DNA of 47,504 nucleotides from Deltaproteobacteria bacterium (GTDB taxonomy: Bacteria; Desulfobacterota; Binatia; Binatales; Binataceae). The translations under genes were made by a program, and so were the position numbers. The first letter of the stretch is position 1. Each line of letters opens with the position of its first letter. Where the stretch lies: contig JAKAVN010000008.1 of assembly GCA_021827495.1 (NCBI GenBank), positions 1-47,504 of the forward strand, written 5' to 3'. This document shows, in pieces, positions 1-47,504 of this stretch. Below the pieces are notes generated by a model. It was not told where the DNA came from. It did not search any database and saw only the letters and a program-made list of their open reading frames with translations.

Positions 1-129
1 CGTGGGCGGCGGCGCGTCCGCCGCCGCCCACGCCGGGCGCGCCGCGCCTGCCATCATGCAGATGACCAGCGCGAGCGCCGCCGCCACGCGCGCGGCGCTG
101 GTGCTGGTTGGTTGCACTAGTGAACGCAT
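1..129 (-). CDS. N-terminus of exported/membrane protein, probably ammonium transporter (partial)
   Basis: Only the first 43 codons are in the window; the gene runs off the left edge. The ATG at 129 opens a frame with a textbook signal peptide: a short basic start, a hydrophobic core (ARVAAALALVICMMAGAA) and an AWA|AAD-type signal-peptidase site. The mature protein begins AADAPPPT. A GTG at 117 is an alternative start. Many bacterial Amt ammonium channels begin with such a cleaved signal followed by a short Ala/Pro-rich stretch, and amt commonly sits next to glnA, which lies just upstream on the same strand. The Amt identity is therefore inferred from context; no Amt-specific residues are visible. 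A very strong hairpin (143-178) lies 13 bp upstream of the start codon. Confidence 0.5.
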   Translation of the reverse strand, partial: MRSLVQPTSTSAARVAAALALVICMMAGAARPAWAAADAPPPT

Positions 130-142
130 CGCTGGGTGTACC

Positions 143-178
143 GGCCGGGCCGCGCCCCGCACGGGGCGCGGCCCGGCC
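143..178. promoter_or_regulatory. Perfect 16-bp GC hairpin in the leader of the left-edge gene
   Basis: Positions 143-158 (GGCCGGGCCGCGCCCC) pair perfectly with 163-178 around a 4-nt loop. On the minus strand it lies between the glnA terminator and the start codon of the left-edge gene. No T-run follows on either strand, so it is not a standard intrinsic terminator. It could be an attenuator, a transcript-end stabiliser or a processing site. Confidence 0.6.
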
Positions 179-237
179 AATAGATCAAACTATCATCCGC
201 GGCTGGCGGGTTCGATTGGTCCCGTCAGCCCCCGCGG

Positions 238-277
238 CAAGAAAAGGGCGGCGGAGCCATCGGGTCCGCCGCCCTTT
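238..277 (-). terminator. Rho-independent-type terminator of glnA
   Basis: The 13-bp perfect stem 243-255/265-277 (AAAGGGCGGCGGA and its complement) has a 9-nt loop. Read on the minus strand it is followed by a short T-rich stretch (CCCTTTTCTT). It lies about 55 bp after the glnA stop codon. Confidence 0.7.
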
Positions 278-332
278 GGTAGTCGATTCGCCACGAGCCC
301 GCCGTGGCCGGCGCGCTATGCGGCCCGCGTGC

Positions 333-1745
333 TCAGGCGTCGAAGTACAGCGCGAACTCGTATGGATGAGGACGCAGGCGCGTCTGGCTGACCTCCTTCG
401 ACATCTTGTAGTCGATCCAGGTCTCGATCAGGTCTTCGGTGAACACGTCGCCCTTGAGCAGGAACTCATGCCCGCGCTGGAGGTTGTCGAGCGCGGCCTC
501 CAGCGAGGGCGGCATGTTGGGCACCTCGGCCAGTTCGGCCGGAGTCAGCGCGTAGATGTCCTTGTCCAGCGGCTGGCCCGGATCGAGCCGGCGCTGGATA
601 CCGTCGAGCCCCGCCATCAGCATCGCCGAAAACGCCAGGTACGGATTGCAGGTCGGGTCAGGGAAGCGCACCTCGATACGCTTGGCCTTGGGCGACGGCG
701 AATACATCGGAATACGCACCGCGGCCGAGCGATTACGGCTGGAATAGGCCAGGTTGATCGGCGCCTCGAAGCCCGGCACCAGGCGGCGATACGAGTTGGT
801 GCCCGGATTGGTGAAGGCCGCCAGCGCGGGCGCGTGATGGAGGATGCCGGCGATGTAGTGGAGCGCCATCTCCGACATCCCGGCGTAGCCCGAGCCTGCG
901 AACAGCGGCGTCTCGCCCTTCCAGATGCTCTGATGGGTATGCATGCCGGAGCCGTTGTCGCCGAAGATCGGCTTGGGCATGAAGGTGACCGTCATGCCGT
1001 GGCGGATCGCGACGTTCTTGCAGATGTACTTGTACCAGGTCAGCCAGTCCGACATTTTCACCAGCGGCTGGAAGCGCATGTCGATTTCGGCCTGCCCGGC
1101 GGTGGCGACTTCGTGATGCTGCTTCTCGACCCGGATGCCGACGCGCTCCATCTCGCGCACCATCTCGGCGCGGATGTCCTGCAGGCTGTCGTTGGGCGGC
1201 ACCGGGAAGTAGCCTTCCTTGTAACGCGGCTTGTAGCCCAGGTTCTGGCCCTCGCGTCCGCTGTTCCAGGCGCCTTCCTCGGACTCGATGTAGTAATAGC
1301 TGGAGTGCTGGTTGGTGTCGTAGCGGATGCCGTTGAAGATGAAGAACTCGGGCTCTGGGCCGAAGTAAGCGGTGTCGCCGATGCCGGTCGACTTCAGGTA
1401 GGCCTCGGCCTTGCGCGCGACGTTGCGCGGGTCGCGCGAGTAGTCGGCGCGCGTGATCGGGTCGGAGATGTCGCACAGCATGGTGAGCGTGGGCTCTTTG
1501 GTGAAGGGCTCCATCACCGCGCTGGCGGGGTCGGGGATGACCAGCATGTCGCTGTTATCAATCGACTGCCAGCCGCGAATCGACGACCCGTCGAAGCCCA
1601 GTCCCTCGTCGAACGGGGATTCGTCATGGAATTCGCTGATCGGCGCGCTGAAGTGCTGCCACTGCCCCAGCAGGTCCATGAACTTGAGGTCCACTGAAGT
1701 GGCGCCCTTGTCCTTGATCATCTGGAGAACTTGTTTGGGAGTCAT
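333..1745 (-). CDS. glnA: Type I glutamine synthetase
   Basis: Makes glutamine from glutamate, ammonia and ATP in the cytoplasm, the main ammonia-assimilation step. The 470-residue length is exactly that of GlnA type I. Visible family signatures are the N-terminal beta-grasp part ([22 protein letters not shown]), the metal/glutamate site FGPEPEFF, the ATP-site motif [10 protein letters not shown] and the Arg-rich AVRIPMYSP...KRIEVRFPD segment. Tyr398 in KDIYALTP aligns with the E. coli adenylylation tyrosine (Tyr397 in mature numbering), so control by GlnE-type adenylylation is likely. A strong ribosome-binding site (AGGAGGG, complement of 1757-1763) supports the ATG at 1745. A terminator follows at 238-277, and a possible ammonium transporter gene lies downstream on the same strand. 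Confidence 0.97.
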
Positions 1746-2273
1746 CGAACGCGTAACCCTCCTGGCCGCTTAAGGGGCGGCGATCCCGTGCTTCTGGTTT
1801 AGCTGACGATCACTCGTGTTCAAAATTCGAGGGAGCGATCACAAGATTTATACCATTGGACCCGTGCCGCCCTGGCGATCGCGACACCGCGGCATCCCAC
1901 GCTTTCTGTCACGAAAATTCGCCTAACGCAACGCCCGCGCCCCGGCCATGCCGCCTTTTTGGGCGGCAGTATGCCGCAGCCTTAGGCCGTGCCGCCGCCC
2001 GCATCGGTTAATCGCGACGCAGCGTGCCCGCCTTTTGCAAGCAAAATCGGCCGCCCGAAAACGAACCGCCGGGTGCGCGTCATCCTGCAAGACTCCAGTG
2101 ACGCAAAGTGGAGGCCAAGCGGCACGAGGCCCATCGCTACGCGAGCGGCTTAGATCGGCGCCGGTCGGGTTGTAATAATGGAATCAGCGGCTAAGATGCC
2201 GTAAACAGCCGGCGCACAGCGGCCCGCCGCGGCTACGCTTGGCAAGCGGCACTTCATTCCGACGGGTGATGAC
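1746..2273. other. Divergent intergenic region between glnA and acyl-CoA dehydrogenase
   Basis: This 528-bp non-coding stretch should hold the promoters of both divergent genes. On the minus strand an AT-rich TATAAAT sits near 1850, about 100 bp before the glnA start, and could be a -10 box. I could not find a convincing sigma-54 -24/-12 pair. A small hairpin (1949-1955/1962-1968, loop rich in T) is present. I see no ORF, tRNA or riboswitch I would defend. Confidence 0.4.
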
Positions 2274-3437
2274 ATGGATTTCGATCTAACTGAAGCGCAG
2301 CAAGAGATCGTGCGGGGCGTGCGCGCGATGTGTGAACGATTCACCGACGAGTACTGGCGGGCCAAGGACGCCGCGCACGAATTCCCGCACGACTTCTATC
2401 AGGCCGTCGCCAAGGCCGGCTACCTGGGGGTGGCGATCCCCGAGGAGTTCGGCGGCAGCGGCCTGGGTATCACCGAAGCGGCGCTGGTGATGCGCGAGAT
2501 CGCCTACGCCGGCGCGATGAACGCCGCCAGCGCGATCCATCTGTCGATCTTCGGCCTCACGCCGGTCGTGTTGCACGGCTCCGATGAGATGAAGCGGCGT
2601 CATCTGCCGCGCGTGGTCAGCGGCGAGCTTCACGCCGCCTTCGGCGTAACCGAACCCGACGCCGGCAACGACATCACGCACATCAAGACCTTCGCCCGGC
2701 GCGAGGGCGACAATTACGTGGTCAACGGGCGCAAGGTCTTCACCTCCAAGGCGCAGGAAGCGCACAAGGTGCTGCTGCTGACGCGCACCACGCCGTTCGA
2801 ACAGGTGGCGAAGAAAACCGAAGGGATGAGCCTGTTCTTCGCCGACCTCGACCGCAATGCGATCGAGGTGCGCGAGTTGGTCAAGCTTGGCCGCCACGCG
2901 GTCGACACCAACATGCTCTTCATCGACAACCTCAAGGTCTCGGCCGCCGACCTGATCGGCGAGGAGGGCAAGGGCTTCCGCTACCTGCTCGACGGACTCA
3001 ACCCGGAGCGTATCCTGGTCGCCTCGGAAGCGGTCGGAATCGGGCGCGCCGCGGTCGACAAGGCGGTGCGCTATGCCAAGGAGCGCATGGTCTTCGGACG
3101 CCCGATCGGCCAGAACCAGGCCATCGCCCATCCGCTCGCCGACGCCTACTCCAAGCTTGAGGTCGCCGAGCTGATGATGATGAAGGCGGCCTGGCTGTTC
3201 GATCATCGCAAGCCCTGCGGACCCGAGGCCAACATCGCCAAGCTGCGCGCCGCCGAGGCCTCCTTCGAGGCCTGCGATCGCGCGGTGCAAACTCTGGGCG
3301 GTTACGGCTACATGCGTGAATACGACGTCGAGCGATATTTCCGGGAATGCCGGATGCTGAAGATCGCGCCGGTCTCGCAGGAGATGGTCCTCAACACGAT
3401 TAGCGAGCACGTGCTGCATCTGCCGCGCTCATACTGA
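2274..3437 (+). CDS. Acyl-CoA dehydrogenase family protein
   Basis: A flavoprotein expected to introduce a double bond next to the thioester of an acyl-CoA, passing electrons to ETF. The 387-residue protein has the full three-domain layout. The N-terminal helical domain carries GYLGVAIPEEFGGSGLG; the middle beta domain has FGVTEPDAGNDITHIKT and NGRKVFTSKA; the C-terminal domain has ERILVASEAVGIGRAA, YAKERMVFGRPIGQNQAI and QTLGGYGYMREYDVERYFRE. At the position where MCAD-type enzymes carry the catalytic Glu (YEGT) this protein has KIAPVSQEM, so the base is not the canonical Glu. Homologues with this IAPVS motif form a recognised subgroup of uncertain substrate. It is followed by a small anchored protein. 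Confidence 0.92.
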   Translation: MDFDLTEAQQEIVRGVRAMCERFTDEYWRAKDAAHEFPHDFYQAVAKAGYLGVAIPEEFGGSGLGITEAALVMREIAYAGAMNAASAIHLSIFGLTPVVLHGSDEMKRRHLPRVVSGELHAAFGVTEPDAGNDITHIKTFARREGDNYVVNGRKVFTSKAQEAHKVLLLTRTTPFEQVAKKTEGMSLFFADLDRNAIEVRELVKLGRHAVDTNMLFIDNLKVSAADLIGEEGKGFRYLLDGLNPERILVASEAVGIGRAAVDKAVRYAKERMVFGRPIGQNQAIAHPLADAYSKLEVAELMMMKAAWLFDHRKPCGPEANIAKLRAAEASFEACDRAVQTLGGYGYMREYDVERYFRECRMLKIAPVSQEMVLNTISEHVLHLPRSY

Positions 3438-3477
3438 CCGCGCGCGCAGCCGGCTCGGCGACTCGACGGTGGCGGCC

Positions 3478-3831
3478 ATGCGCAAGGGTACGCTTTTCAT
3501 CGTGCTGGGAGCGGGGGCTTTCGCCGCCATGGTGTTCGTCCTGCTGCTGCGCGCCCAGCCGGTAAAGGTGATCGATAGCCGCCTCGAGCGCGCGGGCGCC
3601 AGTGTCTTCGTGGCGGGCGATCTGCGCAACACGGGCGCCCGTCCGGCCACGCTCTATCTGGAAATTCATTACTACGACCGCGCGGGCCGGCCGCTCGGTG
3701 AGGATAAGCTCGAAGTCGGCCCGTTGCGCGCCGGCGCCCAGGCGCGCTTTCGCGGCCCCGCCCACGCCCTGGGCTCGGTCGCGGATTTCTCGCTCTATCT
3801 CAACCAGGGACGCAATCCGTACGGCAACTGA
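3478..3831 (+). CDS. Small single-pass membrane protein with periplasmic beta domain (FxLYD-like)
   Basis: A protein of about 117 residues. An N-terminal signal anchor (LFIVLGAGAFAAMVFVLLL) is followed by a single periplasmic-type domain. The region DLRNTGARPATLYLEIHYYD, then LEVGPLRAGAQARF, resembles the FxLYD-type beta-sandwich, in which a NTG/NxS turn and alternating hydrophobics recur. No catalytic residues are visible and no function can be assigned. I prefer the ATG at 3478; an in-frame GTG lies at 3469, and neither has a clear Shine-Dalgarno sequence. It lies 40 bp after the acyl-CoA dehydrogenase and 41 bp before the XRE regulator, so the three may be co-transcribed. Confidence 0.65.
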   Translation: MRKGTLFIVLGAGAFAAMVFVLLLRAQPVKVIDSRLERAGASVFVAGDLRNTGARPATLYLEIHYYDRAGRPLGEDKLEVGPLRAGAQARFRGPAHALGSVADFSLYLNQGRNPYGN

Positions 3832-3872
3832 CAGGCGCGCCCCGTCCGCGCGGCCGCGAGAAAGGAACTCCG

Positions 3873-4301
3873 ATGCCAAAAGCGATCCAGCGAACTTTCG
3901 GCGCCGCCATCCGTGAGCGCCGCCGCCAGCTCGATCTGACCCAGGACGAGGTCGGCAAGCGGATCAAGACCTCGACCCCGTACATCGGCCACCTCGAGTC
4001 GGGCAAGCGTCATCCCTCGGAGAAAGTGATCGCGCGGCTCAGCGAAGTGCTGGGTCTGGAAAGCCGCGAGCTTTTTTTCCTCGCCAACCCGCGCGCCCGC
4101 GATCTGCTGAGCAGCGGGAACAGCGGGCGGCAGCGCTCGGCCTGGGAAGAGTTTCGCCGCGACGAGCGCATCCGGCGCGCGCACAACATCAGCGCCGACG
4201 AGATGGACCTGCTGGGGCGGGTCGCGGCGATGGGCGAGGCGCGCGCGCCGCGTGACTTCATCTATGTTCTCAACGCCATCCGCCAGGCGCTCGGCCACTA
4301 G
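3873..4301 (+). CDS. XRE-family helix-turn-helix transcriptional regulator
   Basis: A 142-residue DNA-binding protein. Residues about 8-66 form a lambda-Cro/C1-type HTH (AIRERRRQLDLTQDEVGKRI, then TSTPYIGHLESGKRHPSEKV, then IARLSEVLGLESRELFF). The remaining 75 residues (rich in Arg/Glu, with ISADEMDLLGRVAAMG) resemble no ligand domain I know and may dimerise. GGAAC about 8 nt before the ATG is a reasonable ribosome-binding site. Its TAG stop overlaps the CTAG that starts the palindromic element at 4298, so the last codons may have been set by that element's insertion. The target is unknown; autoregulation or control of the preceding acyl-CoA dehydrogenase is possible. Confidence 0.88.
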   Translation: MPKAIQRTFGAAIRERRRQLDLTQDEVGKRIKTSTPYIGHLESGKRHPSEKVIARLSEVLGLESRELFFLANPRARDLLSSGNSGRQRSAWEEFRRDERIRRAHNISADEMDLLGRVAAMGEARAPRDFIYVLNAIRQALGH

Positions 4302-4416
4302 GGAATCTCCGCACAAGGCCCATTCTGTCATTCTGAGCGCAGCGAAGAATCCCGGGATTCTTCACTGCGCAGACTCCGTTCAGAATGACGGCCTGACTTG
4401 TGCGGGGATTCCCTAG
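4298..4416. repeat. Palindromic element with 19-bp terminal inverted repeats and nested hairpin
   Basis: The outer arms CTAGGGAATCTCCGCACAA (4298-4316) and the complement of 4398-4416 match with a single mismatch. Inside is a second, imperfect stem: GTCATTCTGA pairs with TCAGAATGAC, and the apex is the palindrome GAATCCCGGGATTC. The GTCATTCTGAGCGCAGCGAAGAATC-type core looks like a dispersed intergenic repeat seen in many bacterial genomes. It may also act as a transcription end for the XRE gene, whose stop codon lies in the left arm. Confidence 0.75.
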
Positions 4417-4539
4417 CAGGTTGCGGAAAAAGGATTTTTGACCCCTAACAACATTAATCCAAGACCCACTCTTATGATCGTAGTAATGCTTACCCTTCGC
4501 CGCAATCGTCTTTCGCCGGGTTTTTCCGCAACCTGCTAG
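4413..4539. mobile_element. MITE-like element with perfect 19-bp terminal inverted repeats
   Basis: A 127-bp non-coding segment bounded by CTAGCAGGTTGCGGAAAAA (4413-4431) and its exact complement (4521-4539). The interior is AT-rich compared with the surroundings and encodes nothing. Its first four bases, CTAG, are also the last four of the preceding palindromic element, so the two abut at a shared CTAG. Such short elements are usually mobilised in trans by a transposase recognising the same ends; none is in the window. Confidence 0.75.
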
Positions 4540-4760
4540 TCGTTTTACGCTTTCCTGCGGGACGACCTGTCAGACATGGCAGAGACTGACACCCGAGATA
4601 AGGGTGGCTTTTTTTCACCCCAAACCGACCGCAAATCCGCACCTCGGAGATTAATATATGGCCTCAGCCGCTTCCCCAGGCGGGTGCGCGCGCACGCGCG
4701 CCAGCGGCGCCGCGGGTGGCAATCGCGGCGCCGCCCGACTAAGCTCGGCGCGGACGCGCG
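4540..4760. other. Leader region of the MFS gene
   Basis: This 221-bp stretch contains a short GGGTG...CACCC hairpin with a T-rich loop (about 4602-4620). A GGAG box lies about 7 nt before an ATG at 4658. That ATG opens an Ala/Gly/Arg-rich frame out of register with the transporter; it could be a short upstream ORF or chance. Confidence 0.3.
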
Positions 4761-6050
4761 ATGCCCGATTCATTCCCAGCCGAGGCCGCGGGGGCGCTGG
4801 CGGCGCGCTGGCCGCGGCGGTACACCGTCATAATCCTGTTCGCGCTGTCGACGGTGCTCTGCTACATCGATCGCGTCAACATCTCGATCGCGATCATCCC
4901 GCTCGCCCACGCCAAGGGTTACAGCGAGGCCGCCCGCGGCCTCATCCTGTCGGCCTTCTTCTGGGGCTACCTGTGGCCGCAGTTGCTCGGCGGATGGCTC
5001 GCCGACCGCTTCGGCGGCAAGCGCGTGCTCGGCGCGGGCGTGGCGCTGTGGTCGCTTGCGACTTTTCTGACGCCCATCGCAACCGTGTCCTTTGGGCTGC
5101 TGCTGTTCATGCGCGGGGCGCTCGGCGCGGGCGAGGCGGTCAACTTTCCCGCGATCCACTCGATCGCGGCGCGCTGGACCCTCGCCTCCGAACGCGCCCG
5201 CGCGATCTCGCTGCACCTAAGCGGCACCGCGCTCGGCACCATCATCGCCCTGCTCGCGAGCCCGCCGATAATAATCGCCTTCGGCTGGGAAGCCGTGTTC
5301 TACATCTCGGGGCTGGTGGGGCTGGTGTGGCTCGCGATTTGGTGGTGGAAGGCGGCGGACTGGCCCGAGAGCTCGCGCGGGGTGAGCGCCGCCGAGATGG
5401 CGGTGATTCGCGCGGGGCGGCCCGAGATCCCCGCCGCAGAGATCATCCCGTGGGCGAAAATCTGCCGCGAGCCCGCTGTGTGGGCGATCGTGACGGCCCA
5501 TCTGTGCAACAACTTCGGCTTCTACATTCTGCTGCTCTGGCTGCCGAGCTATCTCGATCACACCTTCCACGTGCCGCTCAGGAATCTCGGCCTCATGGCG
5601 GTGGTGCCCTACTTGGCGGCGTTCGTGGTCGCCAATCTCAGCGGATGGATTGCCGACGCCCTGCAAAAGCGCGGGCTGCCGCTGACCGTGGTGCGCAAGG
5701 CGCTGCAGACGGCCGGCTTTGGCCTGGGGGCGGCGGCGGTATGCGCGATGCCGTGGGCGCATAGCGCGCCGCAGGCCGTGCTGCTGGCGACCGTATCGCT
5801 CGGCGCAACCGCGCTCGGGACTGGCGGATGGGGCGTCAACCATCTGGACGTCGCGCCGCGCTACGCGGGCATCCTGATGGGCATCTCCAACACCTTGGCC
5901 ACGCTGCCCGGAATCGTCGGCGTCGCCGCCACCGGCTTCATCGTGCAGGCCACCGGCTCGTACTCCGGCGCCTTCTACCTCGCCGCGGCCATCTACCTGG
6001 TAGGCCTCATCGCGTTCAACCTCTGGGGCAGCGGCGAGCGCAAGCTCTAG
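4761..6050 (+). CDS. MFS transporter, anion:cation symporter (ACS) type
   Basis: A 429-residue inner-membrane permease with twelve predicted hydrophobic segments in two halves. After a short cytoplasmic start comes VIILFALSTVLCYIDRVNIS, the classical first-helix signature of the ACS/SLC17-like family (D-R-x-N in helix 1). The loop 2-3 motif GGWLADRFGGKRVL and the SGTALGTIIALLASPPII helix also fit. Members usually import organic acids (sugar acids, phthalate, 4-hydroxyphenylacetate and similar); the substrate cannot be read from the sequence. The ATG at 4761 lacks a strong ribosome-binding site, but the N-terminus length is normal for the family. The stop is 13 bp before the VTT gene. Confidence 0.88.
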   Translation: MPDSFPAEAAGALAARWPRRYTVIILFALSTVLCYIDRVNISIAIIPLAHAKGYSEAARGLILSAFFWGYLWPQLLGGWLADRFGGKRVLGAGVALWSLATFLTPIATVSFGLLLFMRGALGAGEAVNFPAIHSIAARWTLASERARAISLHLSGTALGTIIALLASPPIIIAFGWEAVFYISGLVGLVWLAIWWWKAADWPESSRGVSAAEMAVIRAGRPEIPAAEIIPWAKICREPAVWAIVTAHLCNNFGFYILLLWLPSYLDHTFHVPLRNLGLMAVVPYLAAFVVANLSGWIADALQKRGLPLTVVRKALQTAGFGLGAAAVCAMPWAHSAPQAVLLATVSLGATALGTGGWGVNHLDVAPRYAGILMGISNTLATLPGIVGVAATGFIVQATGSYSGAFYLAAAIYLVGLIAFNLWGSGERKL

Positions 6051-6063
6051 CGCCGCGGCGACG

Positions 6064-6555
6064 GTGCTGTTCGTGCCCGGGTTGGTGATGACGCTCGCCG
6101 GCGGCGCGCTGTTCGGGCCGCTGTGGGGCACCGCGTGGAACCTCATCGGCGCGGTCATCGGCGCAACGCTTTCGTTTCTCGCCGCGCGCTATTTGGCCGC
6201 CGGCTTGGTTGCGCGCCGCGCCGGAGGGCGGCTGCGGGCGCTGGCCGAGGGCGTCGAGGCCGAGGGATGGCGCTTCGTCGCGTTCGTACGGCTGGTGTCG
6301 CTGTTTCCGTTCAACCTGCTCAACTACGCGCTCGGCCTCACGCGCATCGGGCTCGCCGAATACGTGCTCGCCTCCGCCATCTGCATGCCGCCGGGGGCGT
6401 TAGCCTGCACCTACCTCGGCTACGCCGGACGCGAGGCGGCCGCGCACGGCGCCGGCGCGATACGCAATATCGCGCTCGCCATCGGATTGCTGGCTGCGGC
6501 CGCGTTGCTGCCCCGGCTGGTGCGCCGCTTCCGCCGCCGCCCCGCTTGCGGATGA
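6064..6555 (+). CDS. VTT/TVP38-TMEM64 (DedA-like) membrane protein, N-terminally short
   Basis: A 163-residue membrane protein of the SNARE-associated/VTT family. Visible signatures are PGLVMTLAGGALFGPLWGT, the glycine-rich re-entrant stretch IGAVIGATLSFLAARYL, the RLVSLFPFNLLNYALGLT segment and a C-terminal hydrophobic helix before Arg-rich RRFRRRPACG. Family members usually run to about 200-240 residues with an extra N-terminal helix. Here the homologous frame (ATVLFVPG) starts right at the stop of the MFS gene, with no start codon further upstream, so the first helix appears lost. The GTG start at 6064 is the only one available and probably depends on translational coupling. It may be a working short form or a decaying gene. 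Confidence 0.75.
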   Translation: MLFVPGLVMTLAGGALFGPLWGTAWNLIGAVIGATLSFLAARYLAAGLVARRAGGRLRALAEGVEAEGWRFVAFVRLVSLFPFNLLNYALGLTRIGLAEYVLASAICMPPGALACTYLGYAGREAAAHGAGAIRNIALAIGLLAAAALLPRLVRRFRRRPACG

Positions 6556-6838
6556 CCACACCGGCACGCGGCGCCGCATCGCCGCGAGCTGCACCACTAT
6601 CGCCCCGTTGAACAGCGCTCGGAACGCAACCCCGGACAAAATTATCCTCGCGCCGAACATGCTCGACGGCGCGCCGCAGGCCGCCAACCGCACGCCCGCC
6701 AGTCTCTCTCTCATGCCGAGGTTGCGCTGACATCTGTAACGGGCCGCGTAGCGCCTGCGCCCAGAGTGCACTGGCCGCTCAAGGGCAGCCGATGAAGGCC
6801 CCCTTGCGCGCACTGCCGACACATATAGAATCCACCAA
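6556..6838. other. Gap without convincing gene
   Basis: GC-rich spacer after the VTT gene. The only long frame here runs antisense (6400-7173) and has the Arg/Ala/Gly-rich composition of a mirror frame. I see no RNA gene or repeat. Confidence 0.3.
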
Positions 6839-7162
6839 ATGCCTTCATGGGTGCGGACGGCCCGTAGTCCGGCCGGCGCGATACTTTGCGCGATGCTGGT
6901 CGCGATGCTGGTGTTCGCGACGATGCCGCGGGCCCGCGCACCCCGTCCCGCAACCCATCCCAGCCTGCAAGTCCGCGTCTCGGGTAAGCATGCCAAGCGC
7001 GGCGGTCTCACGCTGGCGTGGGCCGCGGGCCGTTCGGGGTGGCGTCCGCCGCAGCCCGAGAACGTATCGAGCGCGGCCGATGACGCGAACGGCTTGGCGC
7101 CGACCCCGCTAGCGTCGCTTTCGCCCCGCGCACCTCCCCTTTCACCCTGCGCATCGGTCTGA
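6839..7162 (+). CDS. Hypothetical small exported protein
   Basis: A 107-codon frame upstream of the metal-efflux operon. It starts with a plausible signal peptide (AGAILCAMLVAMLVFATMPRARA) followed by a Pro/Ser/Ala-rich, low-complexity tail ending in PLSPCASV. No domain is recognised. The ATG has no clear ribosome-binding site, and a TATAGAAT about 10 bp upstream could be a -10 box. Small secreted proteins do accompany metal-efflux operons, but the composition could equally be a chance frame in GC-rich DNA. Confidence 0.33.
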   Translation: MPSWVRTARSPAGAILCAMLVAMLVFATMPRARAPRPATHPSLQVRVSGKHAKRGGLTLAWAAGRSGWRPPQPENVSSAADDANGLAPTPLASLSPRAPPLSPCASV

Positions 7163-7209
7163 TTGAACGCCACGCGCGCGCGTCAACCGGCGCGCGCGAC
7201 GGGAATATT

Positions 7210-7241
7210 CCGGTTTAGGCCCGATCCGGTTTAGGCCCGAT
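7210..7241 (+). repeat. Two tandem 16-bp repeats upstream of the efflux operon
   Basis: CCGGTTTAGGCCCGAT occurs at 7210-7225 and again at 7226-7241, followed by a partial third copy (CCGG). The pair lies 60-90 bp before the first efflux gene and could be a tandem regulator site or a slippage duplication in the promoter region. Confidence 0.6.
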
Positions 7242-7300
7242 CCGGCGCGGATGCTGCCGCAGGGCCGCGCGCGCGGCCGGGAGAAAGGGAGTTCGGCATC

Positions 7301-8797
7301 ATGGTTTGGCGAATGCGCCGCTTGCATCCTCGCGCAGCGGCATTGCTTGACTCGTTGCTGGCAGTGATGTTTCTGCTGTCGGCGGCGAACAGCGTGCGCG
7401 CCGCTGGCTCCTCCACGACAATTCCCGCGCCACAGGCGGCGCCTCCCATCGTACATCCAGCGGCCCCGGCCGGAGTCATCGGCGCGCAGGCCCTGCCCCC
7501 GCTCAAGCTGCCGCAGCACTTTGAGAACGACCCGCAGGTCGTAGCCGGCCGGCTCAACGGCCTCATCGAGCAGGCCGTGGCCAACAATCCCGACCTGCTC
7601 GCGGCACACTACGCGGTCGAGGCCGCGGCCCATCGCGTGCTCCCGGCCGGGATGCCTGACGATCCCTACCTGGGCTACCGGATGAAGGATCTGCCGACGA
7701 CCTTCTCGATGACGCGCGAGAACGCGACCGAGAAGCAGATCGAGGTCAGCCAGCGTTACCCCTTCCCGGGCAAACTTGCCCTGCGCCAGGCGATCGCCGA
7801 CAAGCAAGCCGACGTGGTGCGCGCCGACCTGCGCGCCACGCTGCTCCACCTGGTAACCGCGGTGCGCTTCGCCTTCGCCGACATTTTCGCGATCGACAAG
7901 GACCTCCAGCTCGCGCTCGAGCAGCAGCGCATGCTGCGCGACCTGCGCGCCATCGCGATTTCCAAGTACCAGCTCGGCCCGGGCCTGCAACAGGACGTGC
8001 TCAACGCCGACGTCGCGCTGGCGCAGATCGACACCCAGCTCATCGACCTGGCGCGTAAACGCCAGACCCGGCTGATCCGGCTCGAGGTGTTGCTCAACCG
8101 GCCCGCGGTCGAGGTCCCGGCCCTGGGCACGCTGCCGCCGGCCGCGCTGCAATTTCCCACCGCGCAGCTCGAAGAGATGGCGCTGGCGGCCAACCCGGAA
8201 ATCCAGCACCTGGGCCGCGCGGTCGAGCGCGACACGCTCAACCAGCGGCTGGCCGGGCGCGCTCCGCTGCCCGACATTCTGTTTTACGCCGCCTACGGCT
8301 CGCGCAACGACCATCCGGGCGAGACCACGACCTCAGCGGGCAAGACCACGACCACCGGCGCAGCGGTCCGTCCCGACCTAATCACCGGCCAGATCATGCT
8401 CGACATTCCGGTCTTCTACTTCTCCAAGCAGCGCGAGCAGCTCTACGAAGCGCAGGCGACGCTCCGCCGCACGCGCGCGCGCATGGCCGCGGCGCGCGAT
8501 ACGGTGCTCGGCGCGCTGCACGACATGCTGGCGCGCCTGGCGGAGCACGAGCAGGTGGCACGCTCCTACGAGCGCGAAGTCATCCCGCTGGCGAGCAGCG
8601 AGGTCGCCGCGGCGATCAGCGCCTACCGGGTCGACCGGGTCGATTTTCTGACCCTGCTCGCCGCCCAGGACAACCTGGACAAGTACCAGGCCGCATACTG
8701 GCGCAACGAGGCCGATCGCTTCCGCGACCTTGCGGAAATCGACGAGGTGACCGGCGCCGCGCCGCCCTCGGAGGCGGCCGCGGGCGCCATCCGATGA
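7301..8797 (+). CDS. TolC/CusC-family outer-membrane efflux protein
   Basis: A 498-residue outer-membrane channel of a tripartite efflux pump. The N-terminus carries a basic start, a hydrophobic segment (LLDSLLAVMFLLSAANSVRA) and a signal-peptidase-like AxA site. The body shows the repeated long amphipathic helices of TolC proteins, with NNPDLLAAHYAVEAAAHRV and, in the second repeat, AANPEIQHLGRAVERDTL. A long low-complexity Thr/Gly loop lies near residues 340-360. There is no lipobox Cys, unlike E. coli CusC. A GGGAGAAAGGGAG stretch precedes the ATG. It overlaps the next gene by 4 bp (ATGA), so it is the first gene of the pump operon. Confidence 0.9.
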   Translation: MVWRMRRLHPRAAALLDSLLAVMFLLSAANSVRAAGSSTTIPAPQAAPPIVHPAAPAGVIGAQALPPLKLPQHFENDPQVVAGRLNGLIEQAVANNPDLLAAHYAVEAAAHRVLPAGMPDDPYLGYRMKDLPTTFSMTRENATEKQIEVSQRYPFPGKLALRQAIADKQADVVRADLRATLLHLVTAVRFAFADIFAIDKDLQLALEQQRMLRDLRAIAISKYQLGPGLQQDVLNADVALAQIDTQLIDLARKRQTRLIRLEVLLNRPAVEVPALGTLPPAALQFPTAQLEEMALAANPEIQHLGRAVERDTLNQRLAGRAPLPDILFYAAYGSRNDHPGETTTSAGKTTTTGAAVRPDLITGQIMLDIPVFYFSKQREQLYEAQATLRRTRARMAAARDTVLGALHDMLARLAEHEQVARSYEREVIPLASSEVAAAISAYRVDRVDFLTLLAAQDNLDKYQAAYWRNEADRFRDLAEIDEVTGAAPPSEAAAGAIR

Positions 8798-10059
8798 GAC
8801 GGCCATCGTTGATCGCGATTTTTGTGGCCGGGCTGGCGCTCGGCGTAGTGCTGAGCGTCACTTTGCTCGGGCGCCTGATGCGCCCGGCCGCCCCCGCCGA
8901 GCAGTTCGTCCCGGCCTCGCACGTCGCGTCCGCGCCACCCGCTGGCAGCGCCGCCACGGCCAAGCCCGCTGGGCTCTCGCCCGGCGCGCAAGGCGGCGGC
9001 GAGGTGCGGATCGATCCAGCGATGCTGCAAAACCTCGGCGTGCGGACTGCGCTGGTCGAACCGCGCGTGGTGACTGAATCGATTCGCACCACCGGCTACG
9101 TCGACTACGATCAACGCCGCGTGAGCCAGGTCAACGCGCGGGTGAGCGGCTGGATCGAGAAGCTTTACGTCGCCTACGCCGGCCAGCCGGTGCGCCGCGG
9201 CGAGACTCTGCTCGAGATTTACAGTCCCGAGCTGGTGCTCACCCAGGAAGATTACCTCCGCGCGCGCCGGCTCGCCGATACTCACAGTGCCGGCGAGGAC
9301 ACGGCGCGGCGCGACGGCGCCGACCTGATGTCGGCGGCCGGGACGCGGCTTCGCCTGTGGGGCATCTCGCCCTCCGAGCTGCGCAAGCTCGCGCAACGCG
9401 GCACGCCGTCAGAGATGGTGCCCCTGGAGTCGCCGGCGGGCGGCGTGGTGACCGAGAGCAAGGTGGTCGAAGGAGCGCACGTGCGCGCGGGCGATGACCT
9501 CTACACCATCGCCGACCTCTCGGCGGTATGGGTCTACGCCGACATCTACGAGAACGAGCTACCCAAGGTGCACATCGGCCAGCATGCCGAGGTCACCGCG
9601 GACGCCCTGGCGGGGCGGCGCGTCGACGGCATCGTCACCTACATCTATCCCTCGGTCAACGAGCAGACCCGCACGGCACGTGTGCGGCTGGAATTTGACA
9701 ACCCCGGCCTCGAGTTGCGGCCCGGGATGTACGTCAAGGTCACGCTGCTGCACGACTCGCCGGCGGCCACGCTGGCGGTGCCAACCGAGGCGGTGCTCGA
9801 CTCGGGCGTGCGCAAGGTCGTGATCATGAAGCTTGGCGGCGGCCGTTTCGAGCCGCGCGAGATCAAGGTCGGCACCCAGTCGGAGGGCTACTTCCAGGTG
9901 CTGGGCGGGCTCCAACGGGGCGAATGCGTAGTGACCTCCGCGCAGTTCCTCATCGACTCCGAGTCCAACCTGAACGAGGCGCTGAGCGCGATGACGCTGA
10001 TGCCGGCGGCGGGCGGCGCACCCGCGCTCCCGGCGGCGCCGGCCGCGCCCGCGAGGTAG
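8794..10059 (+). CDS. RND periplasmic adaptor (CusB/HlyD family)
   Basis: A 421-residue membrane-fusion subunit linking the inner-membrane pump to the outer-membrane channel. An N-terminal anchor (LIAIFVAGLALGVVLSVTLL) precedes a Pro/Ala-rich linker. Next come the beta-barrel and barrel-sandwich segments (TTGYVDYDQRRVSQVNARVSG, then GQPVRRGETLLEIYSPELV), an alpha-helical hairpin, and the second half of the lipoyl fold (ESPAGGVVTESKVVEGAHVR). The YSPEL...Q-D/E-Y pattern and the GWIEKLYV segment are typical of CusB-type adaptors. The start overlaps the TolC-like gene by 4 bp; the stop is 6 bp before the pump gene. No extra N-terminal metal-binding domain or Met/His cluster is seen. Confidence 0.92.
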   Translation: MRRPSLIAIFVAGLALGVVLSVTLLGRLMRPAAPAEQFVPASHVASAPPAGSAATAKPAGLSPGAQGGGEVRIDPAMLQNLGVRTALVEPRVVTESIRTTGYVDYDQRRVSQVNARVSGWIEKLYVAYAGQPVRRGETLLEIYSPELVLTQEDYLRARRLADTHSAGEDTARRDGADLMSAAGTRLRLWGISPSELRKLAQRGTPSEMVPLESPAGGVVTESKVVEGAHVRAGDDLYTIADLSAVWVYADIYENELPKVHIGQHAEVTADALAGRRVDGIVTYIYPSVNEQTRTARVRLEFDNPGLELRPGMYVKVTLLHDSPAATLAVPTEAVLDSGVRKVVIMKLGGGRFEPREIKVGTQSEGYFQVLGGLQRGECVVTSAQFLIDSESNLNEALSAMTLMPAAGGAPALPAAPAAPAR

Positions 10060-10065
10060 CACGCG

Positions 10066-13000
10066 ATGCTCGAGCGGATGATCGAAAGCTCGGTACACAA
10101 CCGCTTCCTGGTGGTGTTCGTGGCCGCGTTGATCTGCGCCTGGGGCATTTGGGCACTGCTCAACATCAAGCTCAATGCGCTGCCCGACATGAGTGACGTT
10201 CAGGTGATCGTCTACACGCCGTTCGTCGGCCAGCCGCCGCAGGTGGTCGAAGACCAGGTGACCTACCCGCTGGTGCACGCGCTGCTGAGCGCGGCCGATG
10301 TCAAGGTGGTGCGCGGGTTCTCGTTCTTCAACTTTTCGCTGGTGTTCGTGGTCTTCCGCGACGGCACCGATTTCTACTGGGCGCGATCGCGGGTGCTCGA
10401 GTACCTCAACTACGCCGCCGCCCAGCTCCCGCCCGGGGTGCAGCCGCAACTGGGCCCCGACTCGACCGGCGTGGGCTGGATCTTCGAGTACGTGCTGCAG
10501 GATCCCACCGGGCACTACGATCTCCAGCAGCTCCGCTCCTACCAGGACTGGCATCTCAAGTACGAGCTGTCGACGGTGCCGGGCGTGGCCGAAGTCGCTT
10601 CGCTCGGCGGCTTCGTCAAGCAGTACCAGGTCGAGGTCGACCCGCGCCGGCTGGTCGCCTACAAGCTCTCGCTGGCGCAGGTCAAGCGCGCGATCAAGGC
10701 GAGCAACAACGACGTTGGCGGACGCGTGCTGGAGCGCGGCGGCCAGGAATACCGCATCACCGCGCTCGGCTACATCCATTCGCTCGCCGACCTCAAGGCG
10801 ATCGCGCTGGGCGTCGGCCACGACGGCGCGCCGATCTACTTGCGTGATGTCGCCGACGTCCATCTCGGGCCGGAGCTGCGCCGCGGCGTGGCCGACCTCG
10901 ACGGGCGCGGCGAGGCGGTGGTTGGAATCGTCGAGATGCGCGCGGGCGAAAACGCGCTTGCCACCATTCATCGCGTCAAGGAGCGGCTCCAGCAGATCGA
11001 GCGTGATCTGCCGCCCGGGCTCAGGATCGTGCCGATTTACGACCGCTCGGGCCTCATCGAGCGGGCGGTCGACAACCTGCGCCACAAGCTGATCGAGGAA
11101 TGCCTCATCGTGATTGTCGTGATCGCGGTCTTCCTGCTCAACTTCGGCGCGGCACTGGTCGCGGTGCTGACCATCCCGGCCGGCCTGCTGCTGGCGGCAG
11201 TGGTGATGTACTACACCGGAGTCAGCGCGGACATCATGTCGCTCGCCGGAGCTGCGGTCGCGATCGGGGCGATGGTGGACGCGGCGGTGGTGATGGTCGA
11301 GAACGGCCATCGCTACCTGGTCCAGGGCAAGCTCGCGCACGACCGCGCGATCATCAAGGCCGCCACCGAGGTCGGCCCGGCGCTATGCTTCTCGCTGCTC
11401 ATCATCACGCTCAGCTTCATCCCGGCCTTCGCGCTGCAGGCGCAGGCCGGGGGCCTGTTCAAGCCGCTGGCCTTCACCAAGACGGTCTGTATGGTGGCCG
11501 CGGCGCTGCTCTCGGTCACGCTGACGCCGGCGCTGATGTCCTACCTGATGAGCGGCGGCGGCCACGCGCGTCTTGATCCGGCGCACGAAGGCAACCTCCT
11601 TGACCGCGTCATCCAGGGCGCCTACCGGCCGATCCTGCGCTGGGTGATGGCGAACCGGGCCGCGGTGGGAGTGCTGTTCGTGGCGCTGCTGATCAGCACC
11701 GCGCTGCCGTGGTCGCGCATCGGACTGGAGTTCCTGCCCGCGGTGTTCGAGGGTGACCTGGTTTACGCGCCGACCGCCTATCCGGGAATCTCGATTACTC
11801 AGTCCAAGCTGCTGCTCCAGCGCGCCGACCGCATCCTGATGGCGTTCCCGGAAGTCGAGCACGTGCTCGGCAAGATGGGGCGGGCCGAGAGCGCCACCGA
11901 CTCGGGATCGCTCTACATGGGCGAGATTCTGATCAAGCTCAAGCCGCGCGGCCGCTGGCCGCGTGCGCTGACGCCCGAGGAGCTGGTGGCTGAGATGGAC
12001 CGCGCGCTCAACTTCCCGGGCATCATCAACGCGTGGTCGATGCCGATCAAGGAGCGGGTCGACAACCTCAACACCGGGGTGAAGACCACGCTCGGCCTCA
12101 AGCTGCTGGGTGACGACCTGGAGCACCTCGAGCGCCTCGGCCGGCACATCGAGGAGCGGCTGCGCACGCTGCCCGGCACGCGCAGCGTGCTCAGCGACCG
12201 CGTCTATGAGGCCAACTACATCAACTTCCACATCCTGCGCGAAGAGACGGCGCGCTACGGGCTCACGGTCGAAGATGTCGAGGACGCGGTCCAGCTAGCG
12301 ATCGGCGGGCTCAACGTCACCACCACGGTCGAAGGCCAGGAGCGCTACCCGGTCAACGTGCGCTACCCGCGCGAGTTGCGCAACTCGCCGGGCACGCTGG
12401 GCCGCGTGATCCTCTACACCAACTCGGGTGAACAGGTGCCCCTGGGCCAAGTCACCAGGATGGAAAGCGTCAACGGCCCGACCGCGGTCAAAACCGAAGC
12501 GGGACAGCTCACCGATTGGATCTATATCGACCTCCAGCCGGGCGTCGATATCGGCACCTACGTGCGCCAGGCGCGCCGGGCGCTGGCGCCGATCGAGCTG
12601 CCGCGCGGCTACTCGATGGTATGGAGCGGCGAGTACATCTACCTGAGGGACGCGGTGCGCACGCTGGCCTACGTGACGCCGATCTCCCTGCTCATCACGT
12701 TCGTGATCCTGTTCGTCAACTTCGGCAGCGTCGCGGAGTCGCTGATCGTGATGCTATGCGTGCCGTTCGGCGCGAGCGGCGGAATCTGGGCGATGTACTT
12801 GCTCGGCTACGACATGAGTATCGCGGCCTGGATGGGAATGCTGGTGCTGATTGGGTTCGCGGTCGAGGGCGGCGTCGTGATGCTCATCTACATCATCAAC
12901 GCGCTGCGCGACGAGGCCGAGGCCAAGGGTGCGCGGCTGACGCCTGCGGAAATCGAAGCCGGCCTGCAACGCGCGATGATCGGCCGGATGCGGCCGCGGG

Positions 13001-13209
13001 TGATGGTGCTCGCGCTGCTGACCCTGGGGCTGCTGCCGATTTTCTGGGGCGCGGGCGCCTCGCTGATGCGGACGATCGCGGCGCCGGTGGTGGGCGGAAT
13101 GCTCAGCACGGTGGCGGTGATCTTCCTGCTGCTGCCGCCGGTGTATGCGTGGTGGCGGGTGCGGCTGGCGCGGCGCGCGCCACGCCACGCCGATGCCGGC
13201 GCGCCGTAG
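10066..13209 (+). CDS. cusA: CusA-type heavy-metal RND efflux pump
   Basis: A 1047-residue proton-driven inner-membrane pump (HME-RND) that exports metal ions from the periplasm or cytoplasm through the TolC-like channel. Diagnostic motifs are LPDMSDVQVIVYTPFVGQPP, VEDQVTYPLV, YWARSRVLEYL and LGPDSTGVGWIFEYVL near the N-terminus, YPVNVRYPREL in the second porter half, and MPIKERVDNLNTGVKT. The proton-relay helix 4 reads GAMVDAAVVMVENGH, with one Asp. Divalent-metal (CzcA/CnrA) pumps instead have a second acidic residue (DDAIVDVEN), so Cu(I)/Ag(I) is the better guess. Specificity is inferred; no copper chaperone, P-type ATPase or metal regulator lies nearby. Confidence 0.93.
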   Translation: MLERMIESSVHNRFLVVFVAALICAWGIWALLNIKLNALPDMSDVQVIVYTPFVGQPPQVVEDQVTYPLVHALLSAADVKVVRGFSFFNFSLVFVVFRDGTDFYWARSRVLEYLNYAAAQLPPGVQPQLGPDSTGVGWIFEYVLQDPTGHYDLQQLRSYQDWHLKYELSTVPGVAEVASLGGFVKQYQVEVDPRRLVAYKLSLAQVKRAIKASNNDVGGRVLERGGQEYRITALGYIHSLADLKAIALGVGHDGAPIYLRDVADVHLGPELRRGVADLDGRGEAVVGIVEMRAGENALATIHRVKERLQQIERDLPPGLRIVPIYDRSGLIERAVDNLRHKLIEECLIVIVVIAVFLLNFGAALVAVLTIPAGLLLAAVVMYYTGVSADIMSLAGAAVAIGAMVDAAVVMVENGHRYLVQGKLAHDRAIIKAATEVGPALCFSLLIITLSFIPAFALQAQAGGLFKPLAFTKTVCMVAAALLSVTLTPALMSYLMSGGGHARLDPAHEGNLLDRVIQGAYRPILRWVMANRAAVGVLFVALLISTALPWSRIGLEFLPAVFEGDLVYAPTAYPGISITQSKLLLQRADRILMAFPEVEHVLGKMGRAESATDSGSLYMGEILIKLKPRGRWPRALTPEELVAEMDRALNFPGIINAWSMPIKERVDNLNTGVKTTLGLKLLGDDLEHLERLGRHIEERLRTLPGTRSVLSDRVYEANYINFHILREETARYGLTVEDVEDAVQLAIGGLNVTTTVEGQERYPVNVRYPRELRNSPGTLGRVILYTNSGEQVPLGQVTRMESVNGPTAVKTEAGQLTDWIYIDLQPGVDIGTYVRQARRALAPIELPRGYSMVWSGEYIYLRDAVRTLAYVTPISLLITFVILFVNFGSVAESLIVMLCVPFGASGGIWAMYLLGYDMSIAAWMGMLVLIGFAVEGGVVMLIYIINALRDEAEAKGARLTPAEIEAGLQRAMIGRMRPRVMVLALLTLGLLPIFWGAGASLMRTIAAPVVGGMLSTVAVIFLLLPPVYAWWRVRLARRAPRHADAGAP

Positions 13210-13260
13210 CCGCGCCGGCTGGTGCGCCGGTTGCGCCGGGCGAGTTCGTCCGCCGCCTGA

Positions 13261-14115
13261 CTATTTCTTGATCAGCATTCGGCTTAGCGCGGCGTGCAGC
13301 GCCGGACCCGCGGCGACGAAGCCGTCGAGCTTGACCTGCTTGCGGTTGAAGCGGATCGAATGGCCGTGGATGTCGGTCATCACGCCGCCCGCCTCGGCCA
13401 GCAGCGCGGCGCCCGAGGCGATGTCCCATTCGCTCTTGGGCGTGGCGGTGAAGGTCCCGTCGGCCTTGCCCGCAGCCACCAGCGCGAGCTTGTAGGCAAC
13501 GCTGCCGATCGGGTTGGCGATGATCTGGTCCTGGTAGGCGCGCCACTCGCCGCGCGCCGTCTCGCTGCGGCTGGCCAGCACCACGGCGCCAGTCAGCCCG
13601 GCGGCGGCTGTCACGTGCACGGGCGCGCCGTCGAGATGGCACCCGGCGCCGCGCGCGGCCCAGAACAGCTCGCGCTTGATCGGATTGTACGTCACGCCGA
13701 GGATCGGCTGGCCGTCCTCGGCGAGCGCGATCGCGACGACGAACTCCGGGATGCCCTTGATAAACTCCTTGGTGCCGTCGAGCGGATCGACGATCCACAC
13801 GCGCCGGCGGGACAGCCGCGCGCCATCGTCGGCGGTCTCCTCGGAGAGCCATCCGTAGTCCGGAAAGGCGCGGCACAGACGCTCGCGCAACGCCGCGTCG
13901 GCCTCCAGGTCGGCCGAGGTCACCGGATTGTCGCGGCCCTTCGAGCCGACCTCGAAGCCGCGATCGCGAAAATGGCGGCGCAGGATTTCGCCCGCTTCCA
14001 GAGCCGCCGCGCGCGCCTGCTCGAGCTCGCGCGCAAGCTCGCCGCCCGCGCGCGTGGCGCTCGCGGGGACCGCCGCGCCATCCCGGCGCGCATCGCCGCC
14101 TGGCGTCTTTTTCAT
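13261..14115 (-). CDS. cysQ: CysQ-like 3'(2'),5'-bisphosphate nucleotidase (inositol monophosphatase superfamily)
   Basis: A 284-residue Mg-dependent phosphatase, probably removing the 3'-phosphate of PAP made during sulfate assimilation or sulfonation. The metal-binding motifs are all present: LSEETADD (first metal, residues 90-97), WIVDPLDGTKEFIKG (residues 107-121; the KEF variant is typical of CysQ rather than SuhB), and the C-terminal WDIASGAALLAEAGG. GSKGRDNPVTSADLEAD marks the substrate-gating region. About 25 extra residues precede the usual start, so translation may begin further in. It lies 18 bp downstream of the deoxyhypusine-synthase-like gene on the same strand and is probably co-transcribed. 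No sulfate-assimilation genes are in the window. Confidence 0.87.
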   Translation of the reverse strand: MKKTPGGDARRDGAAVPASATRAGGELARELEQARAAALEAGEILRRHFRDRGFEVGSKGRDNPVTSADLEADAALRERLCRAFPDYGWLSEETADDGARLSRRRVWIVDPLDGTKEFIKGIPEFVVAIALAEDGQPILGVTYNPIKRELFWAARGAGCHLDGAPVHVTAAAGLTGAVVLASRSETARGEWRAYQDQIIANPIGSVAYKLALVAAGKADGTFTATPKSEWDIASGAALLAEAGGVMTDIHGHSIRFNRKQVKLDGFVAAGPALHAALSRMLIKK

Positions 14116-14133
14116 CGCACCGTCACCGCGCGC

Positions 14134-15288
14134 TCACGACTCGCCGCGGCGCAGCCGCTTGCGGCGCACGCGTTCGTAGGCGCTGCGCAGCGTCGCCATC
14201 ATCGCCTCGCGCTGGCCGTACAGCCGGCGCAGCGGACGCGGCTTGCGGCGCGCCAGCGCGTAGGCCGTGATCAGCGGCAGCGCCACCGTGCTGTCGACGT
14301 AGCAAACCACCGAGTCGGGCAGGCGATTGGGATCAATCTTGCCCCAGCTCACGGCCTCCGACGGCGTCGCGCCGCTGAGCCCACCGGTGTCCGGCCGCGC
14401 GTCGGTCACCTGGAGGAAATAGTCGTGGCCCTTTTCCGCCACGCCCATCACCTCCTGGATCTGCGGCTCGGTCTGCAAGATGAAATTTTTGGGCGAGCCG
14501 CCGCCCAGGATGAACACCGCGCTCTTCATCCCAGCGGCCTTGGCCGCGTGGACGATCGCCGCGGTCTCGTTGACGTCGGCGAGCGGGTCCAGGCGCAGGC
14601 CGTAGCCCTCCATCTCGAGCAGCGCCAGGTTCATCCCGATCGACGAATCGCCCGGCGAGGAGGTATAGATGGGCACCCCGCATTCGTGCGCCGCGGCCAG
14701 CAGCGAGCGGCGGCGCAGCTTCAGCACGCGCTCGCGCTCGGCCACGTAGCGGCCGGCGCGATGATGGAACTCGGCGCTGCTCATCGGATGCTGGAACTCC
14801 TCGTGCCGCGCGATCTGGCGGAAGAAGGCGTCGGTCGAGAGCAGCACGCGGTAGTCGAAGAAGATGTCGTAGATTCTGACCACGCCGGCTTCGCGCAGCG
14901 CCACGTCATCGGCCTCGGCCGATCCCTGGAACATCTGCAAGCCCAGCGCGAAGTGCGTGTCGTGATAGAGGTTGGCGCCGGTCGACACCGCCCAGTCAAC
15001 GAAGCCGTTTTCGATGAGCGGAATGAGACACGACATTCCCAGCCCCGCCGGCGTGAGCGCGCCCGTGATGCTCATCCCGACGAACACGCCGGGCTCGAGC
15101 ATCTTTTCGGCGAACAGCCGGCAGGCCTCGCGCAGGCGCCGTCCGTTGTAGGCCAGAAACGCGCCATCGACCAGTTCGGCGGCGGTCATGTCGCCGCGCA
15201 CCGGCGCGGGGTCGATCGGTGCGCCGCCAATTCGCGCTTTACGTTTAGCCATCGGTAATCTGGCGGGAACGAGCGCCGCGCCCGCCAT
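14134..15288 (-). CDS. Deoxyhypusine synthase-like protein (possible homospermidine synthase)
   Basis: A 384-residue NAD-dependent enzyme of the deoxyhypusine synthase family. Eukaryotic and archaeal DHS moves the aminobutyl group of spermidine to eIF5A. Bacteria have no eIF5A, and characterised bacterial homologues make homospermidine from polyamines. Visible: [17 protein letters not shown] (NAD region), [16 protein letters not shown] and the active-site segment EAVSWGKI, whose Lys317 corresponds to the imine-forming lysine (Lys329 in human DHS). ATG 15288 has a GAGAGGGG stretch 4-5 nt upstream; an internal ATG at 15252 (MAKRKARIG) is nearer the usual N-terminus. The gene is followed by cysQ and is divergent from the kinase-like gene. 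Confidence 0.85.
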
Positions 15289-15473
15289 GCCATCCCCTCT
15301 CTAGTCCGCGACCATGGCGTCAGGGCGCCGCGTGCGGGCGCAGAAATCCTAGCCGCCCGCGCCGCGCAATGCCATCGCAACCCCAGTTTGCCACGTCACG
15401 GGCGAGCACTTAAGATTGCTTTCGGGGACCGAATCTTGCGCATCCATAACCTAGCGCATCCAGGGGACCGCCG

Positions 15474-16295
15474 ATGGCGATAATAGCGATCAGTCAGCAA
15501 CTCGGCTCCCGCGGGACCGACCTCGGGCAACTGGTGGCCAAGCGGCTCGGCTACAGGTTCATGAGCAGCGGGGACCTGATCGCGCAGGTCTCGCGCATCT
15601 ACAATGTCACCGCCGACCAGCTGGTCGTGGTCGACGAGCGCCAGCCGCACTTCTGGTCGCGGCTCAAAACCGAGAGCGTGCGCTTCCTCTCCTTCTTCCG
15701 CGCCAATCTGCTGCGTGAGATGGCGCGGGACCGGCTGGTCGCGGTCGGCCGCTCGGTGGGGATCTTACTGCCGCCCTACCGATGCGGGCTCAAGGTCCGC
15801 GTCGTCGGGCCGTTCGATGATCGGGTCAAGCTGGTGGGCGAGATGGAAAATCTCACGCCGGTGGCCGCTCAGCGGCGTGTGCGCGACCACGACCGCGAAG
15901 TGCGCGCGCGCATCCAGACCCTGATGGGTGTCGATATCGACGACTCCGCTTCCTACGACATGGTGTTCAACGGCTACGGCGCGCCGCTGGAAATCAGCGC
16001 CGCGGCCCTCGCCGTCTGCGCCGCGCAGATCGACGCGCGCATCGGCCCCGAACAATGGCAGCAGATGCGCGATGCGGCGACCGCCGCGCAGGTCCGCGCC
16101 GCCTGCCACGCCCATCCCAAGCTCGGCCACGCGCCGATCGAGGTCCGATGCAGCTTGGGCGCCGTGCAGGTGCGCGGGCCCGGACTGGTGCCGCCATGGG
16201 ACGAGCTCGCCAACCAAGTCGCGAGCACGGTCGAGGGTGTGCGCTCGGTCGCGGTGGAAGCCGACGAGACGCCGACCCTCTTACGGCCCGATTAG
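15474..16295 (+). CDS. Cytidylate-kinase-like protein fused to a C-terminal BON-type domain
   Basis: A 273-residue protein. The first ~190 residues match the cytidylate-kinase-like family: IAISQQLGSRGTDLGQLVAK holds a degenerate P-loop (usual form GRGYGSGG...), followed by LGYRFMSSGDLI, a region where an NMP-binding segment is expected, and the Arg-rich lid RRVRDHDREVRAR. The last ~65 residues (VRAACHAHPKLGHAPIEVRC, then GAVQVRG, then VASTVEGVRSVAVEAD) have the spacing of a BON domain, a small module usually found in periplasmic or potassium-sensing proteins. The pairing is unusual. Substrate is unknown; CMP phosphorylation is doubtful given the altered P-loop. ATG 15474 follows a CAGGGGA box. 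Confidence 0.75.
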   Translation: MAIIAISQQLGSRGTDLGQLVAKRLGYRFMSSGDLIAQVSRIYNVTADQLVVVDERQPHFWSRLKTESVRFLSFFRANLLREMARDRLVAVGRSVGILLPPYRCGLKVRVVGPFDDRVKLVGEMENLTPVAAQRRVRDHDREVRARIQTLMGVDIDDSASYDMVFNGYGAPLEISAAALAVCAAQIDARIGPEQWQQMRDAATAAQVRAACHAHPKLGHAPIEVRCSLGAVQVRGPGLVPPWDELANQVASTVEGVRSVAVEADETPTLLRPD

Positions 16296-16481
16296 CGCCG
16301 GCCCGCGCGGGGCATTGGCCCCCTCTGAGCCGCACGCGCGCGCCGCACCGCATCATCGATCACGCGCCCGAGCATCGCATCTCCTGTCAGCATCCGGTTC
16401 TGTCATCTCCGGTCATACGCGCGGCGCTCCCGGCGCTGGCCCGGCGCGTGCTAGTCTCGGCGCTCCGCAACCGGCGTGGCA

Positions 16482-16949
16482 ATGCGCAAGCTGATACTTT
16501 TCCTGGCGACCGGGTTCTACAGCGGCTACGTACCGCGCGCCCCAGGCACCGCCGGATCGGTGGTGGGGTTGGTGATGGCCTGGGGCGTCACGGTGCCGCT
16601 GGCGCGCCGCTCGCCGCTCGCCGCATTGGCGCTGATCGCGGCGCTGTTCGCCGCGGGATGCGGGCTTGCGGGGCGGGCCGAGAAGTTGCTTCACGAACAC
16701 GACAGCTCGCACATCGTGATTGATGAGATCGTCGGGATGGCGCTAACGACGTATCTCTGCCCCACCGGTTGGATCGCCCTTGGCGCGGGCTTCGCGTTGT
16801 TTCGCCTGTTTGACATCCTGAAGCCCGAGCCCGCCGGCCTTATCGACCGCCGGATGCGAGGCGGCGTGGCGGTGATGCTTGACGATGTGGCGGCGGCCAT
16901 ATATGCGAACCTCGTGCTGCACGCGCTCGCCCTGGCAGGCGCGCTTTAG
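16482..16949 (+). CDS. pgpA: Phosphatidylglycerophosphatase A
   Basis: A membrane enzyme of about 155 residues that dephosphorylates phosphatidylglycerol phosphate in phosphatidylglycerol/cardiolipin synthesis. Family signatures are FYSGYVPRAPGTAGSVVG near the N-terminus, HIVIDEIVGM with its acidic metal ligands, LFRLFDILKPEPAGLIDR and GGVAVMLDDVAAAIYANL. Hydrophobic helices alternate with these motifs, as in other PgpA proteins. The ATG at 16482 is preferred over a GTG two codons upstream. The CinA gene starts 55 bp downstream, a pgpA-cinA arrangement seen in many bacteria. Confidence 0.93.
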   Translation: MRKLILFLATGFYSGYVPRAPGTAGSVVGLVMAWGVTVPLARRSPLAALALIAALFAAGCGLAGRAEKLLHEHDSSHIVIDEIVGMALTTYLCPTGWIALGAGFALFRLFDILKPEPAGLIDRRMRGGVAVMLDDVAAAIYANLVLHALALAGAL

Positions 16950-17004
16950 CGCGGCGCGCGGCGCATTTTCAGCGGCCCGCCACGCGCGGGCAAGGGAGCC
17001 AGCG

Positions 17005-18291
17005 ATGATTCAGAAGGCGGTCATTCTTTCCACCGGCGACGAGCTCACCAGCGGCCGGGTGGTCGACACCAATTCCAACTACCTTGCCGACAAGCTGGCC
17101 GAAATCGGCCTCGACCTCGCGGCCGTGCTGACCGTGGGCGACGTCCCCGAGCGGCTGGAATGGGCATGGAAGACCGCGATGGCGATGGCGGACGTGGTCA
17201 TCTCGACCGGCGGGATCGGGCCCACCGCCGACGACCTGACCAACGAGACCGTGGCACGCATCACCGGCAGAAAGCTCGTGCGCGACCAGGAAAGCGTCGA
17301 CCATATGAAACGCATCTTCGCGTCGATCAACCGCGTGATGCCCGAGAACAATCTCAAGCAGGCCGACTTACCCGAAACCTCAGAGGTGATTCGCAACCCG
17401 CTCGGCACCGCGCCGGGCTTCCGCATGGCGGTGCCGCAGGCCGCCGGCCACACCTGCCATCTGATCGTGCTGCCCGGTGTGCCGCGCGAGATGAAACCGA
17501 TGATGGAGAACAGCGTCATTCCATGGCTCAGAAAGAACCGCGGCAGCGACACGATTTACGCCGCGCGCGTGTTCCAGACCTTCGGCATCAGCGAATCGGG
17601 ACTCGATGAGGCCGTCGCCGGACTGATCAAGCCCGAAGAGGCGCGCGTCGCCTTTCGCGCGAGCTTCCCGCAGATTTCGCTGCGCGTGGCGGTCGAGGGA
17701 AAGCCGGGCGAGGCCGAGCGCAGGCTCGCGGAGCTGTCCGAGCGCGTACGCGGGCGAATCGCGAACTTCATCTACGCCGAGGGCGACGCCTCGATGGAGG
17801 AAGTGGTCGCCAAACTGCTCACTGAGCGCGGCTTCAAGCTGGCGCTGGCCGAGTCCTGCACCGGCGGCCTCATCGGCCATCGTCTGACCAACGTCCCCGG
17901 CAGTTCTAACTTCTTCAAGGGCGACTTCGTGGCCTACTCCAACGACCTCAAGACCGGCCTGCTCGGCGTGCGCGAGGAGACGCTCAAGCGGCATGGCGCG
18001 GTGAGCGAGCAATGCGTGCTCGAGATGGCGGCCGGGGCGCGCGCGCGGGCCGGCGCCGACCTCGCGATCGCGACCTCGGGCGTCGCCGGACCCGGCGGCG
18101 GCACACCCGAGCATCCGGTGGGCACGGTGTGTATCGCGCTGGTCGGCGACGGGACGCAGGCCTCACGCCGCTACCAGCTGCGCGGCACGCGCGACTGGAT
18201 AAAGATTCTCACCGCGCAGGTCGCGCTCGACTGGCTGCGCCGCTACGCGCTGGGACTGCCGATCGGCGAATCGGCGCTGTTCCGCCGCTAG
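17005..18291 (+). CDS. cinA: CinA-family protein (competence/damage-inducible, NMN deamidase domain)
   Basis: A two-domain protein of 428 residues. The N-terminal half is the MoCF/COG1058 domain (AVILSTGDELTSGRVVDTNS, VVISTGGIGPTADDLTNETV, LIVLPGVPREMKPMMENSVI), linked to ADP-ribose pyrophosphatase activity. The C-terminal half is the PncC-type nicotinamide-mononucleotide amidase (LALAESCTGGLIGHRLTNVP, FVAYSNDLKTGLLGV, SGVAGPGGGTPEHPVGTV). Together they recycle pyridine nucleotides. I start it at the ATG at 17005, preceded by AAGGGAG; the frame is open further upstream, but that part overlaps pgpA and lacks homology. All key motifs are intact. Confidence 0.95.
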   Translation: MIQKAVILSTGDELTSGRVVDTNSNYLADKLAEIGLDLAAVLTVGDVPERLEWAWKTAMAMADVVISTGGIGPTADDLTNETVARITGRKLVRDQESVDHMKRIFASINRVMPENNLKQADLPETSEVIRNPLGTAPGFRMAVPQAAGHTCHLIVLPGVPREMKPMMENSVIPWLRKNRGSDTIYAARVFQTFGISESGLDEAVAGLIKPEEARVAFRASFPQISLRVAVEGKPGEAERRLAELSERVRGRIANFIYAEGDASMEEVVAKLLTERGFKLALAESCTGGLIGHRLTNVPGSSNFFKGDFVAYSNDLKTGLLGVREETLKRHGAVSEQCVLEMAAGARARAGADLAIATSGVAGPGGGTPEHPVGTVCIALVGDGTQASRRYQLRGTRDWIKILTAQVALDWLRRYALGLPIGESALFRR

Positions 18292-18354
18292 GCGACCGAC
18301 GCGGGTACGTGCGGAACGTACTTAGATAGATCAGCGGGACTAAGTGAGTAAATT

Positions 18355-18408
18355 GTTATATAGGGAACATTATATTAGTTATATAGGCGATATTAGTTAT
18401 GTAGGCGA
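18355..18408 (+). repeat. AT-rich 18-bp tandem repeat upstream of the Crp/Fnr gene
   Basis: TATTAGTTATATAGGCGA (18373-18390) is repeated once with a single change (18391-18408). A partial third copy, GTTATATAGGGA, lies 23 bp upstream at 18355. The AT content contrasts sharply with the flanking DNA. Position and phasing suggest a multi-site operator or the promoter of the regulator that follows. Confidence 0.6.
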
Positions 18409-18481
18409 GGGACATTATCGTGTTAGGAGACGAACTTGCGATCCGCTACGCAACAAGCTAGCGTCAGGCCGGATCGGTGAG

Positions 18482-18497
18482 AAGCTATTAATAGCTT
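18482..18497. promoter_or_regulatory. Perfect 16-bp palindrome abutting the GTG of the Crp/Fnr gene
   Basis: AAGCTATTAATAGCTT is its own complement and ends one base before the presumed GTG start at 18498. It occupies the place of a ribosome-binding site. It may be an operator for the dimeric regulator itself (autoregulation) or an RNA hairpin controlling translation. Confidence 0.55.
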
Positions 18498-19256
18498 GTG
18501 ATTTTGAATGCCTCAGTAAAAGGCGCCGGGCATAAAAACATTCTAAAGACATTAAAAGGACTCAAGGATTTCACCTGGCTGCGGGCGCCGCAAATCAAGA
18601 GACTTGACGACGCGCTGATTGTTACCAAAGTCGAACGGCGCGGGACGATCGTCGATGATCGCATGGCGGCTGAATCCCTCTACGTGTTGTTGTCGGGAGT
18701 TGCACGCGTTACCTGCCGGAACCGCAAGGGTGAACGCCCGCTGGTGAACATACTTGCACCGGGAATCATTCCGGTCTTTCCGCCACCGGTAGCGGGGGTT
18801 GCCTACGCCTTGCGGTGCGAAGCGATCAGCGATTGCCAGATTGGGACCATCGAAGTGAACAGGTTCACGGACATTTGTCTCGGGGTCAAGTGGCCCGACT
18901 TCAGGCGGTTGGCGCTAAGTTGTGTCGGGCGCTGGGATTTGATCGAACTGAGATGCGCCAATTTGATGAGTTACAGCCTTATGGAACGGCTAGCTATAAC
19001 GCTGATGGAGATGGCTGAGACCTTCGGCGCCAGAGATTCCCAGGGGACTCGACTGACGATCTCGCTCCGGCATCGTGACCTCGCGGAATTGCTAGGGGCC
19101 TCGCGGTCACGGGTGACGGAATTCATGAAGGAATTCTCGCGCCTGGGCATGATTGAAGGAACGGCCAAGGGGCTAATAGTAAAGACCGAACGGTTGGAGA
19201 AATTTCTTTCGCGGCCAGCTCGTGCCGTGTCACTCCCGACGCAGTCCAGTCCGTAA
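18498..19256 (+). CDS. Crp/Fnr-family transcriptional regulator
   Basis: A 252-residue regulator. Residues about 20-130 form a cyclic-nucleotide-binding-type beta roll: RLDDALIVTKVERRGTIVDD, then SLYVLLSGVARVTCRNRKGE, then LVNILAPGIIPVFPPP. A dimerisation helix follows. The C-terminal winged HTH is clear (SLRHRDLAELLGASRSRVTE, then FMKEFSRLGMIEGTAKGLIV). The N-terminal Cys cluster of FNR is missing, and I see no typical cAMP-contact RxS pattern, so the ligand is unknown. Codon use is more AT-rich than the neighbours, suggesting acquisition by transfer. The GTG start has no Shine-Dalgarno and touches a perfect palindrome; 18-bp repeats lie about 90-125 bp upstream. It is isolated from neighbours by gaps on both sides. 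Confidence 0.85.
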   Translation: MILNASVKGAGHKNILKTLKGLKDFTWLRAPQIKRLDDALIVTKVERRGTIVDDRMAAESLYVLLSGVARVTCRNRKGERPLVNILAPGIIPVFPPPVAGVAYALRCEAISDCQIGTIEVNRFTDICLGVKWPDFRRLALSCVGRWDLIELRCANLMSYSLMERLAITLMEMAETFGARDSQGTRLTISLRHRDLAELLGASRSRVTEFMKEFSRLGMIEGTAKGLIVKTERLEKFLSRPARAVSLPTQSSP

Positions 19257-19289
19257 ATATCCGGCCGGCTCGCTGCTTGTAGACGCCGC

Positions 19290-19451
19290 CTTCAACACGC
19301 GCAACGGCGCAGCGATCGCGCGGGCCTTGTCGGCGCAAAGGGCCTTGTCGGCGCAAAGATTGATCACGCAGTTCGCGATGATCGCGTCGACCGCGGCGTC
19401 GGGCAGCGGGATGTTTTCGATCTCGTCCTTTAAGAACGGGCACTCGGCCGG
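19290..19451 (-). pseudogene. Remnant of an arsenite methyltransferase (ArsM-like) gene
   Basis: A short minus-strand frame reads FLKDEIENIPLPDAAVDAII, then ANCVINLCADK, ending in PLRVLK. This is the motif block of SAM-dependent arsenite methyltransferases (ExExIPLPDxSVDVxISNCVINLxxDK...FRVLKPGG). Only about 50 of the usual 270-350 residues remain; the frame leaves homology after RVLK and has no SAM-binding motif I. An in-frame 18-bp duplication (19322-19357) doubled CADKAL/CADKAR. This is a dead fragment. Confidence 0.72.
19322..19357. repeat. 18-bp tandem duplication inside the arsM remnant
   Basis: GGGCCTTGTCGGCGCAAA occurs twice without a gap (19322-19339 and 19340-19357), identical in all 18 positions. 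It adds six codons in frame to the remnant, so it looks like a recent replication-slippage event. Confidence 0.8.
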
Positions 19452-19485
19452 CGCCGCGGCGGCGGCTGCCGGTGTCGCGGCCTGA

Positions 19486-19554
19486 GGCCGTCCGCCCGGC
19501 GCCGAGCGGACGGCCAACTTGATTATGCTTCCGGCCGCCACCTATAGTGGCGGC
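19486..19554. promoter_or_regulatory. Two perfect hairpins between the arsM remnant and nuoI
   Basis: The first is GGCCGTCCGC (19486-19495) with its exact complement at 19506-19515 and a 10-nt loop. The second is GCCGCCAC (19534-19541) with its complement at 19547-19554 around CTATA. Neither has a T-run, so termination is possible but not shown. Confidence 0.45.
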
Positions 19555-19613
19555 TTAAGGCCGTGATTGCCCGCCGAGCGATCACGCCGCCGCGGAGTTG
19601 ACGCCGGTCCATC

Positions 19614-20321
19614 ATGCAACGACGCGAACAGATGACGCTGTGGGAACGCCTGTACCTGGGCGAAGTGTTGCGCGGGCTGGCCACCGTCAACGCCCACTTC
19701 GTGCGCAACCTGGCCTTGCATATCGCCCACGCGATCGGCTTTGCGAAGGCGCGCAAGGCGATGACCACCGTGCAGTACCCCGACGAGCGCAAGCCCTACG
19801 CGGAGGGTTACCGCGGGAGCCATCGCCTGACCCTGCGCCCCGACAGCTCCGTGCGATGCACGGCGTGTTTCCTGTGCGCCACCGCCTGCCCTGCCCAGTG
19901 CATCTATATCGAGGCTGGCGCGCATCCCGACCCCGCGGTCGAGAAGTTTCCGCTGCGTTACGAGATCGACACGCTGCAATGCATCTATTGCGGGCTGTGC
20001 GTCGAGGCCTGCCCGTGCGACGCAATCCGGATGGACACCTACGTCCATCCGCGCGTCTGGGGCTTCGATCGCAAAGACTTCATCGAAACCAAGCAGCAGC
20101 TAATGCATCGCTCGCGCGTGCTGGCCGCCGAGGGCCGCGAGGGCAACATGCGCGAGATGCTTCAATGGTACGACGAGCAGTCGCGCGCGGTGTACAACCC
20201 GCTGCGCCCCGAGCTCAAGACCTACACCGAACGCGACCAGCCGCCCGCATGGAAGGACGACGGCGCCGGCGCGGCGCCCGAAATTCCGGCCATCGACCGG
20301 CATCACCTCACCGGCAAATAA
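19614..20321 (+). CDS. nuoI: NADH-quinone oxidoreductase subunit I (NuoI)
   Basis: A 235-residue ferredoxin-like subunit that carries clusters N6a and N6b in the hydrophilic arm of complex I. Both 4Fe-4S motifs are intact: CTACFLCATACP (Cys82, 85, 88, 92) and CIYCGLCVEACP (Cys123, 126, 129, 133). The N-terminal MTLWERLYLGEVLRGL segment is the usual membrane-docking helix, so the ATG at 19632 may be the true start; neither ATG has a good ribosome-binding site. The C-terminus carries about 60 residues beyond the core, as in other long NuoI proteins. No other nuo gene is near. It is probably an orphan copy, able to serve complex I encoded elsewhere or another ferredoxin-linked complex. Confidence 0.9.
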   Translation: MQRREQMTLWERLYLGEVLRGLATVNAHFVRNLALHIAHAIGFAKARKAMTTVQYPDERKPYAEGYRGSHRLTLRPDSSVRCTACFLCATACPAQCIYIEAGAHPDPAVEKFPLRYEIDTLQCIYCGLCVEACPCDAIRMDTYVHPRVWGFDRKDFIETKQQLMHRSRVLAAEGREGNMREMLQWYDEQSRAVYNPLRPELKTYTERDQPPAWKDDGAGAAPEIPAIDRHHLTGK

Positions 20322-20591
20322 CCGCGAGGCTCGAGGCCTCGGGCGGGCCGTGCGCGCTATGGCGCCCGCGGTATCGGAGGGCCGTGACGAACGGCGGCCG
20401 CATGGAGTATAAGTAGCTTCCTGGGGTTGGCGATTGCGGCCGTGAATTCGTGCCGGAGCCTGAACCCGATTTGATCCCGCAATGAGCTTGATTGGCGAGG
20501 CCGGAATATAGCCTACTGTTAAGAGAACCGGTGCGACGGGCGTGTTGCCGCCGCATCGCGTTTTGAAGTGCTTTATTAGAGGTACGACGAA

Positions 20592-21905
20592 ATGACCCAG
20601 ATTGAAGCCGCGCGCAAAGGGACCGTCACCCCGCAGATGATCGAGGTCGCCGAGGACGAGGGCCTCACGCCCGAGGACGTCCGCGGACTCGTCGCCAGCG
20701 GCGAGGCGGTCATCCCACATAACGTCCATCACAACTTCCGCGCGATCGGAATCGGCAAGCGCCTGCGCACCAAGGTCAACGCCAATATCGGGGCCTCGAA
20801 CTTCCATCAGCTCCTCGGCGAAGAGATCGAGAAGCTTTACACCGCCGTGCGCTTCGGCGCGGATTCGGTGATGGACCTGTCGACCGGGACCGACCTCGAC
20901 AAGATCCGCGTCGAGCTGCTGTCGCGCTGCACGGTGATCCTGGGCACGGTGCCGATTTACCAGGTCGCCTCCGACCATTCGATCATGGAGCTGGAGCCGG
21001 AGTTCTTCCTCGAAGTGATCGAGCGCCAGGCGCGCCAGGGCGTCGACTACATGACGCTGCACTGCGGGGTGACGCGTGAGAGCGTCGCCTGCCTGCGGCG
21101 CCATCGGCGGATCGAGGGCATCGTGTCGCGCGGCGGCGCATTGCTGGCGGCCTGGATGGAGCGCACCGGGCGCGAGAACCCGCTCTATGAGCGCTTCGAC
21201 GAGGTCTGCGCGATCCTGCGCGAGCATGACGTGACCATCTCGCTCGGCGACGGGTTGCGCCCGGGCGCCACCGGCGACGCCACCGACCGCGGCCAGATCG
21301 CCGAGTTGCTGGTGCTGGGCGAACTGACCGAGCGGGCGCGCCGCGCCGGCGTGCAGGTGATGATCGAGGGGCCGGGCCATGTGCCGCTCGATCAGATCGA
21401 AGCCAACGTGCGGCTTGAAAAGCGCATCTGCGGCGGCGCGCCGTTCTACGTGCTCGGCCCGCTGACCTGCGACGTCGCTCCCGGCTACGACCACATCACC
21501 GGCGCCATCGGCGGCGCCATCGCCTCGGCGGCTGGTACCGACTTCCTATGCTACGTCACTCCGGCCGAGCATCTGCGCCTGCCCGACATCGACGACGTAC
21601 GCGAGGGCGTGATCGCGACGCGTATCGCGGCGCACTCGGGCGACCTCGTAAAGGGCGTGCGCGCGGCCAAGGTGTGGAACGACCAGATGTCGCGCTATCG
21701 CAAGGCGCTCAACTGGGAGGGGATGTACGCGATGGCGATGGACCCGGACAAGGCCCGCCGCTACAAGGAAGAGAGCGAGGCCTCGGGCTCCAACGTATGC
21801 AGTATGTGCGGCTCGTTGTGCTCGGTGAATGTCGACAATGCCGCGATCAAGTTCGCCGCCCGCCGCGCGCTCGGCGAGGCCGAAGCTCATGCCGCCGTTC
21901 ACTGA
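20592..21905 (+). CDS. thiC: Phosphomethylpyrimidine synthase (ThiC), short anaerobe/archaeal-type
   Basis: A radical-SAM-like enzyme converting aminoimidazole ribotide to hydroxymethylpyrimidine phosphate for thiamine. At 437 residues it belongs to the short ThiC class without the E. coli N-terminal domain. Recognisable are [71 protein letters not shown] and the C-terminal cluster motif CSMCGSLC (Cys403, 406, 410). The spacing is CX2CX3C rather than the CX2CX4C of E. coli. Paralogues of this class (BzaF) make 5-hydroxybenzimidazole for cobamides, and the sequence alone does not fully exclude that. No TPP riboswitch is visible upstream. The 3' end overlaps the peroxiredoxin gene by 17 nt, implying translational coupling. 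Confidence 0.9.
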
Positions 21906-22380
21906 CGGATTGCGCGCGGGCGACGACCTCGGCGCCGCGGCCCAGTTGGTGCTGCGCGACCAGTACGGCAACGAGCGCCGGCTGGCGGACTTCCGCGGCC
22001 ACAGCGTGGCGCTCTACTTCTACCCGGCCGACGAGACGCCCGGATGCACGGTCGAGGGCAAGGAGTTCCGCGACCTTGATGAGGCCTTCGCCGCGTTTAA
22101 GTGCACTGTCGCCGGCGTCAGCGTCGATTCGGTCGAGTCCCATCGCGCCTTCGCCGAAAAGCACGCCTTCCCCTTCCTCCTGCTCTCGGATTCCAAGGGC
22201 GAGCTGGCGCGCGCCTTCGGCGTGCTGCGGGGCACAGTCGCCGCGCGTTCGACCTTCGTGCTCAACGCCGACCAGCGCGTCGTGCGCGCCTTCCACGAGG
22301 TCACGCCGCGCGGCCACGCGCAGCGCGTGCTCGACTTCGTCCGCTCGATGCTCGAATCGCATCGGATGCTCGGCGGCTAA
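21889..22380 (+). CDS. bcp: Peroxiredoxin of the BCP/PrxQ family, 1-Cys type
   Basis: A 163-residue thiol peroxidase that reduces hydrogen peroxide and organic hydroperoxides. The peroxidatic cysteine is Cys53 in [20 protein letters not shown]. The resolving Cys normally five residues later (TPGCTxxxC) is replaced by Lys58, so an external thiol must resolve the sulfenic acid. [20 protein letters not shown] and [19 protein letters not shown] are standard family blocks. The ATG at 21889 lies inside the end of thiC and matches the family's N-terminus. Coupling to thiC, which has an oxygen-labile Fe-S cluster, makes a protective role plausible but unproven. Confidence 0.92.
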
Positions 22381-22505
22381 AGCGCACACACCCGGGAGAG
22401 GGGGTATCGACATGGCCGAAATGATGGTTATTGTAGCTCTGGCATAATAGATGACTAATGGTGTAATCTAAGGGATAAATTCCGCAGCCAGACAGGTCCA
22501 AGGCT

Positions 22506-23735
22506 ATGGCTAAGACTTCAAAGAACATTCTCGACGAGGCGCGCGCACAGATTAAGTCGGTCGATATCGACGCGGCGCGCCGGATGCTGGAGCAGCCGGG
22601 CACGGTGCTGGTCGACGTCCGCGAGGGCGACGAATGGCGCCAGGGGCATATCCCGCAGGCGGTCGGCATCCCGCGCGGCTTCCTCGAACTGCGTATTGAG
22701 GAGAAGGTGCCCGACCATAAGGCGCCGATCATTCTACAGTGCGCCTCGGGCACGCGCTCGCTGCTGGCGGCGCGGGCGCTGCGCGAGCTGGGCTATGAGA
22801 ACCTCTACAACCTGACCGGCGGCTTCAACGCATGGAAAGACCGCGGCCTGCCGTGGACGGCGGACCGCCAGTTCAGCGCCGACGAGCTGACCCGCTACTC
22901 GCGCCATTTCGTGATTCCCGAGGTCGGCGAGAAGGGGCAGGCCAAGCTGCTCGACGCCAAGGTGCTGCTGCTCGGCGCGGGCGCGCTGGGCTCGTCCTCG
23001 GCGCTGTACCTGGCGGCGGCGGGCGTGGGCACGCTGGGACTGGTGGATTTCGACGTGGTCGATCTCTCGAACCTGCAGCGCCAGATAATCCATACGACCG
23101 ATCGGGTCGGGATGCTCAAGACCGAGTCGGCGCAGAAGTCGATTAACGCGCTCAACCCCGGCATCAAGGTCAACCGCCACGAGGTCCGGCTCAGCTCGGA
23201 CAACGTGATGGACATCATCAAGGACTACGACGTCATCGTTAACTGCGGTGACAATTTCCCGACGCGCTACCTGATCAACGATGCCTGCGCGTTCGCGCGC
23301 AAGCCGCTGGTCGACGGCGCGATCTTCCGCTTCGAGGGCAACGCGACCGTCTTCTACCCGGCCAAGGGCGGACCGTGCTACCGATGCCTGTACCCGGAGC
23401 CGGCGCCGCCGGACATGGCGCCCTCGTGCGCCGAGGCGGGCGTGCTGGGCGCGCTGCCCGGAATGATCGGCTCGATCGAAGCGCTCGAGGCGATCAAGCT
23501 AATCTTGGGCGCGGGCGAGCCGCTAATCGGCCGGATGGTCTATTTCGATACGCTGTCGAAGGACTACGTGCGAGTGCTCAAGATCAAGCGCGATCCCCAA
23601 TGCCCCGTCTGCAGCGACCATCCAACGCAGACCCGGCTCATCGACTACGAGGCCTTCTGCGGCCTGGCGGCCACGCCGAGCGCCGGCGCGGGGGCCAACG
23701 GTCACGCCGAAGCGGCTCCGGCCGCCGGGCGCTGA
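22506..23735 (+). CDS. moeB: Rhodanese-MoeB/ThiF fusion: sulfur-carrier adenylyltransferase
   Basis: A 409-residue E1-like enzyme that adenylates and helps sulfurate the C-terminus of a ubiquitin-fold sulfur carrier (MoaD, ThiS or a cysteine-synthesis carrier). Residues 1-120 form a rhodanese domain with active-site Cys79 in LQCASGTRS and VLVDVREGDEWRQGHI. Residues 125 to about 375 form the MoeB domain: RYSRHFVIPEVGEKGQ, nucleotide motif GAGALG (157-162), DFDVVDLSNLQRQI, PSCAEAGVLGALPGMIGS. A CX2C pair in CYRCLYPEP and another in CPVC bind zinc. The rhodanese is N-terminal, the reverse of human MOCS3. No carrier gene is adjacent; thiC lies two genes upstream. The ATG follows an AT-rich, promoter-like stretch (22420-22490), and a clear terminator follows the gene. 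Confidence 0.92.
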   Translation: MAKTSKNILDEARAQIKSVDIDAARRMLEQPGTVLVDVREGDEWRQGHIPQAVGIPRGFLELRIEEKVPDHKAPIILQCASGTRSLLAARALRELGYENLYNLTGGFNAWKDRGLPWTADRQFSADELTRYSRHFVIPEVGEKGQAKLLDAKVLLLGAGALGSSSALYLAAAGVGTLGLVDFDVVDLSNLQRQIIHTTDRVGMLKTESAQKSINALNPGIKVNRHEVRLSSDNVMDIIKDYDVIVNCGDNFPTRYLINDACAFARKPLVDGAIFRFEGNATVFYPAKGGPCYRCLYPEPAPPDMAPSCAEAGVLGALPGMIGSIEALEAIKLILGAGEPLIGRMVYFDTLSKDYVRVLKIKRDPQCPVCSDHPTQTRLIDYEAFCGLAATPSAGAGANGHAEAAPAAGR

Positions 23736-23777
23736 GCCTCATCGCTCTCGTTTCCCTGCCGCACTTCAGGTTAAATA

Positions 23778-23816
23778 TTGGCGGGTGCCGTCTCTCCGGC
23801 GCCCGCCAAACGTTTT
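23778..23816 (+). terminator. Rho-independent terminator after the moeB-like gene
   Basis: TTGGCGGGTGCCG (23778-23790) pairs with 23797-23809 over 13 bp with one G-U pair. The loop is 6 nt, followed by ACGTTTTA. It lies 42 bp after the stop codon and 23 bp before the next start. Confidence 0.8.
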
Positions 23817-23838
23817 AGCGGAGCGCAGGCGGGGAAGT

Positions 23839-24549
23839 ATGGCACTGGGGCCGTTCTACGTGGCGGAAAAGCTCAAACAGTCCGGCGGCGTGCGCGGCGT
23901 CGCGCTCCTGATGCGGCATGGCGAGACGCCCTGGAACCGCCAGGGCCGCGTGATGGGCCGCAACCCGGTCGAGCTCGACAGCCACGGCCGCGCGCAGGTC
24001 GCGGGGCTGATCGATTTCGTGCGCACGCTCAAGCCCCGCCTCATCGTGACCAGCCCGCTGGTGCGCGCGCGCCAGTCGGCCGAGATAATCGCGGCCGGCA
24101 TCGGCGGTGTGCCAATCCGCGAGGAGCAGCAAATCGCGGAGGTGCGGTACGGACGCTGGGAGGGGATGACCTACGAGGATCTGATCGTCGACCAGGATTA
24201 CCTGCGCTATCGCGAGGAGCCGATCCTGAGCTCGACACCCGGCGGCGAGAGTATCAGCGAGGTCCAGGCGCGTGGCGTCGAGGCGGTGATGCGCACGCTC
24301 GGCGAAAGCGACGGGCAGCGCGTGCTGTTCGTCTCCCACGGCGACATCATCCGCACCGTGCTGTGCCATTTCATGGCGCTGGAGTTGCGCCACTTCCGCC
24401 GCATCCGGGTCGACAACGCGGCGCTCTCGGCGGTCCAGGTCGCGGGCGACTTCGCCGAGGTCAAGTTCCTCAACGTCATCCCGGACATCGGACGGACCTT
24501 CATCGCGCCGTTTCCGGTAAAGCCGAAGGCAAAGTCGAACGACGAGTAG
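23839..24549 (+). CDS. Histidine phosphatase (phosphoglycerate-mutase superfamily)
   Basis: A 236-residue cytoplasmic phosphatase or mutase. The phospho-accepting histidine is in LLMRHGETPWN (His27). Supporting residues are the second Arg in SPLVRARQSAEII, the Glu in EVRYGRWEGMTYEDL and the second catalytic His in FVSHGDIIRTVLCHF. The TPGGES segment is typical of CobC/GpmB-like enzymes. The substrate cannot be told; cobalamin or 3-phosphoglycerate roles are not supported by neighbours. The ATG at 23839 has GGGGAAG just upstream. The start sits directly after the preceding gene's terminator, so it has its own promoter or depends on read-through. Confidence 0.88.
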   Translation: MALGPFYVAEKLKQSGGVRGVALLMRHGETPWNRQGRVMGRNPVELDSHGRAQVAGLIDFVRTLKPRLIVTSPLVRARQSAEIIAAGIGGVPIREEQQIAEVRYGRWEGMTYEDLIVDQDYLRYREEPILSSTPGGESISEVQARGVEAVMRTLGESDGQRVLFVSHGDIIRTVLCHFMALELRHFRRIRVDNAALSAVQVAGDFAEVKFLNVIPDIGRTFIAPFPVKPKAKSNDE

Positions 24550-24939
24550 CGCGGGACGCCGCGCCGCGCGCCGCGCTTGATTGCCGCGCATAGCGGTCCG
24601 AGTTCTCCTTCGACCGGCGCGCGATGGGCCAGCCGATCGGCTTCGTGCAGCCGCTCGAACAGCCGTCCCAACTCGATCCGCTCCCACCACTGCGCGAGCA
24701 CCGCCTCACGCTTAGCTTAGACTGCGAAATTGGCGCGGTCCTTGCTTCTCTTGCTGGGCAGCGCTCGGCAGGTGAGGAGCCGGCAATGTCGCCGGCCTCC
24801 AGCAAGGTTATCGGTGCGATGCTTGCCCCGTCGGTGGCCGGGCGCGCCGGGCGGGTATCGGTAAAAGGCGAGAGGGCACAAACGAGATCAGTTGCCACAG
24901 TCCTGCCTGCGTAGCAGGGGCGGTCGAAGGAGGGCTCGG
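24550..24939. other. Gap before the molybdoenzyme operon
   Basis: 390 bp without a confident gene. On the minus strand a short frame (about 24554-24716) reads SKREAVLAQWWERIELGRLF, then ERLHEADRLAHRAPVEGEL, which looks more protein-like than its surroundings and could be a gene remnant; I cannot place it. A GCCGGC-based hairpin lies at 24777-24799. The promoter of the downstream operon should lie here. I see no molybdenum-cofactor riboswitch I would defend. Confidence 0.35.
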
Positions 24940-27753
24940 ATGGGCGACATTGAGGCGAAAACCGAAAAGACCGTTCCGACCTATTGTTACAACTGCGTGG
25001 CGGGTCCGGATCTCCTTACCGTAAAGGTGACCGGCGGGGTTGCTGTGTCGATTGAGCCCAACTACGCCGCCACGGCACTCGATCTCCCTTGCGGCAAGCC
25101 TTGCGTGAAGGCCTACGGCCTTATCCAGAAAACCTATAGCCCGCATCGCACTTTGACGCCGATGAAGCGGACCAACCCGCGCAAGGGCGTCGACCAGGAT
25201 CCTGGCTTCGTGCCGATCTCCTGGGAAGAGGCTCTCGACACCATTACGGGCAAGCTTACCGACATTCGCGCCTGCGGAATGATCGATGCGCAGGGTCTGC
25301 CACGGGTAGCCGTAACCTTTGGCAATGGCGGTACGCCGGCTTCATACATGGGGACTTTTCCGGCCTTTCTCGCCGCATTGGGACCCGTCGACTTCAGCTT
25401 TGGATCCGGCCAGGGTGTCAAGTGTGTTCATTCGGAGCACCTTTACGGTGAGTATTGGCACCGGGCCTTTACCGTCAGCGCCGATACTCCGCTGGTCAAC
25501 TACATTGTATCGTTCGGCGCCAACGTGGAAGTTACTGGCGGAGTCAGCGCTGTCGCTCGGCATGCCGCGGCGCGGGTGCGCGGGGTCAAGCGCGTGCATG
25601 TCGAACCCCATCTGTCGATAACCGGCGCCTGCTCCGCGCAGTGGATTCCGATCAAGCCCAAGACCGACGCGGCATTCATGTTCGCGATGCTGCACGTGCT
25701 GTTGTTCGAGCATCCGAGGGAGCGGCTGGACGTTGCGTATCTCCGTGACCGCACAGCTTCGCCCTACCTGATTGGTCCCCACGGCTTTTACCTGCGCGAT
25801 GCCGCCAGCCGCAAACCCCTGGTCTGGGACCGGCGCACTGACTGCGCCGTTGTTTTCGATACGCCGGATGTCGAGCCCGTGCTGGAAGGCGCGTTCGAGG
25901 TGCCTGTGGCGCTCGAAATCGGTCCCGATAACTACACTTGGAGGCATCATGGCGTCGGGGGCACAACCGAGTTCACCAAGCTGATCGATCATCTGCGCCC
26001 GTACACTGCTCAATGGGCGGAGAAGGTGTGCGACGTGCCGGCCGGCACCATCCGCCAAGTCGCCAACCAGTACCTCGACGAGGCCTGCGTTGGGCAGACG
26101 ATCGAAATCGAAGGGGAGACGCTGCCCCTGCGCCCGGTCGCGGTGACGCTGGGCAAGACGGTCAACAACGGATGGGGCGGCTATCAGTGCTGCTGGGCGC
26201 GCACGATGCTGGCAGTGCTGGTTGGCGCCTTGGAGACGCCAGGCGGCAGCGTCGGCACCACCGTGCGCATCAACCGCCCGCACGAAAACCGGCTGAAAAG
26301 CGTCAAGCCCGGACCCGACGGCTTCATGTATAACGCGCTCAACCCGACCGACCCCGAGCGCTGGGTGGCGCAGCCCACCGGGCGCAATGCGCATCGCTCG
26401 CTGGTCCCGTTGGTGCTGAATACGGGATGGAGCCAGTCGCTGGGACCGGTCCCGCTCGCTTGGCTGTTCCAGCGCGACAAGCCCGAAGGATGGCCCGAAC
26501 CGACCCTGCCCGAGCTCTGGTTTGTCTACCGCGCCAATCCCGCGGTTTCGTTCTGGGATAGCCGCAAGCTGTCCGAGACGATGGCGCGGATGCCGTTCGT
26601 GGTGTGCTTCGCCTACACCCATGACGAAACCAACCATATGGCGGACATTCTGCTGCCTGAAGCGACCGACCTGGAATCGCTGCAACTGATCCGGATGGGC
26701 GGCACCAAGTTCATCGAGCAATTTTACGAGCGCGAGGGATTCGTGTTGCGCCAGCCCGCAGTCCGGCCGCGCGGGGAGACGCGCGATTTCACCTGGATTG
26801 CAACCGAGTTCGCGCGCCGCACGGGACTGATGGAAGCTTACCTCACCAAGATTAACCGGGGCGCGGGAATCGAAACGCCGCTTGTCGGCAACGGCTATGA
26901 CTTCTCTTTAAACCCAGCCAAAGCGCCGACCGTCGATGAGATCTGGGACGCGGCCTGCAAGGCGGCCACCGCCGGACTCAGCGGCGGACGCGAGGTCAAG
27001 GACCTGGCCTGGTTCAGGGAGCACGGTTTCTACACCACTGAGTTCCGCCGCCTCGACTGGTATCTCTATCCGACCATGGTAAAGATGGGCTTGCGCTTCG
27101 AGCTTCCCTACCAGGAGCGGATCATGCGCTCGGGGCTCGAACTCGAAAACCGCTTGCACGAGCAGGGGGTCCATTGGTGGGACGAGCAACTCAAAGAATA
27201 TGCGGCGTTTCCCGCATGGGACGACTTGCCCGGCCGCTGGGAGAAAGCGCTGGTCCACGCCGGCAAGCGACCCGAGGATTACCCGTTCTGGCTGCTTACG
27301 ACCAAAAGCATGCAGTACACGGCCGGCGGCAATGTCGGAAGCCAGCTCATGCACGAGGTCTCGGAGAACGTGCGCGGGCACGCCGGTGTGATTCTGAACA
27401 GCAAAGTCGCGGAGTCGATGGGCATCGGGGCGGATGACCTGATCGAAGTCTGCTCGCAATCCGCTTCGACCTGCGGCCGGGCCATCCTGGTGCGCGGCAT
27501 CAGGCCCGACACCTTGCTGCTCGTGGGCCAGTTCGACCATTGGGCCACTCCCTACGCGAAGGACTTGAATGCGCCGAGCCTGAACACGGTTTCGCCGATG
27601 CTGCTGGAGCTTGTCGACGCTACCGGTTCGGTCGCGGACACCGTGCGGGTTGCGATCCGCAAAGTCGGCGGCAAGGGAATTTTCGCTCGCCTGCGCGCGC
27701 GTAGCGGGCGCAAGCCGGAGCAGCAAAAGCTTGGGCCCGCAGGCGTAGCGTGA
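24940..27753 (+). CDS. padB: Molybdopterin oxidoreductase, PadB-like catalytic subunit
   Basis: A 937-residue catalytic subunit of the DMSO-reductase superfamily. With the next two genes it forms the three-subunit plan of phenylacetyl-CoA:acceptor oxidoreductase (PadBCD), which oxidises phenylacetyl-CoA to phenylglyoxylate. There is no Tat signal (the N-terminus goes straight to TYCYNC), fitting a cytoplasmic CoA-ester substrate. The cluster site is unusual: CYNC is followed by VAGP instead of a third Cys, and an extra Cys occurs in LPCGKPC, giving CX2CX31CX3C. Other blocks are GFVPISWEEALDTI, FGSGQGVKCVHSEH (Cys162, a candidate Mo ligand), the cofactor segment FVVCFAYTHDETNHMADILL, and MQYTAGGNVGSQ. 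AAGGAGGG precedes the ATG. The substrate assignment rests on operon layout and remembered similarity; other Mo-enzymes with a Fe-S and a DmsC-type subunit remain possible. Confidence 0.7.
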   Translation: MGDIEAKTEKTVPTYCYNCVAGPDLLTVKVTGGVAVSIEPNYAATALDLPCGKPCVKAYGLIQKTYSPHRTLTPMKRTNPRKGVDQDPGFVPISWEEALDTITGKLTDIRACGMIDAQGLPRVAVTFGNGGTPASYMGTFPAFLAALGPVDFSFGSGQGVKCVHSEHLYGEYWHRAFTVSADTPLVNYIVSFGANVEVTGGVSAVARHAAARVRGVKRVHVEPHLSITGACSAQWIPIKPKTDAAFMFAMLHVLLFEHPRERLDVAYLRDRTASPYLIGPHGFYLRDAASRKPLVWDRRTDCAVVFDTPDVEPVLEGAFEVPVALEIGPDNYTWRHHGVGGTTEFTKLIDHLRPYTAQWAEKVCDVPAGTIRQVANQYLDEACVGQTIEIEGETLPLRPVAVTLGKTVNNGWGGYQCCWARTMLAVLVGALETPGGSVGTTVRINRPHENRLKSVKPGPDGFMYNALNPTDPERWVAQPTGRNAHRSLVPLVLNTGWSQSLGPVPLAWLFQRDKPEGWPEPTLPELWFVYRANPAVSFWDSRKLSETMARMPFVVCFAYTHDETNHMADILLPEATDLESLQLIRMGGTKFIEQFYEREGFVLRQPAVRPRGETRDFTWIATEFARRTGLMEAYLTKINRGAGIETPLVGNGYDFSLNPAKAPTVDEIWDAACKAATAGLSGGREVKDLAWFREHGFYTTEFRRLDWYLYPTMVKMGLRFELPYQERIMRSGLELENRLHEQGVHWWDEQLKEYAAFPAWDDLPGRWEKALVHAGKRPEDYPFWLLTTKSMQYTAGGNVGSQLMHEVSENVRGHAGVILNSKVAESMGIGADDLIEVCSQSASTCGRAILVRGIRPDTLLLVGQFDHWATPYAKDLNAPSLNTVSPMLLELVDATGSVADTVRVAIRKVGGKGIFARLRARSGRKPEQQKLGPAGVA

Positions 27754-27803
27754 GCACGGGGCCGCGAAAGACCCGCGCGCGGGCGGGTTTCGGAGGTCAG
27801 GCG

Positions 27804-28451
27804 ATGACCCGTTATGTAATGGTGGCCGATCTTCGCCGCTGCGTAGGATGCCAAACCTGCACCGCGGCCTGCAAAGTCGCCAACGCGACGCCGCCATGGG
27901 TCCAATGGCGATGGGTCCTCGATGTCGAGTATGGCGAATACCCTGATGTTTGGCGCGCGTTCGTGCCGGTTGGATGTCAGCATTGTGCCAATCCGCCATG
28001 CTTGGAGGTATGCCCGTCGGGCACCACTTGGCAGCGTGGCGACGGCATCGTCGCGATCAACTACGACCGGTGCATCGGTTGCTCGTATTGCGCCGTCGCC
28101 TGTCCTTACCAGGCGCGTTACAAAGTAGACGGCGCGGAATACGCCTATGACGGTTCTCCGATGGAAGTCGAGCGCGCGCGCGAGGATCCGCGGCGCCTCG
28201 GCGTGTCCACCAAGTGCGATTTCTGTGCGGATCGGATCGACCAGGGCAAGTCCCGCGGACTCATCCCTGGCCAAGATCCCGAGGCTACCCCGGTCTGCGT
28301 CAATTCGTGCATCGCGAACACGCTGTACTTCGGCGACCTCAAGGATCCGCAAAGCGCGGTTTCGCGGCTGCTCAGGGAGAACCAATCGTTCCGCATGCAC
28401 GAGGAATTAGGCACGGAGCCGGGCTTCTATTACCTGTGGGAGAAAAAATGA
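27804..28451 (+). CDS. padC: 4Fe-4S electron-transfer subunit (PadC/DmsB-like)
   Basis: A 215-residue ferredoxin-like subunit that carries electrons from the molybdenum subunit to the membrane anchor. Sixteen cysteines form four cluster motifs: Cys13/16/19/23 (CVGCQTCTAAC), Cys58/61/66/70 (CQHCANPPCLEVC), Cys90/93/96/100 (CIGCSYCAVAC) and Cys138/141/165/169. The C-terminal YFGDLKDPQSAVSRLL is typical of the DmsB/PhsB/NrfC family. No signal peptide is present. The ATG at 27804 has a strong GGAGG seven nucleotides upstream; a GTG at 27750 overlapping the padB stop would add an 18-residue basic tail and is less likely. The stop overlaps the next start by 4 bp. Confidence 0.9.
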   Translation: MTRYVMVADLRRCVGCQTCTAACKVANATPPWVQWRWVLDVEYGEYPDVWRAFVPVGCQHCANPPCLEVCPSGTTWQRGDGIVAINYDRCIGCSYCAVACPYQARYKVDGAEYAYDGSPMEVERAREDPRRLGVSTKCDFCADRIDQGKSRGLIPGQDPEATPVCVNSCIANTLYFGDLKDPQSAVSRLLRENQSFRMHEELGTEPGFYYLWEKK

Positions 28452-29323
28452 GAGCCGTCGAGCCGGAGCTCCAGCGCAATTGGGGAGGGCAAGCCGCGGC
28501 CAACTTCATCGGTGGCGGAGCGGGTGCGGGCTTGCTCTTGTTTACCGCTCTGGCCGCCTATCAAAACAGCTTGTGGCTATACCGGACAGGACTCCCGGCC
28601 TTGGCCCTGATCGGAACGGGACTGACTTGCGTCTGGCTGGAGATCGGACGCCCGTGGCGCTTCCTCAACGTCTTGCGGCACGGCGGGAGTTCCTGGATGA
28701 GCCGCGAGGCCCTGGCCGCCAGCGCACTCTTCCCGGTGGCGCTCGTCGCCATTGCGTTGCACCTTAGAGGACTTGCGCTGATCGCTGCGCTGATCGGTTT
28801 GGCGTTTATTTATTGCCAGGCGCGCATGCTCAAGGCCGCCACAGGTATCCCGGTGTGGCGCGAGCCCGCGATCGTCCCCCTGATTTTGTCCACCGGCCTT
28901 ACGGAAGGCGCTGCGCTGTTCATCATCGTGGCCGCCGCGTTCCCCGCGCGCCCGCGATGGATGCTCCCGGTCCTGATCGTGGCGCTGGTTGGCCGTCTGG
29001 TTGCCTGGCAAACCTATCGCGCCCATCTCCGCGTGCCCGGAGCGGCACCGCGGCGCAGCGTCGAGGTGTTGAATCAGATACATGAACCGGTGCGTATCGC
29101 GGGCCATCTGCTGCCTCTGGGTCTACTGATGATCGCGCTTGCCGTGCCACCGGGCGCACGGTTACTCGCCGCCGTTGCCGCGGGCTTGAGCTTGGCGGCC
29201 GGCTGGTATCTCAAATACAGTCTCGTCTGCCGTGCCTCTTACAATCAGGGCTTTGCCATAGTCCACGCGCCCGCGCGCAGTCCCGGTTACGGCCATGCGG
29301 GCGCCAAGCCGGGCTGGACCTGA
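28448..29323 (+). CDS. padD: DmsC-type membrane anchor subunit (PadD-like)
   Basis: A 291-residue integral membrane protein with about eight hydrophobic helices, expected to pass electrons from the Fe-S subunit to quinone. Family blocks are the GGGAGAGLLLFTALAAYQNS first helix, LEIGRPWRFLNVLRHGGSSW with following MSREA, and the last helix YLKYSLVCRASYNQGFAI. The GRPWRF...SWMSREA stretch is the hallmark of DmsC-like anchors. The ATGA overlap with padC shows tight coupling. In PadBCD the anchor is about this size. No haem-ligand pattern stands out. Confidence 0.82.
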   Translation: MRAVEPELQRNWGGQAAANFIGGGAGAGLLLFTALAAYQNSLWLYRTGLPALALIGTGLTCVWLEIGRPWRFLNVLRHGGSSWMSREALAASALFPVALVAIALHLRGLALIAALIGLAFIYCQARMLKAATGIPVWREPAIVPLILSTGLTEGAALFIIVAAAFPARPRWMLPVLIVALVGRLVAWQTYRAHLRVPGAAPRRSVEVLNQIHEPVRIAGHLLPLGLLMIALAVPPGARLLAAVAAGLSLAAGWYLKYSLVCRASYNQGFAIVHAPARSPGYGHAGAKPGWT

Positions 29324-29356
29324 TTGCGGTCGGGGCCCGGTTTTGGGAAGACGCGC

Positions 29357-30994
<1,638 letters not shown>

Positions 30995-31299
30995 CGTAAG
31001 GTCCGCCCGGCTTTTTGGCCAGGAAGCCGGACTTGGAATCAGCGCGCCTGTCGCTGCGCTGAGGGCCGCTGAAAACACTCCGCGTCCATTTCCAGCCCAA
31101 AGCTAGGGTCTGGGGAAGGCAATCGCTCCCAAGTACCGTTTGCCTCGTTCGCCTGCCGAAGCCGTGCTTTTTTCTAAAAGCCAGAAGCACCGGAATGTTG
31201 GTTCCTAGCGACACATGGCACCGTGTCCGAAGGAAACAGTTCGGCGACGCCTCCCGGGTAAATCGAAGCATTTCCGGGAGCGTCGTTAGCACGGGCTTT
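30995..31299. other. Intergenic region between ligase and padR
   Basis: 305 bp of less GC-rich DNA without an ORF. It holds an imperfect hairpin just after the ligase gene (about 31002-31033, CGGCTT/AAGCCG arms) that may end that transcript. The strong hairpin described separately at 31245-31285 lies near its end. The promoter for the padR-bcr genes should be in its last 150 bp. Confidence 0.4.
31245..31285. promoter_or_regulatory. Long GC hairpin upstream of padR
   Basis: CGACGC-TCCCGG (31245-31257, one bulged C) pairs with CCGGGAGCGTCG (31274-31285), giving 12 bp with a 16-nt AT-rich loop. It ends 15 bp before the PadR palindrome. It may be a second operator, an attenuator in the leader, or a terminator of upstream transcription. 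Confidence 0.5.
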
Positions 31300-31339
31300 G
31301 CATAGGTCAATAATGAACTACGTCATCTTTGACCTATGC
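31300..31339. promoter_or_regulatory. Inverted repeat (candidate PadR operator) overlapping the padR start codon
   Basis: GCATAGGTCAA (31300-31310) and TTGACCTATGC (31329-31339) are exact complements separated by 18 bp. The right arm contains the ATG of padR (31336-31338). PadR proteins bind dyad-symmetric sites and usually repress their own promoter, so this is the best candidate operator in the window. Confidence 0.7.
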
Positions 31340-31944
31340 TGAAATTTGCAATATTGGAACTGCTCCATCGTAAGCCGCTTAGCGGCTACGAACTGAAGCG
31401 CCGCTTCCAGGGCTCGATCGTCTTTTTCTGGCGGGCTAACCACAGCCAGATCTATCTCGAACTCAAGCGGATGGAGAAGGCGGGGTTGGTCGTGTCGAAC
31501 CAGGTCCCGCAGGACCGGCGGCCGACCAAGAAAGTTTACGCGGTCACCGCCAAGGGATTGGAAGCTCTGGTGCAATGGTTGCGCGGGCGGCCGAAGCTTC
31601 AGTCGGTCAAGGACGAGATGCTGCTCAAGTGTTTCGCCTTCAACCTCATTGCGCCTGATGAAGCCGCCGCCCAGTTAACCCATCATCGCAAGCTGCATGA
31701 GGTGCGGCTGGAGCATTACATCAAGATTAAGCAGCAGCTCGAAGCGCGCCATGGCGACCTGCTCGAGACCAGTGACCCGATTCTTTTCTGGAACGTTCTC
31801 TGTCTGCGTCAGGCGATCGCCTCTGAACGAATGTACATCGGATGGTGCGGATGGGCGCTGGCCCGTCACCACGATTTCACGGACAAACAGCGTTCGACAT
31901 CATTCGATGGCGGAGAACAGCTTGATGGACGGCTGGCAAACTAA
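31336..31944 (+). CDS. PadR-family transcriptional regulator
   Basis: A 202-residue winged-helix repressor. The N-terminal domain is canonical Pad[21 protein letters not shown], then [20 protein letters not shown], then [18 protein letters not shown]. The C-terminal Vir-type helical domain follows, with [24 protein letters not shown] stop lies six bases before the ATG in frame, so the start is fixed. No Shine-Dalgarno is visible, which suggests a leaderless or poorly translated message. The 3' end overlaps bcrC by 20 nt, tying regulator and reductase expression together. The inverted repeat over its start implies autorepression. The effector is unknown; an aromatic acid or its CoA ester would fit. 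Confidence 0.9.
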
Positions 31945-33076
31945 GACCCTGGACGAAGTTCTCACCTGGTGCCGCGACCTGGTGGAAGACACCAGCTTTC
32001 CAACCGTGCGCCACTGGCGCGAAGCCGGAGGCAAGGTGCTGGGCCATTTCCAGGTCTACTTCCCCGAGGAAATCGCCGATGCGGCGGGGATGTTGCCGCT
32101 CAAGCTGCGCGGCGCGCCAATTGAGCGCCGACTCGCGGACTCGCACTTCGGGTCCTATCTCTGCTCGGTCATCCGCAGCTCGCTTGAACTTGCCCTGAGC
32201 AAGCAGGTGGAAATCGACATGTTCGTGACCCATCCGATCTGTGACGCGGCACGTAACCTGGCCGGGATCTGGGGCCGCAACTACTCTTACCCGTGTCAAA
32301 TCCTGTATCTGCCGCAAAACCCCAATTCCAGTTACGCCGCCCAATACCTGCGTGACGAATACGACCGGCTCAGGCGCGTGATCGAGGAGGTGGTGGGCCG
32401 CCAGGCAACCGACGACCGGTTGCGCGAATCTATTGCGGTCTTTAACCGTAACCGCCGACTGCTGCGTGAGCTCTACGCGATCAAACGCGAGACGCCCTGG
32501 CTTTTGCCGATTGACGAGGCCTACGTACTGGTCGCGCTAGGCGGGTTCCTCCCGCGCGAGGAGCATAACCAACTGCTCCAGTCCGTCATCCCGCGGTTAA
32601 AGGCGAGGACGGCGAAAAAGCAGGACAAGGTGCGCGTGGTCTTCGAAGGCGGCTTTTGCGAACAGCCGCCGCTCGACCTGCTGCGCCTGCTCGCACAGTC
32701 ATGCTACGTGGTCGACGACGACCTGCTCATCGGCTTGCGCTGGATCGAGCAGGACGTGCCGACCGAGGGTGATCCGCTGATGAACCTGGCGCAGGCCTAC
32801 ATAGAAAACTCCTCGTACAGCCCGGTCCAGCACGATCTGCGCAAGCCCAAGGAAAAGATGCTTCTGGAGCGGCTAAAGAACAGCGCCGCCGAGGCGGCGA
32901 TCATTACCGCGGCCAAGATGTGCGAACCCGGCCTGGACGAGCAGGTCGCCTATTGCAAGGCGCTCGACGCGGCGCGCGTGCCCTATATCGTCAGCGAGTT
33001 CGAAGAGGGCATGACCGGCTTCGACAATCTGCAACTCCAGCTCGAAACTTTCGTCGAGAACCTGCTCTTCGAGTAA
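31925..33076 (+). CDS. bcrC: Class I benzoyl-CoA reductase, gamma subunit (BcrC/BzdN-like)
   Basis: A 383-residue subunit of the 2-hydroxyglutaryl-CoA dehydratase D-component (HgdB) family. In benzoyl-CoA reductase the beta/gamma pair binds the aromatic CoA ester and Fe-S clusters. Likely cluster or structural cysteines are Cys80 (SYLCS), Cys106 ([10 protein letters not shown]), the Cys in [12 protein letters not shown] and the Cys in [12 protein letters not shown]. The opening [20 protein letters not shown] and [18 protein letters not shown] are family blocks. The ATG at 31925 has GGAGA eight bases upstream. It is the first of four reductase genes in order gamma-beta-alpha-delta. Dehydratases of the same family would also fit, but the pairing with the next subunit and the ligase favours aromatic-ring reduction. 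Confidence 0.85.
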
Positions 33077-33115
33077 CCGCGGGCGCGCGGAGGATCACGC
33101 GCGGAGGATGAATCG

Positions 33116-34417
33116 ATGGACGACCAAGACCATGGCTCAGAAATTCTCGGGCGCGGCGCCAGAGAGGGGGGGCGGTTGTTCCGGGAATGGTTCAGCAGGC
33201 TCAGCGCGGCCCCCGAACGCGGCGAAAAGACGGCCTACGTCTTCGTGATGGGAAGCCTGGCCGAGCTGCTGCGGACGTTCGATTTTCACCTCTCGTTCCC
33301 TGAAATCAACTCGCTGCAGACCGCAGTGCGCCGCGTCGCGCTCGACTACCTCAACCTGGCTGAGGACTACGGCTACTCGCCCGACATCTGCGGTTACGTC
33401 AAGGCCGACGTGGGCATGCAGTTGCGCCGCGGCGAGCATCCGATGGGGCGTATCCCGAAGCCGGCCTTGGCCGTGCTGACCAACGCCTGCAATACCTATA
33501 TCAAGTGGGCCGAGATTTGGGAGCGGATGCACGGGATGCCGACGTTTACCTTGGATATCCCCGGCCCGCGCGGCGCTGACCGATATTCACAGCCCGGCGA
33601 TCCCGAGTTCGAGAGTGACCGCAAGTACGTGGAGTACCAGTTGCGCGAGCTGATTTCGCTGTGCGAGCAGGTCAGCGGCAAGAAGTTCGACATCGACCGG
33701 CTGCGCGAGACCTTGGCACACGCCAACCGGATGGGCGCCGCGTATCAACGGGTGCTGGATCTGAACCGCAACGCCCCGGCGCCTTTCAACGCGCTCAGCG
33801 ACGGAACCATCTACCTGGGCGTCGCCAACGCGCTGCGCGGCCATCCTGACGGCGCGCGCTACTTCGAGGAACTGGCCGAGGAGATGACCTACAAGGCCGC
33901 CCACCGCATCGGCACCCTGACCGAGGAGCAGTACCGCCTGATCTTCGTCGGCGTCCCGTGCTACCCCATCTTCCGCAAGTTCTCCGAATTGTTCACAACC
34001 CGGGGCGGTGTGTTCGTCACTTCCCAGTACCTGCAGTTTGCTGGCGGCAGCTTGGATGCGGGATTTGAATATGATCTGAGGCGCCCGATCGAAAGCCTGG
34101 CTGAAGGGGTACTGTTCTGCCAGCGCCGCTCGATGTACGGCATGTTTTTCGGCGAGCGCGAGCTCGTCGAGATGGTGAAGACCTACCGCGCCGACGGGAT
34201 CGTCTTTCACGCGATTAAGAGCTGCCGCACGGTCTCCACTGGACTGGCGGATAAACGCCGCGCCCTGACCGAGCGGGGCGACATGATGTCGCTGTTTATC
34301 GAGTCCGACCTCGTCGATCAGCGGGTCGTCTCCGAGGCCCAGATGAAAAACCGGATTGACGCTTTTTTTGAGGGACTGAGTTCGCGCAGACTGCGCGCGG
34401 GAGGCGGCGCGACCTGA
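33116..34417 (+). CDS. bcrB: Class I benzoyl-CoA reductase, beta subunit (BcrB/BzdO-like)
   Basis: A 433-residue HgdB-family protein, partner of the gamma subunit in the catalytic half of the reductase. Features are [20 protein letters not shown], the [20 protein letters not shown] block, [15 protein letters not shown] and [20 protein letters not shown]. The Cys of ICGY, NACNT and KSCRT are candidate cluster ligands. The KSCRTVS block is close to that of known BcrB/BzdO proteins. GGAGG lies nine bases before the ATG. It is 39 bp after bcrC and 92 bp before bcrA. An oxygen-sensitive enzyme is expected, consistent with the hemerythrin gene downstream. Confidence 0.87.
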
Positions 34418-34509
34418 CGGCTCGGGCGCGGCGCCGTCCCAGTCTTCGCCGCCGCGCAGTAACAAGCTGGAGCGGCGCTGGCCGCCATTTACTGGCGAGG
34501 AGCGGATTC

Positions 34510-35322
34510 ATGGCTTACGCAGCGGGAGTTGATGTCGGGTCAACGCAGACCAAGGCGGTAGTGGTGGACGAGAACGGCGCGATCATCGGCAAGGCCGTGA
34601 TCGATACCGGGGCGAACGTGGTCAGCGCCGCCGAGAAAGCCTTCCTGCTGGCGCTGCAAGCGGGCGGCGTGCTCGAGGAGCAGGTGGGCTATATCGTCGG
34701 CACCGGCTACGGACGCTACCGGGTCACTTTCGGTGACTCTCAGGTGACCGAGATCAGTTGCCATGCCCGCGGCGCCGCACGGATGTTTCCGGGCAGCCGG
34801 ACCGTGCTCGACATGGGCGGCCAGGACACCAAGGCCATCCGCGTCAAGCCCAACGGCGAGGTCACGGACTTCTGCATGAACGACAAGTGCGCCGCCGGGA
34901 CCGGCCGCTTCCTGGAGGCGGCCGCCTTCGCCCTGAGCATTCCGCTGGGCGACCTCGGCGACATCGCGCTGCACGCCGATAAGCCGGTCTCGATCAGCAC
35001 CACCTGCACGGTGTTCGCCGAATCCGAAGTGCTCTCGTGGCTCGGCAAGGGTAAGAAGGTCGAGGACATCCTGATGGGCGTCCATCGGTCGATTGCGAGC
35101 CGCTCGATCGGGCTTTTGCGCCGCGTCGGCATCGTGGAACAGGTGACCTTCACCGGCGGGGTGACCCGCAATCCCGCGATGGTCGAAGTGCTGAACCAGG
35201 CCTTGGGACTCCAAATGAACGTGGGCGAACAAGCGCATTTCATGGGCGCGCTGGGCGCGGCGTTGTTCGCCCTGGACCACATTGCCGACAGCCGGCGCCC
35301 GCTCGGCGCCAAGGAGGCTTGA
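34510..35322 (+). CDS. bcrA: Class I benzoyl-CoA reductase ATPase, alpha subunit (BcrA/BzdP-like)
   Basis: A 270-residue ASKHA-fold ATPase that, with the delta subunit, couples ATP hydrolysis to electron transfer into the catalytic subunits. It has the phosphate-1 motif [24 protein letters not shown], the phosphate-2 motif [11 protein letters not shown] and [13 protein letters not shown]. The cluster-bridging cysteines are Cys127 and Cys166 ([11 protein letters not shown]); one 4Fe-4S is shared between the two ATPase subunits. The adenosine motif is [12 protein letters not shown]. The size is that of HgdC-type activators and of Azoarcus-type BzdP, shorter than the roughly 440-residue BcrA of Thauera. 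GAGGAG precedes the ATG. The next gene starts 3 bp after its stop. Confidence 0.88.
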
Positions 35323-35325
35323 ACG

Positions 35326-36174
35326 ATGGGCTTCACCGCTGGAATTGACGTCGGCTCGACTTACATCAAGGCCGCCATTATGAGCGAGGACCGGCGGCTG
35401 GTCGGCAAGGCGATGCTCCACACCGGGTTTAGCCTCGCCGAGGCCGCCGATCAAGCCTATCACAAGGCCCTAGCCGAAGCCGGATTGGCCGAGAGCGACG
35501 TGGCCTACGTGGTGAGCACCGGTTACGGGCGCTACCAAGTGGCGTTTCGCGATGTCCAGGTGACCGACCTCACCGCCCAGGCGCGCGGCGCCTGCTACTT
35601 CTTCCCCGCCACCAGGACCGTGCTCGACGTGGGCGGGCAGACCATGAAGGCAAGCCGCCTGGACCCGAGCGGCAAGGTGCGCTCCTTTCGGCTTAACGAC
35701 AAGTGCGCCGCCGGGACCGGCGCCTTTCTGGAAAAGACCGCTCGCTACCTGGGCTACGAAATCGAGCGTCTCGGGCCGCTCATCGAGACGTCGGAGAAGC
35801 CGGTCACGATTTCCAGCGTGTGCGCCGTATTCGCCGAGTCGGAAGTGATCAATCATGTGTCCGAGGGACAGACCGCCGCGGACATTATGCACGGGGCGAT
35901 CGCCTCGCTGGTCGATCGCTCGTTGCAGTTGATGAAGCGCGTGCAGATGGAACCGGAGTTCACCCTGGTCGGCGGCATCCTGCGCTTCGCGACGATGGCT
36001 CGCGCGATGCGCGAGCGGCTGAAAAAAGACGTAAACGTGCCGCCGGACGATCTCGCGCAATACACCGCCGCGATCGGCGCGGCGATACTGGCCCTGCGCC
36101 GGCTCGAAAAACTGCGCGCCGACGGCGCCAAGCGCGAGACCACAGCGCAAACGCGCGCGGCGCTGGTTGGCTGA
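35326..36174 (+). CDS. bcrD: Class I benzoyl-CoA reductase ATPase, delta subunit (BcrD/BzdQ-like)
   Basis: A 282-residue paralogue of the preceding gene with the same fold and the same cysteine positions: Cys127 in [20 protein letters not shown] and Cys166 in SSVCAVFAESEVI. GIDVGSTYIKAAI and LVGGILRFATMARAM complete the nucleotide site. The phosphate-2 motif reads DVGGQTMKAS, with Thr where the alpha subunit has Asp, so the two ATP sites are probably not equivalent. AGGAGG at the end of bcrA serves as its ribosome-binding site. The FLEKTARYLG block is the typical delta-subunit mark. The C-terminal 20 residues are Arg/Ala-rich and not conserved in appearance. Confidence 0.88.
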   Translation: MGFTAGIDVGSTYIKAAIMSEDRRLVGKAMLHTGFSLAEAADQAYHKALAEAGLAESDVAYVVSTGYGRYQVAFRDVQVTDLTAQARGACYFFPATRTVLDVGGQTMKASRLDPSGKVRSFRLNDKCAAGTGAFLEKTARYLGYEIERLGPLIETSEKPVTISSVCAVFAESEVINHVSEGQTAADIMHGAIASLVDRSLQLMKRVQMEPEFTLVGGILRFATMARAMRERLKKDVNVPPDDLAQYTAAIGAAILALRRLEKLRADGAKRETTAQTRAALVG

Positions 36175-36206
36175 GCCGGGTCTAACGCCTAACTGGTATC
36201 GCGCAC

Positions 36207-36434
36207 GTGAACCAGCGCGAAGCGGAACTCGTGGCACAGGGGTGGACGCGCCGGTTTGTCGGCGCGCCACCACGCTTGCAGGAAGCCATGCAACTCTACC
36301 AATCGCTTGGCTACGAAGTGCTCCTCGAACCGCAAGCCCCGGAAGAGCTCAACGACGAGTGCCGGAGCTGCGCGCTTGCCCTGGGCTTGTACCGCGTGAT
36401 TTTCACGCGCCCGGCAAGGCCCGGTGGAGCGTAA
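36207..36434 (+). CDS. Small conserved-looking protein with CxxC, benzoyl-CoA reductase operon
   Basis: A 75-residue protein starting at GTG 36207, 32 bp after bcrD. It reads well as a real protein: GWTRRFVGAPPRLQEAMQLY, then SLGYEVLLEPQAPEELNDEC, then CALALGLYRVIFTRPA. The LYQSLGYEV segment recalls the substrate half of GNAT or glyoxalase folds. The CRSC pair could bind a metal or be redox-active. I have the impression of similar small proteins next to anaerobic aromatic genes in other bacteria but cannot verify it. No function is assigned. The ribosome-binding site is weak, suggesting coupling to bcrD. Confidence 0.6.
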   Translation: MNQREAELVAQGWTRRFVGAPPRLQEAMQLYQSLGYEVLLEPQAPEELNDECRSCALALGLYRVIFTRPARPGGA

Positions 36435-36481
36435 ACCGCGCGCACGCTAGCGGGCCGCGCGCGCCAAGGGAAAGAACGCCG

Positions 36482-36937
36482 ATGAAAATTACGGACGCGC
36501 TGAGAGCTGAGCATCGCATCCTGCGCGCGCGGCTCGATCTCCTTGAGCAGCTTCTTGGCGCCGGCGCGCCGCTTGCCGGTCTGCTTGCTGGCGCGGCGCA
36601 GTTGACCGGCGCCCTCCTGCCGCATGCCCACCTCGAGGACGAACTCTTGTTTCCCGCGCTCGAATCCCATCTGGGCGCCGGGAGCGGGCCGCTGGCCGTG
36701 ATGCGCGCCGAACATGAAGAGATTGAGCGCGGCCTGGCCGCCATTGCTGCGCGGCAAGGCGCCGCAGACGTGCGGGAGAGGCTGGCGCACGTTCTAGCGG
36801 TGGCGCGCCAGCACTTCGCTAAGGAAGACGAAGTGTTGTTTCCGATGGCGGAGGAGGTTCTGGACGGCGGCGTGCTCGAGGAGCTAGACGCTGAACTCCT
36901 CCGGCGGCGCGGCGGCCGGCCGTTTGATCTAGCTTGA
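36482..36937 (+). CDS. Hemerythrin HHE-domain protein
   Basis: A 151-residue four-helix-bundle protein of the hemerythrin-like family. The di-iron ligands can be followed: His11 (AEHRIL), His50 and Glu54 (HAHLEDELLFPAL), His78 (MRAEHEEIERGL), and His111 with Glu115 (RQHFAKEDEVLFPMAEE). Such proteins bind or sense oxygen, or handle nitric oxide or iron. Placed 47 bp after the small protein and behind the oxygen-sensitive reductase genes, it may act as an oxygen sink or sensor for this pathway; this is inference. AAGGGAAAG before the ATG is the probable ribosome-binding site. Confidence 0.88.
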   Translation: MKITDALRAEHRILRARLDLLEQLLGAGAPLAGLLAGAAQLTGALLPHAHLEDELLFPALESHLGAGSGPLAVMRAEHEEIERGLAAIAARQGAADVRERLAHVLAVARQHFAKEDEVLFPMAEEVLDGGVLEELDAELLRRRGGRPFDLA

Positions 36938-37089
36938 AGCCAGGCCCGGAACGGCACCCGTGCGCTTCGCCGGAGCGGTGAGCGTCCGCGAGGATACGCC
37001 GCGCTGATGATGTGGTTTTTATACGGCAATAAGGCTTCGTCCAACAACGAGCGGGCCGCGGCATAGCGGCCCTCAGGAGATGTGAACCA

Positions 37090-38352
37090 ATGCTGGCTTA
37101 TCCAAGTGAATTGCTGTCCGAACAGGAGCTGAGCCTGCGGCGTGAGGTCGCTCGTTTCGTCAAGTGGGTGCCAAGGCAGCTCATCCTCGATATGGATGCG
37201 GACCGCGTCCGCTATCCGCGGGAATACGTCGAAGAAGCCGGCCGCAGAAATCTCCTGGGCCTCAGATTCCCGCAGGCATACGGAGGCCGCGGCCTGCCCT
37301 GGACCAGCGAACTTCTCGCCCTGGAAGAGATCGGCGCGCTGGGAACGTCGCTCTCCTGCCTTTATTCGCTCGTGAGCGTGGTCGGCGAAGGCATCGCAGC
37401 GTTCGGGACCGAGGAGCAGAAGAAAAAATACCTCGGCGGGATGATCGCCGGGCGCCTTACTTCGGCCGAGGCCCTGACCGAGCCGCGCGGCGGATCGGAT
37501 TTCTTTGGCGCGGTGACGCGCGCCGAGCGCAAGGGTGATTTCTACATCCTCAACGGTCAGAAGCGCTTCGTCGTCGGCTCCGAGGGGGCCGATTTCTTCC
37601 TGGTTTATGCGAAAACCTCCGCGGACGGCGATCCGAGAAAATCGATGACGGTGCTGCTCGTGGACCGCAGCGCGGAAGTGGTGGTCGAGCACATTTACGG
37701 CCTGATGGGCACGCGCGGCGGCGGAACCGGCCGGGTCAGGTTCCGCGACGTGAAAGTGCCGATCAGCAATGTCCTCGGCGGAGAGGCAGGCGTGGGCCGC
37801 GGCGGCGACGTGTTCGACCGGATGATGGTGCCGGAGCGCATGCTGCCGGCGCTCGGCGCCATCGGGATGAGCCGCGCCGCACTTGAAATAGCGGCCCGTT
37901 ACGCGACGCGCAGAAAGGCCTTCGGCCAGCCGATCAACAGGTTCGAGGCCGTGAGTTTCATGGTCGCCGATTGCGTCACACGCATTGACGCGGTCAGGGC
38001 GCTTTGCCGCGAAGCATGCCGCGCGATAGACGCAGGCGTCGATCCGGGGCGGGTGCGCAGGATGGCGTCGGAGGCGAAGAAATTCGGCTCCGAGGCGGCG
38101 TGGAGCGTCGTGAACGACGCGATGCAGATCCTGGGCGGCATCGGGTACACGGATGTTTTCCCAATCGAACGGCTCCTGAGAGACGCCCGCCTCAACCTGA
38201 TTTGGACGGGAACCAACCAGATCATGAACCTCTTGATCCAGCACGAGTTCTTCAAGGAACTTCGCGCCGCCGAGGCCGCCGAGAGAGAGGGCCGGGATAG
38301 CGAAGACGACGCCGAAGGCGCGCGCCTTGCGGAAGAGAAGATCTACGAATAG
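37090..38352 (+). CDS. Acyl-CoA dehydrogenase, possibly for alicyclic CoA esters
   Basis: A 420-residue flavoprotein. Blocks seen are [15 protein letters not shown], the FAD/substrate loop [76 protein letters not shown] and [20 protein letters not shown]. The normal catalytic-Glu motif (YEGT) reads IWTGTNQI, so Glu is replaced by Thr and the base must come from elsewhere. The charged, Glu/Asp-rich tail after HEFFKEL is unusual. AGGAGA sits ten bases before the ATG. It ends the aromatic gene island; the link suggests cyclohexane- or cyclohexene-carboxyl-CoA, pimeloyl-CoA or glutaryl-CoA as substrate, none of which is proven. Confidence 0.88.
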
Positions 38353-38479
38353 CCATTGGCTCCCCGTGACCGCCGGCGAGGGTTCGGTACAGCAGCGACG
38401 CGCTGGTGCGTGGCATATCTGCGCCTATATCTTATTTTTTATTTACAGGGAGTAAGCGGCAACAACCCGCAGGTTAATT

Positions 38480-38986
38480 ATGGAGCAATCGACAGGTGAT
38501 CTGATAAGGCGGCTTTCACGGCTGGAACTGCAACAGGCCATACTCCAGCGCAGCAACAAACGGCTGCGGCTGATGACTGGCGCGCTGATGCTGCTTTGCG
38601 GTGCGCTGATCACGATGGGGCAGACGAATTCAGCGGTGCCTGAAACACTGCAGGCGCAACAATTCGTGCTGCGCGACAGCGGCGGCAAGGTGCGCGGCGC
38701 GATGGGCATGACATCCGACGGTGCGGTGGGGCTCGATTTTAAAGACGCCAAGGGCCATACCCGAGTGACCCTTGATCTCGCTGCGAACGGCACGCCAGGA
38801 TTAGACTTCTTTGATCAGGACGGCAAGCTGCGCACGACCCTGGCGCTGGGGCCGGCCGGCGAACCCGGACTCGGTCTCTACGGTTCCGACGGCCATCTGC
38901 GAACCAGCTTGGATGTTCCAGCGGCCCGGACTCCCGGTTTGGCGTTTTATCATCAAGACGGCAAGCCGGCTTGGGGAGCTCCCTAA
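38480..38986 (+). CDS. Membrane-anchored protein with coiled coil and beta repeats
   Basis: A 168-residue protein of unknown function. Residues 1-30 are a charged coiled-coil-like helix (LIRRLSRLELQQAILQRSNK). One membrane helix follows (LMTGALMLLCGALITMG). The exported part contains about four copies of a ~25-residue repeat with the pattern GxPGLxFxDxxGKxRxxLxL: VGLDFKDAKGHTRVTLDL, PGLDFFDQDGKLRTTLAL, PGLGLYGSDGHLRTSLDV and a partial PGLAFYHQDGKPAW. Such repeats would build a beta-helix or beta-solenoid. The ATG follows AGGTTAAT, and an AT-rich stretch (38428-38445) may be its promoter. The next gene starts one base after its stop. Confidence 0.75.
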   Translation: MEQSTGDLIRRLSRLELQQAILQRSNKRLRLMTGALMLLCGALITMGQTNSAVPETLQAQQFVLRDSGGKVRGAMGMTSDGAVGLDFKDAKGHTRVTLDLAANGTPGLDFFDQDGKLRTTLALGPAGEPGLGLYGSDGHLRTSLDVPAARTPGLAFYHQDGKPAWGAP

Positions 38987-38987
38987 A

Positions 38988-39281
38988 GTGCGCTCAGAGC
39001 AACGATGCTTCATCCCGCGCCGCTCAATCGGAGCGCTCATTCTGCTTGGCCTGGTCGCCTGTGCCGTGAGCGGATGCGGACCCGTCTATGGCTATCCGGA
39101 CTACCCTGATTATGGCTATGCGCCATACTCATGGGGCTGGGGAAACGGCTGGGGCTATGAGCCCGACTTCGCCGTCCACCATCCGTGGGAAGAACATCAC
39201 GAATTCGGCCATCATATGGAATTCTTTCACGGCGGTGGTTTTCACGGCGGTGGTTTTCACGGCGGCGGTGGCCATCATTGA
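38988..39281 (+). CDS. His/Gly/Tyr-rich lipoprotein
   Basis: A 97-residue protein starting with GTG just after the previous stop codon. A basic start and the hydrophobic run SIGALILLGLVACAVSGC end in a lipobox (VSGC), so it should be lipid-anchored. The mature part is a Tyr/Trp/Gly-rich low-complexity segment (YGYPDYPDYGYAPYSWGWG) followed by a His/Glu cluster (HHPWEEHHEFGHH) and three FHGGG units ending in HH. This composition suggests metal binding at the cell surface. The FHGGG units come from three 15-bp DNA repeats (39226-39270). No homologous enzyme domain is present; coupling to the previous gene suggests a shared envelope role. Confidence 0.7.
   Translation: MRSEQRCFIPRRSIGALILLGLVACAVSGCGPVYGYPDYPDYGYAPYSWGWGNGWGYEPDFAVHHPWEEHHEFGHHMEFFHGGGFHGGGFHGGGGHH
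39226..39270 (+). repeat. Three 15-bp tandem repeats coding FHGGG
   Basis: TTCACGGCGGTGGTT is repeated three times without gaps; the third copy differs near its end. The period is a whole number of codons, so copy-number changes would stay in frame. Confidence 0.8.
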
Positions 39282-39284
39282 GCC

Positions 39285-39525
39285 GCCGCATGGCGTCAGA
39301 GGCAGGCATCACCGCGCAGACTATTATCGCTGGCCGAGGAGTACGCCGGGCTGAAGCTGGAGCAGGTCAAACGGCTCAAGGATCTGGAGCGTAAGAACTC
39401 GCGGCTCAAACGCCTGGTGACTGAACTGTCGGGTGTGGCTGAACGAGGGCTCATGTGTGCGGCTGCGGCCCAACCACGCCTGGAGCTACGACTTCGTCAG
39501 CGCAGCAACTCGTGACGGCCGTAAA
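39285..39525 (+). pseudogene. Scar of an IS3-family insertion sequence (OrfA and OrfB fragments)
   Basis: Pieces of an IS3-type transposase occur in shifting frames. GITAQT and then YYRW are split by a missing base. Next comes EEYAGLKLEQVKRLKDLERK and NSRLKRLVTELS, the C-terminal leucine-zipper-like part of OrfA. At 39436 onward LNEGSCVRLRPNHAWSYDFV and SAATRDGR match the start of the OrfB integrase core, which normally lies more than 150 residues later. The two parts are joined by an internal deletion, and the rest of OrfB is missing. Inverted-repeat ends are not recognisable. Confidence 0.82.
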
Positions 39526-39536
39526 AACGGCGGCGT

Positions 39537-40844
39537 TCAACTCTCCGTCGAAACTGGCAACTGCAACTGCCGATCCGGCTGCGTAGCGTGCTGCCGCGCG
39601 ATCCAGACCAGCAGCAAAAGCGCCGGCAGCGTCGCCACGGTCGTGAACAGGAAGAACGGCACCCAACCGAGCTTGTCGGCCAGCACGCCGCCCGAGGATG
39701 CCACCAGTGTGCGCCCCACCGCGGCGAGCGAAGAGAGCAACGCATACTGGGTCGCGGTGAACGACGGCGAGCACAGGCTCGAGAGGTAGGCGATCAGGGC
39801 CGCGCCGGCCATCGCACCCGTCACGTTTTCGGCGGCAACGCAGAGCGCCAGATAGTCGAGACGATGGCCGCCCACCGCTTGCAGCACGTAAAATAAATTG
39901 CCCGCCGACTGCAGCACGCCGCACAGTATCAAGGCGCGCACGATGCCGAGTCGCGCGGCCACCACCCCGCCGGCCAGCGCTCCGAGAATGGTCGCAAAGA
40001 ATCCGACCAGCTTGGAGACCGCCGCGATCTGGCCGAGCGAGAAGCCGAGCGAGATGTACAGCGGCATCGCCATCACGCCCGCCATCGCTTCGCCCAGCTT
40101 ATAGCCCAACACGAAGACCAGGATCGCGGGCCAGCGCGGCCGCAGCATGAAGTCGGCGAAGGGCCCGCTCACCGCCGTCGCGAGCCAGTCGCGGAGCGCA
40201 TCCCATCCGCGGCTTCGGACACGATGCGCGGGCTCGGCTGGCGCTGCCGGCTCGGGGCCGCACAGGAACACGAGCATTCCGCTCATCAGCAGCGCCGCCA
40301 TCGTGGCGTAGGCTGCGAACCAGCCGGCGCGCGCGGCAATCATCAACGCTCCCGCCCCCGAAACCAGCATCGCGATCCGGTAGCCGGTCTGGATCATGCC
40401 GGCGCCCGGCCCCTGTTGCTCGGGCGTGAGAATCTCGACGCGCCAGGCGTCGATAACGATGTCCTGGCTCGCCGAGAGGAAGGCGACCAGCAACGCCAGC
40501 GCCCCCATCAGGACAAGATCGCTCTTGGGGTCGCAGGTGCCCAGGCCGAGCGTCGCGGCGACGAGCGCGATCTGGATCGTGATTCCCCAGCCGCGCCGGC
40601 GCCCCAGCGGCAGCGGCGGCGGCAGCCGATCGATCAGCGGCGACCATACGAACTTCAGGGCGTAGGGCGTGCCGACCAGAGCGAAGGCGCCGATCGCCGA
40701 GCGGCTAACGCCGGCGGTGGCAAGCCAAGCCGAGAGCGTCGAAAAGGTGAGCAGGAGCGGCAAGCCGCTGGCGAAGCCAAGCGGCAGGATCAGAAGCACT
40801 CGCCGATCGGCATACACGGCGAGCGAACGCCGCCACCTGGTCAT
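39537..40844 (-). CDS. ampG: AmpG-like MFS permease
   Basis: A 435-residue inner-membrane transporter with twelve hydrophobic segments. Family blocks are LGFASGLPLLLTFSTLSAWL, GTPYALKFVWSPLIDRLPPP, ASQDIVIDAWRVEIL (the SQD-x3-DA signature of the AmpG/PAT family), MPLYISLGFSLGQIAAVSKL and FTATQYALLSSLAAVGRTLV. Members import anhydromuropeptides for cell-wall recycling, or acetyl-CoA in the SLC33 branch. No recycling gene is nearby, so the substrate is unproven. The gene ends only 11 bp from the IS3 scar, and its final ~12 residues (DRQLQLPVSTES) may be affected by that event. Confidence 0.88.
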   Translation of the reverse strand: MTRWRRSLAVYADRRVLLILPLGFASGLPLLLTFSTLSAWLATAGVSRSAIGAFALVGTPYALKFVWSPLIDRLPPPLPLGRRRGWGITIQIALVAATLGLGTCDPKSDLVLMGALALLVAFLSASQDIVIDAWRVEILTPEQQGPGAGMIQTGYRIAMLVSGAGALMIAARAGWFAAYATMAALLMSGMLVFLCGPEPAAPAEPAHRVRSRGWDALRDWLATAVSGPFADFMLRPRWPAILVFVLGYKLGEAMAGVMAMPLYISLGFSLGQIAAVSKLVGFFATILGALAGGVVAARLGIVRALILCGVLQSAGNLFYVLQAVGGHRLDYLALCVAAENVTGAMAGAALIAYLSSLCSPSFTATQYALLSSLAAVGRTLVASSGGVLADKLGWVPFFLFTTVATLPALLLLVWIARQHATQPDRQLQLPVSTES

Positions 40845-40948
40845 GCCCGTTTTTGCCTTCTCACGCGCCGCGCTCCTGACGATTCATCGGCTCGCGCCGC
40901 CGACCAGCGGTAGCGGCGTCTTCTTTCGCGAAGCCGGAAACGACTCTT

Positions 40949-41461
40949 TCAGCGCCGGTAGGCCGGGTCTTCCCGCGATCGCTTCCCGCAAACGTACTGT
41001 TCTATTGTAAAAGCCCTTTCGACTTTATCGATTCGGCTTCGATCGAAGACCACCTGGCGATCGGCGATCTTCCACACCCCTGCTCTGCGCTCGAAGCGAT
41101 CGGCGTATCTGCCCTCGAAGATCAAATCCTCCTTGGTGCCATCCTTCGCCTGCCGCCGGTGAACGGCGAAAAAGTAGCTCTCGCAGTGGGCGACCTCCCC
41201 TTCGATCTCAATCAACTCGTTGGCGATGTAATGACTCGTGCTCTCGTCCCTGCCCAACGACTTCAGCGCCCAGGAAATGAAATCGGCGGCCTGGCCTTTG
41301 AACAGTCCGTGATCGTCCGTCGCGTCGGGATGATAAACGCTGTGGAGCAGTTCCGCGTCACACCGGTCTATCCCCCGGCAATAGCGCATCAGGACTTCGT
41401 GAATCTCCTGCTTGTCCAGCAGCATCTGGATAGCGCGTTGGGTTTTCTCGTCGCTGCTCAT
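40949..41461 (-). CDS. SnoaL-like (NTF2-fold) protein
   Basis: A 170-residue cone-shaped NTF2-fold protein. The N-terminal LLDKQEIHEVLMRYCRGIDR and then HSVYHPDATDDHGLF form the typical SnoaL_4 opening. STSHYIANELIEIEGEVAHC and RYADRFERRAGVWKIADRQV follow in the expected order. Many members are non-catalytic or act as dehydratases or hydrolases on polyketide- or steroid-like compounds; the D-R-x-D-x3-L and H-x-D-A-x2-D residues are the likely pocket. It lies between the AmpG-like and acyl-CoA dehydrogenase genes on the same strand, which may hint at catabolism of a ring compound. Substrate unknown. Confidence 0.85.
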   Translation of the reverse strand: MSSDEKTQRAIQMLLDKQEIHEVLMRYCRGIDRCDAELLHSVYHPDATDDHGLFKGQAADFISWALKSLGRDESTSHYIANELIEIEGEVAHCESYFFAVHRRQAKDGTKEDLIFEGRYADRFERRAGVWKIADRQVVFDRSRIDKVERAFTIEQYVCGKRSREDPAYRR

Positions 41462-41554
41462 GACTTTCTATTTCGACTCCTCCAAGGATGGCCGCAGCTA
41501 TGACCAAGCGTCACGGCCCGGCTGGTTGCTCTGCAAAAACAAAATCGCCGCGCT

Positions 41555-42775
41555 TCAGGCAATGGGGTCTGACAGCGCCGGATCGCCGGACATTATCGCG
41601 CGCGCGAGCGCGAAGCGATGCACCTCGGAGGGGCCGTCGTAGATTCGGAACGCCCTGATGTCGCGGTAGATGCGCTCGACCACCGTGTCACCGGTGATGC
41701 CGAGACCGCCGAGAATTTGCAGGGAGCGATCGACTACCCGGCCGAGCGCCTCCGAGCAGAACACCTTGCACAGGCTGGTCTCATTGCGCGCTTTTTCGCC
41801 GCGGTCGAGCAGCCACGCGGAATGCCGGATCGCCAGGCGGCACAGGTGCAGATCGGATGCGTTGTCGGCAAGCTGGAACCCCACGCCCTGGTGCTCGCCG
41901 ATGAGTTTGCCGAACGCGTGGCGCCGCCGCGCGTAGTCCGCGGCAATCGCGTGGCAGCGCCGGGCGGCGCCGAGCCATCGCATGCAGTGCGTCAGCCGGG
42001 CCGGGCCGAGGCGAACCTGGGCGTTGCGAAAGCCGCGGCCGATCTGGCCCAGAATCCGCTCGGCGCCGACGCGCACGTCGTCGAACTCCACTTCCGCGTG
42101 GCCCCCGGGCATGTTGCTGTCAAGCGTCTCGAGCTGGCGGACGATCCTGAACCCCGGCGCGTCCATGTCGACCAGAAACATGGTTGCTCCGCGATCGCTC
42201 CCATCCTCCCCGAGCGTGCGGGCCATCACGATATTCAGGCTTGCGCCGGAAGCGCCGCTGATCAGCCACTTGCGGCCCGCGATGACAAATTCGTCGCCGT
42301 GGCGCCGCGCCGTGGTCTTCATCAGATTGGGATCCGAGCCCGCGCCATCGTCAGGCTCGGTCATCGAGAACGCGGTGCGGATCTCGCCCGCCACCAGGGG
42401 CCTGAGCCATCGTTCCTTTTGCTCGTCGGTCGCGACCTTGTCGAGCAAATTGGTGTTGCCCTCATCCGGCGCCATGATATTGAGCGCGAGCGGGCCGAGC
42501 GGCGACCATCCCGCGGCCTCGAACACCACCGCCATCGCCCGATGGTCCAGGCCGAGCCCGCCCCATTTCACCGGCGCATGGGGCGATAGCAGGCCGGCCG
42601 CGCGCCCAAGCGCAATCAGCTCTCGACGCAGATCCTCGCCGGGGCCATGCGGCCCCTGCCTGGGATCACGTTCGAGCGGCACGATCTTTTCGCGGATAAA
42701 GTGGTCGACCCGCTGTTTGAGGTCGACCAGCTCCTGGGGCAGTGAAAAATCGATCACGGTTGGCTCCTGCGGCAT
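41555..42775 (-). CDS. Acyl-CoA dehydrogenase family protein (ACAD10/11-like)
   Basis: A 406-residue flavoprotein from the ATG at 42775 (MPQEPTVIDFSLPQELVDLK); an in-frame GTG at 42862 would add 29 unlikely residues. Blocks are PVKWGGLGLDHRAMAVVFEA, AFSMTEPDDGAGSDPNLMKT, GRKWLISGASGASLNIVMAR, RRHAFGKLIGEHQGVGFQLA and QILGGLGITGDTVVERIYRD. The catalytic site reads RIYDGPSEVHR, with Asp in place of Glu. The IYDGPSEVHR version is characteristic of the ACAD10/ACAD11-like branch, often linked to 4-hydroxy acids or unusual acyl groups. It lies 94 bp downstream-facing from the SnoaL-like gene and after a hairpin behind bioB. Confidence 0.9.
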   Translation of the reverse strand: MPQEPTVIDFSLPQELVDLKQRVDHFIREKIVPLERDPRQGPHGPGEDLRRELIALGRAAGLLSPHAPVKWGGLGLDHRAMAVVFEAAGWSPLGPLALNIMAPDEGNTNLLDKVATDEQKERWLRPLVAGEIRTAFSMTEPDDGAGSDPNLMKTTARRHGDEFVIAGRKWLISGASGASLNIVMARTLGEDGSDRGATMFLVDMDAPGFRIVRQLETLDSNMPGGHAEVEFDDVRVGAERILGQIGRGFRNAQVRLGPARLTHCMRWLGAARRCHAIAADYARRRHAFGKLIGEHQGVGFQLADNASDLHLCRLAIRHSAWLLDRGEKARNETSLCKVFCSEALGRVVDRSLQILGGLGITGDTVVERIYRDIRAFRIYDGPSEVHRFALARAIMSGDPALSDPIA

Positions 42776-43083
42776 CCAAATTCGCCCAAAGCACGCGCTG
42801 GCAAAGCGGCGGCGGCCGTCGTGAGACTGATCCGCATGGTCCTCGACATCTGTTCCGCCCACGACTAGTAGGCCGCACGCCGCCGACGGTCAAGCGGACG
42901 CTCGATTTTGCCGCCCGCCCCTGCCGCTGAGGCGGGTCCGCTTGCAAATCCTCAGTCGTGTGCTAAAGCGAACACCACCAATGGCCGCAAAGGCGGCATC
43001 CGTTCATGGCGGAGCGGCGCAACCATGCGCGTCGCAGACGGCGCCGGGGTTTCCTGCTCGATCATCGCCGTTGAAGCAGCGGC
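42776..43083. other. Intergenic region with hairpin between bioB and acyl-CoA dehydrogenase
   Basis: 308 bp. A nested hairpin has outer arms CAAGCGGAC (42891-42899) and its complement (42936-42944), with a GC-rich inner stem. It could end bioB transcription on the minus strand, although no T-run follows. The rest holds no credible ORF. Confidence 0.45.
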
Positions 43084-44121
43084 TCAACCGGCGGCGTAGG
43101 CTTCCACTTCGACCTCGAATCCCGCACGCTCGATCAACTCGCGCGTGCGGTCGAAATTCCATCCGCCGGTGGTGAGATAGCCATTGACGAAAATCGAGTT
43201 GACGGCGTTGAAGAGCTCGCCTTGCCGCTCGCCGAGGTTAAGTTCCCGCCCGCCGGCGGCGCGAACCTCACTGCGCGGGTTGAGCAGCCGAAACAGGCAT
43301 GCGGCCTTGAGGCATCGTTGGGGAGTCAAACGCCGCGAATTTTCCAGCGGCGTGCCCGCGATGGGATGCAGAAAGTTCAGCGGCACCGAGTCCGCGCGCA
43401 AACGGCTCGCCGCCAGGGCCAAATCGATCACGTCGTCATCCGTCTCCCCCATCCCGATGATCCCGCCCGAACAAACCGACAATCCCGCCGCGCGCACGTT
43501 TTCGATCGCTCGTACGCGATCGTCCCAGCTGTGGGTCGTGCAGATTTCCGGATAGAAGCGGCGGCTGGTGTTGAGGTTGTGGTTGATCCAGCCGGCCCCC
43601 GCCGCTTTCAACTGCCGGGCCTGTTGCTCCTCCAGCAGCCCGATCGAGAGACAAAGTTCGAGCCGGGGAAACTCGGCCCGGATGCTCTCGCAGGCCTGGG
43701 CCAGATGCTCAATTTCGCGCGCTCCCGGCCCCCGCATGCTGCATACCATGCAGTAGCGCCGCGCGCCGCTGGCAACCGCCAGGCGGGCGCCTTCGATCAG
43801 CTCGGCAACGCTTTGCAACTTGTAGATGGGAATGTCCGCCTGCGAGATCCGCGACTGTGAGCAATAGTTACAGTCCTCGGGACAGATGCCGCTTTGCGCG
43901 TTGCGCAGAACGCAGATCTTAACCCGGCGCCCGAAGCTGGCCTCGCGCACGGTCAGGGTCGCCGCGAGCAACTGCGCAAGATTCTCATCCGGACAATTCA
44001 GCACCGCGCGAGCTTCCTCGCGCCGCAATTCCTCGCCGGTGAGCACCCGCTCGACCATACGCTTCAAATCAAGTTCCTTGAAATTCAAAACCTTCCCCAC
44101 CTCTGCTGACAGTGTTGGCAA
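43084..44121 (-). CDS. bioB: Biotin synthase
   Basis: A 345-residue radical-SAM enzyme that inserts sulfur into dethiobiotin. The radical-SAM motif is CPEDCNYC (Cys80, 84, 87). Also visible are the auxiliary 2Fe-2S ligands in RRYCMVCSMRGPG and LELCLSIG, HNLNTSRRFYPEICTTHSWD, CSGGIIGMGETDDDVIDLAL, FLHPIAGTPLE and the Arg ligand region VRAAGGREL. The C-terminal NSIFVNGYLTTGGWNFDRT is the form found in deltaproteobacterial and related BioB. The ATG at 44121 gives the usual length. It lies about 130 bp downstream of the aminotransferase gene on the same strand; no bioF or bioD is present. Confidence 0.95.
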   Translation of the reverse strand: MPTLSAEVGKVLNFKELDLKRMVERVLTGEELRREEARAVLNCPDENLAQLLAATLTVREASFGRRVKICVLRNAQSGICPEDCNYCSQSRISQADIPIYKLQSVAELIEGARLAVASGARRYCMVCSMRGPGAREIEHLAQACESIRAEFPRLELCLSIGLLEEQQARQLKAAGAGWINHNLNTSRRFYPEICTTHSWDDRVRAIENVRAAGLSVCSGGIIGMGETDDDVIDLALAASRLRADSVPLNFLHPIAGTPLENSRRLTPQRCLKAACLFRLLNPRSEVRAAGGRELNLGERQGELFNAVNSIFVNGYLTTGGWNFDRTRELIERAGFEVEVEAYAAG

Positions 44122-44251
44122 ACTGGCGGCTGCTCGAATCAGACCGGACTAATGCCCCGCAGGTTGCCACGATTTCCGGCGCAAGCGCGCGATATTCTCC
44201 CACGGCGATGCTGCAACTCCAATACCGCGCGGCCGGCAAGGCCCTGTCGGC

Positions 44252-45673
44252 CTACTGCTTTTGCCCGGCGAGCCAGGACTCGGTCTGCGCCAGTGCGGTC
44301 TTGAGCTTATCGATCAGCTGGTCGACTTCCTGGGGCGTTATGATCAGCGGGGGCGACATACATACAGTATCGCCCATCGCCCGGATCAGCAGACCCTCCC
44401 GGCGCGCGGCGTCGCGGAAATGGCTGCCGACGCCAAGCGACTCCGCAAAGGCTTCGCGAGTTTGCCGGTTGCGCACCAGCTCCACGCCGGCCATCAGGCC
44501 CAGTCCGCGCATTTCACCCACGATCGGTGAAGCGCGCAGTTCCTGGAGGCGCTGATGCAGCCGCTCGCCCATCTTGCGGGCGTTCTCGACTACGCCGTCG
44601 CGCTCCATGATCTCGAGCGTCTTGACTCCGGCCGCGCAACAGGCCGGATTGCCGGTGTTGGTAAAGCCGTGCCAGACCGCAGCACCCGCGGACGAATCCC
44701 GCAGCGTCTGATAAATCCGTTCGTGAACGATCACCGCGCCCAGCGGCAGATAGCCGCTGCTGATGCCCTTGGCGCAGGAGATGATGTCCGGGCGCACGTC
44801 CCAGTGCTCGCAGGCGAACATCTTCCCGGTGCGGCCGGCGCCGGTGATGACCTCGTCCGCGACCATCAGCACGTCGTACTTGTCGCAGATCTGGCGAATC
44901 CGCGTCCAATATTCCCTGGGCGCCGGAATCACCCCGCCGGCGCCCATCACCGGTTCGGCGATGAAGAAGGCGACCCGGTCGGGCCCTTCTGCGAGAATCG
45001 CTTTTTCCAGCTCGTCAGCGCAGGCGACCGCGCACGACGGATACTCCTTGTCCAGCGGACAACGGTAGCAGTACGGCGGAGCGATGTGCCGCACGTCGGG
45101 CAGCATCGGTTCGAAAAACTCGTGAAAGTGATCGATGCCGGTGAGGCTGGCGGCGCCGCAGGACGAACCGTGGTAACCCTTGGTGCGGGCTATCGCAACC
45201 GTCTTGTTCTGGTAGCCCCTGAGCCGATAGTACAGGCGCGTAAGCCGGATGACGGACTCATTGGATTCCGATCCGCCGCTGGTGAAGAAGACCCGGTTGA
45301 GTCCCGGGGGCGCCAGTTCGGCCAATTTGGCGGCGAGTTCGATCGCCGGCGGCGTCGAAATGTTCAGCAGTCCGAGATGGAAGGAGAGCGTCTCGAGCTG
45401 CTGCGCAACCGCCTCGGCAATCTCCTTGTTGCCGAAGCCCAGATTGACGTTCCAGATCGCCGAGCTCCCATCGAGATACTGCTTGCCGTTGGCGTCCCAT
45501 ACGAACACGCCTTTGCCGCGAACGATGATAAGCGAGCCTTCCTGCGCATGCTCATCAAGGGACGCAAAGCCCGGCAGCTTGTGCTTGCGATCGAGTTGGT
45601 CAAGGCGCTTGGCGTCAATCTCGAAGCGCAGCCCGCCCGAGGCGCTCGAAGGTTTCTGTACTGCTGTAGCCAT
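44252..45673 (-). CDS. Class III (omega-type) aminotransferase
   Basis: A 473-residue PLP-dependent enzyme. The PLP lysine is Lys302 in ISCAKGISSGYLPLGAVIV. The cofactor-phosphate loop is FFTSGGSESNESVIRL, and VADEVITGAGRTGKMFACEH includes the pyridine-nitrogen Asp. KGYHGSSCGAASLTGI is typical of the aspartate-aminotransferase-family/omega-amino-acid transaminase group. The inserted PPYCYRCPLDKEYPSCAVAC segment, with four cysteines, is also seen in that group. Being next to bioB raises the idea of a BioA role, but the BioA-specific N-terminus is missing and I do not call it BioA. Amines such as beta-alanine, taurine or putrescine are possible donors. Confidence 0.88.
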   Translation of the reverse strand: MATAVQKPSSASGGLRFEIDAKRLDQLDRKHKLPGFASLDEHAQEGSLIIVRGKGVFVWDANGKQYLDGSSAIWNVNLGFGNKEIAEAVAQQLETLSFHLGLLNISTPPAIELAAKLAELAPPGLNRVFFTSGGSESNESVIRLTRLYYRLRGYQNKTVAIARTKGYHGSSCGAASLTGIDHFHEFFEPMLPDVRHIAPPYCYRCPLDKEYPSCAVACADELEKAILAEGPDRVAFFIAEPVMGAGGVIPAPREYWTRIRQICDKYDVLMVADEVITGAGRTGKMFACEHWDVRPDIISCAKGISSGYLPLGAVIVHERIYQTLRDSSAGAAVWHGFTNTGNPACCAAGVKTLEIMERDGVVENARKMGERLHQRLQELRASPIVGEMRGLGLMAGVELVRNRQTREAFAESLGVGSHFRDAARREGLLIRAMGDTVCMSPPLIITPQEVDQLIDKLKTALAQTESWLAGQKQ

Positions 45674-45832
45674 TTGGAGACCCGCTCCTGTAAGACCTGC
45701 TTGTTGCTACTCACTTGCCCCGCGCAGCCGGCCCGCGACCATCGCGGCGGAGCCGGTCCAGGGCCGTTGCGGCCACCCGATTACGCTACCGCACCGCGGG
45801 CTTGCCCGCATCCGCTCGCCCGCCACACAGCC

Positions 45833-47504
45833 TCAGGCGCCGCGTCCGCCTCTCAGCGCGGCGCGCCATTTGACCGTGGCCTCGCGATCGACGGCGAGCG
45901 ACTCGTCCTCGATCCGTCCCTCGAAGACGACGCCGTAAACCTGCCGGGCCTTCTCCGGCGAAACCCATCCTTCCAGCACGTCCGTGCGCACCATCTCCGG
46001 ATCGCGATCGAGCGGGCTGCCATAGCCGCCGCCGCCGGTGTCCACGCCGACGATATGCTCGCCCGGCTGGATTTGCTCGGCCGAGACCGCGGGCAGTTCG
46101 TGCTCGCCGCCTTCACGGTCAAGCTTGGCGGCATACGAGGCCTGCCCCGGATGGCCGCCGAGAACGCCCTTGGGCGGGTTGCGATGGCCGTCGAGGGGGT
46201 AGACCACCATCATCGGATCGCGCTTGGGGCCGTAAACCACGCGCGCGCCGGGAGCGCCGCGAAAGCGGCCCGCGCCGCCGCTGTCGGTCAGCAGCCGTGC
46301 GCTCTTGCAGATGATCGGGTACTTCTGCTCGTCGATCTCGATGCTGTCGCGGTACATCAGGCCCGCCACGACCGGCAGCCCGTAATTGATCCATCCGTCG
46401 TTGTGCGGCGTCCCCGGACCGCCGTTGGCGCCCATGAAGAGCTGGTTGACGTAGGGCGCGCCCTTGCGGCGAAAGTCGCCACCGGAGACCACGCCGTATC
46501 CGGGCCCCATCCCGAGACCGCCCTCGGCCAGGCCGTAGCCGTCGCCGAGCTGGGCGAAGGCGGCCTGCGTGATGTTGACCAGGCGGTCGCCGATGTTGGT
46601 GGTCGCGACCGAGCACGAAGTTGGAAAGCGCGGGATTCCCACGACGCAGTTCTCGCGCAGATGCACCGTGATGCGGCGGAAGCTGCCGGCGTTGTGCGGC
46701 ACGCCAGGATCGATCGAGTTGAAAACGCCGGTGACAACGTTGTTGATGGCACAGGTCTTCGACTCATTGAGGCCGCACGGGACGCAATCGATATTATCGC
46801 GCAGATCGATCTCGACCCGCCCCTGGGTGGCATCGATTCTCACCCGGACCTTCAGCGGCACCCCCTCGGGCACCGCGGGGAACGGATCGTGCGCGCCCAC
46901 GCCGGTGAACTCGGCCGAGGGGAGCTGCTTCAACGCATGGGTCATCCGGCGTTCTGAGTAGTCGAACCATTCGCGGATGAAGCCGCGAATCAGCGGTCTG
47001 CCAAATTTGGCGGCCAGTTCCTTGAGCCGGCGCTCGCCGATCCGCGCCGCGCCGAGCATCGCCAGGTAGTCGCCGTACCACTGGTCGGGCACGCGGATGC
47101 GCCGCCGGCACATCCGGATGATGTCGTCGAGGTCGCTAAAGTTGCGCTGGATTCTCACGCACGGAAAATTCAACGCTCCTTCTTCGTAAACGTCGCCCGC
47201 AAACGGCATGTAGGTGGTTGGCAGGCTGTTGCCGCAATCCGCCTGATGGGCCTTGGCGCAGCAGGTGAACAGATGCTCGCCCTCGACGAAGACCGGCACC
47301 AGGATCGTATGGTCGGCGCTGTGCGTGTTGCCGAGGTAGACGTCGTTGTGCAAAAAGGCGTCGCCCTCGGCGAGGTCCGGATGCAGATTGCACATCGCCT
47401 CGCTCAGGAACTGCGAGCCGAAGACATGGACCGGCAAGCCTTCGGCGGAGGCGAGCAACTGGTTGTCCCCGGTGACCAGCGAGCAGGAGAAATCGCGCGC
47501 CATG
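45833..47504 (-). CDS. hyuB: Hydantoinase B/oxoprolinase family subunit (partial at window edge)
   Basis: About 556 codons of the B subunit of an ATP-dependent hydantoinase/5-oxoprolinase/acetone-carboxylase-type enzyme. The gene starts beyond the right edge: HyuB proteins have about 40 residues before the RDFSCSL block that opens here. Conserved blocks are VHVFGSQFLSEAM, GDAFLHNDVYLGNTHSADHT, GGLGMGPGYGVVSGGDF, INYGLPVVAGLMYRDSIE, LTDSGGAGRFRGAPGARVVY and GGGGYGSPLDRDPEMVRTDV. The MARDF start at 47503 is a chance internal ATG. The A subunit is expected upstream, outside the window. It shares the strand with the aminotransferase and bioB but is separated by 160 bp. Confidence 0.9.
   Translation of the reverse strand, partial: MARDFSCSLVTGDNQLLASAEGLPVHVFGSQFLSEAMCNLHPDLAEGDAFLHNDVYLGNTHSADHTILVPVFVEGEHLFTCCAKAHQADCGNSLPTTYMPFAGDVYEEGALNFPCVRIQRNFSDLDDIIRMCRRRIRVPDQWYGDYLAMLGAARIGERRLKELAAKFGRPLIRGFIREWFDYSERRMTHALKQLPSAEFTGVGAHDPFPAVPEGVPLKVRVRIDATQGRVEIDLRDNIDCVPCGLNESKTCAINNVVTGVFNSIDPGVPHNAGSFRRITVHLRENCVVGIPRFPTSCSVATTNIGDRLVNITQAAFAQLGDGYGLAEGGLGMGPGYGVVSGGDFRRKGAPYVNQLFMGANGGPGTPHNDGWINYGLPVVAGLMYRDSIEIDEQKYPIICKSARLLTDSGGAGRFRGAPGARVVYGPKRDPMMVVYPLDGHRNPPKGVLGGHPGQASYAAKLDREGGEHELPAVSAEQIQPGEHIVGVDTGGGGYGSPLDRDPEMVRTDVLEGWVSPEKARQVYGVVFEGRIEDESLAVDREATVKWRAALRGGRGA

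Follow-up and report, generated by a model that had tools for sequence, protein, structure and literature searches.

A conserved dyad as the predicted operator of a Crp/Fnr-family regulator in the Binatota

Given the crowding of repeated and palindromic elements in front of a Crp/Fnr-family regulator gene, we asked which of them, if any, serves as an operator, what the regulator might sense and control, and how the gene came to lie where it does. The original prediction had described an AT-rich tandem 18-mer with a partial third copy, and a perfect palindrome next to the start codon, as operator-like signals of an imported, self-regulated sensor whose targets it left undefined. We analyzed the whole stretch of 47,504 nucleotides that contains the gene (the window), which is contig C2 of a genome (G000) of 3.63 Mb in 264 contigs. 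The features that had been pointed out are real but were weighted in reverse: what holds up is an operator-like signal, probably self-regulatory, and it lies in the partial copy rather than in the 18-mers or the palindrome. The gene quite probably encodes a self-regulated one-component Crp/Fnr sensor with the operator TGTTATATAGGGAACA, that is, a dimeric protein of a Binatota subfamily that would bind its own promoter region at this dyad and control its own expression (Table 1).

Table 1. Features at the regulator locus (window coordinates).
Feature	Position	Strand	Basis or remark
Proposed autoregulatory operator TGTTATATAGGGAACA, core GTTA-N6-GAAC 18355-18368	18354..18369	.	matrix rank 1 in window
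18-mer copy 1	18372..18389	+	rank 9 with 20-mer matrix; < 10 bits with 16-mer matrix
18-mer copy 2	18390..18407	+	rank 2 with 20-mer matrix; < 10 bits with 16-mer matrix
Perfect 16-bp palindrome AAGCTATTAATAGCTT	18482..18497	.	abuts GTG 18498
Crp/Fnr-family regulator, 252 aa, GTG start	18498..19256	+	Pfam, phmmer, Foldseek
Recognition helix motif S202-R-S-R-V-T-E208, codons	19101..19121	+	GlxR GASRETV alignment and orthologue alignment
Central arsM fragment	19290..19436	-	tblastn with ArsM of G002

The regulator and its genomic setting

The protein carries HTH_Crp_2 at 45.2 bits and cNMP_binding at 29.3 bits, each exceeding its Pfam cut-off, and so combines the cNMP_binding-type beta-roll and the C-terminal Crp-type HTH that define the Crp/Fnr superfamily. 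With phmmer, it matched 46 PDB sequences at E <= 1, including CRP and GlxR structures, and the best structural matches of its model in Foldseek were GlxR (E 3.5e-13) and mycobacterial CRP; the model is of moderate quality (pLDDT 72.4) and its domains superpose poorly (TM <= 0.41, rmsd about 16), so that these matches are informative at the family level only. None of the named Crp/Fnr equivalogs of NCBIfam scored above its curated cut-off (29.5 bits at best, where 274 are required), and in the tree the regulator and its orthologues form an eight-row clade (support 100/99) on a long branch (0.73). The regulator has its two-domain fold family in common with E. coli CRP, GlxR and mycobacterial CRP, whose RE(T/M)VGR helix and TGTGA half-site are replaced here and whose cAMP pocket residues are missing. 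In the phmmer alignment, whose gap placement in the loop is uncertain, equivalents of the cyclic-nucleotide pocket Glu and Arg-Ser are absent; G89 is followed by Ile, and the corresponding orthologue loop, PGM[IV]PGFPPPVPG, has Met or Val. The phosphate-binding cassette of cAMP receptors of the CRP/Clr/GlxR type, with its Gly-Glu and Arg-Ser, is lacking in this alignment. FNR proteins, for their part, hold an N-terminal cysteine cluster for [4Fe-4S]; no such cluster is present, as originally noted, the first Cys of the regulator being residue 73. By comparison, CooA is defined by its heme with axial ligands, and HcpR by hcp as core target together with heme/NO sensing. Four cysteines (C73, C107, C113 and C153) are invariant across the regulator and seven orthologues, and three of them are kept also in two paralogues of 33-35% identity. 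The sensor pocket, without cyclic-nucleotide residues, would have its signal read by these cysteines (redox or metal) or by way of another small ligand.

The gene lies between cinA, which ends at 18291, and a NuoI-like ferredoxin gene at 19614, accompanied by an AT-rich stretch and the arsM fragment. As the original prediction had supposed, its composition departs from that of the flanks: the GC content is 0.456 in the intergenic region and 0.56 in the gene, GC3 is 0.656 vs 0.83-0.89 in eight neighboring genes, and the mean codon log-adaptation is -0.19 vs 0.22 to 0.50 in nine neighbors. The arsM remnant, likewise foreseen, is 63% identical to residues 130-172 of the 275-aa ArsM of a same-genus genome (G002). 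There, cinA and arsM stand tail to tail, and cinA and the NuoI-like gene are non-adjacent both in G002 and in G001; on this gene order, the fragment is a trace of an older cinA-arsM neighborhood. The remnant itself contains another tandem 18-mer, two copies of GGGCCTTGTCGGCGCAAA at 19322-19357, which repeats six of its codons.

Orthologues, 46-56% identical to the regulator over the full alignment (49-57% in local matches), were found in 9 of 41 genomes of the family and, at E <= 1e-45, in 4 of 395 genomes of the phylum, all four from that same family. Two other same-genus genomes yielded no orthologue (best match 40%). Among the MAGs with orthologues are Candidatus Binatus soli and others named "Deltaproteobacteria", which places the organism in the Binatota. 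A wider contig scan, in which only two peptide patterns were used, returned no relative from a single protein and eight loci from an alignment. Codon usage, the broken synteny and the absence from the two same-genus genomes fit an accessory gene inserted at a rearranged cinA/arsM junction. The donor may belong to the same family: since all orthologues found come from one family, the import that had been suggested is unproven as far as an outside origin is concerned. Moreover, a paralogue in the same genome (L003) has a GC content of 0.566 too, so that regulators of this group may tend to be GC-poor.

A conserved dyad and a covarying recognition residue

The element that had been taken for a partial third copy of the 18-mer (about 18350-18370) is TGTTATATAGGGAACA. 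Of the nine orthologous copies examined at first, eight are preceded by a single short conserved island, GTTACATAGATAAC and variants of it, in surroundings that are otherwise dissimilar for G022, G023 and g15, and a GTTA-N6-YRAC-like site is located ~90-117 bp before the residue-16-equivalent codon in eight of these nine upstream regions. We built a 20-mer matrix from eight orthologue sites, with the window excluded and six g15 sites down-weighted, and within the window positions 18352-18371 rank first; with a 16-mer matrix, likewise derived from orthologue sites without the window, the operator scores 21.2 bits, compared with 15.1 for the next-best place in the window. These scores are to be read knowing that the window site had already been seen when the regular expression used to find the training sites was written. 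The window site sits about 75 bp farther from its gene than the orthologue sites do. An orthologue found later (G436, L143) has its top matrix match, GGTCACGTCGATAACC, at -94, a score reached by 1 of 300 shuffles; under a stricter dyad test this site shows three mismatches, and 43 of 300 shuffles are equally good. No operator-like site was seen upstream of the G018 orthologue, no significant one was seen upstream of the paralogue L003, and no sigma-70-like promoter was found. The recurrence in front of orthologous genes suggests that the site is probably an operator serving autoregulation.

The site also has counterparts throughout the class. Upstream of 53 Crp-like loci, the dyad TGTYACNNNNGTRACA (TGTYAC-N4-GTRACA) occurs with at most one mismatch at 19 (0.045 expected from shuffles) and with at most two at 30 (1.14 expected), counts to be read with the knowledge that the pattern was composed after some sites were known, that the loci are related and that the two paralogues of one locus (L110) share a single site. 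Matches starting past query residue 60, those with fewer than 150 bases upstream, duplicates and L085 had been excluded before counting, and the dyad was found in none of the control stretches inside genes. Two further loci deserve mention: L034, where G022 has its second regulator, contains the overlapping dyads TGTTATTTTTGTCACA and TGTCACATAGATAACA some 83-92 bp ahead of that gene's residue-16 codon, and L084 (PMOH01000234.1, 4.1 kb) is a Myxococcota-labelled MAG contig with a Pro-type paralogue very near those of G027, G032 and G016, which could reflect transfer or mis-binning.

The dyads vary together with one residue of the recognition helix. In the regulator, S204 aligns with the place of E. 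coli CAP Glu181. Where this place holds Gln, operator base 4 is C in all 36 half-sites of 18 loci, the search pattern being neutral at that base; where it holds Pro or Ser, T is present in 20 of 34 half-sites and at least once in 13 of 17 loci (<=1 mismatch), a count drawn from 35 of 54 rows with L014 omitted, its helix being missing. Among five later loci examined, out of six retrieved from the 15 matches listed, both Gln-type ones have C in every half-site (four of four), and a T is present in each of the three Pro-type ones. In the tree, the Gln-type sequences fall into two groups, so that the pairing reflects a small number of independent changes. Coevolution of residues 180/181 with operator bases is already known, residue 181 being tied there to the next base, A6 (PMC1274295); with the principle in print, the gain lies in a new example and not in a new kind.

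Several described systems resemble this arrangement in part. Sinorhizobium meliloti Clr (Crp-Fnr cluster G) recognizes the palindrome GTNNCNNNNGNNAC / HGTYHCNNNNGRWACA through a helix whose S194-R195-x-K197 contacts bases, and in which CAP E181 is not conserved (PMC10127613); the window regulator has S202-R203-S-R205 in the equivalent place. Many sites of the clade fit the Clr core GTNNCNNNNGNNAC (for example, TGTCACTTAGGTGACA), and the window core, GTTATATAGGGAAC, differs at one specified place (T for C). Clr N199 and R200 are, however, T and E in the window regulator, and Clr binds cAMP and cGMP via G85, E86, R95 and S96, whereas the Glu and Arg-Ser equivalents are missing here in the phmmer alignment. 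HcpR2 of Clostridia and Thermotogales combines Pro at 181 with the non-CRP site GTAACnnnnGTTAC (PMC1274295) but differs in half-site order, which is GTTAC here. The Gln-type paralogues are matched by CooA, with a 16-bp palindrome of TGTC half-sites, TGTCGGCNNGCCGACA (PMC545781); CooA is a heme CO sensor, while the window regulator is of the Pro/Ser type.

Could the dyad instead be bound by a paralogous Crp/Fnr protein with the same recognition-helix type, as part of a cross-regulated or hierarchical network? A GASRPR[VI]TEHL helix is common to several paralogues, and there are several such regulators per genome. At L110 (G027:C32:114800-118500), two divergent Crp-like paralogues stand on either side of one common dyad, TGTTACAAAAGGGACA, forming a natural two-regulator switch, and in three genomes (G022:C9, G027:C32 and G016:C27) the orthologue forms a tandem pair with a paralogue (34-36%) belonging to the same group. 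Yet the paralogues of the regulator's own genome, L002 (Gln type, site TGTC) and L003, would have to differ in preference or lack a site of their own, and the type of site tracks each regulator's own helix, so that we consider binding by a paralogue rather unlikely.

The tandem 18-mers and the start-codon palindrome

The predicted binding of the regulator to TGTTATATAGGGAACA leaves the more conspicuous elements to be accounted for. The two 18-mers are identical at 17 of 18 positions, and shuffling the intergenic region (206 bp) 20,000 times under a Markov model never produced a tandem like theirs, so that the repeats exist, beyond chance, as had been claimed; they are not the conserved operator. 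As operator, the 18-mers were rejected in favor of TGTTATATAGGGAACA on their 16-mer matrix scores (Table 1). We found no further match to the 18-mer in the window with up to three mismatches, and a scan of the 3.63-Mb genome, which the original prediction had proposed, gave four further matches to the 15-base core TTAGTTATRTAGGCG, each with two mismatches, no more than the four of a reversed control. Compared with the operator, 18-mer copy 1 retains the left half and the centre and has lost the right half, and both 18-mers are probably tandem degraded duplicates of TGTTATATAGGGAACA.

The palindrome is exact, perfect and placed directly before the GTG as described, and the genome has no other copy of it, even with one mismatch allowed. 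That it is another genuine operator, or a hairpin acting in translation, seems improbable to us. The window holds four perfect 16-bp palindromes, vs a shuffle mean of 2.5, and at this near-chance count only the position of AAGCTATTAATAGCTT is notable; for any such palindrome in the shuffled intergenic region, P was 0.006, noted after the fact. Within 40 bp of the start of nine orthologues, the longest perfect palindrome is 6 bp, and AAGCTATTAATAGCTT does not fit TGTYAC-N4-GTRACA. The RNA folds into a 6-bp hairpin at this place, but with a z of only -1.69 and 10 of 200 shuffles as stable. Missing upstream of the nine orthologues and not rarer than chance in the window, AAGCTATTAATAGCTT was rejected as an operator; by the original prediction's own rule, that the motifs should recur upstream of close orthologues, the palindrome half of that prediction falls. 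It is probably a product of chance or a weak leader hairpin.

Least probable of all, in our view, is that the AT-rich repeats and the near-match arose by chance in an AT-rich intergenic stretch that has no operator: the 20-mer score of the window site is equalled in 19 of 1000 shuffles of this stretch and its dyad test gave P 0.017, yet the site is the top match in 47.5 kb, at the place and of the type expected for the clade, and relatives share the dyad as counted above.

Candidate targets and wider meaning

In the regulator's own genome, the strict pattern matches at two places, the regulator itself and contig C200. There (L119), the site at 7538-7553 precedes by ~170 bp a series of small genes (DUF3309, CsbD and a 23-codon reading frame read by eye), and a second matrix match at 6706-6721 lies ~180 bp before a ferritin-like gene (6905-7453) that is frameshifted in the assembly or a pseudogene. 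Both matches reach at least 18 bits and flank the ferritin gene; 1 Mb of Markov sequence contained one match of that strength, and on this basis we estimate the probability of another so near at about 0.002. Of eight other ferritin loci, in g15 and other relatives, none has a comparable site pair bar L137 of G018 (15.9 and 15.2 bits), the sole one with matches of at least 15. These matrix matches narrow the targets, previously left undefined, to one candidate: the ferritin/CsbD/DUF3309 stress cluster, with its two further sites, would be the best second target in this genome, in an arrangement unconserved in most relatives.

Definition of a regulon by pattern counting was weak, barely above the reversed control. 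Beyond the self sites, strict-pattern matches in eight orthologue-bearing genomes numbered nine, vs seven for the control; across 41 genomes of the family, 10 of 16 non-self matches fell in the nine orthologue-bearing ones (binomial P 0.00055), as did 8 of 21 control matches. Four of these 10 (L086, L088, L090 and L099) and none of the other six lie outside kept ORFs, with ORF filters that differed between the two sets. At L086, the site is downstream of lipoprotein and DUF3309-like genes, and DUF3309-like frames were recognized in L086 and L088 by expression match. Ferritin co-occurs with the regulator in 8 of 9 regulator-bearing genomes vs 14 of 32 others (Fisher P 0.024), a weaker association over the 41 genomes than the first nine had suggested. 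Proteins of the stress type are also encoded near orthologues: BON and a holin-X-like protein just below the cut-off (26.1 vs 28.4 bits) beside the G018 orthologue, and a Usp near that of G022.

The Binatota are described as a yet-uncultured phylum (PMC8262859), and in the open-licence literature we found no earlier account of CsbD with DUF3309, of Crp/Fnr proteins at TGTCAC/GTGACA, or of a Binatota regulon, operator or Crp. Family, fold and principle are already known; operator, clade and candidate target are new. It is tempting to speculate, although we hold the full scenario to be doubtful, that a Binatota Crp/Fnr subfamily expanded while keeping a self-binding operator, the CAP-181 residue and operator base 4 changing together (Gln with TGTC, Pro/Ser with TGTT) and duplicated regulators thus becoming insulated, and that the member in the window, rather than binding a nucleotide, senses redox or metal via C73, C107, C113 and C153 and governs a mobile stress module (ferritin, CsbD, DUF3309) that tends to accompany the regulator. 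For this regulator group of a yet-uncultured phylum, the analysis offers a first predicted operator and a small set of targets that can be tested, and its paralogues form a natural series whose DNA specificity seems to track a single residue of the recognition helix.
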